Assembly: GCA_029213065.1 (NCBI GenBank)
Contig: JARGPH010000028.1
Span: 1-64,000, forward strand
Length of the DNA stretch: 64,000 bases
DNA from: Verrucomicrobiales bacterium
GTDB lineage: Bacteria; Verrucomicrobiota; Verrucomicrobiia; Verrucomicrobiales; DEV007
Reading direction: 5' to 3'
Part shown: in pieces, positions 1-64,000 of the stretch
Position numbering within the stretch: the stretch's first letter is position 1
How the letters are laid out: each line of letters opens with the position of its first letter
The notes under the pieces: generated by a model
What the model was told of the DNA's origin: nothing
What the model saw: the letters and a program-made list of their open reading frames with translations, nothing else
The model's database searches: none
Translations under genes and position numbers: made by a program

Positions 1-401
1 GATTTGCGGGATGATGTCTTAACTCCTGCGCGGGCAACGCGGGATGGGTGAGTGAACTCATCGGGGCTTCAGGCGCTCCCGGGATCGTCACCGACGCGCT
101 GGAAATCAAAACGTGTGAACGCTCGAACGCTGAAGGATCGGCGCTGAGGAGAGCTGTGACCAATTGTCGAGCAAACTACTGTTCAGGAGCCCTATAGCGC
201 TTTCCGCTGCGTGCGCGCGGTGCGAACAGCCCACGCAGAGAGTCCTTTCTGACGAAATACGGCTCCCATTTTTAGCTGGATCAAAAATACGGGTAATGAA
301 AGCTGCCATTCCAATGGTCAACCTGTCCCTCTTTCTGGGGTCTTGTCCCTCTTTCTGGGGTCGGGGTGCTTCCCTTCGGCTGGGAGCTTGAGGGGCTGAA
401 A
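1..401. other. left-edge region without a supported gene
   Basis: I see no convincing coding region here. Two short overlapping open frames exist (106-405 minus, 164-391 plus), but neither resembles a family I know and their composition is not protein-like. The only visible structure is a short direct repeat near 324-362. The stretch may be decayed mobile-element or intergenic DNA. Confidence 0.5.
324..362. repeat. 19-bp direct repeat, two copies
   Basis: The sequence TGTCCCTCTTTCTGGGGTC occurs at 324-342 and again at 344-362, one base apart. Its origin is unknown. It could be the remnant end of a mobile element. Confidence 0.7.
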
Positions 402-854
402 TCACGCGGGGTAGACCGCTGACAGGTAGTTCTCGAGTTGATCGATGAGGGCGCCCTGGGAAAAGATCATTCGACGCACGAGGTCACCGATTGAAATGAC
501 TCCGATGAGCTTTCCGTTCTCGGTGACGGGGAGGTGCCGGATATGCTTCTCGCTCATCAGCTGAAGCGCTTCCGTGACCTTTGTCGTGGGTGGTATGCAA
601 TAGACCGGCGTCGTCATGATTTTGCGGACTGCGGTTTCTTTAGATGACTTCCCGCAAAGGACGACTTTTTTCATGTAGTCCCGTTCCGAAACAATCCCTG
701 CGAGAATTTCCCCATCCATTACCGGAAGTGCTCCGATGTTCTTTTCCGACATCAGCTGGATCGCATCGAACACCATATCGTCGGGTGAAGTGGTGAAGAT
801 TTCCGGGCTCTTTTTCTGGCCGAGAATAGTTGAGATAGTGTCTTGAATTTCCAT
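402..854 (-). CDS. CBS-domain-pair protein
   Basis: The 150-residue protein consists almost entirely of two CBS domains, at about residues 18-75 and 82-145. Each carries the usual pattern of an exposed Met-Ser-Glu helix followed by a hydrophobic strand and a Gly-hydrophobic-(V/I)S segment (LAGIVSERD in the first, LIGVISIGD in the second). Such stand-alone pairs usually bind adenine nucleotides and modulate a partner protein in the cytoplasm. The partner is not evident because the nearest genes are unrelated. The Met start at 854 gives a normal domain boundary. Confidence 0.85.
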   Translation of the reverse strand: MEIQDTISTILGQKKSPEIFTTSPDDMVFDAIQLMSEKNIGALPVMDGEILAGIVSERDYMKKVVLCGKSSKETAVRKIMTTPVYCIPPTTKVTEALQLMSEKHIRHLPVTENGKLIGVISIGDLVRRMIFSQGALIDQLENYLSAVYPA

Positions 855-1344
855 ATGACGACGATGCTAGCAAATTCCGGAGAATTGATCACTCGCGAAA
901 TGCTGCTGCTGTCGGGATTCTGGGGATTCAGAGGAAGGTTCGAGTGGCCCACTCAATCCATGCTCCGGGACCTGCAAATGCGAAGTGACGGAACCGCACC
1001 GATCTCCTCTGACCCTGTTGCCGCTGCGGCCTGGAAAGGCGGGAAAACTCCTGTAGTTCGATCATCCCCTTCCCGTCACTTCCCGATTTCACACCGGCAG
1101 TGGCACATTTTGTGCGGTTCGTTCGGCTTAATGAGAGGAAACAACCGCGTCGTGATTGCACCGGCGCTGAAACAGAAAAACGAGGCGCTGACTCGGGATG
1201 AGGCAGTTGCATCTCCCTTCTTTGAGATGATCACAGGCCGCGCCACGACGGGAATTCCGAGATCCTATTCTGAGGGATGATTTTTCGACTAAAGAGACAA
1301 GAAATAAGTTTGAGTTTCATAATTATCAGGATATTCTAATATTT
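855..1344. other. intergenic region, no supported gene
   Basis: These 490 bases separate the divergent CBS gene and the Wzz-like gene. Open frames on both strands (843-1280 plus, 928-1212 minus) overlap each other and show no recognisable domain. The last 70 bases are AT-rich and probably hold the promoter of the gene starting at 1345, but I cannot place its boxes with confidence. Confidence 0.5.
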
Positions 1345-3003
1345 ATGAATCTAGATCAAAAATCCGTTCGATATGGCTGGATGGATTATCTTTATTTGGT
1401 CAAATCCCGGTGGCCGCTCGTTTTTTTAGTTGCTGCGGCAATTTTCGTGGTCGCGGCAGGTATCTGGTCACAGAAGCCGAGGGTTTACGAGGTGACTGCG
1501 CTGATTGCCGCGAGTGAGGTGAATTCGAAAACCTATCTTGATACGGGCCTCTCGACCTCTTTCTACCACTCGGGGCGCCCTTCGATGGATCGAAGCGTTC
1601 ACCAGCTCATGAGTGCCGGGCTCCTCGCCCGCGTTGTCAGTGCCTGCAATTTAACGGAGGAATGGGGGCTTTCCTCTGATGCTCACGCGATTCTCAATTT
1701 AAAAAAGCGACTCAAGACCCGTCCTGATTTGGACGACGATTCGCAGCTTGAACTTCTTGTGCGCGATCTTTCACCTGAAATGGCGATGAAGATTGCGAAT
1801 GCCTGGGGAGAGAAGTTTGTCGAGTTGAAGCGTTCTCAGGCGGTGATGAACCTTGAGGACAAACGGCTTCGCCTCGAATCGGAAATCAAAACGCGGAACG
1901 CGCAGATCGCGGATTTGGAGACGCGATTAAAGATGCTCGCGACGGGAGAGGAATCACGATCAGATGAAGTGGTCCGGCTTCGCAGGGAAATGGTTCGCGA
2001 GATCAACTTAACTCAGTCTCTCGAAGCAAAACGCCAGCAGGTTATCGCTCACAAAGCTGTCGTCGCTCCCGGAGTCAGCCTCGTTGACAAGGCGACCCTG
2101 GATGGGGTCAGCCCGGTTGGAGTGAGCACTTCGTCGATTGTTCTCACGGTGTTGGCCGGGGTTCTCTTCGGCGCTGCTTTTGCATTGGCGACGTCGCGGG
2201 GCAGACCGGGATTCGTGGTCGCGGCGAAAATGGCGAAGGAAATGGAATTGGAACTGGTTGGATTTGCTCCCGTTCCTGACAGGAAATCGCCTCCCGGAAC
2301 GCCGCTTCCGTTCCTCGCGATGGAGCCCTATCGCCATCTCAGGACCGAGATGGGGCGCCTCCCCGGTAAAGAGTGCGTCGTGATTTCTTTCCTTCCGGTG
2401 GGTAACGAAAGTGATCTCGACAGTGCGGTGAGTAATCTTGCGAAGGTCATGGCCGACGGAGGTCGGACTGTTCTTCTCGTCGATGCCAATCTCCATGATT
2501 CACAACTTCACACCCATTTCGATGCTGCGAATCATCCGGGTCTTTCGGATTACTTGAGCGGCGAGATGAGGCTTGAGGAGACGGTGATCAAGTCGCGTCA
2601 CTCGAACGTCTGGCTGATGCCGAGCGGGCCGATGCATCAGGACCCATGCGGGTTGATCACGAACCGTCGCATGGACGACCTCCTCTGGGAGATGCGGAGC
2701 CGTTTCGATTTCATCCTCATGGCGACACCATCGATTGAAGGTTATTCCGAGGTCGGCGTGCTCGCCGAAAAATCCGATTATGTCGTTGGCGTGTCCTCCT
2801 ACTGGGATTTCTCACGACGGAAGTTGAAACGCACCAAGCTGGCGGTGGAGTTGGCGAAAAAGAAATTATCCGGCGTCATTTTCTCACGTCCTTTCAATCT
2901 TCGAAAGCAGGACGGTATGCGTGCTGCGGTCGAGCCGATCAATGTGCCCCGTCCCGGCACCCCGGCTATGGGGCAGCGGTTGCGTCGTTTTCGGAAGGCT
3001 TAA
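1345..3003 (+). CDS. Wzz/BY-kinase-like polysaccharide chain-length protein with degenerate Walker A
   Basis: This is a 552-residue inner-membrane protein. A first membrane segment lies at about residues 24-41, a periplasmic part with a coiled coil at about 165-235, a second membrane segment at about 262-281, and a cytoplasmic ParA/MinD-like domain from about 340. The layout is that of fused Wzz-Wzc proteins controlling exopolysaccharide length. The Walker A' strand VLLVDANL (376-383) is present. The expected P-loop position reads PVGNESDLDS (351-360) and lacks the Gly-Lys-Ser/Thr core, and the C terminus has no tyrosine cluster. It is therefore probably an inactive kinase homologue with a structural role. 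No polysaccharide genes adjoin it. Its 3' end overlaps the convergent hflX gene by 38 bases. Confidence 0.75.
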   Translation: MNLDQKSVRYGWMDYLYLVKSRWPLVFLVAAAIFVVAAGIWSQKPRVYEVTALIAASEVNSKTYLDTGLSTSFYHSGRPSMDRSVHQLMSAGLLARVVSACNLTEEWGLSSDAHAILNLKKRLKTRPDLDDDSQLELLVRDLSPEMAMKIANAWGEKFVELKRSQAVMNLEDKRLRLESEIKTRNAQIADLETRLKMLATGEESRSDEVVRLRREMVREINLTQSLEAKRQQVIAHKAVVAPGVSLVDKATLDGVSPVGVSTSSIVLTVLAGVLFGAAFALATSRGRPGFVVAAKMAKEMELELVGFAPVPDRKSPPGTPLPFLAMEPYRHLRTEMGRLPGKECVVISFLPVGNESDLDSAVSNLAKVMADGGRTVLLVDANLHDSQLHTHFDAANHPGLSDYLSGEMRLEETVIKSRHSNVWLMPSGPMHQDPCGLITNRRMDDLLWEMRSRFDFILMATPSIEGYSEVGVLAEKSDYVVGVSSYWDFSRRKLKRTKLAVELAKKKLSGVIFSRPFNLRKQDGMRAAVEPINVPRPGTPAMGQRLRRFRKA

Positions 3004-4300
3004 TTTCCAGCTCCTCAAAAAGGTGCCGCATCGCGTGCGGTATGATCGCGGTGAGAAGGACGTCGTTGCCTTCGTATTCTTCGCTGACAATTTTCCCCTC
3101 GCGGTGCAGAAGCGCAACGAGGTCGTGTCTTGCCTGAGGAATTCTGAGCTTGAGCCGCGAAACCCGGTCCACCATCATGTCGGTGAGTTTCGACATGAGG
3201 CGATCCATTCCCTCTCCGGTGTGAACGGAGACGAAGACGGAATTTTCATCGAAATGGCTCTTCAGCTCGTGGAGACGATCGGGGTCGTCTTTGATCAAAT
3301 CGATTTTGTTAAGAACGATGATAGTCGGCTTTCCGGAGGCCTTGAGCTCTTCGAGGACATTCAGGGTCGTCTCGTAGAGAGAGTAGATTTCCGGTGAACT
3401 CGCGTCGAGGACGTGGATCAAAAAGTCGGAAATGATCGCTTCCTCGAGGGTTGCTTTGAATGCTTCGACGAGACGGTGGGGGAGGTTTCTCACGAATCCA
3501 ACGGTATCGGTGAGGAGCAAAGACTGGCCGTCGGGCAATTCGATTCGCCGGGTTGTCGGATCGAGAGTCGCGAAGAGTTTGTCCTCTGCAAGAATGTCGG
3601 AGTCGGCGAGATAGTTGAGGAGCGAGCTCTTGCCCGCGTTGGTGTAGCCGACGATCGATGACTGGCAGATGCCTTCGTCGGCGCGCTGCTTGCGCTGTGT
3701 TTCGCGATTGCGACGGACGCTCTCGAGCTCTGCTTTGATGCGGTCGATGCGCTTGCGGGCAAGACGACGATCGACCTCGATCTGTTGCTCACCTTCCCCA
3801 CGGGCAGCGCCGCCTCCGCCACTGCCACCACCGCCGGCTCCGCGCTGGCGGTCAAGGTGTGACCACATCCGGGCGAGTCGGGGAAGCGAGTATTGCATCC
3901 GTGCGAGTTCGACCTGAAGCGACGCCTCTTTGGTCCGGGCCCGCATTTTAAAAATATCGAGAATGACTTCTTCCCGGTCGATCACGGTGATGTCACCGCC
4001 TTCCTCCCAGTTCCGCTGCTGCATCGGGGCGAGCTCGTTGTCGAAAACGATGCAGTCGGCCTCGAGGTCCATTGCCTCATCGATCAGCTCCTGAGCTTTG
4101 CCCGTTCCGGTGAGGTAACCGCGGTGGCGTGACCGTACGAAGACACAGGCGCGCCCTACCACTTCGATTTCCAATGTTCCGACGAGCTCGACCAGTTCGT
4201 CGAGGAGGCTGTTTGCGTTGTCTTCGTCAGCGCGATCAAAATAGGCTCCAATAAGGAAGGCCCGCTCGACCATGCGGGGTTTTTCACGGGTATCAAACAT
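2966..4300 (-). CDS. hflX: ribosome-associated GTPase HflX
   Basis: The 444-residue protein has the HflX N-terminal domain (about 1-165) with its Gly-rich linker (GGGGSGGGG near 156-164), a helical segment, and a GTPase domain. The G1 motif GYTNAGKS is at 218-225, G3 DTVG at 265-268 and G4 NKID at 331-334. HflX is a cytoplasmic GTPase that splits stalled or stressed ribosomes. Length and domain order are normal for the family. The stop codon lies inside the 3' end of the convergent Wzz-like gene. Only 3 bases separate its start from the stop of the upstream isomerase gene at 4304, so the two may be co-transcribed. Confidence 0.95.
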   Translation of the reverse strand: MFDTREKPRMVERAFLIGAYFDRADEDNANSLLDELVELVGTLEIEVVGRACVFVRSRHRGYLTGTGKAQELIDEAMDLEADCIVFDNELAPMQQRNWEEGGDITVIDREEVILDIFKMRARTKEASLQVELARMQYSLPRLARMWSHLDRQRGAGGGGSGGGGAARGEGEQQIEVDRRLARKRIDRIKAELESVRRNRETQRKQRADEGICQSSIVGYTNAGKSSLLNYLADSDILAEDKLFATLDPTTRRIELPDGQSLLLTDTVGFVRNLPHRLVEAFKATLEEAIISDFLIHVLDASSPEIYSLYETTLNVLEELKASGKPTIIVLNKIDLIKDDPDRLHELKSHFDENSVFVSVHTGEGMDRLMSKLTDMMVDRVSRLKLRIPQARHDLVALLHREGKIVSEEYEGNDVLLTAIIPHAMRHLFEELEIKPSENDATAAP

Positions 4301-4303
4301 AGG

Positions 4304-5218
4304 TTAAGAAAGGAGTTCCTTGAGCGTGGCAAAGTTTTCACGCGTGGCCTCGAGAACGGCCGGGATTATTTTCGGGTCATTGTGACCGAGGTATTCAATG
4401 TGCAAGCTAATCGGGCCGTTGAAATCACTTTCTTTGAGCATTTTGAAGAACTTTTGATCGACCGCACCCTCGCCGAGAGGCCCCCAGCTCAGTTCATTGT
4501 CTTTCCAGGCGGGTTCTTTGACGTAGACGGTGTCAATGTAAGGACGGATGCGTGCAAAATTCAGGGGCCAGGCTTTGGCTCCCTCGACGGTAGCGTGTCC
4601 AATGTCGTAGGCGACCCCGATTTGGTCGGGCGTGTAGCTGGAAAACAAGCCTGCCATGTCCCAAATCGGGGCACCAAAATATTTATCGCCAGAGTGGTTT
4701 TGATAGACCGGTTTGATTCCGAGCTCATCGGTGAGTGCAATGAGGTCTTTCAATTTCGCATCGAACTCCTTGAGCTGCGGGTCGAGCGGCTTTTTCAAAT
4801 CGTAGCGGTAGTAGTTCATGCGGAAGCGCTTCACGCCGAGTTCAGCCGCGGTGCGGAGAACCTTCTCGGTGTGTTGTTCGTCACTCACTTCGTTGATTCC
4901 GGAGGTGAGAATCGTGAGGTTCAGATTCTGCTTTTTGAGGGCTTCGACCATCTTCGGCAGATCTTCTTCAACGCGTTCGGGGAGAACGTGGCCTTTCGGC
5001 CTTACGGGGCCTTCAATTCCGTCAAAACCGAGCTCCGCAATCGCCTTGGCAGTGTCGTCGTAGCTCAGTGATTGCAAAGGCTTCGTGAAAGTACAGAACT
5101 CAAAGCGCGACTCTTCTTCGGCGAGGGCTGGAACCGCCGCAGCGAAAGGGGAAACGGCGAGGCCGGCTGCGGCGCTCTTCAAAAAATGACGACGATTTGG
5201 CGAAGCATAGTGACTCAT
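4304..5218 (-). CDS. Tat-exported sugar phosphate isomerase/epimerase-like TIM barrel
   Basis: I place the start at 5218, because the product then begins with a twin-arginine signal (NRRHFLKSAAAG followed by an Ala-rich stretch ending near ALAEEE). The frame is open further upstream, but that would overlap the divergent gene at 5295. The mature part is a xylose-isomerase-like TIM barrel with the family's acidic and His metal ligands (for example YQNHSGD and YDIGHATVEG). Exported homologues are abundant in Verrucomicrobia and Planctomycetes and are thought to act on sugars. The exact substrate is unknown. The divergent DUF6807 gene next door supports a carbohydrate role. Confidence 0.85.
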   Translation of the reverse strand: MSHYASPNRRHFLKSAAAGLAVSPFAAAVPALAEEESRFEFCTFTKPLQSLSYDDTAKAIAELGFDGIEGPVRPKGHVLPERVEEDLPKMVEALKKQNLNLTILTSGINEVSDEQHTEKVLRTAAELGVKRFRMNYYRYDLKKPLDPQLKEFDAKLKDLIALTDELGIKPVYQNHSGDKYFGAPIWDMAGLFSSYTPDQIGVAYDIGHATVEGAKAWPLNFARIRPYIDTVYVKEPAWKDNELSWGPLGEGAVDQKFFKMLKESDFNGPISLHIEYLGHNDPKIIPAVLEATRENFATLKELLS

Positions 5219-5294
5219 ACAGGTAGGGTATCGGCGCTTGCTCAAATCGGCAAGAGTTGAGATAGTCCTCATCCAGTAAACCAATTTATCTGAC

Positions 5295-6290
5295 ATGAGA
5301 TTTCTTTTACCCATTTCTGCCTTCCTGTTCACTTGTCTCGTTTCCGTTGAGGCACAGACCGTTGGTAATGACGGCAGCGGCTGGTCGATTCGCGGAACCA
5401 ATCCCATCGGCATTTATTTCGACGGCAAGCATGTCTCCGATTACAACGCGGGCGACGAAGAGGGGAAACCGTTTTTCTACCCCGTGATCGGACCGACCGG
5501 CGAGAACATGACGCGTCACTGGCCGATGAAGGAGGGTTTTGAAGACGAGGAGCAGGATCACATTCACCAGCGCGGGTTGTGGTTCGGTCTCGGTAAGGTG
5601 AACGGACTCGATTACTGGCATTTCCACGGCGACGAAAGGAAACAGGATAAAACTTTCGGTAAAATCATTCACAAGGGGATGAACGGCGTCAAAATGGGGA
5701 GTGATTCGCTCACTTTTAACGTGAAGTCCCAGTGGGTGGCTCAGGCTGATCAGGAAAAGCGGATCTGCTCGGACAACCGTGAGTTCACTTTCTACTACCG
5801 GAAGGACGGGGCCCTTGTCGTTGAGACGAAGTTGACCCTGAATGCCGATGCCGGTGATGTTGAAATCAAAGACGACAAGGAAGGCGCCTGGTCGATTCGG
5901 ACAATCCCGACGCTGCGCCTCGAAGGCGAGCACGCCAAAGGACACATTCTCAACAGCGAGGGTGACGAAGGTAAGGGCGCCTGGGGCAAGCGGGCCTCAT
6001 GGGTAAACTACTACGGAGAAGATCGTGCCGGAAATGCGATTGGAATCGCGATGTTCGATCATCCCACGAGCTTCCGTCACCCCACCTGGTGGCACGCGCG
6101 TCACTACGGGCTCTTCACTGCGAATCCATTCGGTCAGGGCAACTTCGAGAAAGAGACTGAGATCGGAGCAGGGGATTACACCCTCAAGGCGGGTGAAAGC
6201 ATCGATTTTCGCTACCTCACCATTTTCTACAAAGGCAGCCCGGAAGAGGCGGATATCCCGGCTGCGTATAAGAAGTTTTCGGAACGTTAG
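5295..6290 (+). CDS. secreted DUF6807 (PmoA-annotated) protein
   Basis: The 331-residue protein starts with a clear signal peptide (about 1-20, ending VEAQ). The rest matches the DUF6807 family, often mislabelled methane oxygenase PmoA. Typical features are the stretch HQRGLWFGLGKVNGLDYWHF, several invariant His/Trp residues (HPTWWHARHYG), and a C-terminal beta-rich segment. The family is frequent in PVC bacteria beside sugar isomerases, dehydrogenases and sulfatases and is presumed to act in glycan use. No enzyme activity can be assigned from sequence alone. Confidence 0.85.
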   Translation: MRFLLPISAFLFTCLVSVEAQTVGNDGSGWSIRGTNPIGIYFDGKHVSDYNAGDEEGKPFFYPVIGPTGENMTRHWPMKEGFEDEEQDHIHQRGLWFGLGKVNGLDYWHFHGDERKQDKTFGKIIHKGMNGVKMGSDSLTFNVKSQWVAQADQEKRICSDNREFTFYYRKDGALVVETKLTLNADAGDVEIKDDKEGAWSIRTIPTLRLEGEHAKGHILNSEGDEGKGAWGKRASWVNYYGEDRAGNAIGIAMFDHPTSFRHPTWWHARHYGLFTANPFGQGNFEKETEIGAGDYTLKAGESIDFRYLTIFYKGSPEEADIPAAYKKFSER

Positions 6291-6323
6291 GAGCGCCGGG
6301 GCTGATTGCGGATGGGTAGGGCG

Positions 6324-6388
6324 GAGAAATGCTCACGCAATTTCTCTACATGTTTCAGAGAAGTAGAGGAATCCGTGAGGATTTCTAC
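6324..6388. terminator. two hairpins between convergent genes
   Basis: A 7-bp stem GAGAAAT/ATTTCTC (6324-6346) and a second imperfect stem with arms GTAGA..AATCC and GGATT..TCTAC (6363-6388) lie between the stop codons at 6290 and 6403. They could end transcription from both sides. No strong T-tract follows, so this is tentative. Confidence 0.35.
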
Positions 6389-6402
6389 GGTGCCTGACGG
6401 CC

Positions 6403-7215
6403 TTACCCCTCGCTGAGTGAATCGAGAAAGCGATAGAGTTTGCCTGTCGCGGCGTCGCCGGGCTTCCCGAGCTCATCATTTAAGCGTTCGTGATTGCTGT
6501 CGGACTCGCCGTAGACGGTCACGGGAATGCCGGCTCCCTCGAGGACTTGTTCAAGCCGGTGTGCCTGAGCGGTGGTGTCCGGATTACCGGAAAAGTATAG
6601 GATCAGAAAAGGAGGGATCTCCTTTCCTCTCGCGACATGAGTCACGGCGGAGAATGCCGTGTGTCTGTCAGGAAAGTTTTCAAATTTCTGCCTGTGTCCG
6701 AAGGTGCAAAGTTTGCCCTCATAGAGCTCCTGCCGCATTTCGGCGGTCAGGATGATTTTTGGAATGTCGTAGGTATCACCGTCGACGGGGATACATCCTT
6801 TGATGATGCCTGAGGGCACTCCCGCTTCGCGCAACCATGTGTAATCCGTGCAGATGAGGGCGGCGAGTTGTGCGCCTGAGGAATGACCGCCGACAATGAT
6901 TCGCTGCGGGTCACCGCCGTGCTCTGCGATGTTCCAGTGAACCCAGGCGAGCGCAGAGGCTACATCGCGGACGAGCTCGCTCATCACGACTTCGGGAAGG
7001 AAGCGGTGGTTGATCGAAACAAACAGGCAGCCCCGCTCCGTAAAGACTTGCGGCTTCATGGCAACCTTCGTTTTGTCGCCACTGACCCAGCCTCCTCCGT
7101 GGATCCAAACCATCACCGGGAGATTGCCGGCGCCCGCACCATCGGGAGTGTAGATATCGAGAACCTGTCGTTCGTGTCCGGACTCCAGATACGGGACATC
7201 AGATATTCGCTTCAT
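6403..7215 (-). CDS. alpha/beta-hydrolase, HSL/carboxylesterase type
   Basis: The 270-residue protein is a cytoplasmic esterase of the alpha/beta-hydrolase fold. The oxyanion-hole motif HGGGW is at 39-43, the nucleophile elbow GHSSG with Ser112 at 110-114, and a candidate catalytic His occurs near the end in SNHER. There is no signal peptide. The start codon overlaps the stop of the upstream MFS transporter gene by 4 bases (ATGA, 7212-7215). The two are therefore translationally coupled, and the esterase probably acts on what the transporter imports. The substrate is unknown. Confidence 0.88.
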
Positions 7216-8489
7216 CGATCCGATGATACCACTTCGGCCTTCTTTTCACGAAACATCAGTGCAAAAAGAATCAGGATAACGATGAGGTAGGCGACCGGGA
7301 GCATCCAGAACTGCTTCCATTCGGCAAACGACGCTTCATCGCCCATGATCTTCGTCGCGTAGTAGCCGCAGAGAACTTGTGAACTGATGAGAAATGCAAT
7401 CCCCTGGGTAAATACAGTGAGCAATCCCTGAGCCTGGGCGCGGACCTTTTCATCGACGTGGCGATCGACATAGAGATAGCCTGACACGAATACAAAGTCG
7501 TAGGAGAACCCGTGGAGCAACACCCCGAAGAGAACCAGCCAGGTGATGCTTCCCTGAAGGACGGCACCGTCGGCGAGACTTCCTGCGGCAGCGGCGAAGA
7601 CAAAGTAGCGGAGGATCCAGCAGGCGATTCCGACGATCATGGTCCACTTGATCCCGAACTTTTTCAGAAAGACCGGAAGGATAAAGAAAAGAACCGGAAG
7701 TTCCGCGACCTGCCCCCAGGTGAGAAAAGCGGTCGTCTTATCCATCCCGCCCTGCCCGAGAAAAGCGCCGAGGTTTACCCAGTAGGGCATGAAGGCACAG
7801 CATACAAGGAGTGAGGCGAACATGAAAACCGCGAAAGAGAATTTCTTGAAATAGGGCAACGTCCCGAGCCCGAGAAGATCACCAAAGGAAACTTTCTCGC
7901 CCCGTGCCGGCGGCGGGGTCGCCGGAAGAAAGAAGGAGTAAACCCCGACGACGAGTGAGGCGACCGCGGCGACATAGCATTGATTGACCGAGGTATCGAA
8001 GCGGAAGACGAAACTGATAACGAGTCCGGCCGCGATCCATCCGAGGGTCGCGAAGATTCGCACCCGGGGATAATCGCGTTCAGCGTCAGCGAGGTGCTTC
8101 AGACAGATCGTATTGGATAGTCCCAGTGTCGGCATGAAGCAGAGGGAATGAGCGAGGAGGAGGCCGATAAAAATTCCCGGTTTGTCAGGATCGGCGAAGC
8201 TCGGGGCAGCGGCGATGAAGCCGGCGGCGAGGAGCATGAGAATTCCCTGAACCTTTTCCGCATTCATGAAACGGTCGGCGAATACGCCGATGAAGAACGG
8301 GGTCACGATCGCCGCGACTGGCGTGCACGAATAGGCGTTTCCGATCGCCTTGGCACTGAATCCTGCGTCGAACATGAATCGACCCAAGCCCGCGAACCAT
8401 GAGCCCCAAGTGTAGAAGAGGACGAACATCATGACACTGAGTGTCGCGAAGAGCGGGATGGGAGAGCGCGCGGTGGAGGATAGTGCCAT
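7212..8489 (-). CDS. MFS transporter, nucleoside/oligosaccharide:H+ symporter-like
   Basis: This is a polytopic inner-membrane protein with about twelve hydrophobic segments. It resembles the NupG/LacY-like branch of the major facilitator superfamily (early motif [18 protein letters not shown], then a GVFADRF loop). I chose the Met at 8489, giving 425 residues, because the upstream extension to 8555 lacks membrane character and family similarity. The start codon has no clear Shine-Dalgarno sequence. It forms an operon with the downstream esterase through a 4-base overlap. The most likely substrate is a nucleoside or sugar ester, but this is only inferred. Confidence 0.82.
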
Positions 8490-8661
8490 GTGGGGAAAGG
8501 GTGTCTGGGCGCTGTTTATCGCAGTAATGGCGTGACCTTGGCAAGGCCGGAGCAAATCGGATGTGCGGTGAGGAAGCTCATGAGGCCTTCTCCGGTCGCG
8601 CTATTGCGGGAGGGTTGAGGCTTTTCTCCCGTCTAACACCTGCGAGAATTCCCACGCTCAT

Positions 8662-10242
8662 ATGAATACTTTGATTCGCACCACTGCTCTGTTCCTCCTC
8701 GCCTTTGTCATTCCGCTCCACGCGGAGGACGTCGCGCCACCGGAGGGATTTCGCGCGCTCTTTAACGGGAAGGACCTCACTGGCTGGCATGGACTGAATC
8801 CCCATTCGGTCGCCAAGTTGGAAGGGGAAAAGAAGGAGGCGGCACTGGAAAAGATGAGGGCTGAATTTTCCGATCACTGGAGGGTCGAGAATGGCGAATT
8901 GGTCAACGATGGTCATGGTCCCTACGCCACCACCGACGAGGACCTCGGCGACATGGAGTTCACTCTCGAATACAAGACCGTCGCGAAGGCCGACAGCGGG
9001 ATCTATTTGCGCGGCACCCCACAGGTGCAGATTTGGGATAAGAATCAGGTTTTTGATCCGGCGAAGCCGACCCGCCGCCCTCACATGGGATCCGGCGGCC
9101 TTTTCAATAACACTCCCGACACTCTCGGTCGCGATCCGATCCGTGTCATGGACAAGCCATTCGGTCAGTGGAACAAAGTTCAGATTCGCCAGATTGGTGC
9201 TCGCACCTGGGTGACTTTAAACGGACGCGTTGTCGTTGAAGGCGCGGTGATGGAGAATTACTGGAACCGGGAGCTCCCTTTGCCTGCGACCGGGCCGGTC
9301 ATGTTGCAGACGCACGGGGGCGAAATTCGGTGGAGAAATATCTTCGTCCGCGAGATTGGAAAGGAAGAGGCGGCTAAGACGCTCGCGGGAAATCCAATGA
9401 TCCCAAATCCTACAGAGTTCGACGTTGCCTACGGCCCGCACCTCAAACAAAAGCTCCATTTCTGGAAAGCCGAATCCGATAAGCCGACCCCGCTACTCTT
9501 TTTCATTCACGGTGGTGGGTGGATGGGGGGCGGAAGAATGAGCGGGCTCAGCGGAATGCTCTCTCAGTTTCTCAAAGCGGGAATCTCGGTCGCGTCGGTT
9601 GAGTATCGTTTTATTCCCGAAGCGACCGCCGATGGTGAGGAGCCTCCTGTAAAAGGGCCTCTCAGCGATGCAGCGCGCGCGCTTCAGTTTGTCCGCAGCA
9701 AAGCAGGTGAATGGAACATCGATAAAGATCGCATCGGTGCCTCGGGTGGTTCAGCGGGTGCCTGTTCTTCGCTCTGGATTGCCTTTCACCCCGATATGGC
9801 GGACCCGAAAAGCGATGATCCCGTCGCCCGTGAGTCGACGCGTCTAATCTGTGCTGCTGTCTCCGGCGCGCAAACAACGCTTGATCCGAAACAAATGCGC
9901 GACTGGACCCCGAACAGCCGCTACGGCGGGCATGCCTTTGGGTTTGGCAGCTTTGACGATTTCCATGCGAAGCGCGAAACGATTCTCCCGTGGACCGCAG
10001 AATACTCGCCCTACGCGCTCGTGAGCAAAGATGATCCTCCCATTTATATGTCATACTCCACGCCTCCGGCACTGGGCGAAGATCAGAAAGATCCCACTCA
10101 CACCTCAAACTTCGGGGTGAAATTGAAGGAGCACTGCGAGGCGAACGGCGTTTCCTGTGAGTTGTATTATCCCGGAGTGGAGGATGCAAAGCACACCACG
10201 GTTCAGTCGTATCTGATTGAGACGCTCAAAGGGGACGAGTGA
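8662..10242 (+). CDS. secreted DUF1080 domain fused to alpha/beta-hydrolase
   Basis: This 526-residue exported protein (signal peptide about 1-21) has two parts. Residues about 27-233 form a DUF1080 / 3-keto-disaccharide hydrolase-like jelly roll (FRALFNGKDLTGWHG start; GIYLRGTPQVQIWD; EIRWRNIFVREI end). Residues about 255-526 form an esterase with HGGGW at 283-287 and the nucleophile elbow GGSAG with Ser364. DUF1080 domains are common in PVC bacteria and act on glycans or glycosides. The fused esterase suggests one enzyme that handles an esterified carbohydrate outside the cytoplasm. It is transcribed divergently from the MFS-esterase operon, from a shared 170-bp intergenic region. Confidence 0.9.
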   Translation: MNTLIRTTALFLLAFVIPLHAEDVAPPEGFRALFNGKDLTGWHGLNPHSVAKLEGEKKEAALEKMRAEFSDHWRVENGELVNDGHGPYATTDEDLGDMEFTLEYKTVAKADSGIYLRGTPQVQIWDKNQVFDPAKPTRRPHMGSGGLFNNTPDTLGRDPIRVMDKPFGQWNKVQIRQIGARTWVTLNGRVVVEGAVMENYWNRELPLPATGPVMLQTHGGEIRWRNIFVREIGKEEAAKTLAGNPMIPNPTEFDVAYGPHLKQKLHFWKAESDKPTPLLFFIHGGGWMGGGRMSGLSGMLSQFLKAGISVASVEYRFIPEATADGEEPPVKGPLSDAARALQFVRSKAGEWNIDKDRIGASGGSAGACSSLWIAFHPDMADPKSDDPVARESTRLICAAVSGAQTTLDPKQMRDWTPNSRYGGHAFGFGSFDDFHAKRETILPWTAEYSPYALVSKDDPPIYMSYSTPPALGEDQKDPTHTSNFGVKLKEHCEANGVSCELYYPGVEDAKHTTVQSYLIETLKGDE

Positions 10243-10504
10243 TCACTGAGGACTTCTCTTGAGCCGGGAAACTCGGAAAGACACGATATCTTTTCGAGGG
10301 ACGAAGCAGGAGGGATCTGATTGATTTCAACTTGAGAAGACGTCGTGAACCGGTTCCCTCTGATAAGTCTGGTTAGAGCTCGGCATCACAGAATAACCTT
10401 CTTGAAATCGGGCATGGCGGACTTTTTCAAACATGAATGCCTCTTGTGGTATTGTTTTGTGAGGTGATACTAATAAACTTTGTTTTGCAAAAGTAATTCC
10501 GGTC

Positions 10505-11014
10505 ATGAAACGATCACCAAGACGCACTTTGCTTCGGTTCGCTTTCCTACAATTGTTCTGCTTCGAATCATTGGATTGTAGGGGGCAACAACTCGATCCT
10601 ATTACGGCTCATGCTGACGATTCGGCAAACTGGCCTGCAGCATTCCATCGATTCACGCCCGATGGATATCTCACACTGATATTTAGTCCCCGTGAGAAAA
10701 ATACGTGCAAGCTCACTGTATTTCCCGGCAGTGTTGAGCTTTGCGTTTCTTACCGCAGATCGGATTCGGGGAATTACCACTTTAAGATCTTGGCTGACGC
10801 AAACAAAGATAAGGGATTACGACGTATCGTCGAAACCTTGATCTCAAAACAGATCGAATTTGTAATCAGAGCCACCGAAAAACCGGGAAGCGATTTTAAG
10901 CAAATTGTATCAATTTCTGACGATGAGTGGATCCGTATGCTCACTAAAACCGCAGAGCAGAGCAAGGCGAGTTACTCAAGTCCTGACCGGTTCGAGTCAA
11001 AATTACTTTTTTAG
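10505..11014 (+). CDS. hypothetical small secreted protein
   Basis: The 169-residue product has a basic N terminus and a short hydrophobic stretch (about 10-20) that could be a signal peptide ending near CRGQQ. The rest is mixed alpha/beta with no family I recognise. The flanks (10243-10504 and 11015-11130) hold no gene, and the surrounding DNA is less GC-rich than its neighbours. Together with the toxin-antitoxin pair downstream, this hints at acquired DNA. The start Met at 10505 is the first in frame. Confidence 0.5.
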   Translation: MKRSPRRTLLRFAFLQLFCFESLDCRGQQLDPITAHADDSANWPAAFHRFTPDGYLTLIFSPREKNTCKLTVFPGSVELCVSYRRSDSGNYHFKILADANKDKGLRRIVETLISKQIEFVIRATEKPGSDFKQIVSISDDEWIRMLTKTAEQSKASYSSPDRFESKLLF

Positions 11015-11130
11015 TTTGTCAGATTATCTCACAACTAACCTGCGCTCTCCGTCGGGGCTGAGTGTTCTTGAACGTTGTGCCGGAAAACTCCGATCTTGAA
11101 GCGGATTTGAGAAGCGTGTAGCTTTCCTGC

Positions 11131-11331
11131 ATGGAGACGGTAAAAGCCATCGAAAACGCGGTCGAGCAATTGGGGCGAGATGAACTCGCTTCCTTCCGCG
11201 AATGGTTTTCGGCTTACGAGGCTGCCCAATGGGATGCCCAGATTGAGCAGGATATCGTGGCTGGGAAGTTAGATGACCTGGCCGACGCTGCGATTGAAGA
11301 GTTCAAGGCGGGTAAGACCAAGGTGCTCTAA
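11131..11331 (+). CDS. antitoxin of a RelE/ParE-type toxin-antitoxin pair
   Basis: The 66-residue acidic protein matches a common small antitoxin type. It has an N-terminal helix (IENAVEQLGRDELASFREWF), the signature W(D)xQIExDIxAGKLDxLADxAIEEFKAGK, and ends just before the toxin gene. The toxin start lies 5 bases after its stop, the usual tight arrangement. It presumably binds and neutralises the downstream toxin and may repress the operon, although no obvious DNA-binding domain is visible. Confidence 0.8.
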   Translation: METVKAIENAVEQLGRDELASFREWFSAYEAAQWDAQIEQDIVAGKLDDLADAAIEEFKAGKTKVL

Positions 11332-11336
11332 CCCGT

Positions 11337-11591
11337 ATGGTTCATCATACGGCTCAGAGTTTCTGGAAGGCATACAACAAATTGCCTGCGGATGTCCGGC
11401 GCATTGCTGACAAGAATTTTGATCTTTTGAAAGCAGACCCTTTTCATCCATCGCTGCACTTTAAGAAGGTGGGGCGGTATTGGTCGGTTAGGGCAGGTAT
11501 TCAATATCGGGCACTCGGAACTCAATATGGTGATGCCATGATTTGGTTCTGGATTGGAGACCACACGACATACGACCGTCTCATCTCGTGA
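11337..11591 (+). CDS. RelE/ParE-superfamily toxin
   Basis: The 84-residue protein has the compact RelE/ParE fold pattern: two N-terminal helices (WKAYNKLPADVRRIADKNFDLL), the HPSLHFKKVG strand, and a C-terminal WFWIGDHTTYDRLI strand typical of the family. Most such toxins are ribosome-dependent mRNA endonucleases, and a few act on gyrase. The sequence does not decide which. It is co-transcribed with the antitoxin 5 bases upstream. Confidence 0.82.
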   Translation: MVHHTAQSFWKAYNKLPADVRRIADKNFDLLKADPFHPSLHFKKVGRYWSVRAGIQYRALGTQYGDAMIWFWIGDHTTYDRLIS

Positions 11592-11684
11592 CGAACGGTG
11601 GACTGCTGCCATCCCCTTCTGAAAAGATTGATCTTTTTTGATTCAGAATTCAGACTCGAAACTGAATCTCCACTCCAGTTCGCA

Positions 11685-12056
11685 ATGCCAGACACACCTG
11701 AAGCCCTTCTCAAAGAATACGAGCTGCGGCTCTCCGCTCAAGTATTTGAGGACGTCAGGCCCTTGATTCACGAGGACGCGGTTTTCTGGTTCAACGATGG
11801 TTCCTACCTCGGGCTTGATGCGATCGAGGGGGCTTTTACGGCGACTTTTGAGTTGATCAAAGAGGAGAAATACTGGCTCACGAATATTGATTGGATTTCG
11901 AAGTCAGACGACACAGCCTGTTGCCATTACCAGTTCAACTGGGAGGGAGTCATTGATGGGCGAGCCAGTGCCGGAGGAGGGCGCGGCACTTCGGTTTTAC
12001 GCAAGACGGACGGTTCCTGGCAAATTGTGCACGAGCACTTGAGTCGGAATCCTTGA
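11685..12056 (+). CDS. NTF2/SnoaL-like protein
   Basis: From the Met at 11685 the product is 123 residues and shows the cone-shaped NTF2-like fold pattern. It has an N-terminal helix (PEALLKEYELRLSAQ), an early FEDVRPLIHEDAVFWFNDGSYLG hairpin, and a C-terminal strand pair ending in GSWQIVHEHLS. Homologues are ketosteroid-isomerase or DUF4440-type proteins of mostly unknown role. The upstream extension of the frame to 11598 looks non-coding. Its stop is 8 bases from the stop of the convergent M81 gene. Confidence 0.78.
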   Translation: MPDTPEALLKEYELRLSAQVFEDVRPLIHEDAVFWFNDGSYLGLDAIEGAFTATFELIKEEKYWLTNIDWISKSDDTACCHYQFNWEGVIDGRASAGGGRGTSVLRKTDGSWQIVHEHLSRNP

Positions 12057-12064
12057 GCGCGCTG

Positions 12065-13528
12065 CTACTTCTCAAACGGGAACATTGGTCGCCGGCGATT
12101 CTTGAAATCGAGTTGGCGCATGTCGGCGCAGGTCACGCCGGGGGTGTTGACGTGGATGAAATGGTCGGCGATCTCCGCGTAGGCGGCGATGGGGGCGATG
12201 ACGCCTTTGGCGACGATGGCGCGGTAGTCAGTCGGCGCGATGCCGAAAGTCGTGATCTGAGCGAGGCTGAAGGGCGGGGTGCGTTGCGAGGTGAGCATGA
12301 TCGTGACGCCGTTCTCTGTTTCGATAATGGCGGTCCGACCCTGATCAAAATTCGTGATCCCTCCGTGGCGGGCCCGGCTTTCGCTGAAGCGACCGTCGTG
12401 GAGACTCTTTACTGTCGCGACGACATTCAAGGGCGCGCCATGAAGCGTGTCATTCTCTCCGCCGATGGAAAATTCAGCCGGCTCCCCGATGCCGCATTTC
12501 TCCGCCAGGGTAACGGATGCGGGATCGTCGATGATGACCAGTGAGCGAGTTCCCGTCCTTTCCAGCTCGTGAAGGATGAAAGTGCTGTCGCCGGGAGAAC
12601 CTCCTCCGATATTGTCTCCCATGTCGAGGAGCACATTGGTGCCTTCGTTGGAGCGGGCACGCGCGACGGCGGCGGTGACATCGGTAAACTCGGGATCGAA
12701 CTGTTCACGGCGTTCCCACATTCTACCGGCGATCTTATCTGCGACTTCGCTGGCCAGTGCAGAATTATTGTTTGTCACAACAATGACCGATGAACCCATT
12801 TCGTTAACATCGGCATAGGGGAACCCTAACATGATACTATGCGAGAGGACATCGGCCTCCGCGGCGAGCTCACCTGCCTCGGTGTAAAACTCGCTCATGG
12901 GAGCTTCACCGGTATTCTGTGATTGGATGTTGATTTGGAGAGGGGGAAATGCCGCTGCCTGGGTCGGGCGGATCTCGCCGCGGAGGGTTCGCTTCATGAG
13001 ATCAGCGGCGCGGAGTCCGGTGTCACGCTGGTCGAGGTGAGGGTTCGTGCTATAGGCGACGAGTGCGTCGGTAGCGGCGACCATCGCCGGCGAAAGGTTG
13101 CCGTGTGGATCGAGCGTCGCAATGATGGGCAGGTCAGGGCCGACTTGTTCACGGAGTTTCCCGAGCCACGAGCCGTCGGCGTCGGGATGATTTTCGGCGG
13201 CGGTGGCTCCGTGAGGTGCTGCGAGGATTCCGTCGAGAGATCCCGCTTCGCGCACGCCGTCGAGGAGGCGTCGCACGAGTTCATCGAAAGTCGAAGCTTC
13301 GATCGTGCCGTAAGGGAGTGCGCGAGCTGCGAAAATCGGAACCGCTTCAAAATCACTTTCACCTTCGAGTGCAGCAAAGAAGCCACCCACTTCGTGTTCG
13401 GCACCGACGAAGGCGTTGCGGATTGCTTCGCCGGTAAGGAGAAGTTCACGTTCGAAATGTTCGAGTCGTGTTTTGCCGGAAACAAAGGTATTGGATTCCT
13501 GAAGAAGGGCGACGATTCCGATGCGCAT
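12065..13528 (-). CDS. M81-family metallopeptidase, MlrC-like
   Basis: The 487-residue protein matches the M81 family (microcystinase C, MlrC). It has an N-terminal domain starting RIGIVALLQESNTF, the metal-site region TLDPHGN and STNPHLDQRDTG, and a C-terminal MlrC_C/DUF1485 domain with DMGDNIGGGSPGDST. The family hydrolyses peptides or small amides with a bound metal. Outside the microcystin pathway the substrates are largely unknown. It is the last gene of a four-gene operon, 33 bases after the threonine-synthase-like gene, so it probably acts on an intermediate of that pathway. Confidence 0.9.
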   Translation of the reverse strand: MRIGIVALLQESNTFVSGKTRLEHFERELLLTGEAIRNAFVGAEHEVGGFFAALEGESDFEAVPIFAARALPYGTIEASTFDELVRRLLDGVREAGSLDGILAAPHGATAAENHPDADGSWLGKLREQVGPDLPIIATLDPHGNLSPAMVAATDALVAYSTNPHLDQRDTGLRAADLMKRTLRGEIRPTQAAAFPPLQINIQSQNTGEAPMSEFYTEAGELAAEADVLSHSIMLGFPYADVNEMGSSVIVVTNNNSALASEVADKIAGRMWERREQFDPEFTDVTAAVARARSNEGTNVLLDMGDNIGGGSPGDSTFILHELERTGTRSLVIIDDPASVTLAEKCGIGEPAEFSIGGENDTLHGAPLNVVATVKSLHDGRFSESRARHGGITNFDQGRTAIIETENGVTIMLTSQRTPPFSLAQITTFGIAPTDYRAIVAKGVIAPIAAYAEIADHFIHVNTPGVTCADMRQLDFKNRRRPMFPFEK

Positions 13529-13561
13529 GGGAAATGGGTGTTTGAGAGGAAACGTTTTCGT

Positions 13562-14629
13562 TCAGGAGGATCGAACCATTGATTCAAAATCGGCGAAGTC
13601 ATCCACCAGTGGGCAGGTGCTGTCTGAGGTCATGCGGGCGACTGAGGCAGCGTCCTTGAATCCGCTCCCGGTGATGAGGCAAACGACGGCTTCGTCCCGA
13701 CGGACCTTCCCTTCGGCAAGGGCTTGTGCGAGGGCGGTGACGGAAACGGCTCCGGCGGGTTCGCTGAAAACGCCTTCGCTGCGGGCTAAGTGTGCCTGTG
13801 TTTCAAAGACTGCTTCGTCGCTGACGAGAAATCCCGTTCCGCCTGAGGCGCGACAGGCGGCGACGGCTTTGTTTCCATCGATCACGCTCGCGACTTGCAG
13901 GCCGCTCACGGTGGTGGTGCATTCGCAGGTGCGCGCCCGTTCGAGCCCTTCACGTAAGGGGCCGGCGATGGTGTCATTGCCTTCGGGTTGCACGCAATGA
14001 ACCGCAGTCCGCTTGCCGGAAAATCCCCGCGCGGTGGCGAGAACGAGGCCGCCTCCGCCCGCAGGAGCGAACACGTGATCGATTCCGGAGGGGAGTTGCT
14101 CGGTGAGTTCCCAGGCGATGCTTTGAACGCCAGCCATGCCCTTTGCAGAAAAGGCGAAGGCACTGATTTGCAATTCGGTATCGAGGCTTTCGGCGAGTCG
14201 ACGAAGTTGGTTCGCAACCTCCCGGGTCACTTCGGCATCAGCGCCAAATCCCCGGATCCGAATCAGCTCCGCTCCGTAGGCCTGCATCTGCTGAAGCTTC
14301 GCCTCCGGTGCCCCTTCGACAATCGCAAGAACACAACGCATCCCGGCGGCGGCTGCGTAACCGGCGAGAGCGGCCCCGGTGTTTCCGCTCGAGGTCCCGA
14401 GGCAGAGAACGCGATTTTTTGCGAGTAAATGCGAGACGGCACCGGCCGCGAATCGATCCTTGTAGGAACCGGTGGGGTTCACCGATTCGAGTTTGAAATA
14501 CAAATTTTCAAGGCCGAGTTCCGGCCCGATCACCCGGGAGCGAATAAGAGGGGTGTCGCCTTCGCCGAGAGAGAGCTGATGCTCCTTCGGCAAGTGGCTC
14601 AGTCGATTTGCAAAGCGCCAGATACTCAT
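13562..14629 (-). CDS. threonine-synthase-like fold-type II PLP enzyme
   Basis: From the Met at 14629 the product has 355 residues. The PLP lysine is Lys57 in NPTGSYKDR, a motif typical of threonine and cysteate synthases. A GTSSGNTGAALAGYAA segment and the phosphate-binding loop AGGGGL follow. It could be a lyase or synthase acting on a beta- or gamma-substituted amino acid. The usual threonine neighbours (hom, thrB) are absent, so a catabolic role within this operon is more likely than threonine synthesis. The start overlaps the stop of the upstream gene by 4 bases (ATGA), which supports the chosen start. Confidence 0.85.
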   Translation of the reverse strand: MSIWRFANRLSHLPKEHQLSLGEGDTPLIRSRVIGPELGLENLYFKLESVNPTGSYKDRFAAGAVSHLLAKNRVLCLGTSSGNTGAALAGYAAAAGMRCVLAIVEGAPEAKLQQMQAYGAELIRIRGFGADAEVTREVANQLRRLAESLDTELQISAFAFSAKGMAGVQSIAWELTEQLPSGIDHVFAPAGGGGLVLATARGFSGKRTAVHCVQPEGNDTIAGPLREGLERARTCECTTTVSGLQVASVIDGNKAVAACRASGGTGFLVSDEAVFETQAHLARSEGVFSEPAGAVSVTALAQALAEGKVRRDEAVVCLITGSGFKDAASVARMTSDSTCPLVDDFADFESMVRSS

Positions 14630-15576
14630 GAAAAAAGCGGGTTGTTCTTGAACGCCGCCGCAGGAGCATTTTCGAGAATCACGGCAAGAGGTTCGTCGGT
14701 TTGAACCGAACAACAGGTCCGCATGACAATGACGCGTCCGCTTTCATTCGCGAGGATGTCCAGAGTTCTGCCTCCGTCGGAGGGTATTACCCGTCCGAGT
14801 AATGATCCGGACTCAATCGCTTCGCCAAGGGTGACCGTTGATTCGAAGTAACCTGCAATCGGAGAGGGATGACAGATTTGCATGTGTCCCGACTGATCCC
14901 GTGGATCTTCGATGCAATGGTCTTCGCTCAGCAGATCCGGTTTTGGGTGACCTGTCAGGATTCCGAATTCTGTCATCACTCTGAGACAGCCTTCGACGTA
15001 GTTTTTCACCCCTTCTCCCGAACACATTCCGCCTCCGAGATACTCTCCGTAAATGGCGGGAACCCCGGCCTCCCATGCGATGGATAGGGTCCGGCCTTTC
15101 AAGTTCGCGCTGGTTCCCCAGACGAGGGGAAGCCCAAAGGCTCTCGCCATGCGCCGCTGCGTTTCGAGAACGGTCTCGTTGGCAACGAGGCCGTAGCCGA
15201 TCAGCGGCCAGACTTGCATGGTCATTCCGCCGGTGTGGAGATCGATGAAAAAATCAGCCGACCGGATGCGCTTGGAGATGGCGTGGGCGATTTGTTCGGT
15301 GGGGCTGCCATTGGTGCTTCCCGGGCAGGTCCGGGCGAGGTCCTTGCCATCATCGCCGCAGCGGGCGGGGATCGCGAAAGCGGGCTCGTTGACGATGGGG
15401 ATCAGGGTGACCGATCCGTGAAGGTGCTCACGCTGCGAGACGAGCTGAGCCGCCAGTTCGCGAATCGCGGCGATCCCTTCGTATTCGTCACCGTGGACGC
15501 CGGCGACGATGAGCAGGTTGGGGCCATCGGAAGATCCGGAAATCTCGATGACCTGAAATGGTTCGTCGGCGATCAC
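14626..15576 (-). CDS. aspartoacylase/succinylglutamate desuccinylase-family zinc hydrolase
   Basis: The 316-residue protein has the M14-like zinc site of the AstE/AspA family: His28 and Glu31 in GVHGDEYEG, and His114 in FIDLHTGG. A C-terminal beta-barrel follows (SGSLLGRVIPSDGG). Members deacylate N-acylated amino acids, such as N-acetylaspartate, succinylglutamate or the N-acetyl-diaminobutyrate of ectoine breakdown. Both ends overlap neighbouring genes by 4 bases (15573-15576 and 14626-14629), so translation is coupled across the operon. The acyl substrate is unknown. Confidence 0.88.
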   Translation of the reverse strand: MIADEPFQVIEISGSSDGPNLLIVAGVHGDEYEGIAAIRELAAQLVSQREHLHGSVTLIPIVNEPAFAIPARCGDDGKDLARTCPGSTNGSPTEQIAHAISKRIRSADFFIDLHTGGMTMQVWPLIGYGLVANETVLETQRRMARAFGLPLVWGTSANLKGRTLSIAWEAGVPAIYGEYLGGGMCSGEGVKNYVEGCLRVMTEFGILTGHPKPDLLSEDHCIEDPRDQSGHMQICHPSPIAGYFESTVTLGEAIESGSLLGRVIPSDGGRTLDILANESGRVIVMRTCCSVQTDEPLAVILENAPAAAFKNNPLFS

Positions 15577-16256
15577 AGGACACCGTACTTTTGATAAACT
15601 TCGGTGGCGGTCATGCCTTCTCGAATTGCATCTCGAGTGACGCTTTCCGCGTGAACTTTTTCCCAGGCCTTGCCGATGATCTCCCGCTCGACCTCGCTTG
15701 GGACGACGACGAGTCCGTCCTCATCGGCGATGACGAGATCACCCGGGTTGAAGGTCAGACCGGCTATAGTGACAGGAACGTCAATTGCAGTGACGCGTTG
15801 CCGGTTGAGGCTGTCATAAGGGCAGGCGCTACTCGCGAAGACAGGGAACTTCATCTCCCGCATTTGCTCGATGTCCCGCACTGCGCCATGAACAATCGCG
15901 CCGACACATCCCCGGTTCCGGGCTGCAGTGGAGAGTAGCTCGCCCCAGATTCCGGAGCGGGTTGACCCTTCCGCCGCTGCGATGATGACATCCTCAGGAT
16001 GGCAGCCGTCGACGGCCTTGAGCTCGAGCTCGTAGGGATTCGGATCTTCAAAATCAATGTCTTCCCATAGAGTGGTGCGGCATCTTCCTGCGAGCCGGGT
16101 CGTCCCTGTCATGGGGAGGAGCAGATTGGGCAGGCTCTGTTCAGGGTACCCTGAAGAGTCGAGCGCATCCGAAATGACGGCGGTGAACAAGTGCTCACGG
16201 ACCATATCGAGTGTGATCGTTTCAGGGGCAGTCGGGGAATTGGGATCGGTCTTCAC
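15573..16256 (-). CDS. RraA-family aldolase/decarboxylase-like protein
   Basis: The protein matches the RraA / 4-hydroxy-4-methyl-2-oxoglutarate aldolase family. The ISDALDS start of the fold, the GAIVHGAVRD active-site segment, and the GDLVIADEDGLVVVP strand pair are all visible. Catabolic members cleave 2-oxo acids, while RraA itself regulates RNase E. As the first gene of a catabolic operon an enzyme role is more likely. I use the GTG at 16256 (227 residues). The frame continues to a GTG at 16340, and a Met at 16205 is also possible, because none of these has a clear ribosome-binding site. Confidence 0.8.
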   Translation of the reverse strand: MKTDPNSPTAPETITLDMVREHLFTAVISDALDSSGYPEQSLPNLLLPMTGTTRLAGRCRTTLWEDIDFEDPNPYELELKAVDGCHPEDVIIAAAEGSTRSGIWGELLSTAARNRGCVGAIVHGAVRDIEQMREMKFPVFASSACPYDSLNRQRVTAIDVPVTIAGLTFNPGDLVIADEDGLVVVPSEVEREIIGKAWEKVHAESVTRDAIREGMTATEVYQKYGVL

Positions 16257-16409
16257 GGTGGCAGGAAATGAATGATGGTTAGAGTAGGAAAGAAAAACCG
16301 CAGTGAGCAAGAGGGAATCCTCCGTGTAGAAGTGAGGCACGATTTGCGGGATGTGGTCCCTGCTTGATTCGCTTCCGTCTCTCCGGTTTTTGCTCTATCT
16401 TCTTCCGGT

Positions 16410-17798
16410 ATGGAGATGAGTAAAACTCGTAAGGAACGGGATAGCATGGGCGAGATTGAAATCCCCGTGTCAGCTCTGTGGGGCGCGAGCACGCAGCGTG
16501 CCGTGGAGAATTTTCAGGTGTCGGGTCGTCCTGTCGATTTCAGTATTTGCCGCCATCTCGCCTTGATCAAGGGCTGTGCCGCCCGGGTCAATGCTGAAGT
16601 CGGCGACCTCTCCGAAGAACGGCGCGATCTCATCGTTCGCGCCTCGGAGGAGGCTTTTGAAGGTGAGCTCGATGAGCACTTTGTGGTCGATGTCTTTCAG
16701 ACGGGGTCAGGGACGAGCACGAACATGAATGTGAATGAGGTGATCGCGAACCGTTGCTCCCAACTCGCGGGGGAGCCACTGGGTTCGAAGGAGCCGGTTC
16801 ATCCCAATGATCATGTCAATCAGTCCCAGTCGTCGAACGACACTTTCCCGAGTGCGGTTCACCTTGCGGTCGCAGTGGCGTTCTCCGACGCGTTGATTCC
16901 TGCACTTGTGAACCTGGGTAGAGCGCTCAACGGAAAAGCGAAGGCTTTTGAATCTGTCTTCAAAATCGGAAGAACGCATCTTATGGACGCGACGCCGGTT
17001 CGGCTGGGGCAGGAGTTCGCAGGCTACGCTCGCCAGATTGAGCTTGGAGTGGAGAGGGCCTTTTCCGCGCGGAAAGCGATTGAAGAGCTTCCATTGGGAG
17101 GGACCGCGGTTGGAACCGGACTGAATTGTCCGCCGGCGTTTGCGGAAAAGGTGATTTCTCTTCTCGCCGGTAGAATTGGAATTCCGTTTCGGGAGGCCTC
17201 AGATCATTTCGAGGCGCAAGCGGCCCGTGATGGATTGGTCGAAGCCAGCGGTCAGCTCAAAACGATTGCGACAAGTCTCTTTAAAATTTCGAATGATCTG
17301 AGATGGCTTTCCTCCGGCCCGAGATGCGGTTTCTCCGAAATCCGTCTCCCCGCAACGCAGCCGGGGTCATCGATCATGCCCGGCAAGGTGAACCCCGTGA
17401 TGGCCGAGTCGATGATGCAGGTTTGTGCTCAAGTCATCGGAAATGACTCTGCGGTGACCTGGGGCGGAGCGAACGGGAATTTTGAGCTCAACACGATGAT
17501 GCCCTTGATCGGGCGCAATGTGATGGAGTCCGTTCAGCTTCTTGCAAGAGCCTCCGATGGACTCCGGACGAAATGTGTTGAGGGGATTGAAGCTGATGAA
17601 GAGCAGTGCGAGGCAACTCTTTCGAAGTCGCTCAGCTTGGTAACCGCTCTCGCCCCGATAGTGGGATACGACACGGCTTCCGCATTGGCGAAGCAGGCCT
17701 ACGCGGAAGGGAAGACGATCCGCGAGGTCTGCTCTGAGAAAGGAGTTCTCTCAGAGGAGGAACTCGACCGCGCTCTCGACCCCGAGTCGATGACCTGA
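16410..17798 (+). CDS. fumC: class II fumarate hydratase
   Basis: The 462-residue protein catalyses fumarate to malate in the TCA cycle. It carries the N-terminal KERDSMGEIEIP motif, the catalytic-base region GRTHLMDATPVRLGQEF (His190), and the flexible loop GSSIMPGKVNP with catalytic Ser321. TGSGTSTNMNVNEV matches the class II consensus. The length fits FumC. Aspartase and argininosuccinate lyase relatives are less likely because the THLMDA and SS-loop variants are those of fumarase. It is transcribed divergently from the RraA-like operon. Confidence 0.95.
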   Translation: MEMSKTRKERDSMGEIEIPVSALWGASTQRAVENFQVSGRPVDFSICRHLALIKGCAARVNAEVGDLSEERRDLIVRASEEAFEGELDEHFVVDVFQTGSGTSTNMNVNEVIANRCSQLAGEPLGSKEPVHPNDHVNQSQSSNDTFPSAVHLAVAVAFSDALIPALVNLGRALNGKAKAFESVFKIGRTHLMDATPVRLGQEFAGYARQIELGVERAFSARKAIEELPLGGTAVGTGLNCPPAFAEKVISLLAGRIGIPFREASDHFEAQAARDGLVEASGQLKTIATSLFKISNDLRWLSSGPRCGFSEIRLPATQPGSSIMPGKVNPVMAESMMQVCAQVIGNDSAVTWGGANGNFELNTMMPLIGRNVMESVQLLARASDGLRTKCVEGIEADEEQCEATLSKSLSLVTALAPIVGYDTASALAKQAYAEGKTIREVCSEKGVLSEEELDRALDPESMT

Positions 17799-17845
17799 CC
17801 GAATCACAATCAGGCCTGCGGCATCTGTCTCCACGGGCGGCAAAA

Positions 17846-19015
17846 TCAGTACCGCAGCTCTGCGCAAATTTCATTGCCGCCGGGCATCTTCGCGGCCTCG
17901 AGATAGAAGAGGCGCCCCCCGCGACTGAGAGTCAGCTCGGCGGCTCTCTGGTAGAGGTCGAATCCCTCGGGATCATGAGGTGTCATTTCCTCGTAGCTTC
18001 CTTTTCCGGGATCCGTGATTTTCCCGCGGAAACGCAGGTCGGATGGAGCGACGAGCGAGGCGATTCGACCCATCGAAGCCGCAGCGAGAACTTCCTGGAG
18101 ATCGGTGACGAAGGCATCACTCGCAGCGAGCTCCTTCAATCGTAGCAGCTCCCTTTTGCGGCTTTCGGCAAAATCACGGTAAAGCACGTCCGATGCGCTT
18201 TCGTGAAGTTCAGCGAGCGATTCGTGCTCGGCATTTCCGCCGACAATCTTCTCGACGAGGTGGGGGTAGGTATTGGCTTTTGCGAAGAGGGGGAGATAGA
18301 AATCCACCCCCGCAATGAGAAGCGGGTCGTTGCTTTCGCCGAGAATCTTACGGATCGGCTCATTCACTTCCCTGAAAAATTTGAGGAGGTTTTCCTTGTT
18401 TGCTTCCGCATCGATCAAGTCCGGATCATCACCGCTCGACTTCGCAGCGGCTATCTCGCTCTCTTCGAAGGAAGGATTGCCTCCCGGGATCTCAACGGGG
18501 CGAATGCCGAGACGGGACCCCCGGTAGAGAGCCACCTCATTTTGACTGAGCGAGAGCAACCAGTAGGAATCATTGTTCGCCGCCAGCTCAAGCAGCGGAG
18601 TGAGAAACCATTTCGTGGAGTAGGAGCACTGTGGAGAAAAACGTTTCGGCACCTGGATGACTCGAACCGTTTCAGCCTCTGCAAAGATCGCGAGTCCTCC
18701 TGACTGGTGCTGCCAGAACTCACTCTCTTCGCTCTCCTTGTCGAGGTAAGGGCCGATCTCATCTTCGAGAGTGTCGAGGATCTCCCCGCCGCCATCGCCG
18801 TCTTCCTCGAGCATCTTGCTCAGATCTCTGAAAGCTCCTTTGAGTTGCAGGCGTGACTGCGGGACATCGTCGGGAGTTCGGCTCGCTGGTACGTAAATGG
18901 TGGCACGTTTCGTTTCTTCCGCGTTCTCGGCGAGCAAATCATCGAGGGTGTCGAGAAGCCTCTCAACGCGGCGGATCCTGTGGGTTTCTGGTGGCGGGGC
19001 AGTCGTTTGCATCAT
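17846..19015 (-). CDS. baeRF-family (bacterial eRF1-like) protein
   Basis: This 389-residue cytoplasmic protein resembles the bacterial archaeo-eukaryotic release-factor (baeRF) family. It has an N-terminal region with a short helix-rich start, and a central strand-rich domain (GLAIFAEAETVRVIQVPKRF, then NDSYWLLSLSQNEVALYRG). A C-terminal domain holds FYLPLFAKANTYPHL and an ending GRLFYLEAAKMPGG. The family is predicted to act on stalled or stressed ribosomes, but no biochemical role is settled. Both neighbours are separate transcription units. Confidence 0.75.
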   Translation of the reverse strand: MMQTTAPPPETHRIRRVERLLDTLDDLLAENAEETKRATIYVPASRTPDDVPQSRLQLKGAFRDLSKMLEEDGDGGGEILDTLEDEIGPYLDKESEESEFWQHQSGGLAIFAEAETVRVIQVPKRFSPQCSYSTKWFLTPLLELAANNDSYWLLSLSQNEVALYRGSRLGIRPVEIPGGNPSFEESEIAAAKSSGDDPDLIDAEANKENLLKFFREVNEPIRKILGESNDPLLIAGVDFYLPLFAKANTYPHLVEKIVGGNAEHESLAELHESASDVLYRDFAESRKRELLRLKELAASDAFVTDLQEVLAAASMGRIASLVAPSDLRFRGKITDPGKGSYEEMTPHDPEGFDLYQRAAELTLSRGGRLFYLEAAKMPGGNEICAELRY

Positions 19016-19360
19016 GCTTCTACACTGTCGCTACATGTGGGCCAAGGTGCTCGGGTATGTTGTAACTTGCTTATTATTAGAGGTATGGGTTCTCTATGGA
19101 TGGTCCCGGTGAGGGGGGAAACTTTGAATTATGCATTGTCTGCCTCTCTCATTGCATTGCAGAGGGCAATGAAGCGAATCATCTCGACGAATCATTGCCA
19201 AACGCCTCACCGTCCCATTCCCCCGGTTTGCAGATTGCATAAGGGCCGAGGGCGATTCGCTCCCCGAAGGACTGAGGCAGTATTCCTAACCAGTTTATCG
19301 TAAGTGTGTTGAGTGGTTTATAAGGGTCGATGGCACTGAGCTTGCGCCTTTAAATGGCTT
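19016..19360. other. intergenic region upstream of the PRC-barrel gene
   Basis: These 345 bases contain no supported gene; the plus-strand frame 18980-19303 has no recognisable features. The only element I can point to is a sigma54-like promoter sequence at 19331-19345. Confidence 0.5.
19331..19345 (+). promoter_or_regulatory. sigma54-like promoter match
   Basis: TGGCAC, five bases, then TTGC gives the -24 GG and -12 GC with the exact ten-base gap required by sigma54. Transcription would start only about 4 bases before the ATG at 19361, which is unusual, so it could be a chance match or give a nearly leaderless message. Confidence 0.4.
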
Positions 19361-20155
19361 ATGAAAACGAACCAAATCATAGATGAAAAGTCGCAGTTCA
19401 GGGCCGTGGTTCCTTTGAAGGGGGCCACCATCGAAACGAAAGACGGAAAAACGGTCGGAAAATGCGGGGACTTCCTCTTCGACGACGAGAACTGGACGAT
19501 TCGCTACATCGTGGCGAACACCGGCGGATTCTTCTCACGAAACGAGGTCCTAATGAGTCCCTTTGTCTTTAAGAATCCCGAGTTCGGCAATTACCACCAA
19601 AGCATGCAGACGGTTCTTTCGGAAGACTGGATCGAATCGAGCCCGCCTCTCGAGGCCCATTCCCCGGTTTCGCGGAAATACGAACTCGAGCTGGCCCGGC
19701 ATTTCGGTTACCCGCTCTACTGGACGGGGACCTACCTCTGGGGAGGTAACCCTCATCCGATGCCGGGGATGCTGGACCCCAACGAACCCGCCCGCCACGA
19801 AGAGAAAATGGCTGAGATCGGAGAATCCCGATTGCGCTCCTGCGACGAAGTCGTCGGATATGAAGTTATCTCCAACGGCGAGAGTATCGGCAAGGTGGAC
19901 GACTTTATTGTCGAAACCCACCCGTGGCGAATTCGATACCTCGTTGTCAGAACCGGAAACTGGATGTTCGGCAAACGGGTCATCCTCTCCCCGGAATGGG
20001 TCGCTGATATCTCCTGGGAGGAGAACGAGATAACGATGACCGGTCCCGACCGCGAGCAGATCGAAAGTGCTCCCGCCTTTGACCCGAGTGATGGAGTGAA
20101 CCGGGACTACGAAGGCAGGCTCTACGATTACTACGGGCGTCGCTACTACTGGTGA
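19361..20155 (+). CDS. protein with two PRC-barrel domains
   Basis: The 264-residue protein holds two PRC-barrel-like domains, at about residues 12-90 and 150-230. Each begins with a GxxVxxxDGxxVGKxxDFLxDxxxWxIRYxVxxTG-type pattern (KTVGKCGDFLFDD; ESIGKVDDFIVET). The segment between them is rich in Pro, Gly and Tyr. PRC-barrel proteins serve in RNA processing, photosynthetic reaction centres or stress responses. This cytoplasmic double-domain type is often annotated as a general stress protein. Its precise role is unknown. Confidence 0.85.
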   Translation: MKTNQIIDEKSQFRAVVPLKGATIETKDGKTVGKCGDFLFDDENWTIRYIVANTGGFFSRNEVLMSPFVFKNPEFGNYHQSMQTVLSEDWIESSPPLEAHSPVSRKYELELARHFGYPLYWTGTYLWGGNPHPMPGMLDPNEPARHEEKMAEIGESRLRSCDEVVGYEVISNGESIGKVDDFIVETHPWRIRYLVVRTGNWMFGKRVILSPEWVADISWEENEITMTGPDREQIESAPAFDPSDGVNRDYEGRLYDYYGRRYYW

Positions 20156-20188
20156 TACTTGAGAAAGTTGAGAGGACCCCGGATGACT

Positions 20189-20225
20189 CAACAGGGTCAG
20201 GTCGCTGACGTAACCCTGTCAGGTG
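20189..20225. repeat. dispersed palindromic intergenic repeat, copy 1
   Basis: The arms ACAGGGT and ACCCTGT face each other across 15 bases, directly after the PRC-barrel gene and before the convergent sulfatase stop. A near-identical unit lies at 42362-42399, also between convergent genes. It may be a REP-like element or a bidirectional terminator. Confidence 0.6.
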
Positions 20226-20231
20226 CACGTC

Positions 20232-21677
20232 TCAGGGGGCTTCGGACTCAAGCAGAACCGGCCCCGGTTTGAGGATACTCTCGGCATTTGCCGCGGCTCC
20301 GGGAAAGTCGCCGCGTTTCTCCGGGCTGATCTTTCCGATCACCGAGGTGGGATGGACCGGGGTGGTGTCACCGGTCTCGCTACGCCATTGATCCATCGCC
20401 TCACGGAGCTGTTTCGATATCGCGGCGTGTTCCGGTTCTTCAATCAGGTTGGTGAATTGATGGGGATCGTCGCTGAGGTTGAAGAGCTCTTCGAAGGGCC
20501 TCGGTTGCAGGAAAATATCACGCTGTTCCGGGAGCAGGGCTCGCTCTCCTTCCGCCTCCCACAATTCTTTTCCGGCCGGAAAGATATCACTCGATTCCGC
20601 GCAAAGATTCTGATCCCTGAAGTTGTAATTGCGGATGTAGACCCAGTTCTGAAAACGGACCATTCGCTCGTTGGCGGGATAGGTGTGCCAGTTGTGCTCC
20701 GCAAATACATAGTCGCGAACTTTCCCTTCCGGAGCTTGGAAAAGAGGAACAAGGCTCACTCCCTGAAACCGCCCGGGGATATCAATTCCTGCCAGTTCCA
20801 ACACGGTGGGTCCGATATCGATGAGACTGACGAGTGAATCCACCTGCGTGCCCGGTTCAATCTCAGGACCGGCGATGAGGAAGGGGACTTTCGCACCGGA
20901 ATCGTAGAGGCGGGTTTTGCTTCGCGGAAAAGGTCTTCCATTGTCGCTTGTGAAAATCAGGTAGGTGGAATCAGCGATGCCCTGCCGTTCCAGTTCATCG
21001 AGAAGCAAACCGAGGTAGTGGTCGGTTCGTGCTACCTCGTGATAGTAGCCGGTGAAATCGTGGCGGGTTTCCGGGCCATCGAAGAGGTAGGGAGGGACCA
21101 TGACCTCGTCCGGTTTGAATTGCGGGGCGTCGTCGGTGAGCTGCCAATCGCGATGAGCATCGTGAGAACCGAACCAGAAAAAGCAGGGCGTTTTCTCAGG
21201 TCGGTCGCGGAGGAGTTTGACCCAGTTTTCCGAGCCGCTTGGCCGGCCTCCCGGATCGATGAGATCGAAGGCTTCAGCGAGACGGATCGGATCGTCCTTC
21301 ACCCCGTCGTATGACATGTGATTCTTTCCGCTCAAGACCGAGTGGTATCCGGCTCTGCGGAGTCGACCGGGGAATTTCCACTGATTGCGGGGAAGCGGCG
21401 TGTGGAGTTCGGGCGCGCCGGTGTTGTGCGGGTAGCGGCTTGTGATGATGCTGTTCCGGCTCGGGCTGCAGCTGCTTGCCGTGACGTAGGCGTTGTTGAA
21501 TCGCATCCCGCTGGCGGCGAGTCGATCCATGTTCGGTGTCGGAATCGGTCCACCATAGGTTCCCGTGTCTTCGAGCGAAATGTCGTCGGTGATGAAGAAC
21601 ACGAAATGGGGCTGCGCGGCCTGCGCTGCGGCGGGGAGCAGAAAGCAAACCAGTGCGAAAAGAGAAAGGTGTTTCAT
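20232..21677 (-). CDS. secreted Cys-type sulfatase
   Basis: From the Met at 21677 the product has 481 residues and a signal peptide ending near AAAQAAQ. It belongs to the alkaline-phosphatase-like sulfatases. The calcium-site start is FVFFITDD, and the formylglycine motif CSPSR (Cys70) is followed by the second signature part around SRYPHNTGAPE. Activity requires oxidation of Cys70 by a formylglycine-generating enzyme, which is not in this window. Such periplasmic enzymes remove sulfate from polysaccharides, and they are highly expanded in marine PVC bacteria. The longer frame up to 21779 lacks a signal peptide. Confidence 0.92.
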   Translation of the reverse strand: MKHLSLFALVCFLLPAAAQAAQPHFVFFITDDISLEDTGTYGGPIPTPNMDRLAASGMRFNNAYVTASSCSPSRNSIITSRYPHNTGAPELHTPLPRNQWKFPGRLRRAGYHSVLSGKNHMSYDGVKDDPIRLAEAFDLIDPGGRPSGSENWVKLLRDRPEKTPCFFWFGSHDAHRDWQLTDDAPQFKPDEVMVPPYLFDGPETRHDFTGYYHEVARTDHYLGLLLDELERQGIADSTYLIFTSDNGRPFPRSKTRLYDSGAKVPFLIAGPEIEPGTQVDSLVSLIDIGPTVLELAGIDIPGRFQGVSLVPLFQAPEGKVRDYVFAEHNWHTYPANERMVRFQNWVYIRNYNFRDQNLCAESSDIFPAGKELWEAEGERALLPEQRDIFLQPRPFEELFNLSDDPHQFTNLIEEPEHAAISKQLREAMDQWRSETGDTTPVHPTSVIGKISPEKRGDFPGAAANAESILKPGPVLLESEAP

Positions 21678-21801
21678 AAACGGTTCTTCGATTGATCCAG
21701 CCCGTGAGAACACCGCGGGAAAAGCACTGATTCCGGGGGCGACGTCACCGCATGGGGAAGTCCATGAGCGAAGGCGCACCGGTTTGTGAAATCGATCATG
21801 G

Positions 21802-23883
21802 TTACTCCGGAAGCGACGTTGAAAGGTTGCCTCTCGCCTTTTCGGAGATGGGCAGCCTGAGGGTTTCGTTGAGATAGGTGTGGAGATCCTTTTGAGCGGC
21901 CCGACTCGTGGAGAGGTAGAAATTGTCGATCACTTCCTGAACCGTCCTGCCCGGATCCAGCCCGGGAATTTCAACCTGATACCACTTTCGGAGAAATTGC
22001 TCGCCGCCGAACCTGTTTCTGATCTCAATGAGGGCACCCGCGGTGAGTCGCTTTTGGTCAATATCGCGATGCCCTTCTCCAAACCAGTTCGCGGGGGAAT
22101 CCTTGAGCTCTCTTTTGTAATGTAACAGCTCCTTTGCGTAGAGGTGTTTACGTGTCTCCACATCCGGGTAAACGGGGAAGCCTTCCTGCTCAGCAATCTC
22201 AAGGAGACCGGCAAGGACCATGCCGGAAAACACGTTTCGGGATATTTTGCTTCGGATCGGCGCGTCAACGAAGCTTTCCGTGAGGCTGTCGGCGATGCTG
22301 AAGCAGGCAAGTTCGGGAAGCTTCAGGTCGGGGAATGCGTTGTGTTGTTCGAAAGCGCTGATCAGTTCGCGAAGCCTTGCCGGCCCTATGTTGACTCCGG
22401 CGCGGTTCCAGAGAAAGCCACTGCTTCCAATCTTCGGATGGCCGCGAAGGGGATAGATTGGTTTTTGCTTTTGTCCTGACAAAGCCTCAAACCGGTCGAC
22501 CGCGGTGTCGAGGTGGTATAGCAAAACTCCCGCTGTCGATGGAGAGAGGTCATCGTGGATGCTGAGGATTGCGGTTCTCCGGCCCTCCCAGGCATTGAAC
22601 TGCACATTGTCGAAACCACGTTTTAGAGACTGAATCGGGTTGCGACCCGTTTCGTGTTCTGCCCCATTCTGCTCGATGAGATACCAGATCCCTGCGGCGG
22701 CAACGGCTGAAATCAGAGAGAATACAGCGACGAGACGTATCGGCTGTTTCAACCGTGAGCGTGCCCGCTTCTGCCCCGCTGAAGAAGTGAACCCTCGCTT
22801 CGATTCTGCGGGGCTGCGATCGGATTGCTCTGTTGATCTCGAATTTCCCGGGTCGTCTTTCCCCCGGAGGAGCCCTTCCACGATTGTCTCCAGTTGCGCC
22901 CTGAACTCGGAGGCGGTTTGAAATCTCAGCTCGGGATTGCTCTCCAGTGCTTTCTCCACGAGTCGGTCGAAGCGCTTGTCCAGCCCGGGACGCAGAACGG
23001 AGGGGTGGCCGAATCTTCCCCTCGGAAGCTTTCCGGTAAGCATCTGGTAGAGGACAACACCACAGGCGTAGATATCGGCCCGATGATCGCACTGTGAAGA
23101 CAGATCCTGAGCTTCGGGGGCGATGTAGTCGGGAGTTCCGAGGGCGAGACCGGATTGAGTGAGACCCGTGTCTGCGGCATCGCCGCGATTTTGCTTCGCT
23201 ATCCCGAAATCGGCTATCTTTAAGCGTCCTTCGCGGTCGATGAGGATGTTTCGCGGTTTCAGGTCCCGATGAACGATCCCGTTCCCGTGAGCGTAGCTGA
23301 GGGCTTCGAGGATCTGGGCGAGGATGGAAACAATCTGTTCCACAGGGGCGTTTCCGGGATGCAGATCGAGATAATCGCCAAGGTCCATCCCCTCAACCAG
23401 CTCCATCACGAAATAGCGGTGGCCCTGATCGGTCTCCCCGAACTCGTGCACCGTGACGATTCCCGGATGATTCAGCGATGCGAGCGCCCGTGCCTCCTGT
23501 TCGAATCGCTCCACAAAGCGTAAATCACTCTCCGGCTCTGCGAGCACTTCGGGAAGGAGCTTAATGGCAACCGAGCGGTTGAGAGCCGGTTGTCGAGCGC
23601 GATAGACGGCCCCCATTCCGCCACGGCCAATGAGCTCCTCGATTTCGAATTGTGGAAGTAGCTCCTGCAGTTCCTCTACCGACGGTGGGTCCCAATCGTG
23701 CAAAGCCGAAGGCGCAGGAGACCTTTCCTCTTTCGACTGGTCATTCGCGAGGTCTTCGAGAACAAATCGAAACAGGCTCCGATACCGGTCGCGGGCGCAT
23801 TGCGAGCATTGTTCAGCTTTCTCAGGCTTTGAATTTCCGCAATGAGGACAACTGGTCGCCTCAACTGATTTGTCTTCGTTCAT
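21802..23883 (-). CDS. zinc-ribbon Ser/Thr protein kinase with membrane anchor and extracytoplasmic domain
   Basis: The 693-residue protein begins with a CxxC...CxxC zinc ribbon (Cys12, 15, 26, 29). An intact Hanks-type kinase domain follows (about 80-340): GRGGMGAVYRA P-loop, Lys108, HRDLKPRN from 205, DFG at 225-227. After a basic linker there is one membrane segment (near residues 375-400) and then about 290 residues outside the membrane. That ectodomain looks like a remote, possibly non-catalytic relative of gluzincin-type peptidase domains. No HExxH is present, so this is only a guess. It probably senses an external signal and phosphorylates cytoplasmic targets. Confidence 0.88.
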   Translation of the reverse strand: MNEDKSVEATSCPHCGNSKPEKAEQCSQCARDRYRSLFRFVLEDLANDQSKEERSPAPSALHDWDPPSVEELQELLPQFEIEELIGRGGMGAVYRARQPALNRSVAIKLLPEVLAEPESDLRFVERFEQEARALASLNHPGIVTVHEFGETDQGHRYFVMELVEGMDLGDYLDLHPGNAPVEQIVSILAQILEALSYAHGNGIVHRDLKPRNILIDREGRLKIADFGIAKQNRGDAADTGLTQSGLALGTPDYIAPEAQDLSSQCDHRADIYACGVVLYQMLTGKLPRGRFGHPSVLRPGLDKRFDRLVEKALESNPELRFQTASEFRAQLETIVEGLLRGKDDPGNSRSTEQSDRSPAESKRGFTSSAGQKRARSRLKQPIRLVAVFSLISAVAAAGIWYLIEQNGAEHETGRNPIQSLKRGFDNVQFNAWEGRRTAILSIHDDLSPSTAGVLLYHLDTAVDRFEALSGQKQKPIYPLRGHPKIGSSGFLWNRAGVNIGPARLRELISAFEQHNAFPDLKLPELACFSIADSLTESFVDAPIRSKISRNVFSGMVLAGLLEIAEQEGFPVYPDVETRKHLYAKELLHYKRELKDSPANWFGEGHRDIDQKRLTAGALIEIRNRFGGEQFLRKWYQVEIPGLDPGRTVQEVIDNFYLSTSRAAQKDLHTYLNETLRLPISEKARGNLSTSLPE

Positions 23884-24023
23884 GCCTCGTGGAAGGAGTT
23901 AAACCGGAAGTGAACAGGAGTCTCCCGAATCTCGTTGAAGAGGGACTGAGAACTTTCTATGCACATCCTCACAGGTTTAAGGGTTGCTTATTAAAATTCA
24001 ATTATTTAGATAGGTTGTGACAC

Positions 24024-25244
24024 ATGAATATGAAAGCAATCTTCTCCCTTCTTCTCGTTGCTGTGGCTGTGACCGGTTCGTGGGGCCGCGCTCAGGATAC
24101 GAAAGATCCCGTTCTCATCCACGCCGCTGATTTTCCCTACATTCAGGCAGCGCTCGATGCCCTGCCGCCTTCCGGAGGGATGGTGGTGCTTCCGCCCGGC
24201 ACTGTCGAAATCTCAAAGCCGCTTGTCATCTCGACTCCGGAAACGCGAATTGAGGGAAGCGGAGCGTCGACCCATATCAAAAACACCAATACTTCCGGTG
24301 AACCTGCGATCCGCATTCAGCCACCCAATCTGTCGAAAGATCCCAAAGCCAAACTCTGGCGGATTCAGCTGGGGAACTTCCGAATCAGCGGAAATGAGAA
24401 AAGCGGCGATGGCATTTATGCCGAGTCGATACAGGAGATTTTTCTCGAGGGCATGTCGATCGATCACAACGCCGGTCATGGCATCGCTCTGGTCGACTGC
24501 TACGAGGACCCGCGCGTTTCGGATTCGATTTTGACCTACAATTCCAAGGCGGGACTCTTCATCGACGGCTGTCATGACATCGTCGTGAATGCGAACCACT
24601 TTGAAGAGAATCAGGATGCGGTCGTTTGTGTCGACGCCTTCAATCTCTGCATGAACGGAAACAATATCGATGATCATCTCGGGGACGGAGTGGTCATTGA
24701 AAACACCTATGGCTCCGTCGTTTCCGGGAACATGATCGAAGAATGCAACGGCACCGCAATTGTTCTCGACCGCGACTGCTACGGGATAACCCTTTCAGCC
24801 AATGTTATCGCGCATCACCTCGAAGGCGGTATTGATCTGAAGGATGCCAATGGTTGCACCGTCTCCGCCAATACCTTTGTGCTCACCCATCAGTTCGGCG
24901 TGAAACTGAGCGGGGAAAGCGGGCGCATTACGATCACGGGGAACAATTTCTCCAACACCTACATCGGCGGGGGAAAAGACAAACGCCCTCCGGAAGGAAA
25001 AACCCCGATGCACATCGACATCGGCACCGGTGTGGTTCTCGAGGGAAGTAAGCACGTTATCATTTCCGGGAACAGTTTCTCAGGGCTCGACGCGGGGGCC
25101 GTTAAAGGTAGCGGAAAATGTCGCGCCGTCATGGTCACGGGGAACACGGTGACGGATATTAACCGGCGCTCGGATCCTCCGGTCGAGGCGATTGATCTCG
25201 GTGACGCGGAGAAGAGTCTCGTTGAAAGTAATCTGATTGATTAG
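24024..25244 (+). CDS. secreted right-handed parallel beta-helix protein
   Basis: The 406-residue exported protein (signal peptide about 1-24) is built of repeated beta-helix coils. They are visible as recurring N/D-G-hydrophobic-x-hydrophobic units such as GIYAESIQEIFLEGM, GLFIDGCHDIVVNAN, GVVIENTYGSVVSGN and GVKLSGESGRITITGN. This is the pectate-lyase/NosD-like fold (Pfam beta-helix). It may bind or cleave an acidic polysaccharide, but no family-specific catalytic residues can be named. An alternative start is the Met two codons downstream. Confidence 0.82.
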   Translation: MNMKAIFSLLLVAVAVTGSWGRAQDTKDPVLIHAADFPYIQAALDALPPSGGMVVLPPGTVEISKPLVISTPETRIEGSGASTHIKNTNTSGEPAIRIQPPNLSKDPKAKLWRIQLGNFRISGNEKSGDGIYAESIQEIFLEGMSIDHNAGHGIALVDCYEDPRVSDSILTYNSKAGLFIDGCHDIVVNANHFEENQDAVVCVDAFNLCMNGNNIDDHLGDGVVIENTYGSVVSGNMIEECNGTAIVLDRDCYGITLSANVIAHHLEGGIDLKDANGCTVSANTFVLTHQFGVKLSGESGRITITGNNFSNTYIGGGKDKRPPEGKTPMHIDIGTGVVLEGSKHVIISGNSFSGLDAGAVKGSGKCRAVMVTGNTVTDINRRSDPPVEAIDLGDAEKSLVESNLID

Positions 25245-25357
25245 TGGCGGCGAGTGCCAACGAGTGGAATACGAAGCCCTCGAGACGACGGATTTCGTGT
25301 GTGTTGTTTATGGCGGCAGGTTGCAGGGAACCACTCGCTGGTGCTCGCCGCCACGTT

Positions 25358-26896
25358 TCACTTCGCCTTCTTCGGTTCCTCTTTTTTGGGATCCGCCTTC
25401 TTTGGTTCCTCTTTCTTCGGGGGAATCGTGAGCCAGACGGCGGGCAAGTCCATGAGAGCATAGGGACCGCGGTAGTTGGGATCCGTTTTGAAAGAGTGAT
25501 AGGCCGCGACGGGTTTGCCGGTCTTTTTTCCGTCTTTGTCGGTCACGAAGGCATGGATCTTGAGCGGTTTTTGAAAGGCGGGGACGTCTTCTTTGGCTTC
25601 GAGTTTGAGGGTCACGTCGCCGCCTTTTTCAGGAACCTTGTCAGGGCCGGTGAAGGTGACTTTGTCAGGCAGGCCCGGGATTTCAAAAACAAGATTCTCT
25701 TTGTCTCCGTGGAGGCGCGTCACCTTCACTTTGATGTCGACGGATTTACCCCGCTCGAGCAGGTACTCTGATTTCTCGATTGTCGCGGTGAATGATGGAA
25801 TCGGCTTCGCTGCGCCGACCCGGTAGCGAAGTTGAGGGTCGCCCCGTCGGAATCGATCGGAAACCGCGATTTCGTATTCCCCGTCGGCGGCGACTTTCCA
25901 GAGATACTCCGGATCGTTTTCCTTGTTGGCGTCGTCGACGAGTTTCAAGAGCGCCCCGTCCGGTTTGAAAATCTGCAGGACCGGATCGGTCGCAAAGCCA
26001 AGGCTCGCTGATTCCACGGTGATGAGATACTGTTCGTCCTTCTTCCCGGTGAAAGTATAGCGATCCACTTCCCCGGGTTTGGAAAGGGTGCCTGTCGCGG
26101 TTTTCCCGGCGGAGAGTTTGTTGTCTTGGGCATCCGGTCCGGGATCATCGGCAAGGAGGCGCTTCGGGAGCGCTTCCGACTTGCGGGCGAGGTGGAGCCG
26201 ATACTGAGCATTCTTACCGCCGCGAAAGTAGACACTCGCGGCAGGGGGATGGGCAAAGGCAGTGACAGCAAAGGTGTAGTCGCCACCATCCGGTGCGGTA
26301 AATTCCATACGGGGATCGAGGTGGACAGCACCGTCGTGTTCCATCGCGAGGCGGTTTCCATCGGGATCATAGACCTGAAGAACCGGGTCGATGAGCGATC
26401 GAATGGTGTAACCCTCCACCGCGGCATGAATCGTTTCCCCCTTCTTTAAAGTGAGTTTGAAAGCATCCAGTTCGTTGTTCCCCGGGAGCTTCCCGTTGAC
26501 GACGAGAGGGAGTTTTGCAGCGTCGATAGCCTGCGCCCCGGCGATGGTGTTATCGTCTTTGTCCTCTTCGAGAATCTCGGGCAGGTCTCCGACGATGAAC
26601 AGCTGGGGAGCACTAACGCCTTCGGCATTTGCTGCGCGAACCACGATCGGTTTTGTCGGGGCATCGGCGGCGATCTTCAATTTTCCGGTTCCCTTTTTGT
26701 CTTTGTCAGGCGTGAAGGTGAAACCCTTTTCGGAAAAGTTCAGTTGGCAGGGCCAGGGATCGAGTTTCCCCGTGAGAGTGACGTCTATCTCGCTTCCGCG
26801 CTTTGCTCCCGGAGGCCAGATCGCATCGAGCGTTGCGGGCGCAGCACTGCCGGTGAGCGGCAGGGCGATGAGGGAGAAAAGGACGACCCGTTTCAC
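25358..26896 (-). CDS. secreted PPC-domain protein of the DUF1501 operon
   Basis: The 512-residue exported protein has a signal peptide (about 1-18). An Ig-like N-terminal part follows (WPPGAKRGSEIDVTLTG), then two bacterial pre-peptidase C-terminal (PPC) domains. These are visible as NELDAFKLTLKKGE...DPVLQVYDPDG and EVDRYTFTGKKDEQYLITVES...DPVLQIFKPDG. The C terminus is a charged Lys/Glu/Pro-rich tail. It is the last gene of the operon, and its start overlaps the DUF1501 stop by 4 bases (26893-26896). Such proteins travel with DUF1501/DUF1553 proteins in PVC bacteria. The function is unknown. Confidence 0.88.
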   Translation of the reverse strand: MKRVVLFSLIALPLTGSAAPATLDAIWPPGAKRGSEIDVTLTGKLDPWPCQLNFSEKGFTFTPDKDKKGTGKLKIAADAPTKPIVVRAANAEGVSAPQLFIVGDLPEILEEDKDDNTIAGAQAIDAAKLPLVVNGKLPGNNELDAFKLTLKKGETIHAAVEGYTIRSLIDPVLQVYDPDGNRLAMEHDGAVHLDPRMEFTAPDGGDYTFAVTAFAHPPAASVYFRGGKNAQYRLHLARKSEALPKRLLADDPGPDAQDNKLSAGKTATGTLSKPGEVDRYTFTGKKDEQYLITVESASLGFATDPVLQIFKPDGALLKLVDDANKENDPEYLWKVAADGEYEIAVSDRFRRGDPQLRYRVGAAKPIPSFTATIEKSEYLLERGKSVDIKVKVTRLHGDKENLVFEIPGLPDKVTFTGPDKVPEKGGDVTLKLEAKEDVPAFQKPLKIHAFVTDKDGKKTGKPVAAYHSFKTDPNYRGPYALMDLPAVWLTIPPKKEEPKKADPKKEEPKKAK

Positions 26897-28221
26897 GCGA
26901 ACAGTTCTTTGATGAGCTTGCCGTTGTTCACTAATTGAATCGGACGGCCCGAGGCATCGTGGAGAGTCTGTTGATGATCGATCCCCATTTTCGTGTAGAT
27001 GCTCGCTGCAAAATCTTCGGGTGCGTAGATGTTCTCGTTCGCGTAGTAACCTTTCACGTCGGTGGCGCCGACAATCTGTCCGCCGGGGATTCCCGCTCCG
27101 GCCATGAGCACACTCATCGCGAAAGACCAGTGGTCGCGACCGGCGTCCTTGTTGATCTTCGGAGTGCGTCCAAACTCGCCTAACAAAATTACCATCGTGT
27201 TGTCGAGTGAACCGCGTTCGGCGAGATCGCTGATGAGGGCGCTCACCCCGGTGTCGACGCGTTCAGCCTTGGTCTTTTTGTAATTATCAAAGAGCCCGCG
27301 GTGATCGTCCCAGCCGCCGTTGTAGACGGTCACAAAGGGAACACCCACCTCGGTGAGTCGGCGCGCCATGAGGAGTCGCTGACCGAAATCGTTGCGGCCA
27401 TAGGTCTCTCGCACTTTCTCAGGTTCCTTCGAAATATCGAAGGCCTCCTGAGCCTCGGTAGAGGTAATGAGATCAAAAGCGGATGCGTAGTAGTCATCAA
27501 AGTCGACCGCGGGATCCTCTGCCGCTGTGTCCGTGATGCGACGAAGCTGGTCGAGTGACTGGCGAAGCTCAACGCGCGATTTGGCACGACCGTCCTCGAT
27601 CTCTGTCGGAAGCGAGACGTCCCTGACGCGAAAACTCTTTTTGTTCGGATCGTCTCCGATCACAAAGGGAGCGTGCTGCGCGCCGAGGAAATTGGGACCT
27701 CCGGAGCGCGACATTCTCGGTGCGGAAACGTAGGCGGGAAGCCCGTGTTTCACCTCGCGGTTTTTGCTGACGACTGAACCGATGCTGGGGTGAAAAGTGA
27801 CGTAGGCGCCGCAACCCACCGGGACGGGGGTGGGGCGCCCCGTCATGAGATAATGATTTCCCGCTCCGTGGTTGTTCTGGTTGTGAGCGATCGAGCGGAT
27901 CACGGTGAATTTGTCGAAGGTCTTTGCGAGCTTCGGAAATTTATCGCAGAAGTGAACTCCCGGAACCGTCGTCGGAACGGTTCCGAACTCGCCCCGGATT
28001 TCGGAGGGAGCATCGGGCTTGGGATCGAAAGTTTCGTAGTGGGAGGGACCTCCATCGAGCCAGACAAAGATACAGCGGGTGTCGCTGCCTTTGGCGCCTG
28101 CCTGCGCTTTCAGCTTCAGCATGTCGGAGAGTCCGAGGCCACCGAGCGCGCCGAGACCGGTCTGAATGAAATCCCGTCGACCAAGTCCTTCGCAGTTTAG
28201 TAGTGAACGCAGCTTGCTCAT
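26893..28221 (-). CDS. DUF1501 family protein, Tat-exported
   Basis: With the start at the Met at 28221 (442 residues), the N terminus holds a twin-arginine motif (GLGRRDFIQTGLGALGG). The body is a typical DUF1501 protein with an alkaline-phosphatase-like core: IFVWLDGGPSHYETFDPK, NQNNHGAGNHYLMTGR, and GEFGRTPKINKDAGRDHW. The family always accompanies DUF1549/DUF1553 proteins in Planctomycetes and Verrucomicrobia. Its substrate is unproven, though a sulfatase-like hydrolysis has been suggested. The gene lies 84 bases after the DUF1553 gene and overlaps the PPC gene. Confidence 0.9.
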   Translation of the reverse strand: MSKLRSLLNCEGLGRRDFIQTGLGALGGLGLSDMLKLKAQAGAKGSDTRCIFVWLDGGPSHYETFDPKPDAPSEIRGEFGTVPTTVPGVHFCDKFPKLAKTFDKFTVIRSIAHNQNNHGAGNHYLMTGRPTPVPVGCGAYVTFHPSIGSVVSKNREVKHGLPAYVSAPRMSRSGGPNFLGAQHAPFVIGDDPNKKSFRVRDVSLPTEIEDGRAKSRVELRQSLDQLRRITDTAAEDPAVDFDDYYASAFDLITSTEAQEAFDISKEPEKVRETYGRNDFGQRLLMARRLTEVGVPFVTVYNGGWDDHRGLFDNYKKTKAERVDTGVSALISDLAERGSLDNTMVILLGEFGRTPKINKDAGRDHWSFAMSVLMAGAGIPGGQIVGATDVKGYYANENIYAPEDFAASIYTKMGIDHQQTLHDASGRPIQLVNNGKLIKELFA

Positions 28222-28305
28222 TGTTGTGGTAACCAGTTTCGCTTCAACTGCCTGTGAATCCAAGGGCGTGTTTGCGGGGGATGGGCTGGCTCATTCGGTT
28301 GGAGG

Positions 28306-30489
28306 TCAGTGGTTTAAAACAAATTCCGCGGAATTCACGAGCGACCAGATCAGGTTTTCTATTTTCTCTCTCGGCGCGGTTGCTTCTGTGCCGAGATGAT
28401 TCAAGGCGATCCGCTTCTCATCATCGGCGGGGGAGCGGGAAAAGAGGCGAAGGTAGATCTGTCCGACGGACTCTTCGGGGGACAGCTTCTCCAGTTCGCT
28501 CACCCAGGGATTTTCCCCGGCGAACTTTTTCTGGAGCACCTTCGAATTCATGAGGTGAAGCGCCTGGACGACACTGCCGCCGGGATCACGCTCGAGGGGG
28601 GGCGCCGCGCTGGAGTTGGGACGACCGAAGGCGTCGAGGAAGTCGTTCGGAAGAAGGTGGTTCCATTGCTGCATCGCGGGGCTGTCATTGGGAAGCCCCT
28701 GAAGTTTCTCCGGATCGCCGGTGATGGTTGAGAGGGTATCGAGAAGGACTTCTGCCGGCAACCGGCGCCGATAGCTGCGTGAGAAGTTCCGGGTGTCTGT
28801 CGCATTGTGTTCATTCGGTGTCGAACTCTGCTGGTAGAGCCGGCTCTTCAGGATCGTCGCGATGGTGTGCTTCTGGTCGTAGCCGTGCTCAACGAAATCC
28901 TTTGCAAGCCAGTCGAGGAGCGGCTGGTTCACGGCAGGATTCGATTCCCGAAAATCATCTACCGGATCGACGAGTCCTTTTCCAAGCAGCTCGGCCCAGA
29001 TCCGATTGACCATGGCACGGGCAAAATAGGGATTCTCCGGTTTCGTGATCCACTCCGCGAGGAGCGAGCGCGGGTCCCTGTCGCCGGTATCTCCATACTC
29101 AGTGCCATCGGGGGCGCGGGGTTTCATGACCGCTTCGGAGACGGGGTGTTTCACGGTGCCACCGGGTTCAAACCACCAGAACTCCGGCTCGCCGGAAATC
29201 GGAGCGGAGATGCCCTGTCCTTTCCGTTTCATCGATCCGAAAAAGGCCGCCATCGAGTAGTAGTCATCCTGGCTCCATTTTTCGGAGGGATGGTGGTGGC
29301 ACTTGGCACAATTGAGCCGGACCCCGAGGAAAATCTGACTGATAAACTCGGCCATGTCAGCAGGTTCGCGCTTGTCCCGAATCACCGCGACGGGCCCATA
29401 CCGGTGCGTGCTGCCCGAGGCGCTGAGCAATTCGGTGACGAATTCATTCCACGGCGTGTTGACCTGAAATTTCCGCCGGATCCAGTCATCGAGGAGATAG
29501 ACAGGTTTTACCCCGACGCGTTGTGTGTTGGGCCGGAGGAGATCGCCCCACTTCGTTGCCCAGTAGTTGGCGTAGTCGAATCGATTCTCCTCACTGAGCA
29601 GGGTGTCGACCAGTTTTGCGCGTTTGTCAGGGGCTTTGCTTTCGAGAAAGCGTTTCGTTTCCTCAACGGTGGGGATGCGACCGATCGCATCGAGGGTCGC
29701 GCGGCGAATGAACTCGGAGTCGGTGCAGGGAGCAGAGGGGAAAAGCCCGAGCTCGCGGAATCGCGCGTAGGCGAATTCGTCGATTTTGTTGTTCGCTTTC
29801 AGCGCGGTGTATTCACTTTCCGGGAGGAGTTGATCAGGCGGGATGACGACACGAACGGCCGCGACCTGATCGACGTAACGCACGATGACACTGTTCTCAC
29901 CGGGGACTTCGCCGGCGGTGATTTTCCCGTGGTGGTCGACCGTTGCGAAAGCCGCGTCATTGGAGGTGAACTCGCAGAGATCAGTGACATCGCGCTTCGT
30001 GCCATCGGAATAGGCGACGGTCACTTTAATGGGGCGGGTTTCGCCCTTTTTGAAACTCAGGGCCGGGGGATCTATCGTAATTCCGGTCGGTTCCGTTTCG
30101 TTCGGGATCGTGCGGGGAGCCCCCTCGGCAATCCACTGACGGATGACGCGGTAGGATTCCGAATCGACCTCGAAGCGCTTTTCGCCTTCGTGGGGGATCT
30201 GGTTGGTGGCTTTGAGTAAAATCAGAGAATGATCGGGGGAGGCGGGGAAGATGCGGCGGCCTTTCGCATCGAAAACAATTTCGCGATAATCGGAATCGGG
30301 ATCGAAAGAGAAGATGGAAAGCTGGAACCCGTTTTGACCGTCCGATTTTGCATGGCAGGCCCCCGCGACGCAGCCTGCCTTCGTGATCACGGGGAGGACG
30401 TCATTGGTGAACGAGATCGTGGGATCTCCTTCGGCGGATACGGGGGGGACGGCGAGAGCCACTGCGGCGACTGTGAGAAATCTATTCAC
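28306..30489 (-). CDS. DUF1549/DUF1553 cytochrome-like protein (PSCyt2/PSD1)
   Basis: I place the start at the GTG at 30489. The product then begins with a signal peptide (NRFLTVAAVALAVPPVSA), and the start overlaps the stop of the WD40 gene by 8 bases. The order is a haem-like cysteine motif (GCVAGACH), a Big2/Ig-like domain (TDLCEFTSNDAAFATVD), a DUF1549 domain with a second motif CAKCHHH, and a DUF1553 domain (FARAMVNRIWAELLGKGLVDP). These large periplasmic proteins are a hallmark of PVC bacteria and are presumed to be redox-linked enzymes in polysaccharide or sulfated-compound use. An in-frame ATG at 30555 is the alternative start. Confidence 0.88.
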   Translation of the reverse strand: MNRFLTVAAVALAVPPVSAEGDPTISFTNDVLPVITKAGCVAGACHAKSDGQNGFQLSIFSFDPDSDYREIVFDAKGRRIFPASPDHSLILLKATNQIPHEGEKRFEVDSESYRVIRQWIAEGAPRTIPNETEPTGITIDPPALSFKKGETRPIKVTVAYSDGTKRDVTDLCEFTSNDAAFATVDHHGKITAGEVPGENSVIVRYVDQVAAVRVVIPPDQLLPESEYTALKANNKIDEFAYARFRELGLFPSAPCTDSEFIRRATLDAIGRIPTVEETKRFLESKAPDKRAKLVDTLLSEENRFDYANYWATKWGDLLRPNTQRVGVKPVYLLDDWIRRKFQVNTPWNEFVTELLSASGSTHRYGPVAVIRDKREPADMAEFISQIFLGVRLNCAKCHHHPSEKWSQDDYYSMAAFFGSMKRKGQGISAPISGEPEFWWFEPGGTVKHPVSEAVMKPRAPDGTEYGDTGDRDPRSLLAEWITKPENPYFARAMVNRIWAELLGKGLVDPVDDFRESNPAVNQPLLDWLAKDFVEHGYDQKHTIATILKSRLYQQSSTPNEHNATDTRNFSRSYRRRLPAEVLLDTLSTITGDPEKLQGLPNDSPAMQQWNHLLPNDFLDAFGRPNSSAAPPLERDPGGSVVQALHLMNSKVLQKKFAGENPWVSELEKLSPEESVGQIYLRLFSRSPADDEKRIALNHLGTEATAPREKIENLIWSLVNSAEFVLNH

Positions 30490-31927
30490 CGGTTTTAGCG
30501 AGTTGGGGGTTACGCTTCGGGACTTCGACGGTCTGCTTGAGTTTTCCGTTTTCATCCCAGAGGAAGACCTTTCCGTTTTCCCCGCCGGCGACGAGCCACT
30601 GCTTCGCGGGATGGACGGCCATTGCAAAAAGATTCGTGGAAACGGTGTCGAAGCTCCGCTCTTTCGCGCCGGTTGATCGCTGTTCCCCTTCATGTTCCTT
30701 CAGCTCGGTAAACGCTGCCGGCTTTCCGGATTCAAAAACTGAAAAGATACGATCGGTGTTCACCGCCCTGGCTTTTTCGGGATCTTTCTCTTCGGTCTTC
30801 TTCTTCAGATTCGCCGGATCGCTTTTCCAGGAAAGCGCATAGACGGGGCCGGAGCGGGAACTCGAAAAGGAACCTGTCTTCTTCCCGGATTCCAAATCCC
30901 AGACCTTGATCTCCTCATCGTCACCGCCGGTCGCGATCCGGTCATCTTCGGGTGAAAAGGAGGCCGCAAGAACGTAACCGGTGTGGCCTTCGAGCCGCGT
31001 CGTGATTTTGTGCGTCCTGCTGTCGCGAATCGTGACGAGTTTGTCGGAGGAGGCGGTCGCGTAAAACTTCCCTGAATGACTGCGCGAGAGGGCGTAGATC
31101 GAATCGAGGTGCGCGGTATCGAAGGACTTCACCTTTTTTGTCTTCAGGTCGATCTCGTGAAGGCGGCCGAGCTGCGAGGGCAATGAATCCGCGGCGAGAA
31201 TGCGCGGCGGGGAATCGAGGAAGACGAGCGCGGTCTGCCGGCCGAGAAAAGGTGCTTCCAGTTTGGCGGGAGCTTTGGTCGGCTCTGCGACATCCCACAA
31301 AAGGAGCGAGCGAAAACCGCCCGAGGCGAGGGTCTTGCCATCGTCTGAAAAGGTGAGTGACTGAACCGCGTCGGCGTGTCCGGAGGAAGTGACCTTGAAT
31401 TTCAATTCCCACGCGTCTTTTTTCTGATCCGGTTTTGTGATCGCATACCAGTCGATTCGGCTGCCCTGTCCGACCGCGAGCGTTTTGCCATCGGGTGAAA
31501 TGGCCATGGCGAGGACCGGTGCGTAAGTGTCAGGAAGAGCGGCGAGCTTGACCTCTTGCTTTTCGGGGAGCTGGAGTGAGGCCCATTTGGCGGAATCCCA
31601 CTTCGCACCGTCATCGATCCACTTTTCGATCGCGAGAATCTCGCGGGGATCGAGTTGGGATTTGGGCGGCATGTGAGAATCGGCATCGGGGTAGAGCAAT
31701 TCGACAAGATAACTCTCAGCCGCCTTCCCCGGGACGATCGCCGCATCGGTGTCTCCGCCTTTGATGAGGGATTCCTGTGATTCAATGAGAAGGCCGCCCT
31801 TCTGTTTGGACTCGGAATGACAGCTGACGCATTCCCGGTTCAAAATCGCGAGGGGATCAGGCTCGACAGCTCTGCCCGTTGGCACGAGGGCGGTAAGCAA
31901 GAGCAGCGTGATTCCTAATCCTTTCAT
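30482..31927 (-). CDS. PSCyt1 cytochrome-c-like plus WD40 repeat protein
   Basis: The 481-residue exported protein (signal peptide about 1-20) starts with a Planctomycete-type cytochrome c module. It contains the haem motif CVSCH and the typical MPPKSQLDPREILAIEKWIDDGA end. Several WD40 blades follow, marked by repeated Gly-His...Trp-Asp spacing (GHADAVQSLTFSDDGKTLASG; GHTGYVLAASFSPEDDRIATGG; IKVWDLESG). It is the first gene of the four-gene operon and likely forms an electron-transfer or scaffold component with the DUF1553 and DUF1501 proteins. Confidence 0.9.
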   Translation of the reverse strand: MKGLGITLLLLTALVPTGRAVEPDPLAILNRECVSCHSESKQKGGLLIESQESLIKGGDTDAAIVPGKAAESYLVELLYPDADSHMPPKSQLDPREILAIEKWIDDGAKWDSAKWASLQLPEKQEVKLAALPDTYAPVLAMAISPDGKTLAVGQGSRIDWYAITKPDQKKDAWELKFKVTSSGHADAVQSLTFSDDGKTLASGGFRSLLLWDVAEPTKAPAKLEAPFLGRQTALVFLDSPPRILAADSLPSQLGRLHEIDLKTKKVKSFDTAHLDSIYALSRSHSGKFYATASSDKLVTIRDSRTHKITTRLEGHTGYVLAASFSPEDDRIATGGDDEEIKVWDLESGKKTGSFSSSRSGPVYALSWKSDPANLKKKTEEKDPEKARAVNTDRIFSVFESGKPAAFTELKEHEGEQRSTGAKERSFDTVSTNLFAMAVHPAKQWLVAGGENGKVFLWDENGKLKQTVEVPKRNPQLAKTGE

Positions 31928-32058
31928 CAGGAGCCAGTTTTGGACTTTTCAGCCCTTTGGTCAACTGACGTAAGCACGACGGGCCATGGCGGAGATGCGC
32001 CTCTCATGAAGACCGCGCCTTGACCGGAGGGACTTGTGGTGAATGATTTAGCGGTGTT

Positions 32059-32337
32059 ATGAATCGTTCGGAACTTCAACGGCTTTTGAATCAGGAGGCA
32101 GCTGCGCCGGCAGATGGTCTCCCTGAGAATTTTGCCGGGGAGATTCTCGCGAAGGGTAAGCGTTTGCGTCGGCTTCTGCGCCAGCATTGGAAGTCGCTTG
32201 CTGTCGCCAGTTTTGTTTCACTGCTGATCGCGATTGCTTTCGGACTCGGGGCGGCGCCCTCGTCTTCTCATGATTCAGCGCCTCCGCTGCTTCTTTTTCA
32301 AGGCAACTCCGACGGTTCTCCTTTTTCTTCAAAATGA
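32059..32337 (+). CDS. CnrY-like membrane anti-sigma factor
   Basis: The 92-residue protein has a cytoplasmic helical N terminus (SELQRLLNQEAAAPADGLPENFAGEIL), a basic stretch, one membrane segment (about 48-64), and a short periplasmic tail. Sequence alone is too short for a family call. Size (CnrY is 95 residues), single membrane pass and position directly before a CnrX-type sensor and an ECF sigma gene all match CnrY of Cupriavidus. CnrY holds the sigma factor at the membrane. Its stop overlaps the next start by 4 bases (32334-32337). Confidence 0.7.
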   Translation: MNRSELQRLLNQEAAAPADGLPENFAGEILAKGKRLRRLLRQHWKSLAVASFVSLLIAIAFGLGAAPSSSHDSAPPLLLFQGNSDGSPFSSK

Positions 32338-32795
32338 CGCGTCTCCGATCCATTCTCTGGTCTCTCGGAACGGTCTGCCTCGCCGCAGCCGTGTCCTATC
32401 TGGTGGCCCGCGGGACTGTGAAGCGATCCGAAGCACCATCGGCGCACGAGCATTCGGAACAGGGGTTTCACGCCTGGTTGCACGAGAATCTCGCGATCAC
32501 GGCGGAGCAGGAGGCGATCCTGCATCCTCATGAAGTTGCCTTTGAAAAGGATCGCAATCAAATCCGCGCGGAGATCGAATCGTCGGGTCGCAAACTGGCT
32601 GCCGCGATCCGTGCCTTTGATGCCGATTCCGCTGAAGTGACTGCAGCCCGCGAAGAACTCACGAAATGGCAGGGGGAATTGCAGGAGGCGACTTTGAACC
32701 ATTTTTTCGCAATGAAAGAGCATCTCACTGAGGAGCAGGGCGCGAAGCTCCTCGGGTGGACACACGACAGTATCGTTCATGGACATCACGATTGA
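32334..32795 (+). CDS. cnrX: CnrX-type periplasmic Ni/Co sensor
   Basis: The 153-residue protein has an N-terminal membrane anchor (about 8-26) and an all-helical periplasmic domain of the Metal_resist/ZraP-CnrX group. The five metal ligands known from Cupriavidus CnrX (His42, His46, Glu63, His119, Met123) are all found here at exactly +4: His46 and His50 in FHAWLH, Glu67, His123 and Met127 in NHFFAMK. The match in spacing makes nickel or cobalt sensing likely. A His-rich C-terminal tail (VHGHHD) is additional. It overlaps the ECF sigma gene by 17 bases. Confidence 0.85.
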   Translation: MTRLRSILWSLGTVCLAAAVSYLVARGTVKRSEAPSAHEHSEQGFHAWLHENLAITAEQEAILHPHEVAFEKDRNQIRAEIESSGRKLAAAIRAFDADSAEVTAAREELTKWQGELQEATLNHFFAMKEHLTEEQGAKLLGWTHDSIVHGHHD

Positions 32796-33402
32796 AGATT
32801 TTGAGTTCGGGAGGACCGATCGCACCGACCTGCTTTCGCGATCGTTTTCGGAAGCGCACGACGACCGGCTCGCCAGCGCTGCTGCGGCCGGTGATGACGA
32901 GGCGTTTTGCAAGCTGGTCGAGTTGCATCAGGAGCGCGTTTTCCACTTCTGCTTTCGTTGGCTCCGGAACAGCGAAGACGCCCGGGAAGCGGCTCAGGAT
33001 ACCTTCATTCGCGTCTACGAAGCGATCCCCCGTTATGAAAAGCGCGGCAAGTTCACGACCTGGCTGTATCGCATTGCCTTGAATCTTTGCCGTGATCATT
33101 TCAAATCCAAAGCGGCCCGCCAGCGACGGGCCACTCAGTCCTTCGGCGATGTTCAGGAGCCGTCAATCTGTCCGCTCGCCCGCCCTGATGAAACGGCGGC
33201 AAAGACGGATGAGCATGCACGCATGCAGGAGGAAATCATGGCGTTGCCGGACAAACTTCGTGCGGCGGTGGTGCTTTTCGCTCTCGAGGGCCTGAGCCAG
33301 AGCGATTGCGCCGCGATTCTGAAGTGCTCGGTCCGTGCTGTCGAAGGCCGACTCTATCGGGCGCGGGAGATTCTGAGAGTGGCGGCCGAAAGCGAATCCT
33401 GA
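32779..33402 (+). CDS. cnrH: ECF RNA polymerase sigma factor, CnrH-like
   Basis: The 207-residue protein has sigma region 2 (about 40-110, with VFHFCFRWLRNSEDAREAAQ and KFTTWLYRIALNLCRDH) and region 4 (about 155-203, with ALPDKLRAAVVLFALEGLSQ and RAVEGRLYRAREIL). There are no regions 1 or 3, as in ECF sigmas. It follows the anti-sigma and sensor genes in the same order as cnrYXH, with overlapping reading frames. It would be released when the sensor binds metal, and would then transcribe its own operon and probably the uptake genes downstream. Confidence 0.88.
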   Translation: MDITIEDFEFGRTDRTDLLSRSFSEAHDDRLASAAAAGDDEAFCKLVELHQERVFHFCFRWLRNSEDAREAAQDTFIRVYEAIPRYEKRGKFTTWLYRIALNLCRDHFKSKAARQRRATQSFGDVQEPSICPLARPDETAAKTDEHARMQEEIMALPDKLRAAVVLFALEGLSQSDCAAILKCSVRAVEGRLYRAREILRVAAESES

Positions 33403-33485
33403 CTTTTTTCCTTTTTTTGTGGGGTGGGTAGGGGAGTTGTCGTTTCAAGTCGACGGGGAGTGGTTATTCCTCCCTTTCTCGACTC

Positions 33486-34412
33486 ATGAAAATCTCGTTT
33501 TTGGCTCCTTTTGCCGTTATTGCCTGTTCTGTTTTCCTCGCCGGATGCGGCGATGTCCCGCAGGCAAATGCGGTGGAAAAGCCTTCAGGCGGGGCTCCTC
33601 AAGTGTATTGCTCGAACTATCCTCTGTTCTATTTCACGGAGCGAATCGGCGGTGATCTGCTAGAGGCGAAATTTCCTGTCCCGGCGGATACCGATCCAGC
33701 CTTCTGGAAGCCTTCGGAAAAGGATCTTCTCGCGATGCAATCCGCTGCTCTGCTCGTCACGAATGGAGCGACCTATGAGAAGTGGCTCACCACTGTGAGT
33801 CTTCCGCAGAGCCGGATTCTCGATACCTCGAAGTCTTTTAAGGGAGAGTACATTGCGAGCAAATACACGCTGGTGCATACCCATGGAGGTGGTGATGCGC
33901 ACTCTCATGCGGGGACCGAATTCTCCACCTGGATGGATTTTCAGCAGGCGATCTGGCAAGCGGAGGAAATTCGCGATGCTCTGATTCGTCTCATGCCGGA
34001 GAAAGCCGCGACGCTCGAGGAGAATTTTGATCGTCTCGCAATCGATCTTGAGAAGCTTCATCTCGACTTCAGCTTTGTCGGGCCGGGGATCGATCTGCAC
34101 CCCCTCGTGGCGTCGCACCCTGTTTATTCCTATTTTTCGAGACGCTACAAATTGAACATCGAGTCGGTCCACTGGGAGCCGGAGACCGTCCCCGATGCGG
34201 CGGCACTCGATGAATTGAAAACGATTCTCACAGCCCATCCTGCGAAATGGATGATCTGGGAAGGTGAGCCGGTTGCAGAGTCGGTGGCGCTTCTCAAAGA
34301 TATGGGTTTGGAAAGCATTGTCATCGACCCCTGCGGCAATCGTCCCGCGGCAGGTGATTTTCTTTCAGTCATGAAGCAGAACCTCGCGAACCTGCGAAAA
34401 ATCAGCCTCTGA
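33486..34412 (+). CDS. ZnuA-like metal-binding lipoprotein with altered ligand set
   Basis: The 308-residue protein has a lipoprotein signal (VFLAGC, lipidated Cys21) and the cluster A-I fold of ABC metal-binding proteins (AALLVTNGATYEKWL; AEEIRDALIRLMP; SYFSRRYKL). A His-rich loop HTHGGGDAHSH lies at 131-141. Of the usual ligands, His211 and Asp281 are kept. The first His is replaced by Ala72 (DPAFWKPS) and the second by Ser147 (FSTWMD). No ABC permease or ATPase gene is nearby. It may hand a metal to another carrier, or store it. It lies 83 bases after the sigma gene and 41 bases before the TonB receptor. Confidence 0.8.
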   Translation: MKISFLAPFAVIACSVFLAGCGDVPQANAVEKPSGGAPQVYCSNYPLFYFTERIGGDLLEAKFPVPADTDPAFWKPSEKDLLAMQSAALLVTNGATYEKWLTTVSLPQSRILDTSKSFKGEYIASKYTLVHTHGGGDAHSHAGTEFSTWMDFQQAIWQAEEIRDALIRLMPEKAATLEENFDRLAIDLEKLHLDFSFVGPGIDLHPLVASHPVYSYFSRRYKLNIESVHWEPETVPDAAALDELKTILTAHPAKWMIWEGEPVAESVALLKDMGLESIVIDPCGNRPAAGDFLSVMKQNLANLRKISL

Positions 34413-34453
34413 GTGAGTTCAGCTCCTGTCTTCCCATTTCACTTTTTAATCTT

Positions 34454-36661
34454 ATGAATCGTTTTTATTACGCGTCCTCGTGCGCCCTTCTATTCAGTGG
34501 CCTCCTTCAGGCTCAAGAGCTTGAAACGGCGGATCCCTCTCCTGCCATTCTCGATGACGCTGTGCCTCAGGCTCAGGTTTCAACAACCGATGTGAGCACG
34601 CTCGAGGCCACCGTGGTTTCTTCGACGCCAACGCGCCCGCGCCCTGCTCCGACCCGATCGGTCACAGGTGTCTCTGCTCCGACCGTAACGAATTTTGAAG
34701 CAGTCGTGTCGCCGGGAAAAGCCGAGGATCTCACCGCGATCGCCCCCAGTGCCTCGAGTGGTCGCGCGAGCAATGCGGAGCTGATGGATCGTCCGTTTTT
34801 GCGGCGCGGCGAGCTTCTCGAAGTCGTGCCCGGCATGATCGTGACGCAGCACAGCGGAGGCGGTAAGGCGAACCAGTATTTCCTGCGCGGGTTCAATCTC
34901 GATCACGGGACAGACTTTGCCATTTTCGTCGACAATATGCCGGTGAACAATCGCAGTCACGGCCACGGTCAGGGTTATGCGGACATCAATTTCCTGATCC
35001 CCGAACTGGTTGAGGAGCTTGAGTATGTCAAAGGCCCCTACTTTTCGAGATTCGGAGATTTCAGCACCGCCGGTGCGGCGCGGTTTCGTCTCTACCGTGA
35101 GCTTCCGCAGGGGATCGCTTCGTTCACAATCGGATCGGATAATTTCTATCGCGGGTTGCTCGCCGATTCGGTCGAGGCCGGCGACGGCATCGCGACGTTT
35201 GCCCTCGAATACAACTACTACGACGGCCCCTGGGCGATGCCGGATGAGCTCAATCGCTGGAATGGTTTCTTCCGCTACGTGATCGGTGATGAGGACGATT
35301 TTGCGTCGATCACCTTGATGGGATTCGACTCGACCTGGAATGCAACCGATCAGGTGCCAAGCCGGCTCATCGACAGTGGCGGGATTGATCGACTTGGATT
35401 TGTTGATCCCAGCGTCGGAGGTGATTCCTATCGCTTCAGCCTTTCCGCCGATTTCAGAAAAACGGGAGATTCCGGCATCACGGTCGGTTCTGTCTATGCC
35501 GGTAAATATCAGCTCGATCTCTTCTCAAACTTCACCCTTTTTCTCGATGATCCTGTGAACGGGGATCAATTCAATCAGTACGATGACCGGTGGTTTGCCG
35601 GCGCGGCGATTGATCATACCTTTGATGAGTTGACGATTCTGGATCGCGATTCAACGCTCTCGGTTGGCCTGCAGACCCATCACGATTTTATCAATGATAT
35701 CGGTCTCTACAAAACGAGTCAGCGGCAGCGTCTCTCCACAGTGAGAGAGGACGAAATTTACGAAGCGAGCTTCTCCGCGTATTCCAATCTCGAGGTGCCG
35801 TGGACCGATTGGCTGCGTACTCAGGCGGGGATCCGGGGGGATCTTTACCACTTCGATGTCGACGCCAAATCCCTCGCCGCGAACTCCGGTTCGGCGTGGG
35901 ACGGGATTGTCAGTCCGAAGGCCGGGATCGTTCTCGGTCCCTGGAATGAAACGGAATTCTACCTGAACGGCGGATTCGGATTTCACAGCAACGACGCCCG
36001 TGGGGTTACGATCGCACAGGATCCGCTCACCGGTGATCCGCTTTCCGGGATCCCCGGGCTGGTCCGAACCAAAGGCGCTGAGGTCGGCGTTCGCACTCAA
36101 ATCATCCCGAACCTGACTTCCAGCCTCGCGCTCTGGTATCTCGAAAGTGAATCCGAGCTCGTCTACGTCGGTGACGCCGGAAATATTGAAGCCGGTGGTG
36201 CCAGCGAGCGATACGGGATCGAATGGTCGAACTACTGGAAGCCGGAGGATTGGCTCACGATCGATACCGAGTTCACGGTGACGGAAGGTCAGTTTGTTGA
36301 AACCGGTGAAGAGATTGAAAACTCCGTTCCGATGTCGTTTTCCGGCGGAATCACTTACGGAAATGCTTCGGGACCGTTCGCTTCGATCCGGGCCCGCTAC
36401 TTTTCCCCGCGCCCTCTCAATGGAGACGGTAGTGTCGAATCCAAAGATGCTCTCCAGATCAATTCCCGCCTCGGGTATCGTGTCGAAGGTGACTGGGAAG
36501 TGGCTCTCGAGTTCATCAACCTGCTCGACTCAAACGACAACGACGTCGAGTACTTTTACACCTCGAGACTTCCCGGTGAAGCGGCTGCAGGAATTGAGGA
36601 TACGCACTTGCACCCCTACGAGCCGCGTCAGGTTCGTGTCAGTGTGACGAAGCACTGGTAG
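34454..36661 (+). CDS. TonB-dependent outer-membrane receptor
   Basis: The 735-residue protein has a signal peptide (about 1-20). A Thr/Pro-rich linker follows, then a plug domain (LLEVVPGMIVTQHSGGGKANQYFLRG; FVDNMPVNNRSHGHGQGYADIN) and a 22-strand-type barrel ending in an aromatic residue (SVTKHW). The plug's SHGHGQG loop could bind metal. With the upstream metal sensor, sigma factor and metal-binding lipoprotein, the most likely cargo is a metal ion or metal chelate imported with TonB energy. The substrate is not shown by sequence alone. Confidence 0.9.
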   Translation: MNRFYYASSCALLFSGLLQAQELETADPSPAILDDAVPQAQVSTTDVSTLEATVVSSTPTRPRPAPTRSVTGVSAPTVTNFEAVVSPGKAEDLTAIAPSASSGRASNAELMDRPFLRRGELLEVVPGMIVTQHSGGGKANQYFLRGFNLDHGTDFAIFVDNMPVNNRSHGHGQGYADINFLIPELVEELEYVKGPYFSRFGDFSTAGAARFRLYRELPQGIASFTIGSDNFYRGLLADSVEAGDGIATFALEYNYYDGPWAMPDELNRWNGFFRYVIGDEDDFASITLMGFDSTWNATDQVPSRLIDSGGIDRLGFVDPSVGGDSYRFSLSADFRKTGDSGITVGSVYAGKYQLDLFSNFTLFLDDPVNGDQFNQYDDRWFAGAAIDHTFDELTILDRDSTLSVGLQTHHDFINDIGLYKTSQRQRLSTVREDEIYEASFSAYSNLEVPWTDWLRTQAGIRGDLYHFDVDAKSLAANSGSAWDGIVSPKAGIVLGPWNETEFYLNGGFGFHSNDARGVTIAQDPLTGDPLSGIPGLVRTKGAEVGVRTQIIPNLTSSLALWYLESESELVYVGDAGNIEAGGASERYGIEWSNYWKPEDWLTIDTEFTVTEGQFVETGEEIENSVPMSFSGGITYGNASGPFASIRARYFSPRPLNGDGSVESKDALQINSRLGYRVEGDWEVALEFINLLDSNDNDVEYFYTSRLPGEAAAGIEDTHLHPYEPRQVRVSVTKHW

Positions 36662-36671
36662 TCTGCCGCGC

Positions 36672-37256
36672 CTAATTGAGGAGTTTGATTTCGATTCGGC
36701 GGTTGGCCGCTTTTGCCGCATCTGAATTTCCCTCCTCGACGGGCTGCGTACCCGCGTAGCCGACGGTTTCCATCCGATCAACGGAGATTCCCAATTCCGC
36801 CAGGTATAACATCGCTGCTCTGGCGCGCGACTCCGAGAGGGCCTGATCGTAGCTCTTGTTCGCATCGGTATGCCCCTCGATTACAACCTTCGCACCGGGG
36901 TTGTCAGTGAGATAGGTGAACGCTTTATCCAGCTCCTGTTTTGCCCCTGAAGAAAGATCTGATGAAAGTGAGGGGAAGTTTACAGGCCCCATCCCGAGCT
37001 CTTCGTTGAGCGATACCGGTGATGCATAGGCCGGGACAAAGTCCCCGAATATTCGTGCAAGGGCCTGGGGGGAATATCCATTCAGCAACTCTGCCAGTTT
37101 CCGGCTGTAATCGGCGTAATCCACCTGAGGATTCCCGCTGTCGAGGGAGATGTAAGAAGAGATAACGTCGCCCGAAAACTGAGCAGATGCTCTGGTACAC
37201 GCAAAGCCGGTAACCGCGATGGCCACGGCAGTTACCAAACTGTATTTTGCGTACAT
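36672..37256 (-). CDS. OmpA-family peptidoglycan-binding protein
   Basis: The 194-residue exported protein (signal peptide about 1-25) ends in an OmpA-like domain (about 85-194). The peptidoglycan-binding signature is seen around KVVIEGHTDANKSYDQALSE and SRARAAMLYLAELGI, and the end is NRRIEIKLLN. There is no N-terminal barrel, so it is periplasmic or lipid-free and tethers to the cell wall. Its stop lies 10 bases from the stop of the convergent TonB receptor gene. Confidence 0.88.
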   Translation of the reverse strand: MYAKYSLVTAVAIAVTGFACTRASAQFSGDVISSYISLDSGNPQVDYADYSRKLAELLNGYSPQALARIFGDFVPAYASPVSLNEELGMGPVNFPSLSSDLSSGAKQELDKAFTYLTDNPGAKVVIEGHTDANKSYDQALSESRARAAMLYLAELGISVDRMETVGYAGTQPVEEGNSDAAKAANRRIEIKLLN

Positions 37257-37377
37257 GATTTCGAAAATTAACAGTAATTATTGAAATTACAAGTCAATTC
37301 TCCGATCCATGCCCTGTCTGAACGATTCCTGGACCTTGCCAGAGATCTGTCGAGGGCGATAGTTCCGCGACGACGAC

Positions 37378-40161
37378 ATGAAGATCCCCTGGCAGAAAAT
37401 TTTACCCAACGGAGGCCGGCTCTTTCTCGGTGGCGGTGCGAGCGTCCCTTATCTTCTTGTCGATCAACTCCTCGCAGAGGCGAATTCGTTCAAGGATGTC
37501 GAGTGGATGCATATCCACACGCTGGGGGCGTTGCCCTGGCTGGATCCCCGCTACCGGGGGCATTTCCGGACGAATACCTTTTTTCTCACCCGGAGCATGT
37601 GGGATGCGGTGAATGAGGGCTATGCCGATTACACCCCCAGCCCGATGTCGGATATTCCACGGCTCTTTGATAAGGGAGTGATCAAGTTGGATGTCGCTCT
37701 CATTCAGGTGAGTCCTCCCAACGAGGATGGCATGGTTTCACTCGGCGTGAGCACCGATGTTCTCGCCGCTGCGATTCGGAACGCACGAACGGTTGTGGCG
37801 CAGGTAAACCGCAACATTCCGAGAACTCACGGCGATTCCCTGATCCCTCTCAGCGCGATCGATTATCAGGTCGAGCATGACACCCCGCTGATGACGATGT
37901 TGCCGAAGCAGCACAGTGAGCGTCATCGAAAAATTGCAGGGTATGCTGCGCAGCTCATCGACGATGGATCAACGATTCAGGCGAGCCTCGGCGATTGCCC
38001 GCAGACGGTTCTTGAAGCGCTGAACCACAATCACAGGGAACTGGGGATTCATACGGGGTGTTTTACCGATGCGATGATGGCGCTGGTGAAGTCGGGAGTG
38101 GTCACGAATCGTAAAAAGAAATTTCAGCAGGGCGTCACCGTGGCGACTCACTGCCTCGGGACACAGAGTCTCTATGATTTCCTCGATAACAATCCCGACA
38201 TCGAGATGCATAGCTCGGAGTGGACCAATGCGCCGCACCGGATCAGCAAACACCCTAACATGGTCGCCATCAACGGGGCCCGGGAGGTTGATCTCACCGG
38301 TCAGGTTGTGCGGGATTCGCGTGGTCATCGCTTCTACGGGGGGATCGGAGCGACTCAGGATTTCATTCGTGGCGCCGTCGGAAGTGAAGGCGGTCGCCCT
38401 ATCATTGTCCTCACCTCGACGCGAAACGGGGGCAGTGCTTCGCGGATCGTAACGGGCCTCTCCTCCGGTAGCGGCGTCTGCACTTCGCGGGGGGATGTGC
38501 ACTACGTCGTCACCGAATTCGGCGTCGCAAACCTTGTTGGTCAGAGCATTCGCCAACGGGTCCTGCGCCTCACCGAGATCGCCCATCCCCGCTTTCAGGA
38601 ATCGTTGCTCGAAGGGGCGCGGGATCAGGGTTGGATTCCCAAAATCTTCGGTGCGACCTCAGGCCATATCCGCGACAACGACGACGAAATCGAGATCAAG
38701 AAGGTCGATTTCTCCGGGATCAAATACGTCGTCCGCCCTCTTCACCCCAGCGACATGCGATCGGTCCAGGAGTTTTTCTATGCGCAGGATGAGGAGACGA
38801 TTCGCCTTCGTTACGGATATGCGATGCCATCCCTCGATGAGACGACCGCCTACCGGATGTCCTCGGTTGATCAAACGCGCGACCTCGCCCTCGGTGTCTT
38901 TTACCGCAACCACTTGAGAGAAGATCTCCGCGCTGTCGGCCGATTCTATGTCGACCCGCGTGGAGACACGGCTGAGATTTCATTTCTCGTTCACGAGAAC
39001 GCACGACGTAAAGGGATCGCTCAGTATCTCCTCAATGAAATGGCGCTGATTGCCAATGAGCGTGGCATCGTCAAATTCTGGGCCAGCGTTCTCAAGCGGA
39101 ATGTGGCCATGGCCCGTCTCTTTGTGAATTTCGGCGCAGAGCGGAAAAGCATCCCCGGCGAGGACAGCGATGAATTCTGGCTCGATATTGCGGCTTTGTT
39201 AGAAAATAAATCAAAACTGGCCGGAGCCGGCATCGGAATTTACGCTTCGCCGGAACTGTTAAAACATGACACCGGGCCCGGTCATCCCGAGTCGGCAAAA
39301 CGATATGAGGCGGTCCTCGAGGCTCTCGCAACCGTTCCCGGTGCCAAGTCCCGCTGTGACCGTGTCGCGACAGCGGAGGAGGTTTTGCTCGTCCACTCCG
39401 CGAGTTACCATGATCTCGTTCAAATCGATATTCACGAATTCCGGGAAACCCTGAGAACGGGGGACACCGCGATTTGTGAGGATTCCTACGAGGTGACAAT
39501 GAAGGCCCTCGGCTGCGTTCTTCAGGCCGGAGACGATGTCATCTCAGGTGCTATTACCCGCGCCTTCTGCGCGGTGCGTCCTCCGGGGCACCATGCCACG
39601 GTGGATCGAGGAATGGGATTTTGTATTTTTAATCACGTCGCCATCCTCGCCCGCTACCTGCAGAAAAATCATGGGATTGGCAGGGTCGCGATTCTCGATT
39701 GGGATGTTCATCACGGGAACGGCACGCAGGATATCTTCTACGAGTCAGGAGATGTTTTCTATGTCTCGACACATCAGGAGGGTGTCTATCCCAATACCGG
39801 TTTGAAGAATGAGACCGGGGCTGGAGACGGAATCGGAACGACTTTGAATTTTCCACTTCCTCTGGGAACACAGGATGCAGCTATGATTGCGACGTGGGCG
39901 ACAGCGCTCGAAAGTGTCGAAGCCTTCGCTCCTGACGTGATTCTTGTCTCGGCCGGTTTCGATGCCGCGACCGAAGACCCTATGGCTGATTTTCTGATCT
40001 CAATCGACGGATTCGGCACCCTCACCCGGATGGTGAGAGAAACGGCCGATCGGGTCTGTGGAGGGAAACTGATTTCTGTGATGGAAGGGGGATACCACCC
40101 TCCAACCTTGGCTGCCTGCGTATTGCGCCACATCGAAATCCTCGGAGGCGATTTCAGGTAG
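37378..40161 (+). CDS. CoA-transferase / GNAT acetyltransferase / histone-deacetylase-type triple fusion
   Basis: One 927-residue polypeptide holds three enzymes. Residues about 1-440 form an acetyl-CoA hydrolase/4-hydroxybutyrate CoA-transferase module, with candidate catalytic Glu380 in VVTEFGVANL. Residues about 450-605 form a GNAT acetyltransferase with acetyl-CoA loop R543-R-K-G-I-A548. Residues about 618-927 form an arginase-fold deacetylase with all key residues: His738-His739 (RPPGHHA), zinc ligands Asp776, His778 (DWDVHHGNGTQ) and Asp862 (GFDA), and Tyr906 (GGY). It could control acetyl-CoA level, lysine acetylation and deacetylation together, or make and break one acetylated metabolite. 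There is no signal peptide, so it is cytoplasmic. Confidence 0.93.
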   Translation: MKIPWQKILPNGGRLFLGGGASVPYLLVDQLLAEANSFKDVEWMHIHTLGALPWLDPRYRGHFRTNTFFLTRSMWDAVNEGYADYTPSPMSDIPRLFDKGVIKLDVALIQVSPPNEDGMVSLGVSTDVLAAAIRNARTVVAQVNRNIPRTHGDSLIPLSAIDYQVEHDTPLMTMLPKQHSERHRKIAGYAAQLIDDGSTIQASLGDCPQTVLEALNHNHRELGIHTGCFTDAMMALVKSGVVTNRKKKFQQGVTVATHCLGTQSLYDFLDNNPDIEMHSSEWTNAPHRISKHPNMVAINGAREVDLTGQVVRDSRGHRFYGGIGATQDFIRGAVGSEGGRPIIVLTSTRNGGSASRIVTGLSSGSGVCTSRGDVHYVVTEFGVANLVGQSIRQRVLRLTEIAHPRFQESLLEGARDQGWIPKIFGATSGHIRDNDDEIEIKKVDFSGIKYVVRPLHPSDMRSVQEFFYAQDEETIRLRYGYAMPSLDETTAYRMSSVDQTRDLALGVFYRNHLREDLRAVGRFYVDPRGDTAEISFLVHENARRKGIAQYLLNEMALIANERGIVKFWASVLKRNVAMARLFVNFGAERKSIPGEDSDEFWLDIAALLENKSKLAGAGIGIYASPELLKHDTGPGHPESAKRYEAVLEALATVPGAKSRCDRVATAEEVLLVHSASYHDLVQIDIHEFRETLRTGDTAICEDSYEVTMKALGCVLQAGDDVISGAITRAFCAVRPPGHHATVDRGMGFCIFNHVAILARYLQKNHGIGRVAILDWDVHHGNGTQDIFYESGDVFYVSTHQEGVYPNTGLKNETGAGDGIGTTLNFPLPLGTQDAAMIATWATALESVEAFAPDVILVSAGFDAATEDPMADFLISIDGFGTLTRMVRETADRVCGGKLISVMEGGYHPPTLAACVLRHIEILGGDFR

Positions 40162-40248
40162 TGCTGTTTTGATAGCGCGTTCGGGGCGGGAACGGTGTTT
40201 GTTCACGGTCTGAATCTCCACGAAGTTCAGCTTTGTTCGCCGACTCCA

Positions 40249-41517
40249 ATGAAACTGATTTTTTGTCTCACCACGCTGTTGCTGACCACTGCCCTCTTTG
40301 GAGAAAGCGGAGTCGCCATCATTACTGAAAACGACTCCAACACGGAAAAGTTTCGCGTCGTCTGGTCGGCTGACCCCACTACTGAAGCGACGATCAGCTG
40401 GAACCAGAAGGCGGGAGAACCCGGTGTCGTTCATTTCGGGCCGGAGGATTTCGGACGCAAACATCACTTCTATCCTGAAACTGAGGAAGTCGACCGAACC
40501 TTCCGTTACACCGAAACGATCAATAACTGCTTCGTTCATCTCGACGACCTGAAGCCGGACACCCGCTACTTTTTCTGCATCAAGGATGACGCCGGAGTGA
40601 GTCGCCGCCTCAGTTTCAAGACCGCTTCGGATAAACCGGAGCCATTCACTTTCATCGCCGGCGGGGACTCCCGTAATTTCCGGGATGTGAGGGTCTACGC
40701 CAATCAGATCTGCGCCAAGCTTCAACCGCTCTTTATCGCGTTCACCGGTGATATGATCAATAAGGACACGGAATTGGAGTGGGCGGAATGGTTCGATGAT
40801 TGGCAGGAGACTATCGATGCGGAGGGGAACGTGATCCCCATCGTTCCTCATCGCGGAAATCATGAAGGGCGCGTCGATTCGATCTATAATTATTTCGACA
40901 CCCCGGAGGATGCCTACTTTGACTGGCGGATAGGTGGCGATCTCTTTCACTACTTCACCCTCAATTCGGAAATTCCAGCCAACGGGGAGCAGGGGAAATG
41001 GCTCGAGAAGCGGCTGAAGAAGTTTCGAGCCGAGGTGATTCATCTAGTCGCCGGCTATCACAAACCGATGAAGCCTCACGTTTCAGCGAAAACTGAAGGC
41101 GATAATCCGCTGCTCTGGGCTGACATTTTCTACGAATGCGGGCTCGACCTTGCAATCGAATCGGACTCACACGTCATGAAACGCACCCTGCCGTTGAAAC
41201 CGGATGCGGGTGGTGTCGAGGGGTTTTCTCACTCTGACAATGATAAAAACGCCACTGTTTACATTGGCGAAGGTTGCTGGGGAGCTCCGCTTCGTGCCGC
41301 CGATGATGGCAAGCCCTGGACGATCGCGACAGATTCCTTCAACGGCTTCGACTGGATTCAAGTGAGCCCGAAGCAGATCGAGGTGAAGACGGTCAAAGTG
41401 AACAATCCCGTGAAGATGCAGCCTCTCGATCCGGAACATCCTTTCACCGCTCCCGCTGGATTGGAGCTTTGGAGTCCGAAAGGCGGGAAAGTCCTCGTCA
41501 TTCCCGGAGACCGGTAA
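40249..41517 (+). CDS. secreted purple-acid-phosphatase-like metallophosphatase
   Basis: From the Met at 40249 the product has 422 residues and a signal peptide (about 1-19). An N-terminal fibronectin-like domain (KFRVVWSADPTTEATISWNQ) is followed by the metallophosphoesterase core. Its metal-binding motifs are GGDSRN, FTGDMIN, RGNHEGR, GYHKP and SDSHVMKR. This is the layout of purple acid phosphatases with two metals. It probably releases phosphate from extracytoplasmic esters. The longer frame from 40195 lacks a proper signal peptide. The downstream membrane-protein gene starts 18 bases after its stop, so the two may form an operon. Confidence 0.88.
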   Translation: MKLIFCLTTLLLTTALFGESGVAIITENDSNTEKFRVVWSADPTTEATISWNQKAGEPGVVHFGPEDFGRKHHFYPETEEVDRTFRYTETINNCFVHLDDLKPDTRYFFCIKDDAGVSRRLSFKTASDKPEPFTFIAGGDSRNFRDVRVYANQICAKLQPLFIAFTGDMINKDTELEWAEWFDDWQETIDAEGNVIPIVPHRGNHEGRVDSIYNYFDTPEDAYFDWRIGGDLFHYFTLNSEIPANGEQGKWLEKRLKKFRAEVIHLVAGYHKPMKPHVSAKTEGDNPLLWADIFYECGLDLAIESDSHVMKRTLPLKPDAGGVEGFSHSDNDKNATVYIGEGCWGAPLRAADDGKPWTIATDSFNGFDWIQVSPKQIEVKTVKVNNPVKMQPLDPEHPFTAPAGLELWSPKGGKVLVIPGDR

Positions 41518-41535
41518 GGTGTTCCCTTTGACGTG

Positions 41536-42351
41536 ATGCGATCCAGGCACTGGCTCACGATTCTGAAGGTGTGCGTCTCGCTGACCGTGTTCGCTCGCGG
41601 GTGGTTGACGTGGAAATGGGACAGCCCGATTCGGGGGCTGATCTGGAACGAGGGTTGGTGGAGTGACAGGATCGACTGGCAGTCGTTTGCGCTCACCTCG
41701 GACGCCGCGATCACGAGGGGGCTGGAGATCCTCGGGGTTTGTTTGATGCTCAGTGCCGTTGTGCCATGGTTCACAACCGTTGCCCGCCTTAAGTGGACCG
41801 TCTGGCTTCTTGTCCCCATGGCCGGCGCCCTCCTGCTAGATGCCTTCGCGAGATTCATCGACAGCGGCAATCAGCTCGGAATGGCGATCGAACACACTCT
41901 TCAGTGGGGGTGCCCGCTTCTGCTTCTGATGGCGCTGAGAAAAGGGGCGATCTCACGTGCCTGGATTGCGGTCGCGGCCGGAGCGACGGTGCTGACCTTT
42001 CTCGGTCACGGATTGTATGCGGTCGGATTTCACGCCGTCCCGCTGAAGTATCAAACCATGACAACCTCTTTGACCGGCTTGAGCGGTTCCGGAGTCTTCA
42101 CCTTCCTGACGACCTTCGGAGTTCTCGATTTCGTTGCCGCCGCCGCACTGCTCATTGCGCCACTCCGGAGATACGCGCTCTACTACCTGATCGCCTGGGG
42201 CGCATTGACCGCTCTCGCCCGGATCGCGAGCGCGCCAAGTTTTGATCCCTGGCTGATGGAGACTGCAGTGCGAAGCTCCCACTGGATCGTTCCGCTTCTG
42301 ATTTTTCTCTACTGGAGAAATGCCGCCTCGGTCGGTCTTAAATCAGCCTGA
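41536..42351 (+). CDS. hypothetical polytopic membrane protein
   Basis: The 271-residue product (ATG at 41536; a GTG one codon upstream is possible) has about seven hydrophobic segments, spread from residues 10 to 265, with short Trp-rich loops. I do not recognise the family. It probably shares a transcript with the phosphatase gene upstream. A function cannot be inferred. Confidence 0.7.
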   Translation: MRSRHWLTILKVCVSLTVFARGWLTWKWDSPIRGLIWNEGWWSDRIDWQSFALTSDAAITRGLEILGVCLMLSAVVPWFTTVARLKWTVWLLVPMAGALLLDAFARFIDSGNQLGMAIEHTLQWGCPLLLLMALRKGAISRAWIAVAAGATVLTFLGHGLYAVGFHAVPLKYQTMTTSLTGLSGSGVFTFLTTFGVLDFVAAAALLIAPLRRYALYYLIAWGALTALARIASAPSFDPWLMETAVRSSHWIVPLLIFLYWRNAASVGLKSA

Positions 42352-42361
42352 CCGGGAAACA

Positions 42362-42399
42362 CAACAGGGTCGGGTCATGGATTCAACCCTGTCAGGTCA
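42362..42399. repeat. dispersed palindromic intergenic repeat, copy 2
   Basis: This is the second copy of the unit seen at 20189-20225: ACAGGGTC, a short spacer, then AACCCTGTCAGGT. It again sits just after a plus-strand gene and before the stop of a convergent minus-strand gene. Confidence 0.6.
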
Positions 42400-42402
42400 T
42401 CG

Positions 42403-43143
42403 CTATTTCGATGAAAGGGCCGCCCTTTTTTCCGCCCAATCGCTTTTCTCGACGCCGGCTTTCCAGATCGTCATATTGTCTATATAGATGGTTCCGAGAT
42501 TCGTTGCGGTGATACCTATATTGTAATTCGCGAACTCAGCACCGACGCCTTTGTCTTCTCCGTATATCGTTGGTCCGTCCTCGAAGCGCACGAGGAACTC
42601 GTTGTCCTTGATCTCGACCATGATGTGATACCATTTGTCGAGTTCGAGAACGAAGTCACTTTCCGCGATGGTTGTCTTCTCGTGGTCGACGAGAATTTTA
42701 CTTCCGTCAGGGCCGAAGTAGATCCTCCGCAAGTGGTGGCCGGCTTCGATGATCGGAAGCAGTTTGGTGAACTTGCCACCCGAGATTTTGAACGAGTATT
42801 TGATAATGACATCTTTCGGTGAACCCGAGAATTGAAGCCGTGGTGCGGTGCCGAGGTGGCCGTTTCCCGCTGCCTTTTTCTTCGCCTGATACTCCGGTGT
42901 CGATTGCGTTCCGATGAGTAACCCGTCTTTGCTTTCCCAGGTCGTTCCCTGTCCGAGCTTGAAAATGGGGTGACCTTTTTTGACGACGTAGTCTTCTTCG
43001 AAATCGTCGGCGAGAAACACGTCGCCGGGTTCGGCGAGAATGGGGGTGAGTCGATTGGCTTCCCCGCTCATCCCGGATTGAAATAGGAGGAGCGAACCTG
43101 TCACGAGGAGGGTGAACCTGAGAAGGCGTTGGGGACTTTTCAT
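42403..43143 (-). CDS. secreted LamG/concanavalin-like protein
   Basis: The 246-residue exported protein (signal peptide about 1-27) looks like a jelly-roll, LamG-type or DUF1080-like domain. It has an early FLADDFEEDYVVKKGHPIFKLGQGTTWES strand set, central VIIKYSFKISGG and KWYHIMVEIKDNEFLVRFED segments, and a closing GTIYIDNMTIWKAG. Such domains often bind or cleave polysaccharides, but no catalytic residue can be named. It is followed by another secreted-protein gene on the same strand. Confidence 0.75.
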   Translation of the reverse strand: MKSPQRLLRFTLLVTGSLLLFQSGMSGEANRLTPILAEPGDVFLADDFEEDYVVKKGHPIFKLGQGTTWESKDGLLIGTQSTPEYQAKKKAAGNGHLGTAPRLQFSGSPKDVIIKYSFKISGGKFTKLLPIIEAGHHLRRIYFGPDGSKILVDHEKTTIAESDFVLELDKWYHIMVEIKDNEFLVRFEDGPTIYGEDKGVGAEFANYNIGITATNLGTIYIDNMTIWKAGVEKSDWAEKRAALSSK

Positions 43144-43170
43144 AAGGTAGTCGGGGATAGTGGATCGGTA

Positions 43171-44139
43171 TTACTCGAAACCGAGAGGATTGGCCGGATC
43201 GACCGGTGGTGGGGTCTCCTCTGACGGGGCCTCCGCTTCAATGTTGCTTTGCAGTAAGGTCCTGAATTCTTCGACCCACTTCTTAAGGCTCGTGTGTCCC
43301 GGATTTCCTTTCAGGATTGCGAGCATGGACTGGGCACCCTGTTTCGGTGAGTAGCTGGAAAAGAGGTCTTTGGCTTTCTGCCAGTGGAGTTCAGGGAGTC
43401 GCTCCGTTTGAAACTTATCGAGCTCGAACTGATTCTCCTCTTCGGTGATGAGGACGTATCGTTTCTCGAGCTCGATTCGTCGATCCCATGCCGCCCCGAG
43501 ATTGCCCGGTTGCTCCTCCCGCAGGAAGGGGAAGATCGTACTTTCGTAGACGTTTCCAAATCTACCCGGCTCGAAGGACCAGTCCTGAACCTCAAGCGAC
43601 TTGTCGAGCTTGTAGGCCTCCGCGAAAATGCTCGTCTTTACTGACTCTCTCAAGGTCTTCATTCCCGAATCCTCCAATTCTTCGGAGTGAGCAACGATAT
43701 TGGCGACGAAGCCTTCCAGTTCGGGAATGAGCACTTCCCGTTTCACTCCCTCGGCCGCCTTCAGGGTCAGGACGAGGTATTGCAACTGCAGGCGCAGCGC
43801 AGCGAGATTGGATTTGTCTTTGATCCGTTCTTCGTTCTTCTCGCGCCAGGCTCGGAAATCGGTGAAGGAGGCGTCTTTCGCGTCAAACTTGAGTGTCTTG
43901 TGGCACTGGAGGTAGAATTCGTAGACTGCTTTGTCGCTCGCCGCAGCCGCCTCGAAGGCGCGCACCGCGCTGGTCCGGATAGAAACCCGGTCCCCCTTCA
44001 GAACCTCTTCAATCGTCGTCAGTTCTTTGAGGATGCTTTCCACTTCGCCACCTGAGAGTGGCTCGGAACGGGCCGGGGCTGTCATGAGCCCTCCGGTGAA
44101 AACAAAGAGACAGGTAAAAGTGAGAAACGAACGAATCAT
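43171..44139 (-). CDS. hypothetical secreted helical protein
   Basis: The 322-residue product has a signal peptide (about 1-25) and a long, mostly helical, charged mature part that ends in a Pro/Glu-rich tail. No domain is recognised. It lies 27 bases before the LamG-like gene on the same strand, so the two probably form an operon of exported proteins. Confidence 0.65.
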   Translation of the reverse strand: MIRSFLTFTCLFVFTGGLMTAPARSEPLSGGEVESILKELTTIEEVLKGDRVSIRTSAVRAFEAAAASDKAVYEFYLQCHKTLKFDAKDASFTDFRAWREKNEERIKDKSNLAALRLQLQYLVLTLKAAEGVKREVLIPELEGFVANIVAHSEELEDSGMKTLRESVKTSIFAEAYKLDKSLEVQDWSFEPGRFGNVYESTIFPFLREEQPGNLGAAWDRRIELEKRYVLITEEENQFELDKFQTERLPELHWQKAKDLFSSYSPKQGAQSMLAILKGNPGHTSLKKWVEEFRTLLQSNIEAEAPSEETPPPVDPANPLGFE

Positions 44140-44309
44140 GGGGAATCAGGATCTAAGAAGTATATCAGCGGGGGCTTTGTTAGTTACGAGAAATGCCGGT
44201 TTTCCTCCTCGGCGACGGAAGGTGCGAATGAAACCACGCGCACTCAATAAAGTTCTCATGGAATTCATCAAAAGAGGATTGAACCGGGGGCTTCGCTTCC
44301 GCCGCTTTG

Positions 44310-45506
44310 TCAGGTCAAATCATCGAGTGCCGCCTGCAATGCGGGTTTGAAACCTGCCGGTGAGACCTTGTGGAGCTGAATTCCGGAGCATTGGTTAAAG
44401 CGCAGAAACGCTTTCAGCTCCCGATGGAGAGCGTCGAGGAAGGCATCGAGCTTTGAGAGATGGGGTTCCAGGGCGAGGTGATGAATGTGCAGAAGTGAAT
44501 GCTTTCGTTCGTTTTTGCAGTCCATTCGGGCGACCAGTTTTCCATCCCACAGGATGGGCAGCGAGAAATAGCCGTATTGGCGTTTTGCAGCGGGGACATA
44601 GCATTCGATTTGATAGTCGAATCCGAACAGGTCCGTGATGCGCTTTCGCTGAATGAGTAAATTGTCGAACGGCGAAAGGATTTTCAATTTACTCCGCCCC
44701 AGTGGTTGGCTGAGAGCTTCCAGCGAATTGGGCAAGGTATAAAAGGTCAGTCCTTCGACGCGGATTGGCAGCAACTCCCCGTTGGAAATCATTTCATCCA
44801 TCGTCGCGGAAATGAGGCGCTTCGTGTTCTTCCGCAGATAGGCAAACTCCGCCGGCCGTCCCAGTCCGTTGGCCTCGAGGAAGCGGGTGATGAGGAAGCG
44901 CGCATACTCCTCCGGTTCCGGTTCGCTGGTGTCTATTCCCCCGGGGAGGACCCGTTCGGTGAGGTCGTAGACTTTGTGGAAGTTGACCCGGCGAGGGACC
45001 ATGAGATCCCCCTGCATGAAGAGATACTCGAGGGCCTGCTTTGCGGGTTTCGCTTTCCAGTCACCGGGTTGTTTTCCGGCGTTGTCGAAGTCCTTCGCCA
45101 TGAGAGGGCCTTCTTTGCGGATGCGCTCAAGGACCATCTCTATGACTCGATCATCGCGGTCATACCAGTGCTCCTGATCGCCTCGCGCGAGCGCCATCTT
45201 GCGCGGGAGGCTGAAGCGATAGTCCCGCATCGGGAGGTAGGCCGCTGCATGAGACCAGTATTCAAAAACCTCTTTGCTATCGAGAAGCTGAGCGAGCTGC
45301 GACGCTTCGTAGCGCGGGTTGCGGTTCCAGAGGGTGTGATCATGAGCCCGCTCCACGACCGATATCGTATCAATCTGAATGTAGCCGAGATGCTCAATCG
45401 CAGAGAGCGTTGCCGCGGTCGCGGACCCGGTTGGTTTTGCCGGGGGAACCCTCTGCGAGAGCAAGACCAGCTTCCGTACTTGTGGTAGTGAAAGGGTTTC
45501 TTCCAT
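44310..45506 (-). CDS. YcaQ/AlkX-type winged-helix DNA glycosylase
   Basis: The 398-residue protein matches the HTH_42 (AlkZ/YcaQ) family. A winged-helix N terminus holds the catalytic motif Gln44-Ile-Asp46 in YIQIDTISVVERAHDH. The QxD form is that of the YcaQ/AlkX branch rather than the QxQ of AlkZ. WNRNPRYEASQLAQLL, PRKMALARG, SPFDNLLIQRKR and YGYFSLPILWDGKLVARMD further support it. These enzymes unhook interstrand crosslinks or remove bulky alkylated bases. It stands alone. The 170 bases after its stop, toward 44140, hold no gene. Confidence 0.9.
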   Translation of the reverse strand: MEETLSLPQVRKLVLLSQRVPPAKPTGSATAATLSAIEHLGYIQIDTISVVERAHDHTLWNRNPRYEASQLAQLLDSKEVFEYWSHAAAYLPMRDYRFSLPRKMALARGDQEHWYDRDDRVIEMVLERIRKEGPLMAKDFDNAGKQPGDWKAKPAKQALEYLFMQGDLMVPRRVNFHKVYDLTERVLPGGIDTSEPEPEEYARFLITRFLEANGLGRPAEFAYLRKNTKRLISATMDEMISNGELLPIRVEGLTFYTLPNSLEALSQPLGRSKLKILSPFDNLLIQRKRITDLFGFDYQIECYVPAAKRQYGYFSLPILWDGKLVARMDCKNERKHSLLHIHHLALEPHLSKLDAFLDALHRELKAFLRFNQCSGIQLHKVSPAGFKPALQAALDDLT

Positions 45507-45768
45507 GGTTCAGTTTCCCGGAACAACCTTCAGCATGAAGGGTTTTAGGCAAGTCCGGTCATTCAGTCCTTTGAAGGAGAGTGCGAATCAAATCGCACAG
45601 GACCGTCTTTTGCTTGTTGATGAAGATAGTCGGGAACAAAATAGTACCGCAATTCCGGAGAGAATCACCCGGATGAGGAACGCTATGCATTTCAGACGAG
45701 GCCCCGAGTGCGGCCTCGACACGAGAGTAAGGATTCCGGTCTGTAAAGTTGATGAACTCGAAACGTGA
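45507..45768. other. intergenic region with an attC-like repeat
   Basis: No supported gene lies here. Roughly 45690-45797 is related to the repeats at 57705-57818 and 58182-58307. Confidence 0.5.
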
Positions 45769-45797
45769 TTAGGCTTTGCATCCCCGGTTTGCGAACG
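45690..45797 (-). repeat. attC-like repeat, degenerate copy
   Basis: On the plus strand the stretch around GATGAACTCGAAACGTGATT (45743-45762) plus the flanking GGCTT and upstream CCTCGAC...AGGATT aligns without large gaps with the repeat at 58182-58307 (there CAACTCGCAACGTGATC and AGGCTT). One end is less conserved and lacks a clear GTT core. It follows the stop of the small minus-strand gene at 45769, as expected for an integron cassette. Confidence 0.5.
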
Positions 45798-46014
45798 GGA
45801 TGTCAGATATGGTCAACTCTTGATCAACGAAAGGGGTAAGTGTGAGTCGATAAAGCTTCCGACCACAACCAGTTGGTGCGAACTGGTCACTCCCATCGCA
45901 TTCAAACAGTTGATCGAGTTTCGCGAGATAGTCTCCCCGCGGGATGTCGAGTGTGACGTCGTTGTGACTTGGTGAATACTCTGAGGTGTAAGGCAATTTT
46001 GCCTCCGGATTCAT
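45769..46014 (-). CDS. cassette-like hypothetical protein, possibly truncated
   Basis: From the internal Met at 46014 the product has 81 residues (start NPEAKLPYTSEYSPSH; end FANRGCKA) and no known family. The frame stays open further upstream to 46308, but that part overlaps repeat DNA and looks non-coding past about 46090. The gene may therefore have lost its 5' end or start at a non-ATG codon. Its stop codon lies inside an attC-like repeat, which suggests a captured gene cassette. Confidence 0.4.
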   Translation of the reverse strand: MNPEAKLPYTSEYSPSHNDVTLDIPRGDYLAKLDQLFECDGSDQFAPTGCGRKLYRLTLTPFVDQELTISDIPFANRGCKA

Positions 46015-46152
46015 CGCACACTCGACGAATCCTCCGCTCCATACTGAAAACACTACGGGTCCAGTTACGTGGAATTGCTGAATATGGGATGGTTTGTGGG
46101 GAGGCAGGCTATGGGCACCGGAGCGCAGCGGAGTTGACTGGTGCAACTCGGC

Positions 46153-46181
46153 TACAGACTCGCGTTTGTTCTGTAGGCGAG
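46153..46181. repeat. short repeat shared with 56924-56952
   Basis: The 29 bases beginning TACAGACTCGCG and ending CTGTAGGCGAG match 22 of 29 positions at 56924-56952. The element contains inverted parts (CTACAG/CTGTAG). It lies on the opposite side of the biuret cluster from its partner. Confidence 0.5.
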
Positions 46182-46354
46182 GGTCGTGACCTCCCTTTTC
46201 TGGTGAATTGTCCTTTAACCCCCACCGAGGTGTTACATTTTGCCACACCTTCCTCTGCATGATTTGCCAATGCAGATTCAATATGCAGCGACAAAGCACC
46301 CAAAGCAAAAGCGTTGGTTACGATCTCAAGAAACCTTTTAAGGCGCTTTCAGGT

Positions 46355-46720
46355 TCAGCGCCGCACCTCAAGGAAACTCACCGGCCTTTCATAGATCGCC
46401 AGGACAATGCATCCGGCTTCGCTGATGATGCTGTGAGACGTGCCAGGCGGATGGATGCGAAGGGTACCTTTTTTGACCGTTCCATTCTGGTCGGTTTGGC
46501 TTCCGGAGAGAATAAGAATATGCTCCCATCCGGTGTGTAGATGCATGGGAACCCGCGCCTCCCGCTCGAACCGGATCAGGGCAGCAGTTGGGCCGGTGAT
46601 GCCATCGCCGTAGAGACGGTGAATGACGACCCCTTCGGCAAAGGGTTGCCATTCGATGGAATCGGGATGATCCGCGATCTCAAACAGACCGGGCAATTCG
46701 ATGCAGGGAAATGTGGGCAT
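46355..46720 (-). CDS. small cupin-domain protein
   Basis: From the Met at 46720 the 121-residue protein is a single cupin barrel of the ChrR-like type, with metal-site residues in PMHLHTGWEHILILSG and PPGTSHSI. It starts 10 bases after the stop of the biuret hydrolase gene and closes the operon. The substrate or ligand is unknown. As the last gene it could bind a pathway intermediate or protect from one. The frame remains open upstream inside biuH, but that is a shadow. Confidence 0.8.
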   Translation of the reverse strand: MPTFPCIELPGLFEIADHPDSIEWQPFAEGVVIHRLYGDGITGPTAALIRFEREARVPMHLHTGWEHILILSGSQTDQNGTVKKGTLRIHPPGTSHSIISEAGCIVLAIYERPVSFLEVRR

Positions 46721-46730
46721 TAGACGAGGG

Positions 46731-47417
46731 TTAGGAGGAAATCGCTGAAATGAATGCTGCCGTTTCGGCGACGGCCCCGAAAACACCTCCCTGCATTTGC
46801 ACCATGTTGATGGCGGCCTCGTGATTTCCCGGGTCGGTGGCTCCGGTTCCATCGGTGAGGAGGAGACACTCAAAGCCGCGGTCGTTTGCCTCGCGCATCG
46901 TCGTGTGAACACAGACATCCGTCGTGATTCCGCCGAGCACGATGTTGCGGATCCCGCGCTGGCGCAGAAGCATGTCGAGATCGGTGGCGTAGAAAGAGCC
47001 TTTCCCGGGTTTATCGATGACCGGTTCGCCGGGGAGTGGTGCGAGATCGGGAATGATGTCCCAGCCGTCTTCACCGCGGACCAGAATCCGCCCGCACGGT
47101 CCCGGATCGCCGATGCCGGCACCGATCTGTCGGCTGCGCCAGCGCTTGTTCTCCGGAAGGTCGGCTAGGTCGGGACGATGACCTTCGCGAGTATGCATCA
47201 CGTGGCACCCCCATTCGCGCGCCGCCGCGAGCGTGGCACGAAGCGGCTCGATGGGAGCCCGCGTCAGCGAAAGGTCGTAGCCCATCTGATCGACGTAACC
47301 GCCCTCCCCGCAAAAATCGATCTGCATGTCGATGATGAGGAGCACGGTATTATCAGGGTGAAGTGTGCCGTCGAACGGCCAGCGATAGGGGCGGGAATCG
47401 AGATAGGTGGAATTCAT
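46731..47417 (-). CDS. biuH: biuret amidohydrolase
   Basis: From the Met at 47417 the product has 228 residues and belongs to the isochorismatase-like cysteine hydrolases. The triad is Asp30 (LIIDMQIDF), Lys136 (IDKPGKGSF) and Cys169 ([16 protein letters not shown]). The Lys-Cys and Asp-Cys spacings equal those of Rhizobium BiuH (Asp36, Lys142, Cys175 by recall). Long stretches such as GYDLSL..APIEP and [19 protein letters not shown] also fit BiuH closely. It would convert biuret to allophanate and ammonia, feeding the allophanate hydrolase at 55046-56422. It follows the small membrane-protein gene in the same operon. Confidence 0.88.
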
Positions 47418-47506
47418 AGAACAGTGATAGTCGGGCGAAGTCCCCCTCCACCTCATCATTTAGATTCGGAGGGGGGATCGACCCACATGCAACAAACTTT
47501 TCTTCA

Positions 47507-47743
47507 CTAGGTGGTCGGTGTGGTGATGGCTTCGCTCTCTTCCTCTTCGGGGACCGGTGCCTCTGCTGAAGTAGTCGAGAATTTGGCACAACCGAGCAGG
47601 ATCAGAGTAACCACCACGTAGCCCCCGGCGACCATTGGCGAGTGAGCGATGCCGATCTCCTCACCGTGCATGAACCCAAAGAAGGTTAAGACCGCGGCGG
47701 CCATCGAAAACAGGGAGGCTGTGATAAACATGCGATCGATCAT
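47507..47743 (-). CDS. small membrane protein coupled to NCS2 permease
   Basis: The 78-residue protein has two predicted membrane segments (about 6-24 and 37-55) and an acidic C-terminal tail (PVPEEEESEAITTPTT). Its start codon overlaps the permease stop by 4 bases (ATGA, 47740-47743), so the two are translated together. No family is recognised. It may be an auxiliary subunit or regulator of the transporter. The frame is open further upstream only as a shadow within the permease gene. Confidence 0.7.
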   Translation of the reverse strand: MIDRMFITASLFSMAAAVLTFFGFMHGEEIGIAHSPMVAGGYVVVTLILLGCAKFSTTSAEAPVPEEEESEAITTPTT

Positions 47744-49107
47744 GAAGACTCCGAGGCTCCGAGCATCAACCCGCCGATAATGGCTCCCCCGCCGAGAATA
47801 CTGAGTCCTTCGTAAAGGACACCCACTTGCTCGAGCGCAGCGAACCCGACTTCTCCGGCATTCGTTCCCGCGGCACCGAGTGCGTTGTCGATCTGGGTCT
47901 TTCCCCAGGCGGCCACGTGTGGTGCGAGGGCGAGAACAATAGCCGGCGCATGACGTTTCGGACTCTCTTGAAAAGCCTGTGCTCCGATGAGCATCCCGAT
48001 GTAGAGGAGAATGGGCGAGATTGCGACCAGGGGAATGAGCGCGCTCATCACCGAGAGAATACCAAAGGTGGCGAAGACGATGATCATGATGCCGGTCGCG
48101 GCCGAGTAGCCGATCCGCCCGCCCATCGACTTCCACCCGGGATGACCGATGTAGACAGCGAGGTTGAAGGGATTCCCCATGAGACAGCCGATCGTGCTGA
48201 TGATGCCGTCCGCAGTCAGCACCTGGGTGGTCGGGAAACTGTCTCCCGCTACCTCGGCACTTTCAACATTGTCCATCGCCTCGACCAGGTCGTAGATCCC
48301 GAAAGGAATCGCGGTCACGAGAATAATCCCGAGGAATTCAAACCCGGAGAAGACATGGCCAAATGCAGGCACCGGGACGGAGAAACCGAAGTTGGTCAGG
48401 GACTCCTTGAGACTCCCGAGGGACATTCCGCCGATATCACCACCGAACAATTTGGATCCCCAGGCAATGAGACACCCGGCGGCAATAGCGACGAGACCGG
48501 CAGGAATCCCTTTGTAGTAGCGGACGCCGCCGAACCAGCTGAGCAAAATAATCGCGAAGCAGACGATCCCGATGAGAGGCGTCATGAACATCTCCAATGC
48601 CGGACGCATCGAGATAAAGGTAACCGAAACACCGGCCAGGGTCCCAAGGAGGGCGGCGCGTGGCGTGATCTTCCGGATAATCGGGGCGATGAAGCCGCCG
48701 ATCATGAGGAGAAATCCCTGAATGAAAACCCAGGCGAGGCCTGCCTCCCACCCTTTGACGGGATCACCGGTCTGCAGTGAGATCGGCAGCATGATGACGA
48801 AAACGACGACAAACATGTGCGGAACACTGACGCCGGAAGGCAGCGCACAGACATCGTTCCGCCCCGTTTTCCTGGCCATGCGATAGGCCAGCCAGGCGTA
48901 GTAGGTGGTGCTGAGAAGTAGCATCAATCCCGTGGCCGGAAGGATGCGTTTAAAAACGATCTCGTCCGAGAGTCCGAGGACGAAACGGAGCAGCCCGGTG
49001 AGGACGAGCATGTTGACGAGGATGTTGGTGCCAAATCCGAAGAAGGCGTTCCAATCTCCGGGAACCCAGAGCTTCGGTTTGAGAGTGGAATTCGGTGTGT
49101 CGTTCAT
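47740..49107 (-). CDS. NCS2-family (xanthine/uracil-type) permease
   Basis: The 455-residue polytopic inner-membrane protein has about 12-14 hydrophobic segments. It resembles the AzgA/NCS2 branch of nucleobase permeases (start LWVPGDWNAFFGFGTNILVNM; middle AIPFGIYDLVEAMDNVESAEVAGD; GCLMGNPFNLAVYIGHPGWKSMGGRIGYS). In this operon its likely cargo is biuret, triuret or a related ureido or s-triazine compound rather than a purine. It lies 27 bases after the cysteine hydrolase gene and is coupled to the small membrane protein. Confidence 0.88.
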   Translation of the reverse strand: MNDTPNSTLKPKLWVPGDWNAFFGFGTNILVNMLVLTGLLRFVLGLSDEIVFKRILPATGLMLLLSTTYYAWLAYRMARKTGRNDVCALPSGVSVPHMFVVVFVIMLPISLQTGDPVKGWEAGLAWVFIQGFLLMIGGFIAPIIRKITPRAALLGTLAGVSVTFISMRPALEMFMTPLIGIVCFAIILLSWFGGVRYYKGIPAGLVAIAAGCLIAWGSKLFGGDIGGMSLGSLKESLTNFGFSVPVPAFGHVFSGFEFLGIILVTAIPFGIYDLVEAMDNVESAEVAGDSFPTTQVLTADGIISTIGCLMGNPFNLAVYIGHPGWKSMGGRIGYSAATGIMIIVFATFGILSVMSALIPLVAISPILLYIGMLIGAQAFQESPKRHAPAIVLALAPHVAAWGKTQIDNALGAAGTNAGEVGFAALEQVGVLYEGLSILGGGAIIGGLMLGASESS

Positions 49108-49134
49108 GGTTAGTGCAGTGTTAGTAAGAATCAG

Positions 49135-49806
49135 TTAGAGTAGTGGTAGTTTCGACAGGATTGCGGATGAGTGAGTCACCCACCCGAAGATGCCCCCCTG
49201 GGCCTTGATCATTTCGAGTCCCATCCTCTGGAACTCGGGGAAATAGGATCCAACGCAGTCTTCGGGTACGAGACAGTTGAACCCGCGATCGTTGGCTTCC
49301 CGGACAGTGGTATTGACACAGACTTCGGTGGTCACACCAGTGACGACGAGTTGGGTGATTCCCATGTGGGAAAGGATCGCCCCCAGGTCGGTTGCGAAGA
49401 ACGCCCCCTTCCCCGGCTTGTCGATGACAGGCTCGCCGGGCACGGGATAAAGTTCCGGGATGATATCCTGACCGGGTTCGCCCCGTACCAGAATTCGGCC
49501 CATCGGTCCGTCGTCACCAATCGTTTTGTTGCCTTTCCCTCTCATTTTTTTCGAGGGAGGTAGATCACTCAGGTCGGCACGATGTCCTTCTCTTGTATGA
49601 ATGACAGGGAGCTGGTTAGCCCGCCAGGCAGCGAGCAGTTCTCGATTGGGTTCGATGGTTCGGCGAAGCTGGGAGACATCGTTCCCCAACATCTCCCCAA
49701 AACCGCCGGGTTCGAGAAAGTCCCGCTGCATGTCGATGATCAGCAAGGCGCAGCAACCGGGATCGAACTCGAAAGGATAGGGCTTCGCTTCGATGGAATG
49801 GTGCAT
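49135..49806 (-). CDS. second isochorismatase-like cysteine hydrolase, possible triuret hydrolase
   Basis: From the Met at 49806 the product has 223 residues. It carries the same triad as its paralogue at 46731: Asp25 (LIIDMQRDF), Lys130 ([10 protein letters not shown]) and Cys163 ([17 protein letters not shown]). It differs in the N-terminal part ([17 protein letters not shown]) and in the loop [13 protein letters not shown]. This pairing of a BiuH with a divergent paralogue recalls the triuret hydrolase TrtA, which makes biuret. The substrate is inferred, not shown. Ureidoacrylate-type amides are the alternative. It lies 28 bases after the outer-membrane protein gene. Confidence 0.78.
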
Positions 49807-49834
49807 GTCTGGTTGGTTGCGGGTTGGGCTTCGA

Positions 49835-50737
49835 TCAGAAGAAAACGGAAATCCCGCTGTGGAACTGGACGAGGTCATCGCGATGCTCGTTCGGAGTCAG
49901 GACACGGTTCCCGTTCCGCAGGCCATCGTTGGAGAGGTTGTAATAGCGGACACCCGTGTAGAACGTCCAATTCCCGAAATCCTCCGGCATGAAGGTCATT
50001 GGTACGCTGGCTTTGACGCCGCTTGAAAAAACGGCGAGGCCACTTCCGCCTCCCGTACCATCGAACTGCTGATAAAACTCTTCACCGACGAGATTGATTG
50101 AGGTGGGAAACTCGAATTTGACGCTGCCAATCGAGAACTCCGGTTTCACGCCGACGGTGAAATAGTAGGATTCCTCCGATGTGGCAGGATCAAAGACCAC
50201 GGTAGATTTCTGATCGAGTTCAAGCCAGTAGCCGAGCCATGGACGAAGGGCGAAAGCCCCGAGGTATTCGGAGTCATCAAAGGAGAGTTTGAGCTCCATG
50301 TGAGTGGAGTCTGGATAAGAATCGGTCTGACTGACGAACTGCGTGAACGTGGAATCAAATGTCCAGTGCTCACCGAATTTAAAAGTGAGCCCGAGAATCG
50401 GATCGACTTCGTTCCAGTAACCCGGATCAGCTCCGGATTCGTTTGTGTGGATCGAGTTCCAGACACCGGCAGTGAGGGAGACATTGCTAAGAAATGCGTT
50501 CGGGTCCGAGTAGAGATCGAAAAAGAATAAGGCGAGCGGCTGGAAGACAACTCCCTCGTTTTCGACATTGAGGCCGCGCGGCGTGATATAGTGGTCGGAG
50601 ATATCGAGCTGGAAAAGCGAATGGAACGGGGGCCCCGAATCAGGCTCAACGATGATCGCCTTGTCGTCTCCTGCGGAGGCGCCGGGCGTAGCGATTGCTG
50701 CAATAACGAGTGGAATAACTAAGAGGAATCGTTTCAT
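49835..50737 (-). CDS. outer-membrane beta-barrel protein of the biuret operon
   Basis: From the Met at 50737 the product has 300 residues with a signal peptide (about 1-21, ending ASAG). The mature part is all amphipathic strands rich in Tyr, Phe and Trp, and it ends in Phe-Phe (SGISVFF), as outer-membrane barrels do. It is not a TonB receptor because no plug domain is present. As the first gene of the sigma54-driven operon it may be a porin that lets small ureido compounds in. Family assignment is uncertain. Confidence 0.78.
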
Positions 50738-50764
50738 GGATATGTATGTGTAGTGACTTTCTCG

Positions 50765-50783
50765 TTCGCGGGTTCGATGCCAA
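50765..50783 (-). promoter_or_regulatory. sigma54 promoter of the biuret operon
   Basis: On the minus strand TTGGCATCGAACCCGCGAA contains the -24 GG and -12 GC with ten bases between them. It differs at only two of 19 positions from the element at 56617-56635. Transcription would start about 20 bases before the ATG at 50737. Confidence 0.75.
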
Positions 50784-50859
50784 TTCCATTTCGTTTCGAT
50801 AAGTGCCTGACTGCCAGAGGACACTGAACAACCTCGTTTTTTGCAGCATTTCTTGGTTG

Positions 50860-50900
50860 CTGTTCCAACTGTTGCAAGGGACAACACCCGCAACAAACAG
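50860..50900. promoter_or_regulatory. candidate upstream activator site for the biuret operon
   Basis: CTGTTCCAACTGTTGC (50860-50875) differs from the arm at 56713-56728 at one of 16 positions. With GCAACA at 50890-50895 it forms an inverted repeat TGTTGC-N14-GCAACA. It lies 77 bases upstream of the sigma54 promoter, the usual place for an NtrC-type regulator. Confidence 0.65.
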
Positions 50901-50905
50901 GCGGG

Positions 50906-52375
50906 TCAGGCCTCGCCGGGCATGCGACGGTAGATGCGGCTGCGGTTGACCTGGAGAAGACGTGCGGCCTCGGCGACGTTGCCGCCGGTCACACGGAGCG
51001 CACGGCGGATCAGAAAGCGTTCGGCTTCCTCGAGTGGCATGGGGATCTCATCTTCGGCTACCGCCTTGGAGGCAATCGCTTCGCCACCCGACTCAGGCGC
51101 GGTGGACCCGCCAGTGAGCACGAGGTGATCGCGCCTGATCGTTTTCCCGCCGCTCAAAATGAGGGCACGTTCGAGTGTGTTCTTCAGCTCGCGAATGTTC
51201 CCCGGGAACGAATGCGATTGGAGAAGGGCAAGCGCGTCGCAATCGAGCGCGGGTGGCGCGGCGCCCATCTCATTGGCAAAGAGGCGCAGAAAGTGCTCGG
51301 CGAGAAGTGGCAGGTCCTCCGGGCGCTCACGGAGCGGCGGGGTCTCTACCACATAGCGAGCGAGACGGTAGTATAAGTCCGCCCGAAACTCGCCGGCTGA
51401 TACCTTTTCTTCGAGAGTGGCATTGGTGGCGCTGACGACCCTGACATCGACCTTTATCGGCGACCCGGCACCGACGGGAGTGACCTCGGAATCCTCCAAC
51501 ACGCGAAGGAGCTTCGCCTGCAAGGTCGCAGGCATGTCCCCGATCTCATCGAGGAAAAGAGTTCCCCCATCAGCTAACTCAAACGCGCCTTTCCGCTCGG
51601 TGGCGGCACCCGTAAAAGCCCCTTTCACATGACCAAAGAAAGTCGATTCCGCGAGCGCTTCCGGAATGGCGACACAGTTGATCGCCACAAACGGCCCGCC
51701 GGCTCGCGGGCTTTGATGATGGATGGCACGGGCGACGAGCTCCTTGCCGGTGCCACTCTCCCCCGTGATAAGCACACTCGTTCTTTCAAAACGGTGGAGG
51801 CGGGTGATATCCGAAACGACACGGCGCAGATGCTTGCTCTCGCCGACGAGGCTGTCGAGCCCCCATCGCTCGGCCTCACGGTCGGCCAGCGAGCTGAGCC
51901 GATGGTCGGCGCGCTCCCGGAGACGTTCGGCTTTCTGGCGCTGCCGCATCTCGGCTTCGAGTTCAGCATTGCGCGTTTGGAGCTCTCGCGTGAGTTGGCT
52001 GATCCGGAGGTGGGTCGCCACGCGAGTCACGACTTCGGGGGCGCGAAAGGGTTTGTGAAGATAGTCAACGGCTCCGACGCGAAAGCCCTCGACGATTCCA
52101 GCGGTGTCGTCTTTGCTTGTAATGAAGATGACAGGGATATCGCGGGTGACGTCTTCCCGCTTGAGCATCCGGCAAACAGAGTAGCCATCGTGGCCGGGCA
52201 TGACAACGTCGAGCATGATGAGATCCGGAAGTGCCTGCTCGGCGATGCGGAGGGCGTCGTGACCAGTGGAGGCGGTGAGGACTTCATACCCGGCGGGCTC
52301 CAGTGCTTCCGCGAGGAGGGTGAGTCCTGTCGGGGAGTCGTCTACGATAAGAATTCGGCTGCGAGGTTGGCTCAT
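50906..52375 (-). CDS. sigma54-dependent response regulator (NtrC family)
   Basis: The 489-residue protein has a receiver domain (about 7-120; VDD, phospho-acceptor Asp in IMLDVVMP, Lys in HKPF). A coiled linker follows, then an AAA+ domain (about 175-400): Walker A GESGTGKE, the sigma54-contact loop GAFTGA, Walker [13 protein letters not shown] Fis-type helix-turn-helix closes it ([20 protein letters not shown]). The intact GAFTGA loop shows it activates sigma54 promoters. Its start overlaps the kinase stop by 4 bases (52372-52375). The adjacent operon's promoter and activator site lie just after its stop, so that operon is its probable target. Confidence 0.93.
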
Positions 52376-55002
52376 ACGACTTGGATCTGCGCGACGATTC
52401 GCTGGATGGTTTTCATATCGTACGAGGCGAGATAGCCACCGAGGTGCTGGGCGAGACGTTCTTCATTCTGCCCGAGGGCGCTCATCTCTTTGAAGCAGGA
52501 TCTGAGAACGGTGGCGCTGTGGAGCTCGGCGGCCATAGCGAGCCGATCGGCGAGTTCGGCGGGCAAAGCAACCTGAGCGAGATCGAGTGACGCCGGTCGA
52601 GGAGTGTCGGGACTCGGCTCGTCATAGTCGAAACTGACGTCGAGTAAATCCTGCAAACACGCATAGATCCTCTCGGCACAGAATGGTTTCGTTACGAGAG
52701 CATCACACCCGGCATTGAGAAAGCGATCGCGCTCGTGAGAGAGCGCGGAGGCGGAGGTCGCGACTACGGGAATACTGGCACGCTCCGCATACTTGAACAC
52801 GTCGCGGATAGACTCCAAAGTTTCCGCATCCGACAGCAGGAGGTCCATAAACACAATCTGTGGGCGAGAGACACGGACGACCTCGAGTGCCTGGCGGGCG
52901 CTATCGGCCAACACGACATCCACACCGATCTCCGAGAGCATGGTGGAGAGGATCTCCCGATTCGTTGCGATGGGATCGACGACGAGCGCTCGGAGAGTCG
53001 TCCCCGGAGTGAGGGAGCGGATGGCCGGCTTTGCGTTGGCAGGAGCCTCACCCTCGACGGAATCTCTGAGCGAAATGGTAAAGGCGAAAGTCGAGCCGTG
53101 ACCGGGAGCTGATTCCACTTCGAGCCGCCCGCTCATAATTTCAACTTGTCGCCGGGCAATGGCAAGCCCGAGCCCGGTTCCTCCAGTACTGGTCTGGCCT
53201 TTTACCTGTTGGAAAGGATCAAAAATACGCTCGAGGTCGGACTCGCTGATCCCAATCCCGGTGTCGGCCACGACGAACCGCCACTTCCCCTCTCCATCCT
53301 GCGAAACACGCAGCGTGATTGTCCCCGCATCCGTGAACTTGACGGCATTCGAGAGAAGGTTGATCAGCACCTGACGGAGTTTGACCTCGTCACCTCGAAC
53401 CAGGAGAGATGACTTCGACGAAGGGACATCAATGATCAGTCCAAGACATTTTTCTTCGCATGGGTGCTGGAACAGGCGACCGAGATCCGTGACAAGCCCC
53501 TGAAGATCAAACTCGACCGGCTCGATCTCCATCCGTCGGGCATCGATTTTCGCGAGGTCCAGAATCTCATCGATGAGATGGAGAAGGTGTTCACCATTTT
53601 TCGAAATCGTGGTGACAGCGTCGCGATGAAAGGCGTGAAGTCCGTGGTCGCGGGCGAGGATCTCCGAGTAACCGAGAATACCATGCAGAGGCGTCCGGAT
53701 TTCGTGACTCATGTTGGCGAGGAACTCGGATTTCGCCTGGTTTGCGGTCCTTGCCTCGGCTTCCGCTTGTTGGCGCACTCCGACCTCACGCTGGAGTTCG
53801 AGCGCGCGCCGCGTGCTGCTCGACAAGTGGCCGACCAGGATCATCGTCAGGAGGATTCCACACCCGGCCGTAGCCCACACTGGCCCGTAGGCTGATGCAA
53901 CTGGCAGGTCGCCAGACGCGGTGAACTCAAGGTTCCACTCGCGTCCAGCCACACCGATCACTTCGTGCCAGACCGGGCCGCCGGAACGCCGCTCACCAGG
54001 TTGCTCGTAAAGGGTCGAGCCGTCTGAATCCCGGACCGTGAGAATCACGCCGCGGCTGCCCGACTCGGGCAGCGAGAGTCCAATGAGATCACCAATGCGG
54101 AACACAGCGGTGGTAAATCCAACCAGCGCAAGCCTCCGTTCCTCGACCGTCGAACCGGGGTTTTCGTAGAGCGGATGATAAACGACAAAGCCTTGTTGGG
54201 CGCCCGGTTCCTGGGCCAGCCGGATCGGCGCGGTCGCCCGGGGTTCCCCTGTATCCCGGGCACTTTCAAGGGCGCTGCGACGGCGGGGCTCCGAGTTCAC
54301 GTCGAATCCGAGCGCAGCCGCATTTCGCGAGAGGCTTTCCAGAAAATAGACCGGAAAATATTCGAGGCGCTCTCCCGCCGGGACCAGAGATCCGTCCTCT
54401 GCCTCCTCGGTGAACGTGAATTTTTCGAACCCTTCGTCGACGGCGCGTTGCTCCCACGCCGACCTCTCGGAGCCCGGCACCCGCGGATCCCAGGCGAGCG
54501 CCTGGAGTTCCGGCTGACGATCGAGCGCTTGCTTGACGAAGGTTCCGAACTCACCGCGGGTCAACGTGTCCTGTGATTGAAACAATGCGGCCAACGAGTG
54601 AAGCGACTCCATCGAACGAAGAATCTGCGCTCGCATCACCGCAACTCGATCTTCAGCGCGGACACGAACCTCGTCGCGCAAATCCCGCTCCCCCACGTTC
54701 CAAAAATGCCAGGCGATGATCGTCGTCAGGCAGAGGCCTCCGGCGAGGGCCGCATATATCGGCAGCGAGGTCGGGGAACGGGTTGAGGGTGTGGGGGAAA
54801 CGTCGATTCGCGGAAGATCAGCATTCAATGTGCCAAGACTCTCCTGCTGACCCGGCGAAGGCGCTCGAATCGCTGCCTGAACTTTCCTGACGATCCCGTC
54901 TGTATTCAGCTGTGCTTTCTCTGACTGACGGAACATGATTTTCATTTTCTTCGACCACATGGGGAGGACACCCAGTTTGAAAGGAGAGGCGAGCGAGGGC
55001 AT
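52372..55002 (-). CDS. hybrid sensor histidine kinase with CHASE-type periplasmic domain
   Basis: From the Met at 55002 the product has 876 residues. It has two membrane segments (about 90-105 and near 375) around a periplasmic domain of the CHASE type ([31 protein letters not shown]). A HisKA box ([20 protein letters not shown]) and a HATPase ([33 protein letters not shown]) follow. A C-terminal receiver (phospho-acceptor in IVFMDLLL; Lys in VTKPF) and a helical tail complete it. It presumably senses the nitrogen compound or N status and signals to the coupled response regulator. A downstream Met at 54960 is another possible start. It lies 43 bases after the allophanate hydrolase gene. Confidence 0.9.
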
Positions 55003-55045
55003 GTGATCTCTGTCTCGCAATTTCGCTTTTTCAAAACTTCCGCAG

Positions 55046-56422
55046 TCAGCCCGCCCCTCCGGGCAGGGGTTGAAGGGAGTTCCGCTCACCCATTGCCAGA
55101 TCAATCAGCGCCTTATCGCTATCCCGCGGCGCGATCCATGTCAGCCCGAAAGGCAATCCTGCTTCAGTCTCACCCGCAGGCGCGGCCACCGCACAGAGAT
55201 CCAATAAGTTCATGAAGTTCGTGTAGTAGCCGAGTTGCGAGTTCGGACCAATCGGGTCGGCCTCCATCTCGGCGAGAGTGGGAAATCCGCCCGCCGTCGG
55301 CGTTACGATGGCCGCAATCCCCTCCCAGACGGCTTCACTTTCACGGCGCAGGTCTGCCAGCTGATACATCGCGGCAAAGGCTTCGCAGGCGGTATTCTGA
55401 ATGCCCCCCTCGATGATACTCCGTGTCGCCGGAAAGAAATCAGCGGCGTTCGTCGCCAGGAAATCTTTGAGGACTGTGGTCCGTTCGGAGACCCACGGAC
55501 CTTCGTAAAGGAGACGCGCCGCTTTGAGAAAAGGCTCAAAATCAACTTCGACACAGTCCCAGCCTTTGCTTTGCAAGTCCGACAATGCCTTCTCCCAGGT
55601 TGTCTCGTAACCCGCATCACCGAAGAACATCAGTTGCCCGGGTTTGGGAATACCCAGTTTGCGCGAAGCGGGTCGTGCACGGTCAACCGTAGGGCGGGAG
55701 TAGCTATCCGACGCATCATACCCTTCGGCGATCTGAAGTGTCGTCCGCCCGTCAGCGCCATTCAGTGTAAAAATCGAAACACAGTCCAACGTGCGACAGG
55801 CAGGCACAACGCCGCTGGTACTGAGGCGTCCGCAACTGGGCTTGATGCCCCAGAGTTTGTTAAACATTGCCGGTACCCGACCGGAGCCGGCCGTATCGGT
55901 GCCGAGGGAGAAACTGGCGAGACCTTCGGAGAGCGCTACGGCGGAGCCGGAACTCGAACCGCCGGGCACGCGATCCGGCGCCAGCGGATTGCGCGGCACA
56001 CCGTAGGGCGACCGCACACCAACCAGACCCGTCGCGAATTGATCCAGGTTCGTTTTGCCTAGAGGAATCGCGCCCGCCTCGATCAGTTTTTCTACGACAG
56101 GTGACGAAACTTCGGGCGTGTAGGCATACGCAGGACAAGCCGCCGTTGTCGGGACCCCTGCCAGATCGATATTATCTTTGATCGCGAAAGGGATGCCGTA
56201 GAGAGGAAGAGTCGCAGGCGCAGCGGATTCGAGTTTGAGCAAGTAGGGCTCCAGCTCTTCCAGACTGAGCCGATAAATCCAGATGTCCGGATTGTGGATC
56301 GATTCGGCACGTTTCCACAAGGCCTCACAAAGTTGCCGGGGCGTAAGCTCGTTGTTCTGATAGAGCTTCCTAAGATTTTGAATGTCTAGCGAGAGGTTCA
56401 CAATAAGGGGTAGAGGCGTCAC
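55046..56422 (-). CDS. allophanate hydrolase, amidase domain only
   Basis: With the GTG at 56422 the product has 458 residues. This start has a GGAG five bases upstream; a GTG at 56401 is the alternative. It is an amidase-signature enzyme with the Lys-cisSer-Ser triad Lys82 (FAIKDNID), Ser156 (PGGSSSGS) and Ser180 ([11 protein letters not shown]), spaced exactly as in AtzF (Lys91, Ser165, Ser189 by recall). [29 protein letters not shown] and [13 protein letters not shown] are allophanate hydrolase hallmarks. The C-terminal domain of the 600-residue enzymes, which aids the second decarboxylation/ammonia step, is missing. It would convert allophanate from biuret hydrolysis. Confidence 0.88.
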
Positions 56423-56616
56423 CCGTTCTCCGCCGTTCGGAAGATGTGGCGTCAGGTGATGGTTGGAAATATCGAACGGGAAATGCACATGAAACGAGAA
56501 CCCCGATCGAACGCAAGTTACCGAACTCCTGTGAAGGCGGAGGCAAACGATGTGACGATGGATGAAATGACGGGGGAAAATCGAATCATAGGCGGTGGCG
56601 TGTGGTTGCCATCCCA

Positions 56617-56635
56617 TTCGCTGATTCGATGCCAA
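56617..56635 (-). promoter_or_regulatory. sigma54 promoter of the allophanate hydrolase-kinase-regulator operon
   Basis: On the minus strand TTGGCATCGAATCAGCGAA has the -24 GG and -12 GC ten bases apart, 17 of 19 positions identical to the element at 50765-50783. The transcript would carry a leader of about 190 bases before the GTG at 56422. Confidence 0.72.
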
Positions 56636-56710
56636 ACCAATCAAATTTCCCTAAGTCTCCCAGTATGAGCGGGTCACTGGATATCCCAGTACGGGTAGCC
56701 CACTCTCGGT

Positions 56711-56751
56711 ATCTGTTCCATCTGTTGCAGTGCGCAACAGATGGAACAGAT
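56711..56751. promoter_or_regulatory. perfect 18-bp inverted repeat, candidate activator site
   Basis: The arms ATCTGTTCCATCTGTTGC (56711-56728) and its exact complement (56734-56751) flank a 5-base loop. The shared 16-base core starts 78 bases upstream of the sigma54 promoter, versus 77 for the biuret operon. No T-tract follows, so a terminator is less likely than a protein-binding site. Confidence 0.7.
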
Positions 56752-57179
56752 AAGAGGAGCAGATCTAAGTGGCGCTACAAGAAACAGAAAGATCGATGAA
56801 AGCCGGGAGAAATCTCCTCCCGTGATTTTATGCGTCAATAGCTCCAATCGACTGACCTTCTCCTCCTTATAAAGGTAGACCACCCGACCGAGCCCCACGG
56901 GACTCAGAACGGACCTTGTCGGGTACAAGTTCGCGCTCATCCTGTAGGCGAGACACTTTCTCCAGTTCCAGTGCTCTCTTCGCTTCATTTCATTCCGGCT
57001 ATCTCGCTCCGCTCGGTTCGGTATCCGAACGGTCCGAAGTATCGTCCGGAGAATTCATGACTGATGGGAACCGCCCGGTGCAATCGACGCAGGAGATAGT
57101 TGCCGCAAGGCACCGCGCGGCGGCACGTGAGGAACGAACGCCGTCAAACCCGAAGCCGGGTGGTGTGGGGGGAGCGGGT
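56752..57179. other. intergenic region with repeat fragments
   Basis: No supported gene lies here; open frames on both strands have no recognisable content. The stretch holds the repeat at 56924-56952 and a stem-rich element near 57127-57191. Confidence 0.5.
56924..56952. repeat. short repeat shared with 46153-46181
   Basis: The 29 bases beginning TACAAGTTCGCG and ending CTGTAGGCGAG match 22 of 29 positions at 46153-46181, on the other side of the biuret cluster. Confidence 0.5.
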
Positions 57180-57191
57180 TCAATCCCCGTT
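57127..57191. repeat. attC-like stem structure after the first cassette gene
   Basis: Two nested stems occur: AGGAAC/GTTCCT-type outer arms and CAAACCCG versus CGGGTT inner arms, separated by unpaired spacers. This two-box layout resembles an attC site. It adjoins the stop of the minus-strand gene at 57180. The core bases are not canonical. Confidence 0.3.
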
Positions 57192-57695
57192 CCTACCCGA
57201 TTCGGTCCGGTTTTCAAGAAAGCGCTCCGGATTCTTCAAGACAAATTCGCGCAAGAGCCCGGATTCAAGGCCACCACCAAGCTCTTCGAGCGCTTCACCG
57301 ATTTCGTGAAATCTATCGGCTTCTTTACCCTGCCAACTGAACGGATCGGCATCACATCCGTAGTTCGGTAGATTGTAATCGTATCCAGGATGAGCACCAA
57401 AAAACAACTCGACTGATTCTTCAATCAACTCGGCTGTCGAATTCGCACCGACTTCCCGCAGTAGCGAAATCATTCCAATCCATGAGTCCCTGTTGTAAAT
57501 CTGATGAAAAAGATCAAACCAACCACCACTGTCAAGGCGGGTAGGCATCCACTCCAAATCCCAAAACGTCTGCAGATCTCGGGAGATCCCTTCTTCCTTG
57601 GATAGTTCATAGATTGCGTCTCCCAACTCGTAACAGAATTTCTTGGGATCTTCGATCTCCTGAACTCGGCCTAGAGACTTTTCTGGAGCTGGCAT
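57180..57695 (-). CDS. DMP19/DUF4375-like protein, cassette-borne
   Basis: The 171-residue soluble acidic protein has the DUF4375 (DMP19) pattern: an N-terminal helical part, a WFDLFHQIYNRDSW segment, then helices (MISLLREVGANSTAELIEESVELF). This family occurs in many bacteria, and some members inhibit nucleases or act as immunity-like proteins. Its role here is unknown. The last residues read through stem-rich repeat DNA, so the C terminus may be altered. An attC-like repeat lies directly upstream (57705-57818). Confidence 0.6.
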   Translation of the reverse strand: MPAPEKSLGRVQEIEDPKKFCYELGDAIYELSKEEGISRDLQTFWDLEWMPTRLDSGGWFDLFHQIYNRDSWIGMISLLREVGANSTAELIEESVELFFGAHPGYDYNLPNYGCDADPFSWQGKEADRFHEIGEALEELGGGLESGLLREFVLKNPERFLENRTESGRNGD

Positions 57696-57704
57696 TTCGT
57701 TTGA

Positions 57705-57818
57705 GGCATGACAGCCCGATCCGGGGGCCCGGCCTCGATCGGAGGATAGGGATTCGAATCAGGGAAGTCAATCAACTCGCTGCGGGATCGGGCTTGGCCA
57801 TCGCCGGCTTGTTCTGCC
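57705..57818 (-). repeat. attC-like repeat
   Basis: Complementary arms AGCCCGATCC and GGATCGGGCT lie near the two ends. The inner part (GATTCGAATCAGGGAAGTCA followed by ATCAACTCGC, plus strand) is nearly identical to that at 58182-58307. One end reads GTTCTGCC; the other core box is degenerate. It separates two minus-strand genes. Confidence 0.65.
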
Positions 57819-57835
57819 CGTCTGGGTTTGCGGGC

Positions 57836-58165
57836 TCATTCGCTCAGTTCCCTCTCAACGTAATCATCGAGCAACTGCCTGACATCCTCGTCAGTGGCGT
57901 AGTATTCGTCGGTGAGTTCTCCTGATCGTGAGCGATCTGAATCAATTGCCCTCCTGACTGCCTCAATCCCGCCTTCATCGTAATGGGGCTTGAGCCATGC
58001 GAGCAGACGCTCGATCACCTCTCGCGATTTCGTCGCACCAATCTCATTAAGTCCATCAGAGAACTTGAGATACTGATCCCAGTCACCGAAATAGAAGCCA
58101 TCAGTGATCCCTGCCGAGAAAATCTTCGAATGCAGGTCAAGAATGTCGTCAGGATTGCAATTCAT
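57836..58165 (-). CDS. DUF4375-like protein, cassette-borne
   Basis: I use the Met at 58165 (109 residues), because the alternative GTG at 58186 lies inside the attC-like repeat. The protein resembles its neighbour at 57180. It has ITDGFYFGDWDQYLKFSDGLNEIGATKSREVIERLLAWL, matching the DMP19/DUF4375 helical core, and an acidic tail. The function is unknown. It is flanked on both sides by attC-like repeats, which is the layout of an integron cassette. Confidence 0.62.
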   Translation of the reverse strand: MNCNPDDILDLHSKIFSAGITDGFYFGDWDQYLKFSDGLNEIGATKSREVIERLLAWLKPHYDEGGIEAVRRAIDSDRSRSGELTDEYYATDEDVRQLLDDYVERELSE

Positions 58166-58181
58166 CGCGATTCGTTTTCCA

Positions 58182-58307
58182 GGCACAACGTCCGAGTCAT
58201 CGTAGCCTGATCTGAGGGCGATGTCTCGATGACAGGATATGGATTTGAATCAGGTAAGTCAATCAACTCGCAACGTGATCAGGCTTACGATCGACGCCTT
58301 GTTAGCC
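58182..58307 (-). repeat. attC-like recombination site, best copy
   Basis: The element is 126 bp long. On the minus strand it starts GGCTAACAAGGCGTC and ends GGACGTTGTGCC. The arms GTAAGCCTGATC and GATCAGGCTAC are complementary, and a spacer of about 70 bases separates them. Terminal AAC and GTT triplets, paired R and L boxes and VCR-like length are the features of an attC site. Confidence 0.72.
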
Positions 58308-58589
58308 TTATAGTTCGCTCTCGACCATAAAGTCTAGGACTTCGAGCGTGTCTTCAGGATCGTCGAACTCGCCGTTCACAATCTCGTTTTCTTTGATCGT
58401 CACCATGAGCCTTTGCGAATCCTCCTGCTCCGAGAGGAATTCATCATCTCGAGACCCTATAATAATCGTCTCTGCTTCCTCCTCAGAAAGCTCACGAATG
58501 TAGATCTTAATTCCTCGTGAGGTTGTGTGCTTCAGCTCGAAGTGTTTCGAGGATTCGATATCAGATGCGTTTTCAGGAACAAAATTCAT
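58308..58589 (-). CDS. small acidic hypothetical protein, cassette-borne
   Basis: The 93-residue, very acidic protein (rich in Glu, Asp and Ser) has no recognised domain. A short beta-rich stretch (RGIKIYIREL, RLMVTIKENEI) suggests a compact fold. Its stop codon directly abuts the attC-like site at 58182-58307, and a second attC-like hairpin lies just upstream of its start. It is probably a gene cassette. Confidence 0.55.
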   Translation of the reverse strand: MNFVPENASDIESSKHFELKHTTSRGIKIYIRELSEEEAETIIIGSRDDEFLSEQEDSQRLMVTIKENEIVNGEFDDPEDTLEVLDFMVESEL

Positions 58590-58620
58590 AATCTTCTACG
58601 CAAGACGCTCTGGTTTTTTA

Positions 58621-58670
58621 GGCTAACGATCAAGAGGTGGCAGGCGAAGCCTTGCCACCCTCGCCTAGTT
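58621..58670 (-). repeat. short attC-like hairpin
   Basis: GGCTAAC at 58621-58627 is followed by a stem GGTGGCAGGC/GCCTTGCCACC with a 3-base loop. On the minus strand the end reads GTTAGCC, a fair match to the GTTRRRY core. It overlaps the stop of the next gene. Confidence 0.5.
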
Positions 58671-59318
58671 CTCTCTCTTTTCTGCGGGCGCTGCCTTCGA
58701 CTCGAGTGGGTCGATTGTAAGTTCCACAATGTGGTTTAACGGATCCTCACCTTGGAAACCCGGTTCAGGTAGCATCTTTATATTGTAAACAAAGGTTCCC
58801 CGATTTGTCCATTCGACAAAACTTGAAGAACTCAGATTGACTGATTTTTGATGGATCAATGTTTCATGCTTCGGGCTAGGATAGCCAGTCATCTCCTGAT
58901 AGCTTGGAAAATCCTGTTCTACGAAAACTCCCCTATCGTTAAGTACCATTACAGAGCATGACGACGGAGAATGAACATTCCACATGATTGCGACCGCCTC
59001 GCTATTCGGCGACCAGCTTACTGTGACGGAATCATTCTGAAGATCTTTGGTCGGAGGATCACTGTAAAGGCATTCAGTGAAACCAATGTCAACAAGGTAG
59101 AACTCTTTCCCTTCATCCTCAACGTAGTAAGATTTTCCTCCGATTAAATAAGAGGTCTCGTGGTCTTTCACGACAATCCCAGAACGAGTGCCTGAGAGAA
59201 ATGCCTCGAACTTCCCATTTGGTGAAAGCCCGCCCTCGAGTTTCACTAAGAGGGGTTCCGCACTTTGGCAGGTGACCGTCAATGCGATCGTCAGAAGACA
59301 GTAGGTTAGAAGATTCAT
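58665..59318 (-). CDS. hypothetical secreted protein, cassette-borne
   Basis: The 217-residue protein has a signal peptide (about 1-19, ending CQSAEP) and a strand-rich mature part (LSPNGKFEAFLSG; VSWSPNSEAVAIMWNVHS; VMVLNDRGVFVEQDF) that resembles a few beta-propeller blades. No family is assigned. It is the first gene of the cassette-like array. Base composition is visibly more AT-rich than the neighbouring recN gene, which fits acquisition from elsewhere. Confidence 0.6.
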   Translation of the reverse strand: MNLLTYCLLTIALTVTCQSAEPLLVKLEGGLSPNGKFEAFLSGTRSGIVVKDHETSYLIGGKSYYVEDEGKEFYLVDIGFTECLYSDPPTKDLQNDSVTVSWSPNSEAVAIMWNVHSPSSCSVMVLNDRGVFVEQDFPSYQEMTGYPSPKHETLIHQKSVNLSSSSFVEWTNRGTFVYNIKMLPEPGFQGEDPLNHIVELTIDPLESKAAPAEKREN

Positions 59319-59346
59319 CTTTGAGAGAACAGTATAATCTACCGCC

Positions 59347-59399
59347 GTCGCTTTTGCCCCTAAACTGGCGACTGTCGCCAGTTTAGGGGCAAAAGCGAC
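59347..59399. repeat. 53-bp perfect palindrome
   Basis: Two 26-base arms (start GTCGCTTTTGCCCC, end GGGGCAAAAGCGAC) are exact complements around a single central T. It sits between recN and the cassette-like genes at the array's upstream end. It could form a cruciform, act as a terminator or be a mobile-element end. Confidence 0.85.
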
Positions 59400-59670
59400 A
59401 TCGAAGTGTAGAGCTCCGCGGCGGGTGTTTGTTCGCGATGCTAACGCAAAGGGAAAACCCGTAAAAGAAGTTTTTGTTAGTTTATCGAAATGGTTATTTT
59501 GAGAGCTGATAAGCTCAAATTTGCCTCGGATATATTATAGGCAGTTTATAAAATCAAAGTTATGAGTCTTCTTGAAAGGGGATGGGCTTTGAACCTCCCG
59601 TGGAGCGAGATGGATACATGGAAGACAAGTTTTTGCGTCTCTTGCGCCTTTTTGCGGCCAATAATTCTCT
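59400..59670. other. AT-rich intergenic region after recN
   Basis: No gene is supported here. A small hairpin GAGCTGATAAGCTC (59504-59517) is the only structure seen. The stretch near 59450-59570 is markedly AT-rich. Confidence 0.45.
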
Positions 59671-61314
59671 TCACGCCATCGCGATCATCTTCGTCGCGAG
59701 AGCGAGAGTTTCCGGCCCGATGCCGCCTAACATGCGTGCTAACTCTTTCCTCCGTTTCTCGCCGGTGATGGGTTCGAGAGAGGAATTCGTCATTTGGTTT
59801 TTGACGACTTTGGTGACGAGGAAGTGCTTGTGGGCGAGGGAGGCAACCTGGGGCATGTGGGTGATCGCGACGACCTGATGGCGCTCTCCGAGGTAGGCCA
59901 TTTTCTTGCCGACAGCTCCGGCGATCTCGCCTCCGACGTTGGCGTCGATTTCGTCGAAGACCATGAGGGGGATTTGATCCTGGTCGGCGAGGGCGCTCTT
60001 CACCGCGAGCATGACGCGGGACATTTCACCGCTCGAGGCAATGACGCGGAGCGGCTTGAGCGGTTCGCCGGGGTTGGGTCCGAAGAGGAAGTCGACCGAT
60101 TCGCTCCCGCGCGGGCCGAACTCGTCGAGTTCTTCGAACTGAATTTCGAAGACGGACTGATTGAAGCCGAGATCGCTGAGATGAGCGGCGATTTCTCTCG
60201 CGAGAGCGGGGGCGGCTTTTTCGCGCTTTTTGGTGAGGCGCTTCGCGGCTGTCCGGAGCGATTTTTCGGTGGACTGGATCTCGGCGAGGAGGCGTTCCAT
60301 TTCCTCGTCGCGTCCATCGACGGTGTTGAGGCGTTTGCGGGCGGTGACTTCGTACGCGAGGACGTCTTCGACGGTTTGTCCGTATTTTCGTTTCAGGGTT
60401 TCGACTTCGTCGATGCGCCGTTCGATCTGAGCCATTTCGGCGGGATCAATGTCGAGCTCGTCGCGGTAGTCGCGGAGGGTGCTTTCGAGTTCTTCAATCT
60501 CGACGCGTGCGGATTCGAATCCGGAGACGCGTTCGCTGATCGCGGGATCAAAGCGCTCGAGCTCGCGAATGCATCGTTGGGCGTTGGTGAGGTTGGCGAC
60601 GGCGGCGCTGATGAGGTCGACGCTTTGATTGGCGTTCTCGACGAGGCGGTTGCTGTTGAGGCTTTGCCGGTAGCGCTGTTCGAGATCGGCGATTTCCTCG
60701 CGGTCGAGCGAGGCGCTGGAGATTTCCTCGACCTGAAAGCGAAGCAAATCGATTTCCTGATCGCTGACCTGGCGGGTGTTTTCAAACTCGGCGAGGGCGC
60801 TGGTGGCGTTGTGCCAGGCCCGGTAGTTTTTCCGGTAGGCCTCGTATTCGGTAGCGGCGCGGGCGTAGGCGTCGAGCATCGCGAGCTGTCTTTCCTGCGA
60901 GAGGAGGGACTGGTGCTCGTGCGGTCCGTGGAGATCGACGAGGAGTCCACCGAGTGATTTGAGGACCGAGAGGGTGCAGGGGGAGCAATTGACGAACTGC
61001 TTGTTGCCGCTCCCGAAGACTCGCTTCACGACCAGTGAATTCCCTTCGCAGGATTCGAGACCGGATTCGGCGAGGAGGGCGTTGACCTGATCGAGGTTGC
61101 CGGAGAGCTCGAAGATGGCTTCGACGCTGCAGCTGGTTTCGTCGGTTCGGAGAAGGTCGTGGTTGGCGCGTTCCCCGAGGATGAGTTTGAGCGCGCCGAC
61201 GATCATGGATTTGCCGGCTCCTGTCGTTCCGGTGACTCCAATGAGGCCGGAACCCAGTTCCCAGGTCAAATCATCCACCAGCGCGAGATTCTTGATTTTC
61301 AGTACCGAGAGCAT
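59671..61314 (-). CDS. recN: DNA repair protein RecN
   Basis: The 547-residue SMC-like ATPase has the N-terminal half of the nucleotide site (IKNLALVDDLTWELGSGLIGVTG; Walker A GTTGAGKS at 29-36). A long coiled coil (about 150-370) follows, then the C-terminal half (ASSGEMSRVMLAVKSAL signature; VFDEIDANVGG Walker B; AITHMPQVASLA). RecN acts in the cytoplasm in double-strand break repair and holds DNA ends together. Length and motif order are normal. It is transcribed divergently from the MBL hydrolase gene. Confidence 0.96.
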   Translation of the reverse strand: MLSVLKIKNLALVDDLTWELGSGLIGVTGTTGAGKSMIVGALKLILGERANHDLLRTDETSCSVEAIFELSGNLDQVNALLAESGLESCEGNSLVVKRVFGSGNKQFVNCSPCTLSVLKSLGGLLVDLHGPHEHQSLLSQERQLAMLDAYARAATEYEAYRKNYRAWHNATSALAEFENTRQVSDQEIDLLRFQVEEISSASLDREEIADLEQRYRQSLNSNRLVENANQSVDLISAAVANLTNAQRCIRELERFDPAISERVSGFESARVEIEELESTLRDYRDELDIDPAEMAQIERRIDEVETLKRKYGQTVEDVLAYEVTARKRLNTVDGRDEEMERLLAEIQSTEKSLRTAAKRLTKKREKAAPALAREIAAHLSDLGFNQSVFEIQFEELDEFGPRGSESVDFLFGPNPGEPLKPLRVIASSGEMSRVMLAVKSALADQDQIPLMVFDEIDANVGGEIAGAVGKKMAYLGERHQVVAITHMPQVASLAHKHFLVTKVVKNQMTNSSLEPITGEKRRKELARMLGGIGPETLALATKMIAMA

Positions 61315-61362
61315 TAGGTGAGAGATATTTTCATTACTTTCTCATAACTGTTCAAATTAGCA

Positions 61363-62148
61363 ATGTTCAAAAACACTGAAATCACATTTTTAGGAACCGC
61401 CACGTCGATCGGGGTTCCGGTGATTGGGTGTCATTGTGCGGTCTGCAGCTCGGATGACCCGAAAAACAAGCGTCTCCGCTCGTCGATCTATGTGGAGTCG
61501 GAGGAGACCAAACTGCTCGTCGACACGGGGCCGGACTTTCGTCAGCAGTGTCTCCGCGAGGGGATTGATCACCTCGATGCGGTGGTGTTCACTCATGAGC
61601 ACACTGATCACATCATGGGCTTCGACGATTTGCGGCGCTTCACGGTTTATGAAGAGGAGGCGCTTCAGATTCACGCGACGGAGTCCTGTCTCGGGCGGCT
61701 CAAGGCGGCGTTTTCCTACGTGTTTGACGGGAAGAACGGCTACCGCGGCTATTTGAAAGTGAAGCCAGAGGTGATTGACGGTCCGTTTCGGGTCGGTGAT
61801 CTCGAACTGACACCGCTCCCGGTGACGCACGGAAAGGTAGAAACGGTGGGCTTTCTCTTCTCGCGGGAGGGCGAGCGGCTTTTTGCCTACATCCCCGATG
61901 CTAAGGTGCTGAGCGCTGAGGCGGAGGCGTTGATTGAGGGAATTGATCTGCTCATTCTCGACGGGCTTCAGCCCCTCCCTCACAACACGCATTTATCGAT
62001 TCCGGAGTCGGTCGAGCTGGTGGAGCGGCTCGCTGTGAAGAAAACCTGGCTGACGCACTTTTCCTGTCGGGTCGACTACCGGGAGCTCGAGCCCGGACTT
62101 CCTGAGAATGTGCATCTTGCCTGGGACGGCTTGAAGCTGGAAGTCTGA
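61363..62148 (+). CDS. PhnP-like metallo-beta-lactamase-fold hydrolase
   Basis: The 261-residue cytoplasmic protein has the MBL fold with a cysteine pair in an N-terminal insert (GVPVIGCHCAVC, then KNKRLRSS). The metal motif is HEHTDH, and the later ligands include His in PVTHGK, Asp in IPDAK and a final His in LTHFS. This is the pattern of PhnP-like cyclic phosphodiesterases and of many uncharacterised relatives. No phosphonate genes are near, so a general phosphodiesterase role is likely. It starts 48 bases from the recN start, on the opposite strand. Confidence 0.9.
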   Translation: MFKNTEITFLGTATSIGVPVIGCHCAVCSSDDPKNKRLRSSIYVESEETKLLVDTGPDFRQQCLREGIDHLDAVVFTHEHTDHIMGFDDLRRFTVYEEEALQIHATESCLGRLKAAFSYVFDGKNGYRGYLKVKPEVIDGPFRVGDLELTPLPVTHGKVETVGFLFSREGERLFAYIPDAKVLSAEAEALIEGIDLLILDGLQPLPHNTHLSIPESVELVERLAVKKTWLTHFSCRVDYRELEPGLPENVHLAWDGLKLEV

Positions 62149-62194
62149 TCGGGTTGCGATTTGATGAAGTCGTGAGACTGTTCATTCCCTCATC

Positions 62195-63286
62195 ATGATG
62201 TTACGAAATACCCCCTTTCGCATGAGTCAGCGCGCCGGATTGTTTTCTCCGGTTTTAGCGGTGCTCTTTACGGCCTCTGCCTGTCTCGCCGAGGAAACGG
62301 CTGACGGGAAAAAGTCCCAAGTGAAATCTGAAGCGGCGGACGAGACGACTCCGGTAGCGAAAGACGAGACGACTCCGGAGTGGCTCCCCGAGGGAAAGTG
62401 GGCGCTCGATTGGTCGGATGAATTTTCGGGGGAAGGCGAGTTGGAGAAGTGGTATCCGCTCCTGGGCTACAATCCTCCCGCCTTTAAAAAGAATGAGGCT
62501 AAGGGGATTCGCTGGTCGGGCAAGACTGAGGAGTCATCCCACATGTACAGTGTCAAATCGGGTCATCACTGGCTCAATGGTGATGGGCAACTCGTGATGC
62601 GGATCGTTACTGATAAGACGAAAAAGAATGAGCATGGTCCTCGTGTCGAGGCGGCTTATTTGCTGACCGGTTATCCCGAAGTGTGGGACAAAACGGAGCC
62701 GAACAATGCGAAATGGGCGGGGAAATTCGTGAGCCCGAAGGACGGACCGCTTTATATCTCGGCGCGGGTTCGCACGGATCAGGTCGTGGGATGGTCGACC
62801 TGGTTTGCGTTCTGGCTTTTTTCTGAGACCCGGGCCTACAACGGGAATCCTGTGGACGGAACCGAAGTGGATATGATTGAGATTCCACGCGGCAAACACG
62901 AATATATGGACAAGGTCTTCAACGTTGCGAATCACTGGAAATCGACCGGCGGTTCGGAGTCGTTGCAGTTCCGGGAAAAAGGGACCCCGCCCTCGACTTC
63001 GTTTGTCGACGTCACGGATTCTGATTATCACACTTATGGGATCGAGTGGTCAAAGGAGTCGATGAAGTGTTCTGTCGACGGGAAGGTTTACTATACGTTT
63101 GCGGAGAATATCCCGACGGATCCGGTCGACATGATGATGTTTCTGACCCTCGAGTTTAAGCCCAATGCCTGGGATCCGAATCAGGGGGATGGCCGGGTTG
63201 AAGGGCCGTATGTTTCCGATTCTCCTGAGATGCGGGAGATGTCACGGGCGCTGGTGGATTTTGTGCGGGTGTATCGGAAGGAGTAG
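62195..63286 (+). CDS. secreted GH16-family glycoside hydrolase
   Basis: The 363-residue exported protein has a signal peptide (hydrophobic core about 15-30, ending CLAEE) and an acidic, Thr-rich linker with a repeated ADETTPVAKDETTPE piece. A GH16 domain follows (WALDWSDEFSGEGELEKWYPLLGY onward). The catalytic ExDxxE motif is seen in GTEVDMIEI, with the following HxYMDKVFNVANHW strand and HTYGIEWSKE. GH16 enzymes cleave beta-1,3/1,4-glucans, agars or carrageenans. The exact substrate is undetermined. A downstream Met at 62222 is the alternative start. It matches the sulfatase and beta-helix genes in suggesting marine polysaccharide use. Confidence 0.9.
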   Translation: MMLRNTPFRMSQRAGLFSPVLAVLFTASACLAEETADGKKSQVKSEAADETTPVAKDETTPEWLPEGKWALDWSDEFSGEGELEKWYPLLGYNPPAFKKNEAKGIRWSGKTEESSHMYSVKSGHHWLNGDGQLVMRIVTDKTKKNEHGPRVEAAYLLTGYPEVWDKTEPNNAKWAGKFVSPKDGPLYISARVRTDQVVGWSTWFAFWLFSETRAYNGNPVDGTEVDMIEIPRGKHEYMDKVFNVANHWKSTGGSESLQFREKGTPPSTSFVDVTDSDYHTYGIEWSKESMKCSVDGKVYYTFAENIPTDPVDMMMFLTLEFKPNAWDPNQGDGRVEGPYVSDSPEMREMSRALVDFVRVYRKE

Positions 63287-63304
63287 GCGGGGCTCGTTCC
63301 TGGT

Positions 63305-63346
63305 TGTTGGATGTTGGATGTTGGATGTTGGATGTTGGATGTTGGA
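63305..63346. repeat. heptamer tandem repeat, six copies
   Basis: TGTTGGA is repeated six times without mismatch. Such runs are common between genes in PVC genomes and translate into meaningless His-Pro-Thr-Ser-rich frames. Confidence 0.9.
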
Positions 63347-63367
63347 TGGGCTTTGGTGCAGTTTCAG

Positions 63368-63406
63368 GACATGGGTAACACATCAGGTTCAAGACATGGG
63401 TAACAC
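63368..63406. repeat. direct repeat resembling insertion-sequence end
   Basis: GACATGGGTAACAC occurs at 63368-63381 and 63393-63406. From memory this motif is part of the ends of some IS481-like elements. No transposase gene is present, so it would be a remnant. Confidence 0.45.
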
Positions 63407-63492
63407 TTCGTTTGTTGGGGGTTACGGTTTGGTATTTCGTCACGGTAGACCCTCCGGCTTTTTGGCCGATGCTGAAGGCATCGTTGGTTCAG

Positions 63493-63548
63493 CCCCGGAT
63501 TTCAATCCGGGGATCCGGTGGGAGAGGTGATGCGTCCTGAAGGGACGC
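63493..63548. repeat. two REP-like hairpins
   Basis: CCCCGGATT/AATCCGGGG (63493-63512, 2-base loop) and GCGTCC/GGACGC (63532-63548, 5-base loop) are perfect stems. They resemble palindromic intergenic repeats mobilised by RAYT-type transposases, although no such gene is in the window. Confidence 0.5.
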
Positions 63549-63686
63549 GCGGAGATGTTGCGTTTCCTTGTTGGCGTTTCGTGCTTCCCGCGCCGGCTGT
63601 GGGGATGGCGGCCTGATCCGCGGGGGGAATATATGCGGTACGCATTTCCATTGAAAAACCGGATCTGTCCCCTTAGCGTTGTGGCT

Positions 63687-64000
63687 ATGGCAGCTCCTGT
63701 ATTTGAGATGGAAAACATCAGCGTGCAACGTAGCGGACGCAAAATCCTGGATGACATCTCCTGGAGAGTCGAGCGAGGCGAAAACTGGGTCGTCGTTGGC
63801 GGAAACGGTTCGGGCAAGACTTCGCTGCTCAATGTGCTCATGGGATACCTCACCCCGACAGACGGTGAGGTGAGTATTCGGGGCCGCGAGGATGCGGTGA
63901 ATTCGAAGACTCAGAGCTGGGACGACTGGAAAAAGCGCATCGGCTTTGTCAGCAGCAGCATCGCTCAGGAAATCGATCCGGGCGAGTCTGCGCTCGATGT
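63687..64000 (+). CDS. ABC transporter ATP-binding protein, 3' end beyond window
   Basis: The first 104 residues are present and the gene runs past the window edge. The start ATG at 63687 gives MAAPVFEMENISVQRSGRK, then the Walker A motif GGNGSGKT (about residues 39-46) and an N-terminal beta-subdomain typical of ABC ATPases. KKRIGFVSSSIAQEI fits the Q-loop region, although the usual Gln position cannot be confirmed. It is close to the ModF/PhrA-like group of cytoplasmic ATPases. The transported substrate is unknown. Confidence 0.88.
   Translation, partial: MAAPVFEMENISVQRSGRKILDDISWRVERGENWVVVGGNGSGKTSLLNVLMGYLTPTDGEVSIRGREDAVNSKTQSWDDWKKRIGFVSSSIAQEIDPGESALD

Follow-up and report, generated by a model that had tools for sequence, protein, structure and literature searches.

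A single gene in the window, by which we mean the whole 64,000-nucleotide stretch analysed, joins a family I CoA-transferase (CoAT) domain that lacks its catalytic glutamate, a Pat-type GNAT acetyltransferase domain and an HDAC-type deacetylase domain in one chain. Our preferred reading is that the product may be a reversible lysine-acetylation switch for acetate activation, with writer, eraser and a pseudo-CoA-transferase sensor on the same polypeptide. It is a tentative reading, to which we give a little less than an even chance.

The gene is one open frame of 927 codons that runs without interruption. Pfam placed AcetylCoA_hydro at residues 11–171 (1e-21), AcetylCoA_hyd_C at 261–413 (2.5e-55), Acetyltransf_1 at 516–586 (2e-7) and Hist_deacetyl at 636–921 (6.6e-87). 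The frame and the Pfam matches thus agree with an earlier note on this DNA, which had read it as a single protein with CoA-transferase, GNAT and HDAC modules. We considered and rejected an internal start from which the HDAC would be translated on its own: the sole start codon in the linker is a TTG (codon 607), and no Shine-Dalgarno-like sequence was seen for it. Structure models were used for the fold assignment of individual domains only. The full-length model (26 rows) had a pTM of 0.44 and was poor in the GNAT and in the C-terminal parts of the CoAT; hence, the arrangement of the domains relative to one another is not interpreted. A model of residues 1–605 (5 rows) had a pLDDT of 72, good enough for fold assignment. 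Rfam at gathering scores gave nothing in the window.

Features of the three-domain gene, with positions in the window
Feature	Position	Strand	Basis
Three-domain gene: probable pseudo-CoA-transferase, Pat-type GNAT, HDAC-type deacetylase	37378..40161	+	927 aa; ORF, Pfam, same fusion in 11 other genomes
Family I CoA-transferase domain, residues 1-420	37378..38637	+	Pfam; PDB 4HB-CoA transferases by sequence and by fold
Gly227, at the catalytic-Glu position	38056..38058	+	Alignment
His258, companion switch (Phe in Glu-type relatives)	38149..38151	+	Alignment
Arg312, companion switch, 28/28 (Ala in most Glu-type relatives)	38311..38313	+	Alignment
Glu380, V-T-E-x-G motif, conserved in both groups, not the nucleophile	38515..38517	+	Alignment
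GNAT domain, residues 441-605 (approximate, by alignment), Pat family	38698..39192	+	Pfam, sequence and fold comparison
Glu533, conserved GNAT glutamate in the AE[IV]xF motif (putative base)	38974..38976	+	57/57 conserved; role by analogy with Pat enzymes
Acetyl-CoA pyrophosphate loop R543-R-K-G-I-A548	39004..39021	+	Sequence, alignment
HDAC-type deacetylase domain, residues 619-922	39232..40143	+	Pfam 6.6e-87; AF2 pLDDT mostly >90; Foldseek
RPPGHH motif, residues 734-739, with catalytic His738/His739	39577..39594	+	Sequence, alignment; motif meaning from PMC11532494
Zinc ligands Asp776 and His778	39703..39711	+	Sequence, alignment
Zinc ligand Asp862	39961..39963	+	Sequence, alignment
Catalytic Tyr906 (EGGY motif)	40093..40095	+	Sequence, alignment

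The source of the gene is a 5.9-Mb draft genome (96% complete) in 80 contigs, and relatives carry the genes split. Both facts would favour an assembly artefact that joined separate genes, the very error that the earlier note had named as fatal to its reading. When the architecture was searched for, as that note had proposed, it turned up as one gene in 11 more genomes of independent assembly (G024, G030, G317, G042, G040, G019, G046, G102, G086, G254, G391), which with the window genome makes 12, all of Verrucomicrobiota. The G040 fusion sits on a single 3.5-Mb contig, and homology runs unbroken through the domain junction in the other fused genomes. Because the fusion recurs in this way, it is not an assembly join; the artefact was rejected and its probability is negligible. 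The copies in G024 and G030 are 78% and 72% identical to the window protein. No relatives were found in viral contigs.

A split version is present in 14 other genomes and on a truncated contig (L005), where a CoAT-GNAT gene of about 620 aa is followed by an HDAC gene on the same strand. The two open frames overlap or are separated by a few bases. G387 has its HDAC 2 kb from the CoAT-GNAT gene, with an ORF between them, and in G409 no HDAC was found near the CoAT-GNAT gene. The CoAT-GNAT-HDAC system is therefore not unique to the window genome but belongs to a clade with fused and split versions, whose closest named members are Akkermansiaceae (Verrucomicrobiota).

Alignment of the CoAT domain showed that the column of the family I catalytic glutamate holds Gly in all 28 members of this clade and Glu in 37 of 37 relatives; we refer to the two states as Gly-type and Glu-type. 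The family I nucleophile is Glu249 in RipA (PMC3180442) and Glu238 in the 4-hydroxybutyrate CoA-transferase 3GK7 (PMC11659651), and the Glu of the HTE motif in the solved 4-hydroxybutyrate CoA-transferases aligns with Gly227. The overall fold is that of the family, the 1–605 model matching 2oas with Z 44. Besides the switches at 258 and 312, Gly replaces Ser at 321 in the Gly clade as compared with the Glu-type, and the CoA-contacting Gln (column 326) is missing from most Gly-clade members.

The earlier note had held that all three modules keep their key residues, with Glu380 as the candidate catalytic residue of the CoA-transferase. This stands for the GNAT, whose loop R543-R-K-G-I-A548 is where the note put it and fits R-x-x-G-x-[GA], and for the HDAC, in which His738/His739, Asp776, His778, Asp862 and Tyr906 are all in place. 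It fails for the CoA-transferase. Glu380 was rejected as the nucleophile, since its motif is common to Glu-type and Gly-type proteins and the catalytic Glu aligns with 227. The idea that this part makes or uses acetyl-CoA is likewise unsupported as it was put, because the family I nucleophile is missing.

As judged from the alignment, then, the gene product is not a canonical CoA-transferase, the catalytic Glu being absent, and the domain has probably lost canonical transferase activity. ThnP also has Gly at the catalytic-Glu position, yet is an active intramolecular CoA-transferase (PMC11659651); therefore, a dead CoAT is probable only. Pairwise dN/dS against the nearest fusions was 0.04–0.13 where computable, with synonymous sites near saturation. 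Compared with G024, the CoAT is better conserved (85%) than any other domain (70% for the HDAC). Hence the domain is unlike a decaying leftover, and it is under strong purifying selection despite the lost Glu. It may be noted that at site 258 a conserved Phe has become His in the Gly clade and that Glu269 of ThnP lies at the same distance from the lost Glu if the alignment is ungapped; both Glu-less families have changed this site.

In sequence comparison the GNAT domain came closest, among solved chains, to S. lividans Pat (3e-10), E. coli PatZ and M. tuberculosis Rv0998; the first two acetylate acetyl-CoA synthetase (Acs). The best fold matches of the modelled domain were PatZ of E. coli and 4u5y, the complex of S. 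lividans Pat with Acs, at Z 22, other GNATs scoring about 18. Sequence and modelled fold thus agree that the GNAT is Pat-type. The NCBIfam Pat family (NF058543) matched the GNAT only below its own cut-off. Pfam found no synthetase domain on the window protein, where the CoA-transferase stands instead, and for want of that domain the protein falls outside Pat type I/II as defined.

The HDAC domain model matched bacterial HDAHs at 1.5–2 Å (Foldseek). Its best matches are lysine deacetylases, and by structure it is nearer to cluster 1 than to AcuC. Among the linked HDACs, the catalytic His and Asp residues are kept in 32 of 32, and Tyr906 in all 31 rows with a residue there. The RPPGHH and EGGY motifs were tied to robust deacetylation in a survey of bacterial deacetylases (PMC11532494). 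Genome G000 has a second HDAC, which stands alone (contig C73, 92043-92951; L002) and shares about 50% identity with the fused domain; a copy like it is present in most of the searched genomes of the genus.

When 57 CoAT-GNAT proteins were placed on a tree, those with Gly fell into a single clade (100/100). The Gly state thus arose once, and the 28 Gly-type loci count as one event. Fused and split states are interleaved on this tree: four changes are required to explain the fused label, of which three or more fall on well-supported branches, and split-gene relatives surround the L137/L141 fusion. The HDACs linked to the Gly clade likewise form one clade as against the stand-alone HDACs (100/99). 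The distances among CoAT-GNATs and among HDACs were correlated (r = 0.93), and none of 9,999 permutations gave a value as high. At 27 of the 28 Gly-type loci the HDAC is fused, adjacent or, at one locus, 2 kb away. CoAT-GNAT and HDAC have been inherited together in both the fused and the split state. Glu-type CoAT-GNAT genes also adjoin HDACs, of other lineages (L159/L164/L166; L192/L193; L004, 2.5 kb away); at L197 the HDAC is further off than at L159/L164/L166. Four HDAC lineages, that of the Gly clade included, are linked to CoAT-GNAT.

The window gene has no informative neighbours. An operon around it was considered and rejected: an OmpA-family gene lies upstream on the opposite strand and a purple-acid-phosphatase-like gene downstream on the same strand, neither of them informative. 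Further upstream (32779-36661), genes for an ECF sigma factor, a ZnuA-like periplasmic metal-binding protein and a TonB receptor stand in a row, which suggests a metal-uptake unit. On the minus strand at 50906-55104, adjacent genes for a CHASE-domain hybrid histidine kinase and a sigma-54 response regulator form a complete-looking two-component system.

More was learnt from the loci of relatives. At about 26 Glu-type loci a gene for an ADP-forming acyl-CoA synthetase stands directly upstream of CoAT-GNAT (L157-L159, L162-L167, L169, L171-L175, L194-L198, L200-L204). This enzyme has an inactive relative in the synthetase that is joined to the GNAT in Pat. An SHTG motif, which we take to be the catalytic-His motif, is kept in 13 of the 13 such synthetases examined. 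The two neighbours are possibly an un-fused version of the Pat architecture. A gene for Acs (acs) is nearby at seven Glu-type loci, and at L159, L164 and L166 synthetase, CoAT-GNAT, HDAC and acs are grouped together. Around another Glu-type gene (L153, 9868-14327), ORFs resemble by eye a MeaB-like GTPase, a second CoA-transferase and biotin-dependent decarboxylase subunits, perhaps of a succinate-propionate pathway. Adjacency of acs is confined to some Glu-type relatives and is lacking in the window and at the other Gly-type loci searched. At three Gly-type loci, which belong to two separate lineages, the neighbours are ackA and pta, for acetate kinase and phosphotransacetylase (L145 11921-15414, L146 3395-6756, L147 3132-6454).

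The window genome has a single acs match, with the motif PKTRSGK, and gave no SIR2 (sirtuin) match and no acetate kinase match. In Gly-type genomes, the PxxxSGK acetylation motif is present in 24 of the 24 full-length Acs examined. Since Acs is widespread (308 of 384 genomes of the class), its co-occurrence with the system is weak evidence. A complementary distribution with sirtuins was also looked for, but no clean pattern emerged, SIR2 being found in 11 of 26 Gly-type genomes.

These results lead us to the following proposal. The GNAT domain would add acetyl groups to protein lysines as the writer, and the HDAC domain of the same chain would remove them as the eraser. The likeliest substrate would be Acs. 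The CoAT fold probably no longer moves CoA between acids; it would most likely bind acetyl-CoA, CoA or a carboxylate and so bias writer versus eraser, as is thought for the inactive acyl-CoA synthetase domain of Pat, which binds acetyl-CoA (PMC8556138). By analogy, such a switch would unite AcuA and AcuC (PMC13121692) with the inactive sensor domain of Pat. We infer the writer and eraser activities from the intact catalytic residues, the Pat-type kinship of the GNAT and the genomic linkage; the direction of control of the switch is our inference too. The same three grounds favour the earlier view that one polypeptide both adds and removes acetyl groups. That view had left protein acetylation and a small metabolite side by side as what is controlled, and control of protein acetylation is the better option: a protein substrate is quite likely. 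Ligand sensing by the CoAT is only somewhat more probable than its absence, and Acs as the target has about an even chance. Against the explanation we weigh the single origin of the Gly state, the activity of ThnP, the commonness of Acs in the class, the absence of acs beside any Gly-type gene seen, the uninformative neighbours of the window gene, and the sirtuin that 11 of 26 Gly-type genomes also have. In published assays on BsAcsA, cluster 1b HDACs showed no deacetylation (PMC11532494), which, with the cluster 1 likeness of the present HDAC, also counts against our best explanation.

Other readings have to be set beside this one. The CoAT may still be an enzyme of the ThnP type, which moves CoA within one dicarboxylic acid, or a hydrolase that uses His258 or another residue, the GNAT and HDAC regulating its pathway. 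ThnP is a Cat1-like family I enzyme with intramolecular activity, and its proposed alternative residue, Glu269, is 31 residues on from the Gly, as is His258 here if there is no gap (PMC11659651); the strong conservation of the CoAT would also suit an enzyme. No pathway genes occur at the Gly-type loci examined, however, the fixed link to acetyl-transfer enzymes points to regulation, and the CoA-contacting Gln is lost in most of the clade. We consider an active enzyme unlikely, at somewhat over one chance in five.

Slightly less probable still is a switch whose target is not Acs but some other protein, such as a different acyl-CoA ligase, Pta or a regulator, or a whole set of proteins. Pat enzymes, like HDACs, can act on more than one substrate (PMC8556138, PMC11532494), and it is ackA-pta, not acs, that Gly-type loci adjoin. 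On the other hand, Acs acetylases are the nearest kin of the GNAT, acs is found near Glu-type relatives, and every full-length Acs examined has the acetylation motif. Finally, the GNAT and HDAC might acetylate and deacetylate a metabolite, such as a polyamine or an amino sugar. Some polyamine-deacetylating bacterial enzymes of the HDAC fold carry a hydrophobic PIS gate (PMC11532494), and the gate of the present domain, P868-M869-A870, is hydrophobic too and so compatible with polyamines. The PEG polyamine gate is absent from its sequence, though, the GNAT is Pat-type, the best matches of the HDAC are lysine deacetylases, and no polyamine or sugar genes were seen beside the annotated loci; we consider small-molecule metabolism rather improbable.

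In the lysine-acetylation switches known from bacteria, writer and eraser are separate. Published classifications of bacterial GNAT acetyltransferases give synthetase, cyclic-AMP, ACT, NADP or tandem-GNAT partners, and neither a CoA-transferase nor a deacetylase is among them (PMC8556138, PMC6456759). In a limited search of the open-access literature, no description was found of this fusion or of a bifunctional acetylase/deacetylase. This protein could be the first known case in which one chain both writes and erases lysine acetylation of proteins, and a family I CoA-transferase that turned acyl-CoA sensor through loss of the catalytic Glu would set its direction. We hold this claim with slightly less confidence than the switch itself. 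If the lysine-acetylation switch is as proposed, the clade would add a regulatory domain drawn from another CoA enzyme family, in parallel to the inactive synthetase of Pat, and having writer and eraser in one chain would fix their stoichiometry. The change to Gly227 offers a clean, testable prediction of how a metabolic enzyme becomes a sensor.

Among known systems, the type I/II enzymes Pat/PatZ/YfiQ (S. enterica Pat, E. coli PatZ, S. lividans PatA) share with the window protein a Pat-type GNAT by sequence and fold, and in both the GNAT is joined to a CoA-metabolizing enzyme fold without its catalytic residue (PMC8556138). The partner in Pat is an NDP-forming acyl-CoA synthetase, whereas here it is a family I CoA-transferase, and a deacetylase is also fused. 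AcuA and AcuC of the Bacillus acu operon, which act on AcsA, likewise pair a GNAT as writer with a classical zinc deacetylase as eraser and are connected with acetate metabolism (PMC13121692). They are separate proteins, with AcuB (Bateman/ACT) as energy sensor, unlike the one chain with a CoA-transferase domain described here, and the present HDAC is closer to cluster 1 enzymes than to AcuC. ThnP, likened to our protein by its published description, has the family I fold and the same Gly, but is a stand-alone enzyme of a naphthalene degradation operon (PMC11659651). The 4-hydroxybutyrate and butyryl-CoA:acetate CoA-transferases (2oas, 3gk7, RipA) resemble the CoAT domain in fold and overall sequence; they differ in the catalytic Glu, replaced here by Gly, and at positions 258, 312 and 321.

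The Glu-type CoAT-GNAT proteins of Verrucomicrobiota and Lentisphaerota (L148-L175, L192-L204, L004) have the same domain order and are homologous, and some adjoin an HDAC gene. Unlike the Gly-type, they keep the catalytic Glu, their HDACs come from other lineages, and most of the distant ones stand beside the gene for an ADP-forming acyl-CoA synthetase. Opposing modifying activities on one polypeptide have a precedent in AceK, the isocitrate dehydrogenase kinase/phosphatase, which differs in that it acts by phosphorylation and not acetylation, and with which we claim no homology. By analogy, the window protein may work like Pat plus AcuC.
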